In this document: piece by piece, positions 1-24,192 of the stretch
How the letters are laid out: every line of letters begins with the position of its first letter
Position numbering within the stretch: position 1 is the stretch's first letter
Position numbers and translations under genes: made by a program
Notes under the pieces: generated by a model
The model's input: only the letters and a program-made list of their open reading frames with translations
Database searches by the model: none
What the model was told of the DNA's origin: nothing
Source of the DNA: a virus
Reading direction: 5' to 3' (one strand)
Virus record (IMG/VR): IMGVR_UViG_3300042261_002409
Span: 1 to 24,192 of that record
Length of the DNA stretch: 24,192 nt

Positions 1-861
1 TCAGGCGCGCGCGCCAACGATTTGGGCGGCCTCCAGCGCCCGCACGCGGCCGGCCAGCTCGCGGAGCGCATTGACACACACGAATTGTAGGTCGTGCGTG
101 TTAATGCCTAACACCTCTGTCTCCACCCCGCCCAGGCGCGCCCACGTGCGCCGGACCAGGCTCGGCATCACGCGCACGAGGGCCTGGGCGTTCCATCCCA
201 CGCCCTCCAGGCCGGCCAGCTCGGGCACCTCATCGCTATACGTGTAGTGGATCGGCGCCGGCAGCGCCAGCAGAGCATCGAGCCCCGCCGTGTACGGCCG
301 CTCTAGGTCCCGCCGCTTCAGCCTCGCGTCTGACGGCACCGTCCACGTATTCGTGGACGGCTTGGCGGCGCTGTCACTACTTAGGTGTAACTGGTACGCC
401 GGCGCCCCGTGGCCTAATGCCACGTTGCCGTTGCGGTCGATCGTCAGCGCCGCGATCGCGACCCCCCCGCTGTTGCGTGTGCATAACCCGATTCCTGAGT
501 TGTTATTGTTCGGGATAAACACCAGATCCGTGGTGTCCCCGGTGGCCCACCCGGTCATCTCTACGCGGAACACGCCGGGGTAGGAGGCCCCCGTCCGCTC
601 GATGCGGATAATCTCGCCGGCGTTGTGGACCACGTGTAATCGTGCAGCCGGCGCGTTGGTGCCGACGCCCACCCGGTCATTGGCATAGTCGAGCGCCAGC
701 ACGCTCGCGTCGAACGTGCATCCGGCGCCCGCGGCGTAATCGAACGCGCCGTTGATGTAATCTTGGATCTCTTTCAACCGCGTGTTGACCGTGCCCGAGG
801 CCAGCGTGCTCCCGCCGGACCAGCCCTCTGTCGCCAGGATCGGGGTCACTGCGAGCGCCAT
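1..861 (-). CDS. Tail fibre/spike with C-terminal S74 intramolecular chaperone
   Basis: This 286-residue protein is probably a receptor-binding fibre at the tail tip. The N-terminal half is Gly/Ala/Asn-rich with short beta-type repeats (DRVGVGTNAPAARLHV around 62-77 and DRNGNVALGHGAPAYQLHL around 142-160), typical of trimeric fibre shafts. From about residue 175 it matches the Peptidase_S74 chaperone: the SDARLK motif holds the expected Ser177 and Lys182, followed by GVGWNAQ and a C-terminal helix ending ALRELAGRVRALEAA. In this family the chaperone domain drives trimerisation and then cuts itself off just before the serine. The ATG at 861 is preceded by a strong AGGAGG eight bases upstream, inside the end of the previous gene. 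The stop is the first codon of the window, so the gene is complete. The protein is short for a fibre, so it may be a tip or adaptor piece. Confidence 0.85.
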   Translation of the reverse strand: MALAVTPILATEGWSGGSTLASGTVNTRLKEIQDYINGAFDYAAGAGCTFDASVLALDYANDRVGVGTNAPAARLHVVHNAGEIIRIERTGASYPGVFRVEMTGWATGDTTDLVFIPNNNNSGIGLCTRNSGGVAIAALTIDRNGNVALGHGAPAYQLHLSSDSAAKPSTNTWTVPSDARLKRRDLERPYTAGLDALLALPAPIHYTYSDEVPELAGLEGVGWNAQALVRVMPSLVRRTWARLGGVETEVLGINTHDLQFVCVNALRELAGRVRALEAAQIVGARA

Positions 862-862
862 G

Positions 863-1294
863 TCACGCCTCCTCCAGATCCTGCACCAACTCAAGGACCA
901 CCGTGTACGTGCCGACGTCGACCCAGACCACCTCCGGCGTTCCGCGAATCCGGCAGCGCAGCGTCCCCGTCGCGACCGCGGTCCCGTCGGCCAGGTGTGT
1001 CCCGTCGGCGACGATCGCAAACCGCCCGCCGACCCACAGCAGTAACGGTTGGGCTTCCCCGCTATACTCGCGCAGCGCATTTTTCAGTTGCGACGCCGCC
1101 AGCGGCGTCAGCGCCCCGCACGTCAGCCGCTGGCAGAGCAGGCTCGGTCCCCGCTCGCTGGCCCGGGCGACCTTGCCCAGGCTCCGCCCGACGGCAATGT
1201 TTGACTCATACCACTGGGGCCACGGATACTCCGGGCCCCAGTCCAGGGCCACGATGGTCGCCCCGGCCACGGTCTGTAGCGCGAAGTCCGTCAC
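863..1294 (-). CDS. Small tail-region protein, unknown family
   Basis: This 143-residue protein matches no family I recognise. It begins with GTG at 1294, and the GTGA overlap with the stop of the preceding gene suggests translational coupling. The middle has a Trp/Tyr-rich stretch (PEYPWPQWYESN) and the C-terminal half looks like alternating beta strands (LLLWVGGRFAIVADG, then VWVDVGTYTVVLELV). It lies between the tail hub and the S74 fibre, where siphovirus-like phages encode tip-complex or fibre-attachment proteins. A structural role in the tail tip is inferred from position only. Confidence 0.7.
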   Translation of the reverse strand: MTDFALQTVAGATIVALDWGPEYPWPQWYESNIAVGRSLGKVARASERGPSLLCQRLTCGALTPLAASQLKNALREYSGEAQPLLLWVGGRFAIVADGTHLADGTAVATGTLRCRIRGTPEVVWVDVGTYTVVLELVQDLEEA

Positions 1295-1566
1295 GCCGCC
1301 CCCCTCGAGGCCGTCGGCCGCGCCGGACCGTCCCAGGCGACCGTCGCCGTGGCCGCATCCAGCCGTAGCGGCGCGTCCAATGGCACCCCTTCGTATTGCG
1401 CGACGGCGGCCAGCTCTTGGTCGATCGCCGCGAGCTGTTGACGCATCTGCGCGACCGCCCCCTCCAGCGCCGCCCGCACGGCCTGCCGCTGAAAGTAGAG
1501 TCGGCTGAACTTCAGGAATTGGTCATGGGTGCGAAAGCGGACGCTCCTCGACGTGGCCATAGTCAT
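1291..1566 (-). CDS. Small coiled-coil protein of the tail region, unknown
   Basis: This 91-residue protein has a predicted helical, coiled-coil-like middle (LYFQRQAVRAALEGAVAQM and on to QQLAAIDQELAAVAQYEG). The first ATG (1566) makes an ATGA overlap with the previous stop. A second in-frame ATG at 1560 has better spacing from the GAAGGG that would serve as ribosome-binding site, so the true protein may be two residues shorter. It ends in a GTGA overlap with the next gene. Its position among small genes after the hub suggests a tail assembly or fibre-chaperone role, which is inference. Confidence 0.65.
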   Translation of the reverse strand: MTMATSRSVRFRTHDQFLKFSRLYFQRQAVRAALEGAVAQMRQQLAAIDQELAAVAQYEGVPLDAPLRLDAATATVAWDGPARPTASRGAA

Positions 1567-1817
1567 CCCTTCCCTAGCCGGCGCGCCAGGTCCTCGACCA
1601 ACAGCGCGCGATCGATCGCGGCCAGCACGGTGGCGACCGCGGGCCGCGCGTCAGCCAGGCCGCGGTGCTTAAACTGCACGTGGCCGCCCGCGAGGAAGAT
1701 CCGCACCACTTCGCGCGGCATCAGATCCATCCCCTCGGGCGTGGGCGCCGCCCCCGCCTGTCCGGTGGGCGTGGGCGCCGGCGGGGCGGCGTGGGCACGC
1801 TGTCCCCGGGCAGCCAT
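1563..1817 (-). CDS. Small tail-region protein, unknown
   Basis: This 84-residue protein has a low-complexity Ala/Pro/Gly N-terminus of about 30 residues and then a more ordered part (PREVVRIFLAGGHVQFKHRG, then ATVLAAIDRALLVEDLARR). The ATG at 1817 shares one base with the TGA of the preceding gene, and its own stop overlaps the next start, so it sits in a tightly coupled string. I recognise no domain. Part of the N-terminus may be non-conserved padding, because a GTGGGCG-type sequence recurs in the DNA around 1741-1790. Confidence 0.6.
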   Translation of the reverse strand: MAARGQRAHAAPPAPTPTGQAGAAPTPEGMDLMPREVVRIFLAGGHVQFKHRGLADARPAVATVLAAIDRALLVEDLARRLGKG

Positions 1818-2116
1818 CACACGCCGCCCGCCGCGTCCGCGGGCGCCGGATCCACGGGCAGCGCCGCCGCCGCGTCGGTCGCGCCCACCAGCTCCAGCGC
1901 GGGATGGCCCGCGCCGGGCAGGGGCGGCGTGGCCAGCCACTGCGTGTGCAGCGCGGCGATGGCGGCCCGCACGGCCTCTCGGGTGATCGCGGCCGGCCAG
2001 CTATACACCCGGGTCTCGGTGCGGCCGTCGGCCGCGACGTGCTCCACGGTGCCCCGCAACGCCGCCCGCGTCGCCCCCACCATCTCCATCCCCAGGATCG
2101 TGTAGCCCGCGTCCAT
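1817..2116 (-). CDS. Small tail-region protein, unknown
   Basis: This 99-residue protein starts at the ATG at 2116, which has a purine-rich GGGAGGGG upstream; a GTG seven codons earlier is possible but less likely. The N-terminal 65 residues look like a small alpha/beta domain (DAGYTILGMEMVGATRAALR, a YSWPAAI strand, then a helix REAVRAAIAALHTQW). The C-terminus is Ala/Pro-rich. It begins 27 bases after the hub gene stop and overlaps the next start by one base. No family is recognised; a tail-tip or tail-completion role is suggested by position. Confidence 0.65.
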   Translation of the reverse strand: MDAGYTILGMEMVGATRAALRGTVEHVAADGRTETRVYSWPAAITREAVRAAIAALHTQWLATPPLPGAGHPALELVGATDAAAALPVDPAPADAAGGV

Positions 2117-2143
2117 CCCACCCCTCCCGCGGCCCACGGCCGC

Positions 2144-4843
2144 TCAGCCCGCCACACACACGATCTCACACCGGTCCGGCTGCCCGCCGGCCGGGCAGAG
2201 GGTGCGGTGGATCGACTCGATCACGCAGGGCTCGGCGGCCCAGCCGCCCGGCAGCCGCGCCGCCGTGATCCCCAGCGTGTCGCACGGCTCCAGGTGCAGC
2301 GTGGGCAGGCCAAAGCACGCCACGTGCGCCCGATCGCGCACGTCCTGGTGGTGCGCCAGCAGCTTGGCCGCCACCGCGGCCGCCGCCGTGGCATCCTGGA
2401 GGAAATCGTTCTCCAGGATACACGTGTTGACCGTCCGATACCGGGTCTGCGACGCCGCGTCCGCGGCCTGCACGACGGCCCAGTAGGCGCCCGTCACCGG
2501 CCGCTTGGCGTAGAGCACCCACAGGTCGTTGACCAGGTCCGTCAGCCGCGTCCGGCCCACGCGGATTGGACCGCCTCCGGACTCTGGCCCCAGGACGTCG
2601 GCCGCCCCCGGCCCCTCGTTGATCGTCATCGCCGGCGCCGCGGCCAGCGGCAGGACGTACAGCTTCCACGTCCCGGCCTGGTCGAGGAAAATCCGGCTCG
2701 CCGTGCTGGTGGCCAGCCGATAGAGCAGCTCGCTCGAATCCATCGCGCCCGTCAGGGCCCAGTCGGCCCGGATCCCGGCCGCCGCGCAGGCCGCGCGCGC
2801 GGCGGCCCACGTGGGCGCGTCCAGCGCGGTCGGCGCCAGCCCCAGATAGGCGGCGTGGCACAGCAGCAGCCGCGCCTGGTCCGCCGGGTTTGTCACGATG
2901 GCGCTCGGCGACCCGGTGTAGGTCCCGCTCGCGTCATCCTGCCATCCCCGACCGTCCGCCGTGATCACGCGGCCGATGGCCACTTCGCCGCCGCTCACCA
3001 CCACGTCGGTCGTCCGGCTGGTGCTGACGGCGGTGGACCCGCCCAGGTTCGCCATGCTGGTCGTCGTGGCCCCCACCAGGCTGCCCATGCTCGCGGCCGT
3101 GGCGCCGGTCAGGCTGACCATGCTGGTCGCCGTCGCGCCGGTCAGCGCGGCCATGGCCGCGGCCGTGCTGCCCGACAGGCTCGCCATACTGGTCGTCGTG
3201 GCCCCGCTGGCCGAGGCGGAGATGCCCGCCGCGGCGTCGGCGGTGCTCGCCACGACGGCCGTCACATCCCGCTCGATCATGGCGACCATCGCCGAGGTCA
3301 CCTGCGCGCCGAGTGCGATGGTGTAGGATGTCCCGGGGCTGGTGTCCGTGCCGAAGGCGTCCGTTGTGCCGCTGGCGATATCGTTGGCCGAGATCGAGCA
3401 GATCACGGTGGTGTCCCGTTTGATCTTCACGGTCTGATCGCCGGCCCCCGAGGTATTGATGCTGGTCACCCGCATGTGGAATGAGGCCGTCGTCCCGCTC
3501 TTCGGCGACGCGGCGAACGTCAGCGTCGTCGTCGCGCTCGAGAGGGTCGTCGGCACCGTCGGGCTGCTCGGGTACTCGTGCACCCCCTTGTCCGCATCGT
3601 GGTCGTGACTCCCGGTGCCCATGCTGTGGCCGTGCTCGGCCGTCGTGCTGATGCTCCCGGGGCTCTGCTCACTGCTCACGCCGATGCTCCCGGGGCTCTG
3701 CTCGCCGGTCGTCGTAATCGACCCCGGGCCCTGCTCGCCGGTCGTTGAGATCACGCCGGGGCTCTGCTCGGTCCCGGTGGTGATCGCGCCCGGCGTCTGC
3801 TCGCCCGTCACCGTCGACGTGTGGACCGGCTGTTGCGTGACCGTGGCCACGGCCTGGCGCGTCGGTCGCGCCGTGAAGTGAATCAGGGTCGGCCCCGACA
3901 GGTCCACGCTGTACGCGCCGGCGTCCTGCCGCACGCCGTCCACGAAGACGGCGTCGATGGCCTGGCAGGCGTGCCGCGCCCACTCCCAGGTGTACTGCGC
4001 CCGGACCTCCCAGCAATAGGCCCCCTGTGGGTGCGCGGCCGCCGTGGTGCCGCCCGTGCCCCGCGTGCACCCCGTCAGGGCTAGCGTCGTCTTGCCGGTA
4101 TAGGTGACGCGCTCGGCCTCGACCTGCACCGTCCCACTGGCGGGAAACAGCGCCGCCAGACCCAGGTCCGACAGCGGCAGCGTGGCCTGGCCCGCCGTCA
4201 CGGCCGCGGCCAGCGCGTCCGCGGCGCCGGCGTCCACGGCCAGCGCCTGCAGGCCGAACACGGCGCCGAACACCTCGTTCCGCACGGCGCCGATGGCGTC
4301 CGGATCTGCGTGCGGGTACAGGGTCGCCGTGACCCGGCTGCCCAGCACCCGGTGCATCCGGGTCGCCCGCAGCGCCACCAGGTCCGGCCGTGCCGGCTGG
4401 CCCTCGTCGAGCAGCTCGAGTGTGAACGTCTGATCATCGTAGGCCCCCTCCTCGGGGAGGAGCCCCACGCCGCAGAACACGGGCAGCGCGTCGTCCCAGC
4501 GCATATTGACCGCGCCCTGGCGGATCTCGATGGCCACGTTGTCGAACGTCTCCGTCGCCAGCAGATCCGAAAAGCGCGCGCCCGTGGCGTCCGGCGTGTT
4601 CGCGATCATCAGCGTCCCGCTGTTCCGGCTGACGGCCCCCCAGCGGTCCATGCCCTGCGACAGCGTCAGCCCCTGCAGCAGCAGCTCGCGGTACGCCTGC
4701 CCGCCGTAGACGCCCTGCCGGGTCGCCAGATACTGCGTCCCGGCCGCCCCGGTCAGCGCGATCTGCGCCAGCAGCACCGGACGGTTGGGCGTCGTCAGCC
4801 CGCCGTCGGCCATGGCCGCGAAGGCCGCGCTCCGCGTCTGCAC
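2144..4843 (-). CDS. Tail hub / host-specificity J-like protein with two internal repeat arrays
   Basis: This 899-residue protein begins with GTG at 4843, which shares one base with the tape-measure stop and has GGACGGGG six bases upstream; an ATG at 4813 is the alternative. Three parts are visible. Residues 1 to about 340 resemble a distal-tail or baseplate-hub N-terminal region. The middle carries five 11-residue units of the form TGEQSPGSITT (346-400), a His-rich stretch (404-415), a beta-rich region, and five more 11-residue units of the form TGATATSMVSL (546-600). From about 615 it resembles the J/hub family, with NPADQARLLL, a D-TWAAARAACAAAGI helix and a SELLYRLATSTASRIFLDQ segment. 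Such proteins sit at the tip of the tail tube and contact the host. The repeats look like an insertion into an otherwise ordinary hub. Confidence 0.75.
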   Translation of the reverse strand: MQTRSAAFAAMADGGLTTPNRPVLLAQIALTGAAGTQYLATRQGVYGGQAYRELLLQGLTLSQGMDRWGAVSRNSGTLMIANTPDATGARFSDLLATETFDNVAIEIRQGAVNMRWDDALPVFCGVGLLPEEGAYDDQTFTLELLDEGQPARPDLVALRATRMHRVLGSRVTATLYPHADPDAIGAVRNEVFGAVFGLQALAVDAGAADALAAAVTAGQATLPLSDLGLAALFPASGTVQVEAERVTYTGKTTLALTGCTRGTGGTTAAAHPQGAYCWEVRAQYTWEWARHACQAIDAVFVDGVRQDAGAYSVDLSGPTLIHFTARPTRQAVATVTQQPVHTSTVTGEQTPGAITTGTEQSPGVISTTGEQGPGSITTTGEQSPGSIGVSSEQSPGSISTTAEHGHSMGTGSHDHDADKGVHEYPSSPTVPTTLSSATTTLTFAASPKSGTTASFHMRVTSINTSGAGDQTVKIKRDTTVICSISANDIASGTTDAFGTDTSPGTSYTIALGAQVTSAMVAMIERDVTAVVASTADAAAGISASASGATTTSMASLSGSTAAAMAALTGATATSMVSLTGATAASMGSLVGATTTSMANLGGSTAVSTSRTTDVVVSGGEVAIGRVITADGRGWQDDASGTYTGSPSAIVTNPADQARLLLCHAAYLGLAPTALDAPTWAAARAACAAAGIRADWALTGAMDSSELLYRLATSTASRIFLDQAGTWKLYVLPLAAAPAMTINEGPGAADVLGPESGGGPIRVGRTRLTDLVNDLWVLYAKRPVTGAYWAVVQAADAASQTRYRTVNTCILENDFLQDATAAAAVAAKLLAHHQDVRDRAHVACFGLPTLHLEPCDTLGITAARLPGGWAAEPCVIESIHRTLCPAGGQPDRCEIVCVAG
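3044..3208 (-). repeat. Tandem array 2 in tail hub gene: five 33-bp units
   Basis: Five consecutive 33-base units encode variants of an 11-residue unit, (S/T/V)G(A/S)T-x-x-(S/A)M-x-x-L. A degenerate sixth unit (GGSTAVSTSRT) occupies 3011-3043. The array is in frame. Confidence 0.85.
3644..3808 (-). repeat. Tandem array 1 in tail hub gene: five 33-bp units
   Basis: Five consecutive 33-base units encode variants of TGEQSPGSITT. The Glu-Gln and Pro-Gly cores are invariant across copies, and a sixth unit breaks down at TAEH. The array is in frame and begins exactly 600 bases upstream, in gene direction, of array 2. Confidence 0.9.
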
Positions 4844-7602
4844 TATAGCGCCCCGTCCCGCTGGGCGCGGCGCAGATCCGGCACCAGCGCGCGCACCAGC
4901 TCCGCGCTCCCCACCTGCAGCACGATCACCGCCGGCTGCGCGGCGCCGGGTCCGGCAAACAACTGCCGCCCGCGCATCACCGCCTCCAGGATCCGCGCCT
5001 GCTGCTCGGGGTTCGCGATCAGCTCCCCGGCGTGCGCCCGGACCATCTGCGGCGCCCCGATCGGTCCCGGGATATAGCCGCCGTCGGCGTAGCCCTCGCC
5101 GCCACCCGCGCCCCCGTCCCCGCCGCCCGGCACGATGGTCGTCACACCGGTCACGCCGGGCACGTAGCCGGGCGCGCTCGTGTCCACCGTGGTATCCCAC
5201 GAGCCCAGGTCGTTGCTGCCCGTGTCCCACACCTCCTTCTGCGGATTCGCCGGGGTCGCGGGCGCGCTCGGGGCAGACGGCGCCTGCGCCCGGCTCAGCG
5301 CGTCCGCCAGCCGCTGGGCCTCGGTCGCCGCCGTGGCCAGTTGCCCGCCCATCGTCCGCGTGGCCGCGACGGCCTGCGTCAGCCCCTCCACCATGCCCTT
5401 CGCGCTGGCGGCCGACGCCTGGGCCGCGTCGCGCTGCTCCTGCTGGGCCTGGAGGATCTTCTTCCCGACGTCCTCCACCTGCCGCGTCAGCGACCGCACG
5501 TCCAGCCGCTCCGCCGCGGCCGCGGCCTGGCCGATCTGCCCGGTCGAGCCAGAGAATCCCAGCGCCCACCACTCCTTGCTGCCGATCCCGCCGGGCTGCG
5601 TCTCCCAGGCGGCCTTGAACGCCTGCGACCACTGCCCCGATTGCGTGGAGCGCCACGCCGAGGGGCTGATGTCGAACGCGTCCGCCGTGGCCTTGCCGGC
5701 GTCCGTCGCCGCCTGGCCCGCCTTCGCCGCCTCCAACGCCAGCGCCCCGAACGCCTGCTGGGCCGCCTTCAGGGCGGCCACCTGCTCCTCGCCCGACAGG
5801 CTCACGGCCTCGCGCAGGTGCTCGTGCGCCCGCCGCTCGCGATCCGCCAGCGCCGCCGCCGGGCTCATGCCGGCCTGCCGGATCTGGGCGACCAGATCCG
5901 CGGTGCCGCTCGTCGTCTCGCGCATCTGCCGGTCGAGCTGCCGCACCTGGTCGCCGTACCGCTGGTAATCGCTGGTCGCCTTGCTCAGGGCGCTCGTCAG
6001 CGCCGCGCCGTAGGCCTGCAGGTTCGCCGCCTTTAGGCTGTGCGTCTCCTGGTCCAGCGCCCGCACCTGCGTCGCGTACTCCCGCTCGGACAGGTACCCC
6101 TGCGCCAGCATCCCCTGCAGGGCGGCGGTCTGCTGCGTGGTGAACCGCTCCTGGTCCGCCAGCTTGGCGGCGTTGACCGTCTGCGTGGCCGCCAGGCTCG
6201 CCTGGAGGCTCTGATACTCGATCGCTTGCGTCCGGGTCGCCCGCTCGGCTTCCGACCCCGTCAGCTCCGCGATCGCCGTGGCGCTCGCCGCCTCGCGCAG
6301 CGCGGCCTCCATCTGCGCCACCTGCTCCAGCCCCGCCCGCCGCCGCTCCAGCGTCTCCTTGGCGATCGCCGTCTGCGTCTCCAGCTCTTCCCGCGCCCGC
6401 TTCTGCTGCGCGTCGCGGATCGTCCGGGCCAGGGCTTCCTGCGTCGTCCGCTCCTCGTCCAGGATCAGCGCCTTCCGCTCCGCCGCGCGCTGTTGAATCA
6501 GCGGCCCCTCGATGCCCTCGGTCTTGTTGGCCGCGGCCTTGCGGCGCTCCTCCGTCTCCTGGAGCTCGGACTGCAGCAGCTTCTCGTTGACGCTGCGCAT
6601 CAGCGCCGTGTGCATCTGGTAGCCGACACCCTGGATTTCGTCCGGCCCGGCCAGCCCTCGCGAGATCCGATCGCTCAGCGTGGCCTGCAGGCGGCCGGAA
6701 GCCGCCTGGGCCAGCTGCCCGCGGGTCTGGGACGCCGAGACCTCCCCCTGGTGTTCCACCGAGCGTGTCAGCGCGCGCTCGAGCTCCCACTTGGCCGCGG
6801 CATCCTGCGCGGCCGCGGTCGGCAGGCGGACGGCCCGCCGGCCGACGTCCCCCCAGAACTCCATGGTCCGCCCAAGCCAGGAGTTCTCGACGCGCCGGGC
6901 GCGCGCCTCCTCGTTGCGCGCGATCTCCCCGAGGCCCTGGGTGATGCTGCCCGCATCCAGGGACACCGACAATTGCCGGATGGCCGCGAACCGCTGCGCG
7001 CTCTTCTCCAGCTCCTCCAGGCGCATCAGCGAGGAGGCCGCGAAGGCCCCGATGGCGATGAGCCCGCCGACCAACCCCTTGGTGGCCAGGCTCGCCCCGG
7101 CCAGGCCGCCCTGCAGTCGCATCGTCCCGAGCGCGAGTTGGGTGACCAGCGGGTTGCTCTGGCCCATCGCCATGGACATCGGCCCCAGCACCCCGCTCAC
7201 CATCTCGGTGGACACCATCCGGGCCGTCGCGCTCGCGTCCTGCCGCACCTGGGCGGCCGCCTGCTTGTACGGGTTGACCGTCAGGTGCGCCGTCCGCGCG
7301 ATGCTGCCCAGGGCCTCCTGCAGCGTCTGCTTGTGCGCGACCACCGCGGCCGTGGCCTTCGCGATCGGGGCCGGGTCCATGATCGTGGACTCGGAGAAGT
7401 ACCCGCCCGCGCCGCTGGATGCGCCATACGGGCCGGACGTCATGGACCGCTGGACGCTGGCCATGGTCGCGGCCACCGCCTGGGCCGACGTCTTGGCCTG
7501 CCCCTCCAGCCGCTGCAGCGCGGTCGTGGACCGGTCCACCAGCGTCTGGACCAGCCCCTCGCCCTTCGTCGTGATCTCGTACTGCAGCATCACCGTCGGC
7601 AT
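4843..7602 (-). CDS. Tail tape measure protein
   Basis: This 919-residue protein is the longest of the tail module and directly follows the frameshifting chaperone, the standard place for a tape measure. It sets tail length and occupies the tube lumen. It is almost entirely Ala/Gln/Glu/Arg-rich helix with long coiled-coil stretches (about 195-660), a hydrophobic segment around 167-193 (LAGASLATKGLVGG into LIAIGAFAASSLM) of the kind thought to insert in the host membrane, and a Pro/Ala/Gly-rich tail near the C-terminus. The ATG at 7602 lies 47 bases beyond the chaperone stop at 7650. No lysozyme or peptidase domain was noticed. The stop overlaps the GTG of the hub gene (TAGTG). Confidence 0.88.
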   Translation of the reverse strand: MPTVMLQYEITTKGEGLVQTLVDRSTTALQRLEGQAKTSAQAVAATMASVQRSMTSGPYGASSGAGGYFSESTIMDPAPIAKATAAVVAHKQTLQEALGSIARTAHLTVNPYKQAAAQVRQDASATARMVSTEMVSGVLGPMSMAMGQSNPLVTQLALGTMRLQGGLAGASLATKGLVGGLIAIGAFAASSLMRLEELEKSAQRFAAIRQLSVSLDAGSITQGLGEIARNEEARARRVENSWLGRTMEFWGDVGRRAVRLPTAAAQDAAAKWELERALTRSVEHQGEVSASQTRGQLAQAASGRLQATLSDRISRGLAGPDEIQGVGYQMHTALMRSVNEKLLQSELQETEERRKAAANKTEGIEGPLIQQRAAERKALILDEERTTQEALARTIRDAQQKRAREELETQTAIAKETLERRRAGLEQVAQMEAALREAASATAIAELTGSEAERATRTQAIEYQSLQASLAATQTVNAAKLADQERFTTQQTAALQGMLAQGYLSEREYATQVRALDQETHSLKAANLQAYGAALTSALSKATSDYQRYGDQVRQLDRQMRETTSGTADLVAQIRQAGMSPAAALADRERRAHEHLREAVSLSGEEQVAALKAAQQAFGALALEAAKAGQAATDAGKATADAFDISPSAWRSTQSGQWSQAFKAAWETQPGGIGSKEWWALGFSGSTGQIGQAAAAAERLDVRSLTRQVEDVGKKILQAQQEQRDAAQASAASAKGMVEGLTQAVAATRTMGGQLATAATEAQRLADALSRAQAPSAPSAPATPANPQKEVWDTGSNDLGSWDTTVDTSAPGYVPGVTGVTTIVPGGGDGGAGGGEGYADGGYIPGPIGAPQMVRAHAGELIANPEQQARILEAVMRGRQLFAGPGAAQPAVIVLQVGSAELVRALVPDLRRAQRDGAL

Positions 7603-7649
7603 CGCGCCCCCCGCCCTCCGTGCCCTGGAATCCCTTGTGCCTCGTGTGG

Positions 7650-7955
7650 CTACCGGTCCCGCCGCCGCGCCAGGTCTGGGTGCAGCCGATCCATCCGCGC
7701 CCGCGCCCGGGCCTGCGGATCCCCGCCTCGGTCCGCCGGGTGCAGCTCCTGCATCACCTCATGGATCACGACCAGCCGCGCGATCGTGGCCAGCGTCGCC
7801 GCGTCGCCGGTCACGATCGCCAGGGCCAGCCCCGGCCGCGCGTCCACCAGGTCGCTCGCCAGCAGCCGGTAGGCGCGCAGGGCCGCCCGCTCCTCCGCCG
7901 TCAGGCGGCGGGTGTCTGGCGCTCCTCCGGAGCCGGCGGCGCGGAGGACGCGGGA
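7650..7955 (-). CDS. T extension of tail assembly chaperone (reached by -1 frameshift)
   Basis: This 101-residue segment has no convincing start of its own. It joins the upstream chaperone by a -1 shift at 7955-7961, giving a fusion of about 226 residues that continues SRVLRAAG after the shared Asn-Phe. The extension is helical (TAEERAALRAYRLLASDLVD, then a TIARLVVIHEVMQELHPAD helix) and basic at the C-terminus (ARARMDRLHPDLARRRDR). In lambda G/GT and its analogues the T part binds tail tube subunits while the G part coats the tape measure. The reading frame also runs upstream to 8108, but that portion is only a shadow of the chaperone gene. Confidence 0.85.
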   Translation of the reverse strand, partial: SRVLRAAGSGGAPDTRRLTAEERAALRAYRLLASDLVDARPGLALAIVTGDAATLATIARLVVIHEVMQELHPADRGGDPQARARARMDRLHPDLARRRDR

Positions 7956-8329
7956 AAATTTCTGAGTGCCAGCGCCATCTCGCCCTGCGCGTTGATGCCC
8001 TTGAAGGCTAGGTCGATCAGCTGCGTCTTGATGGGCCGGGGCACCAGGTACTTGTTCTGCCGGCTGCACGCCGCCGGCCTCCCGTCCAGCACGAACCCCC
8101 GGGGCCACTCCAGGATGATGTAATCCAGGCTGTCCTTGTCCACCTCGACCTCGTCGACCGTGGTGCGCTCGATGCCGTCCGCCCCCTTCACCGTCGTGGT
8201 GTGCCGGGCCCGGATGGCGTCGTAGGTCTCCGTGGGCATCCGCCGGTAGATCACCTCTATCGTCGGGGACTTCTCATCGTCCACGAGCCGGAATCGCTCG
8301 TTTGGGCTGATCAGCTCAATCGGTCCCAT
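7901..8329 (-). CDS. Tail assembly chaperone (G-like)
   Basis: This 142-residue protein lies between tail tube and tape measure, where siphovirus-type phages encode the chaperone that holds the tape measure during tail assembly. The N-terminal part is beta-rich (ERFRLVDDEKSPTIEVIYRR), followed by a conserved-looking LEWPRGFVLDGRPAACSRQN segment. The last 17 residues (Pro/Ala-rich) are present only in the unshifted product. The ATG at 8329 has AGGAGC just upstream. An A-AAT-TTT heptamer in the correct register near the 3' end allows -1 frameshifting into a second frame. Confidence 0.85.
   Translation of the reverse strand: MGPIELISPNERFRLVDDEKSPTIEVIYRRMPTETYDAIRARHTTTVKGADGIERTTVDEVEVDKDSLDYIILEWPRGFVLDGRPAACSRQNKYLVPRPIKTQLIDLAFKGINAQGEMALALRNFPASSAPPAPEERQTPAA
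7955..7961 (-). promoter_or_regulatory. Programmed -1 frameshift slippery site
   Basis: On the coding strand the heptamer is AAATTTT, read in frame as A-AAT-TTT, a perfect X-XXY-YYZ arrangement. It lies in codons 123-125 of the chaperone, 54 bases before its stop, and the -1 frame stays open for 101 further codons. Confidence 0.85.
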
Positions 8330-8352
8330 CGCATGCTCCTGTGCGGCGTCGA

Positions 8353-8376
8353 ACGCGTCGGACCGGTCCGACGCGT
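8353..8376. repeat. 24-bp perfect palindrome between tail tube and chaperone genes
   Basis: The arms ACGCGTCGGACC and GGTCCGACGCGT abut with no spacer. It lies 18 bases beyond the tail tube stop and 23 bases before the chaperone start. It belongs to the GTCCGACCGG repeat style also seen at 16818. It could act as a transcript-end or processing hairpin, or a protein-binding site. Confidence 0.85.
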
Positions 8377-8394
8377 CCGATCGGCCGCGCCGAT

Positions 8395-9486
8395 TTAGGC
8401 CAGGTACGCCGCCTGGTCGTCGTACACGTACAGGATCACCACCGGGTTCGTCCCGTCGTCGTGCAGGTCGGCCTCGAACTTGATCGTCAGGCCGTCCTCC
8501 CGCACCCCGCGCCCGATCGGCTTCAGGTGCAGCCGCGGCAAAATCAGGTCGAAGCCGTACTTGTAGGCCCCCGTCGCCGCGATGATGGTGCCGGAATCCA
8601 CCTCGATCTCCAGCGCCGCGGCCACCTGGCCGCTGTAGTAGGCGCGCTCCGCCGCCAGCGTCGCGGCGTTCATGTCCAGCTCGACCATGATGGAGCCGCC
8701 CCGGCCCGGGCCGTGGTCCAGGTGAGTCCGCACCAGCCCGCCGCCGGGCGCGTAGCCCTTGTCCAGCAGGGGCCGGTTGTCCCACGAGAAGCTGAGGTCG
8801 TTCAGGCGGTTCGCCGCTCGGAAGTCGTCTGGCGTGGCGCTCGAGATGTTCTCGGCCCCCTGCGTGGGCGCCGCGTCGACGCTGACGTCCGCCCCGGTCT
8901 CCAGCCAGCAGTAGGTGTCCTGCCAGCGCAGGGGGAGCTGCGCCGTCAGTTTGGCCGGGAAGGCGTCGGCGGCCGCGGCACGCGACCCGCTGCCCACCAG
9001 GCTCGCCTCCACCGCCCAGAAATCCCCGTTGCGGTACAGCCGGAACGCGCTGGCCACGACCCCGGTGTACTTCGTCTGCTCGCCGCCCACCTTCTCCTGG
9101 ACGCCCACCGACGGCAGCGCCGCCGTGGCCGCCACCGGGACCAGCTTGTGGCGGTAGGCGGTCAGCGAGGCGTCCTGCACGTTGGCCGCCACGCTCCCCA
9201 GCGCCAGCGCGGCCAGGCCGCCCAGGTGCGTGGGCCGGACGGCGTCCTCGCCGTAGGCCAGGCGGACGTCCTGGCGAATGATCTGCTGCGCCGTCGGGTA
9301 CTGCGAGCCGTGCACCGTCCCCGCGTCCGACCGCAGCACGTCCGGCCAGTCCGCGATCGCGTTCTGGCCAAAGTCGAAGAGCTGGTGCGCGGCCCCCAGC
9401 GTCCAGGCCGCCGGCCCCACGTCGTAGGTCACCTCCTTGTCCCCGAACGACACCATTAATTGGTCCAGCACCCGACACGGTCGCAT
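8395..9486 (-). CDS. Tail tube protein (major tail protein)
   Basis: This 363-residue protein begins at the ATG at 9486, preceded by AAGGAGG at ideal spacing, the strongest ribosome-binding site in the window and expected for an abundant structural protein. It is beta-rich throughout, with segments such as VSFGDKEVTYDVGPAAWTLG near the N-terminus and LEIEVDSGTIIAATGAYKYG and LTIKFEADLHDD near the C-terminus, resembling the larger tail tube proteins of siphovirus-like phages. It precedes the frameshifting chaperone and tape measure. There is no sheath gene next to it, which argues for a non-contractile tail. The first nine codons upstream of the ATG lack an independent ribosome-binding site. 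Confidence 0.78.
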   Translation of the reverse strand: MRPCRVLDQLMVSFGDKEVTYDVGPAAWTLGAAHQLFDFGQNAIADWPDVLRSDAGTVHGSQYPTAQQIIRQDVRLAYGEDAVRPTHLGGLAALALGSVAANVQDASLTAYRHKLVPVAATAALPSVGVQEKVGGEQTKYTGVVASAFRLYRNGDFWAVEASLVGSGSRAAAADAFPAKLTAQLPLRWQDTYCWLETGADVSVDAAPTQGAENISSATPDDFRAANRLNDLSFSWDNRPLLDKGYAPGGGLVRTHLDHGPGRGGSIMVELDMNAATLAAERAYYSGQVAAALEIEVDSGTIIAATGAYKYGFDLILPRLHLKPIGRGVREDGLTIKFEADLHDDGTNPVVILYVYDDQAAYLA

Positions 9487-9509
9487 CACCCACCTCCTTG
9501 TGGCACCGC

Positions 9510-9553
9510 GCACAGCGCATAGGGCTTAGGCCTCCGTGCCCTGTGCGCTGTGC
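9510..9553. repeat. Long imperfect hairpin of TGCCCT-type repeats
   Basis: Arms 9510-9525 (GCACAGCGCATAGGGC) and 9538-9553 pair over 16 positions with one mismatch, leaving a 12-base loop. The element sits immediately after the DUF1834 gene stop and just upstream of the strong tail tube ribosome-binding site. No T-run follows on the minus strand, so a simple intrinsic terminator is not shown. Confidence 0.8.
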
Positions 9554-9555
9554 TC

Positions 9556-10026
9556 CTAGCCCAGCATCCGGTACTGCACCACGACGTCCCCGATCACGAC
9601 GGCCCAGCCCGTCTTGGGGTCGGCGGCCGTGTCCACCGCCGGCAGGTCCGTCACCAGCGCCGACTCCACGCCGGCGATCCGCGCGGCCAGCAGATTGGTG
9701 TGCAGCGCCGCCTCCACCAGGTCCTGCAGCTCGGCCGCCCCCAGCTCGCTCGCGCCCGCGTGCCCCACCACCGGCGACTCCACGTCGCGCCCCGGGTCCA
9801 CGTACCCCCGCACCACGACCGTGGCGGTCGCGCGGACCACCTGCCCCGTCCCCGCGGCGCGGGCCACGCCGCCGTCCGACACGGTCAGGCACGGGCGCGG
9901 GAGCGTCTCCGGGATGATCTCGTCCCCCGTGCCCTCCCGGACGACGATGCACACCCGGTTCTGCACCCCCGTGATGGAGGCTTTCAGCTCGTCTCGAACC
10001 GCCTTCAACAAGGCCGTCTTCTGCAT
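9556..10026 (-). CDS. Mu gp37-like head-tail connector protein (DUF1834)
   Basis: This 156-residue protein resembles Mu gp37/DUF1834 proteins, which act at the head-tail junction. The N-terminus is helical (KTALLKAVRDELKASI), followed by strands (VCIVVREG; TVVVRGYVDPG), a helix (AAELQDLVEAALHTNLL) and a closing strand pair (GWAVVIGDVVVQYRML). It follows the gpG-like gene and precedes the tail tube, as expected. The ATG at 10026 is preceded by GGAG within the duplicated leader sequence described at 10027. Confidence 0.7.
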   Translation of the reverse strand: MQKTALLKAVRDELKASITGVQNRVCIVVREGTGDEIIPETLPRPCLTVSDGGVARAAGTGQVVRATATVVVRGYVDPGRDVESPVVGHAGASELGAAELQDLVEAALHTNLLAARIAGVESALVTDLPAVDTAADPKTGWAVVIGDVVVQYRMLG

Positions 10027-10042
10027 GTCGCCGCGCTCCGGT
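10027..10042 (-). promoter_or_regulatory. Recurrent ribosome-binding-site leader, copy 1
   Basis: On the coding strand ACCGGAGCGCGGCGAC directly precedes the ATG. The same leader, with small changes, precedes the genes starting at 10720 and 11270. GGAG is the likely Shine-Dalgarno core. Confidence 0.7.
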
Positions 10043-10113
10043 CCGCAGTCCGAAGTCTTCAGTCCGCAGTCTTCGATCTGATGGCCTCGGACCGTGGACC
10101 TCGGACTGTGGAC
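10040..10113. repeat. GGACCTCGG/GTCCGAAG-type repeat tract
   Basis: The whole gap between the gpG-like and DUF1834 genes is filled by degenerate copies of GTCCGAAG, CAGTCCGCAGTC and GGACCTCGGAC. No promoter-like motif is obvious in it. Confidence 0.7.
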
Positions 10114-10114
10114 A

Positions 10115-10720
10115 TCACCCCACCAGCTTCCGCAGGTACTCCTCCAGAAGCTGCCACCACGTCCGCTCGTCCTCGGCCTGCACCACAAGGAACGGCCGGG
10201 GCGGGATATGCATCTGCCGCGTGTGCGGCCCCACCCGGCAGAATCCCTGCGCGATGATGCCCTTCCGCTGGACGACCTTGCCTTTGTTCGGTCCGCGCTT
10301 CACGGTGTGGGCATAGATCCCGTGCACATCGCGGGCCCGCACGCGCCGCAGGTACGGCCCGATCTGCGCCGGCCCCTGGAACCCCTCCTGGTGCACGTGG
10401 GCATACGCCGTGTTCGTCCCCACCCGCACCAGCCGCGGCGCCACGGCCTCGACCTGGATCGAGTTCTTCAGCGTCCCTCGATTGATCAGCGTCTTGGGCG
10501 ACCGCGTCGCCGGCCGGTGCCGGGCGGTGAACCCGGCGATCTTCCGGCTCGGGATCCACCGCGGCCGGCCGCCCAGCTCGAAGTTCCGCTGGACCGACGC
10601 CACCAGGTGCGCGCCGAACGCCCGCAGCGGGACCGACAGATCCCGCACCCCCGCCGCGATCGCCTTGGCCCCGGCCCGCGCCGCCTCCGCCCCCGTCAGC
10701 TTCACCCGCATCTCGATCAT
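10115..10720 (-). CDS. gpG-like virion morphogenesis / tail completion protein
   Basis: This 201-residue basic protein matches the Mu gpG-type virion morphogenesis family (tail completion, PF05069-like). It has an N-terminal helix (AARAGAKAIAAGVRDLSVPL), FELGGRPRWIPSRK, an RGTLKNSIQVEAV strand, a VGTNTAYAHVHQEGFQG segment and a C-terminal IPPRPFLVVQAEDERTWW, the usual order in this family. A middle stretch (about residues 120-175) is longer than in Mu. In Mu the gene lies just after the MuF gene, whereas here it sits between DUF1320 and DUF1834. The ATG at 10720 has the duplicated GGAG leader. Confidence 0.82.
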   Translation of the reverse strand: MIEMRVKLTGAEAARAGAKAIAAGVRDLSVPLRAFGAHLVASVQRNFELGGRPRWIPSRKIAGFTARHRPATRSPKTLINRGTLKNSIQVEAVAPRLVRVGTNTAYAHVHQEGFQGPAQIGPYLRRVRARDVHGIYAHTVKRGPNKGKVVQRKGIIAQGFCRVGPHTRQMHIPPRPFLVVQAEDERTWWQLLEEYLRKLVG

Positions 10721-10737
10721 CGTCGCTGCGCTCCGGT
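10721..10737 (-). promoter_or_regulatory. Recurrent ribosome-binding-site leader, copy 2
   Basis: ACCGGAGCGCAGCGACG directly precedes the ATG of the gpG-like gene and is identical over 17 bases to the leader at 11271-11287. Confidence 0.8.
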
Positions 10738-10811
10738 CCCCGGTCCGAGGTCCCCGGTCTTCGGTCTCCCGACCCCGACCCCCGGACCTCGGACCTCGGA
10801 CCTCGGACCTA
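10735..10811. repeat. GGACCTCGG-type repeat tract with inverted arms
   Basis: Four or more copies of GGTCCGAGG/GGACCTCGG fill the gap between DUF1320 and the gpG-like gene. Arms 10742-10753 and 10791-10802 are perfect 12-base inverted complements, so the transcript could form a hairpin. The tract touches the DUF1320 stop codon. Confidence 0.8.
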
Positions 10812-11270
10812 GTACCCGTCCAGCGTCCCCACCTCGCCCGTGCTGCTCCGGCCGATGGTGGCGATCCGATCCGCGGCCGTCCGGCTCGACTGCGCCGCCC
10901 CGCCACCGTCGGTCGCCACCGCCCCGCTCGTCGCGTCCGGCAGGACCATCTCGCCCCGGGCCAGGCGGCGCAGCGTGGCGATCGCCTCCTCGTAATCCTT
11001 CTGCCGCCGCTCGTTGGCCAGGCCCCGGTGGCCGTACAGATTCCAGGCGGCGATCGCCGCGGCCAGCTTCGTCAGCAGCGCGGGCACCGGCGCCACGGGG
11101 ATCGTGTACCGGGCCCCCAGGTACCCGTCGATCTCGGCATCCGCGTCCGCGATGGCCTTCGCCACGACGGCGGGATCCGCCACGCCGTCCCCGTTGTCGT
11201 CGGAAAGCCGCACCAGCTCCGCGCTGCTCAGCCCGCTATTCGTGATGTCCGCCTGCGTGCAGTAGCTCAT
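10809..11270 (-). CDS. Mu gp36-like head-completion protein (DUF1320)
   Basis: This 153-residue protein matches the DUF1320/Mu gp36 family. It starts YCTQADITNSGLSSAELVRL, followed by the acidic DDNGDGVADPAVVAKAIADA, then DAEIDGYLGARYTIPVAPVP and a helix containing AAAIAAWNLYGHRG, the family's signature order. Such proteins complete the head at the portal vertex. The ATG at 11270 is chosen because the GGAG-containing leader precedes it and DUF1320 proteins normally begin close to this motif. The C-terminal 40 residues (Gly/Ser/Ala-rich) are variable. Confidence 0.88.
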   Translation of the reverse strand: MSYCTQADITNSGLSSAELVRLSDDNGDGVADPAVVAKAIADADAEIDGYLGARYTIPVAPVPALLTKLAAAIAAWNLYGHRGLANERRQKDYEEAIATLRRLARGEMVLPDATSGAVATDGGGAAQSSRTAADRIATIGRSSTGEVGTLDGY

Positions 11271-11287
11271 CGTCGCTGCGCTCCGGT
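11271..11287 (-). promoter_or_regulatory. Recurrent ribosome-binding-site leader, copy 3
   Basis: The 17-base leader is identical to that at 10721-10737 and directly precedes the DUF1320 ATG. Confidence 0.8.
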
Positions 11288-11347
11288 TCGCGGTTCCCGG
11301 TTCGAGGGCCGCGATCCCCCACGCGGGATGCTCGGACCGCGAACCGG
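11283..11347. repeat. Nested inverted repeat downstream of the capsid gene
   Basis: Outer arms CCGGTTCGCGGT (11283-11294) and 11336-11347 are perfect complements. An inner ATCCC/GGGAT pair lies within the loop. It lies 73 bases beyond the capsid stop and overlaps the DUF1320 leader. It is a candidate processing or attenuation hairpin; no T-run follows. Confidence 0.75.
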
Positions 11348-11386
11348 GATCCGTCGGGGGGGCGGGAGGCGGGGCGATGGGGTCTG

Positions 11387-11421
11387 CCCCCTCGCCCCTC
11401 ACCCCTCACGCCTCACGCCCT
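11387..11421. repeat. Tandem heptamer tract (CCCCTCA type)
   Basis: About four to five heptamers of the form CCCCTCA/CGCCTCA run up to the capsid stop codon. The period is the same as in the TGCCCT tracts elsewhere, but the sequence differs. Confidence 0.7.
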
Positions 11422-12415
11422 ACGTGAGGATCGTGTCCTTCCACATGAACCCGCCGTAGGTCCCGGTAGCCAGGATGTGCGTCTCCTCCGCGACCTCGTA
11501 GACGTCCTGGTGCCGGCTCGCCTCGCGCCAGGTCGTCGTCCGTCGCACCTGCCCGCCCTCCTCCGGCGAATAGCGCAGGCGCGCCTGGCACAGCGCCATG
11601 GGCGTCTTGAGGCCCACGGTCGCCGGGCGGTAGAACAGGAAGGCCGAGCCCTTGCCCGCGTTGGCCTCCCAGATGTTCACGCTGGTGAAGTCGCTCGCGT
11701 CCTTCTTCTCGGCCGCGCTCGAGTAGATCGCCCCCGCGATCAGCACCTCCTCGAGCTGGAACAGCGCGGCCAGCATGGGGGCCGTCACGATCGCCCGCTC
11801 CACGTACTGGATCTTGGCCTGGACCGCGCTGAGCTGCTTGACCTTCGAGTAGGTGTTACCCGACAGCACCAGCACGTTCGGCCGGCGGCCGATGGCGGAC
11901 CGGATCGTCTCGATCCGCGTCTCGACGTCATCGATGAACGTGTTGGTGGCATCGTTCGGCGCCCACAGACCGGCCGCGTCCTCGCCCCCGGCGCCGGCGG
12001 CGGACCAGTTGGTCGCGTTGACCAGCGCGAACACCCGGCGCTCCTTGCTGAGGTCGATCTTGTCGCCGCACAGATCCAAGGCGTCCTGGTCCGGCTTCAG
12101 CGGCGGCGCCATCTGCGACCGGGACAGGCGCCGGTCCTCGTCCGTCACCTCGGCGGCGAACGCGAACTCCTTCGTGCTGATGGTCGCCCAGTCGATCGGG
12201 TACCCCCCGCGCTTGGCCTCGCCCCCGGGGCCGCGCATCTCGGCCTCGTCCCGGAACCAGGCGCCGCGCGGGTAGATCGCGATCTTGGCCTTCGGGTCCT
12301 CGATGTCGAGGATCTTCGCCACCCGGTCGCCGACGTACTCGGCGTTCCGGTAGGCGATGCTGACGTTCTGCAGCGGCCCCGTCACCAACAGGGACCGGAT
12401 ATCCGGCTGTCCCAT
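11420..12415 (-). CDS. Major capsid protein (HK97-fold type)
   Basis: This 331-residue protein occupies the major-capsid position after scaffold and decoration genes. The N-terminal third has the arm-and-strand pattern seen in capsid proteins (SIAYRNAEYVGDRVAKILDI, then KIAIYPRGAWFRDEAEMRGPG). It continues with a TKEFAFAAEVTDEDRRL strand-turn, a spine helix around DDVETRIETIRSAIGRRPNV and a C-terminal beta region (HQDVYEVAEETHILATGTYG). It does not read like Mu gpT, so the capsid may have been exchanged relative to Mu. The ATG at 12415 has AAAGGAG about seven bases upstream, a strong site fitting an abundant protein. The fold assignment is by pattern and position. Confidence 0.8.
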   Translation of the reverse strand: MGQPDIRSLLVTGPLQNVSIAYRNAEYVGDRVAKILDIEDPKAKIAIYPRGAWFRDEAEMRGPGGEAKRGGYPIDWATISTKEFAFAAEVTDEDRRLSRSQMAPPLKPDQDALDLCGDKIDLSKERRVFALVNATNWSAAGAGGEDAAGLWAPNDATNTFIDDVETRIETIRSAIGRRPNVLVLSGNTYSKVKQLSAVQAKIQYVERAIVTAPMLAALFQLEEVLIAGAIYSSAAEKKDASDFTSVNIWEANAGKGSAFLFYRPATVGLKTPMALCQARLRYSPEEGGQVRRTTTWREASRHQDVYEVAEETHILATGTYGGFMWKDTILT

Positions 12416-12482
12416 CGTTCGCTCCTTTCTCCTGCGGGGTGCGGGCGGGCGCGCGCGGCCCCCGCCCGGTCCGTCGCGACAG

Positions 12483-13514
12483 TTAGACCGTGATCACGGG
12501 GGGCGCGGCCACGCCGGCGCTGCCCAGGATCACCCAGCCGGTGACGGCGTCGACGAACAGCAGCGACACCGTATCGCCGGCGTCGGCGAAGACGATGGTG
12601 GCCCACCCCGTCTTGGTGGCCGGGGTCAGCGTGCCGGCGCCCCCGCCGTCCGTGCCGAGTACGATGGTCAGCACCTGGCCGGGCGTCCCATCCGCCAGGG
12701 TGAGCGCCTCGGCGTCGGCCCCGGTCGTCTTCACCACCACGCCGTGGGTGACGGGGATGGCCAGGCTGTCCGCGATCGAGGTGGTGCTCCCCGTCTTCCA
12801 GAACGCCTCCATGGCGGCAGTGACCTTCTTGGCGCCGATCGCCGTCACGCCGGCGTTGGTGATCGTCACGTCGCCGCTCGGGGTCTGGGCCGCGCCCGCG
12901 TCCCCCGCGCCGCCGATGATGATCTTGCCGTCGGCCAGGGCGAGCTCGGCGACGGTGAGCGGGACCGCCGGCGGCACGAGCAGCACGCCGCACAGATCAT
13001 CCTCCGCGCTGCTCGCCTCGACGACGACGCCGACGCGGTACTGGCCCGCCGCCGCCGTCTGGGCCTTGCCCGCATCCGCCGCGCCCACGTACTCCAGGGC
13101 CACGATGGCCCCGATGGCGAGGGCTTCCTTGGCGACCACCTTGGAAATTCCCCCACAGCCGAGGGGCGCGACCACGGCCGGATCGCCCAGTGTGGGCGCG
13201 TTCTGCAAGATCCCATAGGGGACGTCGGTGGCCGCATTCGGGAGCCGGATCTTTCCCGAGGTCGCGTCCAGCACGACGATGTGGTACTGGTAGTTGGAGA
13301 GGTCCTCCTCCGCCTCGTAGCTGTCCTTGGCCCGGACCATCTCCGTGGTGCCGATCGCCGGCAGCAGCAGGCCGCCGCCGCCCAGGAGCGCCAGCGTCTC
13401 CCACGGCGCCGCCGTGGCCACGGCACCGATCCCGATCCCCACCACCGCCAGGACGGCCAGGATCGCCAGCCCTCGCGGCGTCGTCATCCTCCGCCACATC
13501 CGCTGTACATTCAT
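12483..13514 (-). CDS. Capsid decoration / head-fibre protein (DUF2190-like) with hydrophobic N-terminus
   Basis: This 343-residue protein begins at the ATG at 13514 with GAGGAGG upstream. Residues 15-55 form two hydrophobic stretches (LAILAVLAVVGIGIGAVATA and TLALLGGGGLLLPAIG), unusual for a capsid protein. Residues 60-180 resemble DUF2190-type decoration proteins (YQYHIVVLDATSGKIRLP, DVPYGILQNAP, ALAIGAIVALEYVG, QYRVGVVVEASS). A linker around 215-235 (VTAIGAKKVTAAMEAFWK) leads to a C-terminal beta domain (GQVLTIVLGTDGGGAG, VSLLFVDAVTGWVILGSAGV) like those of head fibres or tail tips. It lies directly before the major capsid gene, consistent with an outer-head decoration. The hydrophobic part could be a wrongly included leader, but no later start has as good a ribosome-binding site. 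Confidence 0.7.
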   Translation of the reverse strand: MNVQRMWRRMTTPRGLAILAVLAVVGIGIGAVATAAPWETLALLGGGGLLLPAIGTTEMVRAKDSYEAEEDLSNYQYHIVVLDATSGKIRLPNAATDVPYGILQNAPTLGDPAVVAPLGCGGISKVVAKEALAIGAIVALEYVGAADAGKAQTAAAGQYRVGVVVEASSAEDDLCGVLLVPPAVPLTVAELALADGKIIIGGAGDAGAAQTPSGDVTITNAGVTAIGAKKVTAAMEAFWKTGSTTSIADSLAIPVTHGVVVKTTGADAEALTLADGTPGQVLTIVLGTDGGGAGTLTPATKTGWATIVFADAGDTVSLLFVDAVTGWVILGSAGVAAPPVITV

Positions 13515-13540
13515 CGTCCGTTCCTCCTCATTCCGTGGTG

Positions 13541-13580
13541 CCGTCCGGACCGATGCCCTCGGACCGTGGACCTCGGACTG
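13541..13580. repeat. GGACCTCGG-type repeat tract
   Basis: Degenerate copies (GTCCGGACCGA, CGGACCGTGGACCTCGGAC) lie between the protease/scaffold stop and the decoration protein's ribosome-binding site. Confidence 0.65.
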
Positions 13581-14204
13581 TTAGCGCTTCGGCGCGAGCT
13601 CCGTCGCGTAGGCCGTGGCCAGGTCGGGATTCGCCCGCTGCACCTCGGCGAATGCCAGGCTGTACGTGGCCTCCTTGTGGTCCTTCAGGTACTGCCCGGT
13701 CAACGTCTCCAGCTTCGCCCCGGCGGTGTCGCCGGCGGGCGCGGCCTTCGACGCCGGCGCCACCTCGCCGAACGTGACCACCTGCGGCAGCCCCTCGAAG
13801 AATCCCAGCAGGATCTCGCCCGGGTTCTTCGGCGGCTGCCCCTCGGCAAACGTCAGCGGCGTCTCCACGAGCAGCGCCTGCTCCAGCACCGCCGGCACCC
13901 CCGCCTCGCGCCAGGCGGGCAGGAACGTGCCGCCCTTGACCCCGGCCTCGACGAACGCGGCGACCCGCGCCTTCGCCTCGGCCACGCGCTGCGCCGCGGC
14001 CGTGCGCGCCCGCTCGGCCTCGAGTGCCTTGGCCACGGCCGCCTGCTCCCGCGCCGTCACGTCGGCCCCGCTGAACGTCCCCGGGCCCGGCGCCGCCTGC
14101 CGCTGGGCATGCGCGGCCTCCCCCTCGCCCATGGCCTTTTCCATGTCCCCGAAGAGGGCGGCCATCCCCTCCCGGAGCTTGCCCAGCATCTCCTTCATCG
14201 TCAT
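13581..14204 (-). CDS. Nested scaffold protein from internal start (Mu Z-like)
   Basis: The 207-residue C-terminal half of the protease gene can be made separately. The in-frame ATG at 14204 (MTMKEMLGKLREGMAALFGD) is preceded by AAAGGAGT eight bases upstream, a near-perfect ribosome-binding site in the middle of a coding region. In Mu the scaffold Z is produced in the same way from the 3' half of gene I. The product is helical and Ala/Glu/Lys-rich (about 216-320 of the full protein), as expected for an assembly scaffold later digested by the protease. Its C-terminus (TGQYLKDHKEATYSLAFAEV) is the usual capsid-contact end. Confidence 0.65.
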   Translation of the reverse strand: MTMKEMLGKLREGMAALFGDMEKAMGEGEAAHAQRQAAPGPGTFSGADVTAREQAAVAKALEAERARTAAAQRVAEAKARVAAFVEAGVKGGTFLPAWREAGVPAVLEQALLVETPLTFAEGQPPKNPGEILLGFFEGLPQVVTFGEVAPASKAAPAGDTAGAKLETLTGQYLKDHKEATYSLAFAEVQRANPDLATAYATELAPKR

Positions 14205-14849
14205 CGCGTCCACTCCTTTCGTCCCCTCGGCCCACGTGGCCGCGGGCGCGAGGGGCTCCGCCGGCGGCTCCAGACTGTCCAGCTCGTACTGTGGGATCAC
14301 GCGGTCGGCCGCCTCCTGGCCGGCCGTGCCGATCAACCACTCGCGCACGTTGCGCAGCAGCCGCCGGATCCCGGCCTCCCTGCCTGCCGCGCCCGCGGCG
14401 CAGGCAGGCTGGTAGTCCTCCAGGAACCCGATCCACCGCTCGCCGTCCCCGAACGTCACCGGCGCCAAGCCCTTCACCGCCGGCGGCATCGCGCCCAGAA
14501 AGCCGATGTGCCGCAGCGCGAGCTGCCCCGGCGTCGGGTTGTTCGGGCTGTCGGGCAAGTAGAACGCCGCGGACAGGTGCCGGTACTGCCCCGCGCGCAC
14601 GGCGTCCACCAGCTCCTGCGCCACCTGCTTCGGCTTGGCGAAGAGCTTCCCCGCCTCCGCCTTCAGCGCCTCGGCCCACCCGTAGGCCGGCGCGTCGTGC
14701 GCCGGGTGCCCCTTGGTCAAGGGCGCCTCGTGCTTCGCCGGGTCGTACCCCGCCGCGATCGCCTGCAGGTCCGCCTCGGTGAACTCGCGCGTCTGCCCCC
14801 CCATGTCCGTGTGCCGCCCCGTCTTGAAGATCTCCAGCCAGCCGTCCAT
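13581..14849 (-). CDS. Prohead protease I / scaffold fusion (Mu gpI-like)
   Basis: This 422-residue protein matches the Mu I-type prohead protease. The N-terminal domain has the family motifs LTKGHPAHDAPAYGWAEAL (His48) and RAGQYRHLSAAFYLPD (Ser93), consistent with a His/Ser protease core. A Gly/Ala-rich linker follows, and the C-terminal half from residue 216 is the scaffold. The protease matures the head by cutting scaffold and capsid N-termini. The ATG at 14849 begins MDGWLEIFKTGRH, the standard family opening. A CTGCCTGC/GCAGGCAG palindrome is embedded in frame around residues 148-157 (PACAAGAAGRE), apparently without disrupting the gene. Confidence 0.85.
   Translation of the reverse strand: MDGWLEIFKTGRHTDMGGQTREFTEADLQAIAAGYDPAKHEAPLTKGHPAHDAPAYGWAEALKAEAGKLFAKPKQVAQELVDAVRAGQYRHLSAAFYLPDSPNNPTPGQLALRHIGFLGAMPPAVKGLAPVTFGDGERWIGFLEDYQPACAAGAAGREAGIRRLLRNVREWLIGTAGQEAADRVIPQYELDSLEPPAEPLAPAATWAEGTKGVDAMTMKEMLGKLREGMAALFGDMEKAMGEGEAAHAQRQAAPGPGTFSGADVTAREQAAVAKALEAERARTAAAQRVAEAKARVAAFVEAGVKGGTFLPAWREAGVPAVLEQALLVETPLTFAEGQPPKNPGEILLGFFEGLPQVVTFGEVAPASKAAPAGDTAGAKLETLTGQYLKDHKEATYSLAFAEVQRANPDLATAYATELAPKR
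14380..14407. repeat. CTGCCTGC/GCAGGCAG palindrome inside protease gene
   Basis: Arms of eight bases flank a 12-base GC-only loop. It is in frame and falls in the linker between protease and scaffold portions. Confidence 0.75.
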
Positions 14850-14861
14850 CGTCCCCTCCGC

Positions 14862-14893
14862 GCCCTGCGCCCTGTGCCCCGTGCCCTGTGCCG
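14862..14893. repeat. TGCCCT-type heptamer tract upstream of protease gene
   Basis: About four heptamers (CGCCCTG, TGCCCCG, TGCCCTG) occupy part of the 159-base gap between the MuF and protease genes. A fragment resembling CGAAGGGCC follows at 14895. Confidence 0.7.
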
Positions 14894-14945
14894 CTCGAAG
14901 GGCCTTGACAGCCCCGCCCGCCGGCGCTAGGCTCTGATTCTCCAG

Positions 14946-14980
14946 CCGGCCCGAAGTCCCTGGGGGCGGTGACGGGCCGG
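14946..14980. terminator. Hairpin downstream of the MuF gene (terminator-like)
   Basis: Arms CCGGCCCG (14946-14953) and CGGGCCGG (14973-14980) are perfect complements with a 19-base loop, 28 bases beyond the MuF gene stop. No T-run follows on the minus strand, so it may be a pause or processing site rather than a terminator. Confidence 0.4.
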
Positions 14981-15008
14981 AGTGGGTGGGCGGATGTCCC
15001 AGGCTCCG

Positions 15009-16721
15009 TCACGCCCTGACATATTGCAGATCCCCTTTGCGCTTGCTGTTCAACTCGCCCGGTTTCGACTGGAACGCATCCCACAGCAGCCCGAACGGCC
15101 CGTCCTCAGCGATTACCACGACATTCTCGCGCCCGGCGACACCGGCATAGACGCCGATGTACCGCTTCCGGGGACGGATCTGCCCCGATCCATCCACCAT
15201 GTTCGTCAACCACACCTCATATGGGTCTTCTACCGTCGGGCGCAGGTACGCCAGGTACTGCTCGCGGCCATCCGTATGCCGGGCGATGTGGGCGAGGGCT
15301 TTCAGGTCCACCGCGACCGGCTCCCCCAGCGGGTCACGGAGGAACCCACGCCGCATGCGTGTGGGAATGCCAAGGCGGCGGCGGTAATCCGCCTCCATCT
15401 CGTCCAGCGCCCCGTCGCGGCTGAGTCCGTGTGCCCCATAGTCGCCGAAGCTCGGCGTCTTGTCCGGTGCGCGCACACGATCCCCCGGCGGGATCTGGGA
15501 TTCGCTGGGGCGAGTGAGGCTCGCATACGTCGCCGCCTGCTGCGCCGCCGTCGTCCATCGCTGCCCAAGCTCTGGCTGCTGCACCAGTGCTCGCAGCGGT
15601 TCTCCGGGGCGCCCAAACCCCGGCTCCGGATCCGGCGGCGGCTCGTCCGTCGAGACGCGGAGGCCCCGCGCCCGCAATTCGGCCGCGGTGAGCGGCTCCA
15701 CGTGGCAGCGGCAGCCGAAGCCGACCGGGGGATACCAGGTCTGCCAGGCGGGATCGTCGGCCCGGTAGACCGTGTTGTGCATCGCGGCGTGCTCGGGTCG
15801 GGTCCGGTTATCCATCACCGCCACATAGCGCCAGTAGGGGAGGAGCGCTGCGATCTCGGGGTCGGCCATCTCGCGGTAGCGCGCCCCCGCATAGGCCTGC
15901 TGTGTATTGACGCGATAGATCGTCTCGATCCGCGCCGGGGTCAGGCCCCACACCTGCTGTTGCTCCGCCAGCCCCTGGATCTCGCGCGTGAAGTCGCGCA
16001 GCGGCGTCCCCTCCGTCAGCGACCGCTCCACCTGTCCCTGCACCGCCCCCAGGAAGTCGGCCTTGGTGATGCCGGCCAGGTAGAACGCCTCCTTGGCGGC
16101 GTACTGCGCCTTGAAGAAGTCCGTCGCGTCCCGGAATGGCGCCCCCTCCCCTGCCTGACCGGCAGGCGGGCGCGGGACCTCGACGTCCAAGAACTGGTGC
16201 GAGGTCCCTGCCTGCGCCGCGCGCGTCGCGGCAGGCGGGCGCGGTCCGAAGTCCGAAGTCCGAGACCTCGGACCGGGGACCGGGGACAGGAGACCGCGGA
16301 CGCTCTGCGCGCCCAGAACGTCCGCCGCCGCCAGCGCCTCCCCCAGGTGCTCGCCCAGCGCGCGGTGCGAGGCCGTCGCGTACAGCCCCGGCAGCGCATC
16401 CCGGATCTCGGCCAGGCTCGACGCCCCGTCGACGAGCGTTAACAGGGCCTTCACCCACGGTTCCACGAGTCGCGGCGCGTGCTCCACGGCCGCGTCGACC
16501 ACTCGGTCCACCGCGTCCTGGGCGACCTCGGCGGCCCCGCCCTCGGCGTAGGCGTTCCCACCCCCCGCGCCCTGTGCCCTGTGCACTGTGCGCTCTGCCC
16601 CGAGCACGCACACCACCGCCTCCAGCACCGCGGTCCGCCGGGCCTGGTCCGATGTCCCCGGTCCCCGGTCCGCAGACCTCGGACATCGGACCTCGGACCT
16701 CGGACCCATGCTCGTGATCAC
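15009..16721 (-). CDS. MuF head morphogenesis protein with C-terminal PBECR2-like nuclease/toxin domain
   Basis: This 570-residue protein has three parts. Residues about 68-150 (RLVEPWVKALLTLVDGASSL, RDALPGLYATASHRALGEHL) resemble the C-terminal helical domain of DUF935 portals rather than anything MuF-like. Residues about 200-360 are the MuF domain: PFRDATDFFKAQYAAKEAF, ARIETIYRVNTQQAYAGARY, YVAVMDNRTRPEHAAMHN, and the Cys/His end VGFGCRCHVEPLT. Residues about 460-570 resemble the PBECR2 (phage barnase-EndoU-colicin-RelE-like) domain: KALAHIARHTDGREQYLAYL, then EDPYEVWLTNM and KRYIGVYAGVAG. MuF proteins are minor head proteins, and attached toxin-like domains are thought to be injected with the DNA. 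Two repeat-derived stretches (residues 5-60, 152-190) interrupt the N-terminal part. The GTG start at 16721 overlaps the portal stop as GTGA; an ATG at 16709 is the alternative. Confidence 0.85.
   Translation of the reverse strand: MITSMGPRSEVRCPRSADRGPGTSDQARRTAVLEAVVCVLGAERTVHRAQGAGGGNAYAEGGAAEVAQDAVDRVVDAAVEHAPRLVEPWVKALLTLVDGASSLAEIRDALPGLYATASHRALGEHLGEALAAADVLGAQSVRGLLSPVPGPRSRTSDFGPRPPAATRAAQAGTSHQFLDVEVPRPPAGQAGEGAPFRDATDFFKAQYAAKEAFYLAGITKADFLGAVQGQVERSLTEGTPLRDFTREIQGLAEQQQVWGLTPARIETIYRVNTQQAYAGARYREMADPEIAALLPYWRYVAVMDNRTRPEHAAMHNTVYRADDPAWQTWYPPVGFGCRCHVEPLTAAELRARGLRVSTDEPPPDPEPGFGRPGEPLRALVQQPELGQRWTTAAQQAATYASLTRPSESQIPPGDRVRAPDKTPSFGDYGAHGLSRDGALDEMEADYRRRLGIPTRMRRGFLRDPLGEPVAVDLKALAHIARHTDGREQYLAYLRPTVEDPYEVWLTNMVDGSGQIRPRKRYIGVYAGVAGRENVVVIAEDGPFGLLWDAFQSKPGELNSKRKGDLQYVRA
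16150..16170. repeat. CTGCCTG/GGCAGGC palindrome inside MuF gene
   Basis: CCTGCCTGACCGGCAGGCGGG reads as a near palindrome. It is in frame and translates as PPAGQAG. Confidence 0.65.
16205..16289. repeat. Composite of palindrome and GGTCCGAAG-type repeats inside MuF gene
   Basis: A CTGCCTGC...GGCAGGCGG element is followed directly by GGTCCGAAGTCCGAAGTCCG and then GGACCGGGGACC copies. The stretch stays in frame between the portal-like and MuF parts of the protein. Confidence 0.75.
16565..16601. repeat. TGCCCT-type heptamer tract in MuF N-terminus
   Basis: Four or five heptamers (CGCCCTG, TGCCCTG, TGCACTG, TGCGCTC) code for residues around 42-53 of the MuF protein. Confidence 0.7.
16646..16692. 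repeat. Inverted GGTCCGATGTCC repeat in MuF N-terminus
   Basis: Arms 16646-16657 and 16681-16692 are perfect 12-base complements. Further GGACCTCGG copies run to 16706, close to the MuF start. Confidence 0.8.
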
Positions 16722-18082
16722 CCCCGCCCCCCCTGCCTTGTGCCCTGTGCGCGCAAGCGCGCCTCCGCCTCCGCCACGATCCGATCCAGCATCACGCCTG
16801 GCTCACTGAACCCGCCCGGTCCGACTTGTCCGACCGGTCCGAACTGTCCGACCGGTCGAACAAGCACCGCCTCGCCCTCGGCGGCCGCCGGGATCCCGTA
16901 TGTCTCCTGGGCGTACCGCTCCGGGATCGCGAGTCCCATCCCCTGCAGCGTCTGGTCCCGCTGCGCCTGCTGCACCTGGTCGGTCAGCCCCAGCTCCCCC
17001 TCGGTCTTCGTGTGGAACCACGGCACCGGCACGTCCGGGCCGAAATTGAAATCCACGATCCACCGGATGAGCTGCGACGTCAGCACCTCGTCCAGCAGAT
17101 CCGCATCGGCGAGCACCAGGTCCGCGCGGACCTCGCTCCGCGCCTGCTCGCTCCCCAGCGCGCCGGGCGTCCCCTCGGTCGTCGCCGTCTGCCCCAGGAC
17201 CGCCTTGCTGATCTCGGCGTTCATGAAGCTCGCCAGCGGCGCGTAGACGTCCGCCCCCGCGCTCCGCTTCGCCTCGAGCAGCTCGACCGTGACCCCCTCC
17301 GGCACGATGCCGGCCGACTCCTGCGTGAACGCCTGCATCAGCGCGAGCAGCTTGTCCTGGTCCTCCTTGGTGGTGCCGGCGGGGAACTTGCCCAGCGGGA
17401 ACGGCGTGCCGAACCGATCGGCGAACGCCAGCCAGAACTTGATCCCCACCTTCTTGAACCACCACGGCCAGTAACAGCTTTGCCCCAGCGCCACCCCGTA
17501 TGGGTTCTCGGGCGTCGCGTCGTACTGGAACACCAAGAACTTCCGGTCCGGCAGCGCCTCGCCGTCCAGCATGTTGGCCAGCGTGAGCAGCCGCGGCCGC
17601 CCGTCCAGATCAAAGGTGAACCGGTGCGCCCCCCGCGCCCGGATCTCGGTCGGGACAATGCACCGCCTGCCCTGAGCCTGTCGAAGGGCCCACAGCACCT
17701 CGCCCACCGCGAACCCGGTCCACACCCCGCCCAGCAGGGCGCCTCGGGCCCGCTCGAAGCCTTTGATCCCCTCCAGCGCCGTGGCCACCAGGTCGCGCAC
17801 CCGCCCGTCGGCCGCATCCGCGCTCGCCGGCAGGACCTCCCAGTCCTTCCCCAGCACCGCCAGCGTCCGCGTCTGGCACACCGACCGCACGTGGCCGTCC
17901 CGCTGCATATCCTTATAGATGCGGATCCCCCGCTGGGGCTGCTCCTTCAGGATCGCGTCCGGGTTCGGCAGCGCCGCGAGCCACCCGGCCAGATAGTCGA
18001 GGTCCTTCCGGACCGTCGCGATCTCCGCCAGCTCGGGTTGCCCCGGCGTCTCGGTCTGGGCCACCGCGGTCTCGTCGCTCAT
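16718..18082 (-). CDS. Portal protein (DUF935, Mu gp29-like), C-terminally short
   Basis: This 454-residue protein matches the DUF935/Mu gp29 portal family, the ring through which DNA enters and leaves the head. Landmarks in order are NPDAILKEQPQRGIRIYKDM, HVRSVCQTRTLAVLGKDWEV, GFAVGEVLWAL, FTFDLDGRPRLLTLAN, the NPYGVALGQSCYWPWWFKK region, ADRFGTPFPLGKFPAGT and ADADLLDEVLTSQLIRWIVD. The ATG at 18082 overlaps the previous stop as ATGA. The usual C-terminal helical domain is absent; the protein instead ends in a repeat-encoded tail (RPVGQFGPVGQVGPGG) and RQGGRG at a G-run. That domain appears at the start of the next reading frame. A CCTGAGCCTGTCGAAGG element is carried in frame at RQAQGR. Confidence 0.87.
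   Translation of the reverse strand: MSDETAVAQTETPGQPELAEIATVRKDLDYLAGWLAALPNPDAILKEQPQRGIRIYKDMQRDGHVRSVCQTRTLAVLGKDWEVLPASADAADGRVRDLVATALEGIKGFERARGALLGGVWTGFAVGEVLWALRQAQGRRCIVPTEIRARGAHRFTFDLDGRPRLLTLANMLDGEALPDRKFLVFQYDATPENPYGVALGQSCYWPWWFKKVGIKFWLAFADRFGTPFPLGKFPAGTTKEDQDKLLALMQAFTQESAGIVPEGVTVELLEAKRSAGADVYAPLASFMNAEISKAVLGQTATTEGTPGALGSEQARSEVRADLVLADADLLDEVLTSQLIRWIVDFNFGPDVPVPWFHTKTEGELGLTDQVQQAQRDQTLQGMGLAIPERYAQETYGIPAAAEGEAVLVRPVGQFGPVGQVGPGGFSEPGVMLDRIVAEAEARLRAQGTRQGGRG
16727..16733 (-). other. G7 run at portal/MuF junction, possible -1 slip site or sequencing artefact
   Basis: On the coding strand a run of seven G is read as G-GGG-GGG in the portal frame, five codons before its stop counting the stop itself. 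A -1 shift there continues through the MuF GTG into the MuF frame without meeting a stop. A one-base insertion in the run would have the same effect. Confidence 0.5.
16818..16861. repeat. GTCCGACCGG-type repeats in portal C-terminus
   Basis: About four copies of a ten- to eleven-base GTCCGACCG-type unit encode the Gly/Pro/Val tail of the portal. The style matches the palindrome at 8353-8376. Confidence 0.75.
17669..17689. repeat. CCTGAGCCTGTCGAAGG element inside portal gene
   Basis: The element has short complementary ends (GCCCT/AGGGC) and is carried in frame (RQAQGR). A diverged copy, CCGAGCCTGTCGAGG, is at 22077. I recall this element from intergenic regions of many bacterial genomes; it has not been searched here. 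Confidence 0.75.
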
Positions 18083-18447
18083 CGCAGGACCCCCATCCGG
18101 AGCGCGGCCAGGCCCAGGGCCATCCGCCGGTCCGCCAGCGACAGCGCATCCAGATCCATCATCTGTCTCCCCTCGGCCCGGCGGCGGCGGCGGGCGTCGG
18201 CCTCCCCGCGCTTCCGACAGGCGTCGCTCGCCCACCGCTGGGGCTTGCCCCGACCGGATCCGGTCAACGGGGCGCCGCATCCGCACGCACAATAACCGGA
18301 ATTCCGGTTTTCCCCGGCCCCAGGATCGACGATCGCCGCCGCCCCCGTAGTCTGAACCCCGGAATCGCCCACAGCGCCTCCTGGCCCGCCTGCGCCCGCC
18401 TGACCGCTGGCGGGCAGGCCGCCTCGGCAGGCAGGCGCGTCAGACAT
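18079..18447 (-). CDS. Small zinc-ribbon-like protein between terminase and portal
   Basis: This 122-residue protein starts eight bases inside the end of the terminase gene. Residues 1-35 are largely encoded by CTGCCTGC-type repeats and are probably not conserved. Residues 52-90 contain CACGCGAPL, then a spacer, WASDACRKR and a run of arginines. This resembles the compact C-x-C-G...C-x-x-x-R zinc-binding module of small DNA-binding proteins that read as CxxCGxxL...FCSxxCR. The C-terminus is a short helix (LSLADRRMALGLAALRMG). It may bind nucleic acid and assist packaging, but that is inference; Mu has no counterpart that I know of at this position. Its stop overlaps the portal start (ATGA). 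Confidence 0.6.
   Translation of the reverse strand: MSDAPACRGGLPASGQAGAGGPGGAVGDSGVQTTGAAAIVDPGAGENRNSGYCACGCGAPLTGSGRGKPQRWASDACRKRGEADARRRRRAEGRQMMDLDALSLADRRMALGLAALRMGVLR
18385..18437. repeat. CTGCCTGC/GGCAGGC-type repeat cluster
   Basis: Several half-copies (GCCCGCCTG, GGCGGGCAGG, GGCAGGCAGG) occupy the start of the zinc-ribbon gene just beyond the terminase stop. Confidence 0.7.
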
Positions 18448-19969
18448 AGGACCGGGGCACGGCCCGCCCTCGACCGGCATAGGCCGACAGCGTGTCGGTA
18501 TCCCGGAGCACCCCGCTCGTCTGCGCCCCATCGAGGGACCAGGGGGCGACCGTCAGCCCGGCGCACAGGGTGGCCAGGGCGTCCGGGCCGTCGTCGTTCA
18601 CCGTGGGCGACGGGAACGCCAGGAGCTGCTCGATCAACAGATCGGTCATGGGGTCGTCCTGCAGGAACCGGACGATCCCACGCTCCACCAGGGGGCTCAC
18701 CGCCGCGATGCGGCTCTCCTTGGCCTCCGTCTCCTTCACCATCCGGAGCGGGAGGTGCATGTGGCGCTTCTCCCCCTCGGTCCGGAAGTACAGCTCCAGG
18801 CCCAGGAACCCCGTCTCCGCCAGGAAAATCTCGGTGGCCGCCTCTTCGAGCTGCCGGGCGTAGGCGGTCCGCACGATCGTGTCCAGGCTGACCCGGCGGA
18901 TGTCGGGGCGGCGCAGGTAGATGTAGCCGTCCGCCGCCTGGCCGCCCTTCACGAAGGCTCGGAAGTCGCTCGTCTCGGACCGGCCGAGGCTCGGGTCGAT
19001 CGCCTCCTTGACGACGTGCGCCTGGCCGGCGATGTCGCTCGCCCGGTACCGGACGAGCCACGCCTCCTGGAACAGGGCGGCCTCGTCGTCGCCGGGCGCG
19101 AGGAGCACCTCCTTCACGTAGGCGGCCGAGCCCAGGCGCCACCGGAGCTTCGCCGGGTCCGGGAACCGCTCGGGCCAGGCCGACGTCCCGTCGGGGTTCT
19201 CGCCCGGGAGGCGGGCATGGATCCACGCGGCGTCCGTGAGGATCTGGGCCAGGGCCGACTTCCTGGAGAGCAGCGTGCCCACCCAGAACAGCGTGCCGCG
19301 CTGCGGGTCGAGCGAGGGCAGCACCGCCTCGCGCACCCAGGCCAGCAGCCGCTTCACCTGCTCGGGGTTCCGCACGTGCTCGTCGTCCTCGATGTCGTCC
19401 AGGACGATCAGGTCCGGCCGGTGTGGGCCGTGCTTCAACCCGCGGATCGCCTGCCGCGCGCCGCGCGCCAGCACCTTGATCCCGTTCGCGGTGACGATCT
19501 CGTCATCGCTCCACGGCTGCCCGCGCAGGTCGCCGAAGTCGCTCCGGATCCGGGCGTTCTCCTCCAGCTCCATCCGGATGGCCATGACCAGCGGCCGGGC
19601 CAGGTCGAGCGAGCACTGCACCAGGATGATGAAGCGGCGCCGCTCGAAGCAGATCGCGTGCAGCGGGTTGGCGAAGCTCACGCGCGTGCTCTTGCTGAAA
19701 CCCCGCGCGGCCGCGACGGCCACGGGGTCCTCGGTCACCTCGAGGAGGCGGTCCATCTCGGCGTGCATGGGCGCCGACGCGCAGGTGAAGTAATGCGGGA
19801 AGTAGGTCCGGCAGAAGAACTCCCGGTCCGTCTTGGCGTGCGCGATCCGATCCGCCTTGGACTGGGCGGTGTCGCCCTCGAAGGCCGAGACGTGCGTGCG
19901 GATGAGCGCCCGCAGCTCCTCGGCCTTGAGGTCGAACTGCTTCTCCGTGATCGTCGGTCCCCGCCGCAT
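18440..19969 (-). CDS. Terminase large subunit (Mu gp28-like)
   Basis: This 509-residue protein is the packaging motor. The ATPase domain shows a variant Walker A (AAARGFSKST, Lys93), a Walker B (LIVLDDIED, Asp191/Asp192) and a WVGT motif (229-232) typical of the coupling motif. The nuclease domain begins around EAIDPSLGRSETSDFRAF and closes with NDDGPDALATL (Asp463), giving the acidic residues expected for an RNase H-like fold. Length is normal for Mu-like terminases. The ATG at 19969 has GAGGGG upstream. It follows the DUF3486 small subunit across a heptamer-repeat gap and overlaps the next start by eight bases. Confidence 0.9.
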   Translation of the reverse strand: MRRGPTITEKQFDLKAEELRALIRTHVSAFEGDTAQSKADRIAHAKTDREFFCRTYFPHYFTCASAPMHAEMDRLLEVTEDPVAVAAARGFSKSTRVSFANPLHAICFERRRFIILVQCSLDLARPLVMAIRMELEENARIRSDFGDLRGQPWSDDEIVTANGIKVLARGARQAIRGLKHGPHRPDLIVLDDIEDDEHVRNPEQVKRLLAWVREAVLPSLDPQRGTLFWVGTLLSRKSALAQILTDAAWIHARLPGENPDGTSAWPERFPDPAKLRWRLGSAAYVKEVLLAPGDDEAALFQEAWLVRYRASDIAGQAHVVKEAIDPSLGRSETSDFRAFVKGGQAADGYIYLRRPDIRRVSLDTIVRTAYARQLEEAATEIFLAETGFLGLELYFRTEGEKRHMHLPLRMVKETEAKESRIAAVSPLVERGIVRFLQDDPMTDLLIEQLLAFPSPTVNDDGPDALATLCAGLTVAPWSLDGAQTSGVLRDTDTLSAYAGRGRAVPRSYV

Positions 19970-19980
19970 GCGCCCCTCAG

Positions 19981-20040
19981 CCCCCGTGCCCTCTGCCCTT
20001 TGCCCTATGCCCTATGCCCCGTGCCCTGTGCCCTATGCGC
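19981..20040. repeat. TGCCCT heptamer tandem array between terminase genes
   Basis: Eight consecutive heptamers of the form (A/G/C/T)TGCCC(T/C) run almost without spacing. The stop codon of the small terminase gene (TAG) is provided by one of the units. This is the clearest example of the repeat in the window. Confidence 0.9.
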
Positions 20041-20692
20041 TCGCGCCCTTCACCTTCGCCATCAGCCGGTCGAAGTGCCGGTTCAGCACCTCGGCGGCCG
20101 CTGGATCCGTCTGGACCAGTGTCTCAACCATGCCCTTGAAGAACTCCAGGAAGAGCCCCGGCTTGTCGATGGCCAGCTTCCGCTCCCGCTCCAGCTCGAG
20201 CCGCGCCCTGTCCAGGGCCAGCTTCTCGTCCTGGAGGGCCTTCTTGTCCCGCTCGAGGCCCAGCTTCTCCTTCGCCTGCTGTGATCGGTCATGGGCGATC
20301 AGCGTCCGGAACACCTCGACGGGCTCGGCCTCCCCCATGCGCGTCAGGGCCGCCAGGCGGGCGTGCTCGATGATCCCGCTCAGGTCCCCGGCCGCCTCGG
20401 GCCCGCGGTCCAGGAAGTACTTCGCGAGCGCGATCCCCTCCTCGTGCGCCTGCGCCTCGATCCGAACCTGGGACTCGTAGAAGGCCTGGTAATCCCCGAT
20501 CGAGGTGTCATTCCAGACGATCCCCCAGCGACGCTGAAGCTCCTCGAGGAGCGCCCTGGCCGTGGGGCCGACCCCTTGGCTCCGCAGCTCGCACTGCGTG
20601 TTGAGCCACGCGACGCCCTCGGGGGGCAGCCCGGCGATCCCGGCGAAGCGCCGGATCGCGGGCCGCGGCTCTGCCGTGCGGCGCCGGCCCAT
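20033..20692 (-). CDS. Terminase small subunit (DUF3486, Mu gp27-like)
   Basis: This 219-residue protein matches DUF3486, the Mu gp27-type small terminase that recognises the DNA to be packaged. The N-terminus is a basic helix-turn-helix-like region (RFAGIAGLPPEGVAWLNTQ, then a GPTARALLEELQRRWGI stretch). Long helices follow (KEKLGLERDKKALQDEKLA, RARLELERERKLAID) as a coiled coil, then KPGLFLEFFKGMVETL and a C-terminal helix. The ATG at 20692 overlaps the previous stop by one base. The gene ends within a TGCCCT-type repeat that supplies its TAG stop. Confidence 0.85.
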   Translation of the reverse strand: MGRRRTAEPRPAIRRFAGIAGLPPEGVAWLNTQCELRSQGVGPTARALLEELQRRWGIVWNDTSIGDYQAFYESQVRIEAQAHEEGIALAKYFLDRGPEAAGDLSGIIEHARLAALTRMGEAEPVEVFRTLIAHDRSQQAKEKLGLERDKKALQDEKLALDRARLELERERKLAIDKPGLFLEFFKGMVETLVQTDPAAAEVLNRHFDRLMAKVKGASA

Positions 20693-21027
20693 CAGACGAT
20701 CCTCACGCCGGGGTCGTGCCGCGTCCCCTCGAGGAGGCCCTTGCCGACCGGCGTGATACGCCAAGACAGGAACGCGCCTCGGCCTGGCCCCCGCGGCTCG
20801 ATCGTCTTGTACTCGACCGCCCCAATGCCATTCAGGTAGCCGCAGATGTCTCCGCGCAGCTCCCCGTCACTGAAGTGCTGTTGCCAGTTCGCCATCTTCG
20901 CACGGAAGAGATCGGCGTCCATGAATGTGGGGTCACTGGATGACGTGACCTCTCGTTCGCGCACGTCCCATTTTTGCAGGATGCGCAGGGCAACACCTCG
21001 GGCCACCGCCAGCTCGATCGGATCCAT
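20692..21027 (-). CDS. Mu gp26-like small protein, possible winged helix
   Basis: This 111-residue protein occupies the place of Mu gp26, just before the small terminase. It has an N-terminal helix (IELAVARGVALRILQKW), a central DADLFRAKMANWQQHFSDGE stretch, a helix-turn-helix-like ELRGDICGYLNGIGAVEY and a strand pair (FLSWRITPVGKGLLEG) that read like a winged-helix fold with an ITPxGxxLLEG wing. Both ends overlap neighbouring genes by one base, so it is coupled to its neighbours. A DNA-binding role is plausible from the fold only. Confidence 0.65.
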   Translation of the reverse strand: MDPIELAVARGVALRILQKWDVREREVTSSSDPTFMDADLFRAKMANWQQHFSDGELRGDICGYLNGIGAVEYKTIEPRGPGRGAFLSWRITPVGKGLLEGTRHDPGVRIV

Positions 21028-21440
21028 CACTGCGCCCTCCCGTGGAGTTCGCTCACCGACTGGGCGATCCCGCCCAACACCTCGTGGGCTCGTCGGTCGT
21101 TGTCCTGCAGCCGGTCGATGACGAGCCGAATATCCAGATCCATCGCATCCAGCCGCCGGAGCACCTCGGTCTGCATCGCCGAGCCCTGCGAGCCCGCGTG
21201 ATCGACCGACCTGGCCAGTCCCTGCATCGCCGCCGCCATTGCCTGCTGGGCGGCAACGAACTGCGCGATGAACTCCGGCGGCCGCCGGAGCAGCAGGAAC
21301 AGCCCCGCCAGGATCAGGATCCCCGGCGACCACAACGCCAGGTGCTGCAGCGTGGTCCCCCACGGCGTGACCTGGTGCTCGGCGAGGTGCCGCGCCAGGG
21401 CCTCGGTGAGCTGGTCGGTCGTGATCGCCATCCCCATCAT
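21027..21440 (-). CDS. Single-pass membrane protein, Mu gp25-like position
   Basis: This 137-residue protein has one clear membrane segment (LWSPGILILAGLFLLLRR, residues about 36-53) and a long helical cytoplasmic tail (QFVAAQQAMAAAMQGLARS, TEVLRRLDAMDLDIRLVIDR) likely to form a coiled coil. Mu gp25/DUF2730 proteins have the same design, a membrane helix followed by a coiled coil, directly upstream of gp26 and gp27. Start choice is ATG 21440 or ATG 21437; both have AGGGG upstream, and the region overlaps the stop of the spanin-like gene. A role as a holin-like or packaging accessory protein cannot be told from sequence. Confidence 0.65.
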   Translation of the reverse strand: MMGMAITTDQLTEALARHLAEHQVTPWGTTLQHLALWSPGILILAGLFLLLRRPPEFIAQFVAAQQAMAAAMQGLARSVDHAGSQGSAMQTEVLRRLDAMDLDIRLVIDRLQDNDRRAHEVLGGIAQSVSELHGRAQ

Positions 21441-21799
21441 CGCCACGCCCCTGCGGTGGCGGCCTGCGGCGTGCACACCGGATCCGGGTCCGCCGGGCCG
21501 CCGTTCGCGACCTGCAACTGCGCCCGCATCGCGCAGCGGTCGGCCAGGACCTGATCCAGCCAGGCCCGGTAGGCGGCCCAGGCGCGCACCGTGAACGCGG
21601 TGCGCGGAACCGCCTCCTCCTCGGCCGGCAGCGAGTACACCGTCACCCCGTGCTTCGTGCTGCTGCTGTCCAGCGCCAGCACATCCCGCGCCGGCGCGAC
21701 ACTAAAGGTCGCCTGTGGGCTTCTGGTGCTCGCGCACGATGCAGCCAGGAGTAGGACCGCGATCAGTAGCGCGAGACTCGGCCGCCGCTGCGTTCGCAT
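21437..21799 (-). CDS. Outer-membrane lipoprotein spanin candidate (Rz1-like)
   Basis: This 120-residue protein begins MRTQRRPSLALLIAVLLLAASC, a basic start, hydrophobic core and lipobox-like AASC with Cys22 as the likely lipidated residue. The first 98 bases overlap the end of the preceding small membrane protein gene in a different frame, the arrangement typical of Rz/Rz1 pairs. The mature part (Asp/Ser-rich, then a TVRAWAAYRAWLDQVLADR helix) has no recognised domain and is longer than many Rz1 proteins. A role in outer-membrane disruption during lysis is inferred from the lipobox and the neighbouring endolysin and holin. Confidence 0.6.
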   Translation of the reverse strand: MRTQRRPSLALLIAVLLLAASCASTRSPQATFSVAPARDVLALDSSSTKHGVTVYSLPAEEEAVPRTAFTVRAWAAYRAWLDQVLADRCAMRAQLQVANGGPADPDPVCTPQAATAGAWR

Positions 21800-21950
21800 C
21801 CGCCACCGCCTTGTTCCCGACCGCCACCGCCTTGGCATCCGCGGCGACCGTCGCCCGGCTGCGCACCCCGCGCAGCGCCCACAGGATCATGGCCACGATC
21901 GCCGCGATCGCGACCGCCACCCCCGCCCACCCGTAGCTGCTCGGCAACAT
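21702..21950 (-). CDS. Inner-membrane spanin candidate (Rz-like)
   Basis: This 82-residue protein has one N-terminal membrane helix (GVAVAIAAIVAMILWALRGV, residues 10-29) and an Ala-rich helix (ATVAADAKAVAVGNKAVADA and beyond). This is the topology of an inner-membrane spanin. The next gene, a lipoprotein, starts inside it in another frame. The ATG at 21950 has GGAG upstream in a CGAGCGGAGCGAGCG context similar to other leaders in the window. It is shorter than classical Rz, so the assignment rests on context. Confidence 0.5.
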   Translation of the reverse strand: MLPSSYGWAGVAVAIAAIVAMILWALRGVRSRATVAADAKAVAVGNKAVADANAAAAESRATDRGPTPGCIVREHQKPTGDL

Positions 21951-21970
21951 CGCTCGCTCCGCTCGCGCAT

Positions 21971-22040
21971 GGCGCATAGGGCATAGGGCCCGGGGTTCTC
22001 TGCCCTGTGCTCTCCGCCCCGTGCTCCATGCCCTGTGCCC
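21971..22040. repeat. Inverted heptamer-repeat cluster downstream of holin gene
   Basis: GCATAGGGC copies at 21974-21989 face GCCCTGTGC copies at 22002-22037, so the cluster can form a hairpin (for example 21981-21989 with 22002-22010, one mismatch). It fills much of the 188-base gap between holin and the inner-spanin candidate. No other gene is visible in this gap. Confidence 0.75.
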
Positions 22041-22072
22041 ATTCCCCCTCGCGTCCGTGTCGACCGCGCCGT

Positions 22073-22099
22073 CCCCGAGCCTGTCGAGGAGCGGCGGGG
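22073..22099. repeat. Diverged CCTGAGCCTGTCGAAGG element
   Basis: CCCCGAGCCTGTCGAGGAGC with a complementary CGGGG end resembles the element at 17669. Confidence 0.55.
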
Positions 22100-22100
22100 T

Positions 22101-22129
22101 CGGCACCCCGGGCAGGCGCCCGGGTGCCG
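22101..22129 (-). terminator. Hairpin downstream of holin gene (terminator-like)
   Basis: Arms CGGCACCC and GGGTGCCG with inner GGGC/GCCC make a 12-base-pair stem with one bulged C and a four-base loop. It lies 9 bases beyond the holin stop. There is no following T-run, so termination is not certain. Confidence 0.5.
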
Positions 22130-22138
22130 AGAGCGGCC

Positions 22139-22645
22139 TCAGCCGCTCGTCGAGGCGCCAGTCGTCTTGCTGGCGCCCAATCCCTGCACACTGCCCAGGG
22201 CCGCGTGGATCTGCTGCTTGACCTCGTCGACGTCCACGCCGGGGATCTTGGCCAGGACAAAGCCGACGGCCTGCTGGAGCTTGTCGGAGCCGCTCACCGT
22301 CAGCTCGTTGAGCTTTGCCCGCTTCGCACCCCACTCCTCGGCCATGAACACGGCGTCCCTGGCGGCCTTCCGGAGCGCCTCCTGCTTCTCGGCGCTCAGT
22401 TCGAGCCCCAGCTTCTTCGCGAGCAACGTCCCCGCCCAGACGAGCACGCCGGCCACGACCGTGGCGACGAGGCCCATCACCGCCGTCAGGAGTCCGCCCG
22501 GCTCGGCGGCCGCCGGAGCCGCCTCGGCGGCCAGGACCACGCCGTCCCAGCCCTCGGGCGCGAGCAGGGGCGGCGCGAGCAGCGCCGCGGCCACGGCCAG
22601 CACCCCCACCACCAACAGGATCGTTCGGATTCTCGGCAGTCGCAT
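22139..22645 (-). CDS. Holin, superfamily 6 / LLH type
   Basis: This 168-residue protein starts with a signal-like or membrane segment (TILLVVGVLAVAAALLAPPL), then a second membrane segment (LLTAVMGLVATVVAGVLVWAG, about 52-72). It continues with a helical cytoplasmic domain (KLGLELSAEKQEALRKAARD, AVFMAEEWGAKRAKLN, KLQQAVGFVLAKIPGVDVDE). This order matches the phage holin superfamily 6 (LLH). It would permeabilise the inner membrane to release or activate the endolysin encoded immediately upstream in the transcript. The start at 22645 has a purine-rich GGAGGGGGGAG ribosome-binding site. Confidence 0.75.
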   Translation of the reverse strand: MRLPRIRTILLVVGVLAVAAALLAPPLLAPEGWDGVVLAAEAAPAAAEPGGLLTAVMGLVATVVAGVLVWAGTLLAKKLGLELSAEKQEALRKAARDAVFMAEEWGAKRAKLNELTVSGSDKLQQAVGFVLAKIPGVDVDEVKQQIHAALGSVQGLGASKTTGASTSG

Positions 22646-22660
22646 CTCCCCCCTCCAGGC

Positions 22661-22690
22661 GCTCTGCGCCGTGCCCCATGCCCTGTGCGC
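22661..22690. repeat. TGCCCT-type heptamer tract between endolysin and holin
   Basis: About four heptamers (TGCGCCG, TGCCCCA, TGCCCTG, TGCGCC) fill the gap between the endolysin stop and the holin ribosome-binding site. Confidence 0.75.
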
Positions 22691-23101
22691 CTACGTCCGG
22701 AACAACACCTCCTGGTCCTTCGTCGCGTCGACGTCGACGTGGATCCACGTCGGGGCGTCCTCAATGCGTGTGAACCCGGCTTCGAAGGCCGCTCGAACCA
22801 GCCGGAACCGGGTCCGGCTGTTGGCACACACGATGTCCGCCGCCTCGCAGGCCTCGCCCAGCACGCCGAACCCGGCCAGGTGCGCCGAATCCTCCCGGCC
22901 GCCCTCGGCCGCGTTGTGGGCATGGCACCGGCACCCCGAGACGATCGTCAGCGGGATCCCGGCGCGCTCGCGCATGGCCTCGAGGCGCGAGAGCAGCTCG
23001 TCGGAGACCCGGCACACCCCGCACCCGCAGCGGCACGCGAACTCCGCCCGGGAGAAATGCGCGCTCAGCATGCCCCGAGCCGTGTCGACGGGATCCCCCA
23101 T
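22691..23101 (-). CDS. Endolysin, peptidase M15 family (zinc D-Ala-D-Ala or L-Ala-D-Glu type)
   Basis: This 136-residue protein matches the phage M15 peptidases that cut peptidoglycan cross-bridges. Motifs in order are FSRAEFACRCGCG, IVSGCRCHAHNAAEGG, SAHLAG (zinc ligand His74), AADIV (Asp89) and WIHVDVD (His121). Family members usually place His and Asp about seven residues apart (SxHxxGxAxD); here there are about eight extra residues (GFGVLGEA) between them. The chosen ATG at 23101 shares one base with the previous stop. Lysis genes lie upstream of packaging genes, as in Mu. There is no signal peptide, so export would depend on the holin. Confidence 0.85.
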   Translation of the reverse strand: MGDPVDTARGMLSAHFSRAEFACRCGCGVCRVSDELLSRLEAMRERAGIPLTIVSGCRCHAHNAAEGGREDSAHLAGFGVLGEACEAADIVCANSRTRFRLVRAAFEAGFTRIEDAPTWIHVDVDATKDQEVLFRT

Positions 23102-23409
23102 CACGCCCCACCCCCCGCGCCCTGTGCCGGTCCCGCCGCGATCCACGCCGCATCGTCCAGCCGCTTCACCGTGGCCACGAGCTCCGCGATCCGCGCGACC
23201 GTCCGCTCCGCCGTCTGCAGCGTCGGGTCACACCGCTTCGTCCCCGGCGCTTCCATCTGCAGCCGGATGGCCAGCGGGCAGATGATGTTCCCCAGCTCGT
23301 GCTCGAGGAACGACCGCACCCGGTGCAGATCCTCCGGGCGCAACGTCGAGAGGTCGATGTCGGGCAACTGCGGCCGTCGCACCGTCCCCGGCTCCCCTGC
23401 CGTCTCCAT
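23101..23409 (-). CDS. Small helical protein resembling a histidine-kinase DHp segment
   Basis: This 102-residue protein has a helix-rich core from residue 18 (STLRPEDLHRVRSFLEHELG) through NIICPLAIRLQME, a short linker, and a second helix (TAERTVARIAELVATVKRLD). The EHELGN...PL pattern resembles the H-box of two-component histidine kinases (HELRNPL), but there is no ATP-binding domain. This may be convergence, or an adaptor that acts on host signalling. The last dozen residues (AAGPAQGAGGGA) are encoded by repeat-like sequence. The function is unknown. The stop overlaps the endolysin ATG. Confidence 0.55.
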   Translation of the reverse strand: METAGEPGTVRRPQLPDIDLSTLRPEDLHRVRSFLEHELGNIICPLAIRLQMEAPGTKRCDPTLQTAERTVARIAELVATVKRLDDAAWIAAGPAQGAGGGA

Positions 23410-23443
23410 CTGCCCCCCCGGCCTACTGCCGACTGCCTGCTGG

Positions 23444-23650
23444 TTACTGCACCTCGCGGACGACCGCCTCCAGGTCCAGCCCCTCGATCCCCCGGGCGAT
23501 CTCGCGCGACGCGCCGATTACCCCGCGCGTGTAGTCGGTCAGCCGATCGTGCGCGAGCGAGGTCTCCCGCTCGACCCGGCGCGCCCGTGCCGCACACGCC
23601 GCCCGCACCGCCCGCGCGATCGCCGCCTCCCGCGCCGTCAGGTCGCTCAT
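23444..23650 (-). CDS. Small helical protein, unknown
   Basis: This 68-residue protein is entirely helix-like and rich in Ala/Arg/Glu (REAAIARAVRAACAARARRV, then a TRGVIGASREIARGIEGLDL segment). It begins at the ATG at 23650 with a GGGGGC upstream, 11 bases after the stop of the gp16-like gene. Codon use matches its neighbours. It could be a small DNA- or protein-binding accessory protein; no family is recognised. Confidence 0.55.
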   Translation of the reverse strand: MSDLTAREAAIARAVRAACAARARRVERETSLAHDRLTDYTRGVIGASREIARGIEGLDLEAVVREVQ

Positions 23651-23661
23651 CCCTGCGCCCC

Positions 23662-24192
23662 CTATGCCTCGCGTGGCGTCCCGACCTCGCCCGCCTGCCC
23701 GGCGGGCAGGGACCGCGGACCGTCGACCTCGGACCGCGCGACGGCGCGCCGCCGCGCCTTCACCGCCTTCAGCGCCTGGATGCACTTGCTGGTGTCCGCC
23801 GCGCTCTGCGGCCACGGGTGCCCACAGGCCGTCAGGTAGATCCCTTCTTGCTCCCGCCGGTCCAGGTGCAGCTCCCGCTCCGCGATCACCTTCAAGAGCT
23901 GCATCTGCGGCAAGGTCGGCCGCAGCGACCCGTCCAGCCGCCGCTCCGCCGCCCCCGCCCGCCGCCGGTCCGTCTTCGGCCTCCCCCGCGCCCCGTGCCC
24001 TGTGCCCTGTGCCCGCGGAATGTCCGCCAGGATCCGCGTGAGCTCCTCCAGGGTGCAGGTGGTCAGCCCGAACTCCTCCACCAGCGTTCGCCCCACCACC
24101 TCGGACGCCCGCGCGCGCATCCCGTCCAGGTCCCACCCCGCCTCGAACGCCCGCAGCACGATCCGCTGCCGCAGCTTCCCCTCGGGGGTCAT
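23662..24192 (-). CDS. Possible GemA/gp16-like regulatory protein, at window edge
   Basis: This 176-residue reading frame begins with the ATG in the last three bases of the window and may extend beyond it. It has two segments of the kind found in Mu gp16/GemA-type regulators: RTLVEEFGLTTCTLEELTRI near residue 34, and LRPTLPQMQLLKVIAERELH, followed later by CIQALKAVKARRRA. The linker (residues 60-70) is encoded by a TGCCCT-type heptamer tract and the last 25 residues by GGACCTCGG and CCTGCCC repeats; the TAG stop also lies in a heptamer. The GemA assignment is weak and rests on the segment pattern and on gp16 preceding late genes in Mu. Confidence 0.4.
   Translation of the reverse strand: MTPEGKLRQRIVLRAFEAGWDLDGMRARASEVVGRTLVEEFGLTTCTLEELTRILADIPRAQGTGHGARGRPKTDRRRAGAAERRLDGSLRPTLPQMQLLKVIAERELHLDRREQEGIYLTACGHPWPQSAADTSKCIQALKAVKARRRAVARSEVDGPRSLPAGQAGEVGTPREA
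23691..23740. repeat. Composite CCTGCCCGG palindrome and GGACCTCGG repeats
   Basis: CTGCCCGGCGGGCAG is followed by GGACCGCGGACC and GACCTCGGACC. It encodes the C-terminus of the gp16-like protein. Confidence 0.7.
23991..24014. repeat. TGCCCT-type heptamer tract inside gp16-like gene
   Basis: Three and a half heptamers (CGTGCCC, TGTGCCC, TGTGCCC) are in frame and encode AQGTGHGARG between the two helical segments. Confidence 0.8.

Follow-up and report, generated by a model that had tools for sequence, protein, structure and literature searches.

RESULTS

The Two Reading Frames and Their Neighbors

Positions 7650 to 8329 of the DNA analyzed here (the window, a virus record of 24,192 bases that consists of one metagenomic contig with 72% GC) contain two overlapping reading frames, and the question that they raise is whether the second is expressed as an extension of the first by programmed -1 ribosomal frameshifting in a tail assembly chaperone gene, as a sequence-only reading had proposed, or is to be explained in another way. 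The structural genes of the window are on the minus strand. The G frame (frame 0; 7901-8329, minus strand), a predicted tail assembly chaperone gene on the basis of the homologues and Foldseek matches described below, begins with the ATG at 8329 and ends with the TGA at 7903-7901 after 142 codons. The T part (7650-7955, minus strand) lies in the -1 frame, which is open after the slip for 101 codons up to the TAG at 7652-7650, and the predicted GT fusion has 226 residues; the length of the open frame and the product sizes of 142 and 226 residues given by the earlier reading are confirmed.

The pair is located between a gene of 372 codons in the tail-tube position (8395-9513, minus strand), which has a weak profile match, and a long gene of 919 codons in the tape-measure position directly downstream (4843-7602, minus strand, with its start at 7602). 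It should be noted that these two genes of the window are placed by position and that no family fitting either of them was found by sequence in Pfam or PHROG. A near-perfect palindrome (8349-8380), with arms of 16 nt, no loop, and 94% complementarity, is located in the intergenic space between the tube-position gene and G.

Coding Character of the T Frame

At 72% GC, an open -1 frame is of little significance when taken alone, and codon usage was therefore examined. Past the G stop, the -1 frame has a score of +0.76 per codon, compared with a mean of +0.80 for the known genes of this phage, whereas the scores of the remaining two frames are -0.53 and -1.01; none of 764 off-frame windows on the same strand reaches the score of the T frame. 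The GC contents of the three codon positions in the T frame are 0.88, 0.52, and 0.94. On codon usage alone, the change of frame from 0 to -1 is best placed within a plateau that extends from approximately 7969 to 7903 and includes the heptamer described below. Near the junction the T frame has no ATG, GTG, or TTG, the first such codon past the heptamer being the GTG at 7847.

The Slippery Heptamer and the Downstream Hairpin

The sequence AAATTTT (7961-7955, minus strand) is located near the end of G, 19 codons before the stop. Its first A is the third base of codon 123, so that codons 123 to 125 (AGA, AAT, and TTT) are divided as A-AAT-TTT in the X XXY YYZ slip register; the coordinates and the register of the earlier reading are in agreement with this. 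The heptamer occurs once on the whole minus strand of the window, and the codons that compose it are rare in this phage: in twelve of its genes, AAT accounts for 11 of 70 Asn codons (the other 59 being AAC), TTT for 6 of 118 Phe codons (112 being TTC), and AGA for none of 4770 codons. Given the codon usage of the phage, the probability that Arg-Asn-Phe would be written as NNA-AAT-TTT is about 6e-4, and when G was re-drawn synonymously with the phage's own codon usage, 1.2% of the re-drawings had an in-register heptamer with AAA or TTT as YYY among the final 25 codons. The single copy on the strand and the adjacency of three rare codons indicate that the site is not a product of chance. A_AAU_UUU falls within the H_HH.U_UU.Y class, which a systematic study in Escherichia coli places among the most efficient heptamers of bacteria (PMC4066793). 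No clear Shine-Dalgarno-like stimulator was found 8-14 nt upstream of the heptamer.

A hairpin of 33 nt (7919-7951, minus strand) with a predicted energy of -19.5 kcal/mol begins at the fourth base past the heptamer. By the hairpin rule of the E. coli study, the stem begins 4-10 nt past the motif with a G-C pair, in addition to which it has three or more other pairs (PMC4066793). The energy is the fifth lowest among 647 windows of the same size in the G-T region, but comparison with shuffled sequences past the heptamer gives z values of -1.70 for 63 nt, -0.59 for 50 nt, and +0.25 for 85 nt, a mixture that is to be expected at such a GC content. In absolute terms this is a strong hairpin, and the 50- and 85-nt z values are not unusual for GC-rich sequence; since the 85-nt fold is not unusual, the hairpin is described here as a candidate stimulator. 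Over the 20 sites of the group discussed below, the 50-nt z past the heptamer averages about -2.5, and hairpins in this location are a feature of the group. A search of Rfam gave only sub-threshold matches to microRNA and snoRNA families, which were taken as chance.

Relatives of the G-T Pair

Single-query searches with G, with the tube-position protein, and with the G alignment found no relatives, and related loci, about 95 in number, were gathered through the portal and capsid proteins. A profile search of the open reading frames in these loci identified two homologues of G, in L014 and L079, the former with a pairwise BLASTP E value of 3e-5 to the G of the window. In L014, an in-register A AAA AAG is followed by the G stop, and the T part, in the -1 frame, extends as far as the tape-measure gene. 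The L014 site has a run of ten A residues followed by G (12168-12178), which could allow transcriptional as well as ribosomal slippage. The heptamer of L079, A AAA AAC, is in register and overlaps the end of the G frame; the -1 frame opens exactly at this point. A separate T gene, with its own start, was looked for in these two loci; in L079, the T frame has no ATG, GTG, or TTG for 66 codons, until 5381, which excludes an ordinary separate T gene in this locus. In both L014 and L079 the gene upstream of the pair matches Phage_tube_2 and the long gene downstream matches tape-measure families, which supports the tube and tape-measure reading of the corresponding genes in the window.

Chaperone pairs that belong to other sequence types, but in which a heptamer likewise stands in register close to the G stop, were found in seventeen further capsid-relatives and one near-duplicate. 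The heptamers are mostly A AAA AAC but include C CCT TTT, C CCT TTG, and G GGA AAC. Conservation of the heptamer in relatives, which had been put forward as a means of checking the frameshift, therefore holds for the mechanism and the register but not for the letters, AAATTTT being unique to the window among the 20 sites examined. The layout scan also returned 39 further arrangements that a distance rule did not place beside a tape-measure gene; most of these look like chance overlaps, but those in L051, L078, L079, L094, and L095 look like tail-chaperone pairs that the rule missed. Conversely, a few arrangements, such as those in L018, L039, and L063, were placed beside the tape gene by the rule, yet are elsewhere in the genome and are probably due to chance.

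A Cys-rich stretch is present in T of L014, L079, L019, and L055, whereas the T part of the window has no cysteine. There is about an even chance that the window, L014, and L079 represent a family of tail chaperones for which Pfam and PHROGs have no sequence description, with heptamer letters that vary freely and a register that is kept, and that the T part of the window has lost a Cys-rich, probably zinc-binding, stretch that its relatives carry.

A different chaperone family, with a conserved T part in the -1 frame (GGDITRRDEILWGYT-like), was observed in L063 (17933-18576), L017 (13369-14114), L031 (3363-3982), L035 (5997-6631), and L039 (16738-17444). The junction in this family has no XXXYYYZ motif; where the frames appear to change there is a common NNT-GGR-TYG, which reads TGG in the -1 frame and is a possible non-canonical frameshift site.

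Predicted G and T Proteins

Neither G nor T of the window has a fitting match in Pfam or PHROG. The G of L079 has a weak match to two PHROG families of tail assembly chaperones, and comparison of the window G alignment with the G set of L055, L019, and L097, genes that have A AAA AAC and a T part in the -1 frame, gave an hhalign probability of 89% (E 2.6e-6). A model of G generated with AlphaFold2 from three sequences is of low confidence (pLDDT 56). When it was compared with a viral structure library by Foldseek, named chaperones were among the best matches, including the tape-measure chaperones of Salmonella phage Shivani and Vibrio phage JSF10 and the tail assembly chaperone of HHTV-2; the model also resembles FS-gp41, the gp41 frameshift product of phage Mu (E 4e-3). 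Sequence and fold searches of the PDB with G gave no match.

The earlier reading had ascribed a T-like helical domain to the -1 frame. The model of T is indeed all-helical, but it is of low confidence and supports this description weakly; a fold search with it found no structural match, and hhalign comparisons of the window T with other T sets gave weak similarities that are not significant (P 0.034).

DISCUSSION

The position of the locus, the register of the heptamer, the codon-usage switch, the candidate hairpin, the layout in the homologues, and the chaperone-like predicted fold of G together make it very probable that G and T are a tail assembly chaperone pair of the lambda G/GT type produced by -1 programmed ribosomal frameshifting. 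The central proposal of the sequence-only reading is thus supported, by sequence comparison and modeling. In phage lambda, where the ratio of G to GT is about 30:1, the tape-measure protein is bound by G and tube subunits by the T part, and G and GT are both released before the tail is completed (PMC5009743). The tail gene frameshift that is conserved in dsDNA phages (Xu, Hendrix, Duda 2004; PMC5009743) resembles the arrangement in the window in that the tube and tape-measure genes are separated by a pair of overlapping frames, the shift is -1, an XXXYYYZ heptamer is present in register toward the end of G, and T has no ordinary independent start. The window differs from lambda in its heptamer, A AAT TTT, in the candidate 3' hairpin, and in the lack of any detected similarity in sequence to known chaperone families. 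Its closest parallels are with the capsid-related uncultured phages (L079, L014, L019, L055, L028, L037, and others), in which the pair has the same location, a -1 overlap, an in-register heptamer, and usually a hairpin, but the heptamer is mostly A AAA AAC and is close to the G stop.

From the observed anatomy of the locus, the codon-usage switch, and the conserved layout and register, we infer that slippage takes place at the heptamer, how efficient it is, what part the hairpin has in it, and that the proteins act as chaperones, as follows. Most ribosomes would read G to the stop at 7901 and produce the protein of 142 residues. In a minority of them, the tRNAs for Asn and Phe, when paired with AAT and TTT, would slip back by one base, an event probably promoted by the hairpin 4 nt downstream, which may pause the ribosome; the slipped tRNAs would re-pair on AAA and TTT, and translation would continue in the T frame to give GT of 226 residues. 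By analogy with lambda, the G part may coat the tape-measure protein encoded by the next gene and the T part may recruit tail-tube subunits, and both G and GT would leave before tail completion.

Separate expression of T, by translational coupling from a start of its own inside or just after G, would account for the two frames without a shift. The T frame has CTG codons at 7904, as part of a CTGA that overlaps the G stop, and at 7880, with GGAGGAG sequences upstream, as well as the GTG at 7847. However, CTG is a poor start codon, initiation at 7847 would cut the first long helix predicted for T (residues 20-39 of the T model), and the T frame of L079, which opens at the heptamer, has no ATG, GTG, or TTG until far into the frame, so that this explanation is very unlikely. 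It is more improbable still that G and T are a single frame that was split by an insertion or deletion in sequencing or assembly. The window is a single metagenomic contig with no second copy, and codon usage locates the frame switch only to the interval 7969-7903, but L014, L079, and many further tail-chaperone pairs share the two-frame layout and have heptamers in register, and an indel arising by chance would not have set three rare codons in the slip register.

The two remaining explanations accept a change of frame but differ in its nature, and the likelihood of each is slight enough to be almost negligible. Slippage during transcription rather than translation is known at long homopolymers in other genes, and the ten-A run of the L014 site is of this kind; the site in the window is just A3-T4, and established rules require a longer run for slippage of RNA polymerase. 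A shift of -2, as in phage Mu, is suggested by the Mu-like head genes of the window, whose portal and F-like head proteins match Portal_Mu and Phage_Mu_F, and Mu itself uses -2 (PMC5009743). However, the frame that would be entered by a -2 shift in the window has noncoding codon usage throughout and an internal stop, and the coding frame is -1.

With -1 programmed frameshifting as the preferred explanation, the G-T pair is a well-supported but ordinary example of a kind known in many tailed phages, and it leaves the general picture of tail-chaperone frameshifting unchanged. It allows G and GT to be annotated in a highly diverged tail module with no family matches by sequence, as well as, from their location, the tube and tape-measure genes, and it adds an A AAT TTT site to a group in which the heptamer letters and the chaperone sequences change but the register, and usually a 3' hairpin, persist.

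Other Features of the Window and Its Relatives

The window contains degenerate repeats in tandem whose period is exactly 7 nt, with CGGACCT and GCCCTGT as examples of the unit; many are at or near gene junctions. They are located at approximately 10036-10115, 10717-10817, 11383-11425, 13546-13578, 14856-14894, 16557-16598, 16614-16721, 19981-20041, 21989-22040, and 23980-24018. With the threshold used, the window has seven arrays of period 7 and none of period 5, 6, or 8-11. Arrays of period 7, of differing sequence, are also carried by L003, L005, L010, L044, L055, L063, L066, and L095. Cyanobacteria are known to have heptanucleotide repeats.

The Mu F-like head protein of the window (15009-16721, minus strand) has a C-terminal PBECR2 domain (Pfam E 1.6e-17), a nuclease domain of the Barnase/EndoU/colicin/RelE-like type. 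Downstream of the tape-measure-position gene, a minus-strand open reading frame contains tandem repeats of 33 nt (3028-3206 and 3628-3809), each unit corresponding to 11 residues if the frame is coding.
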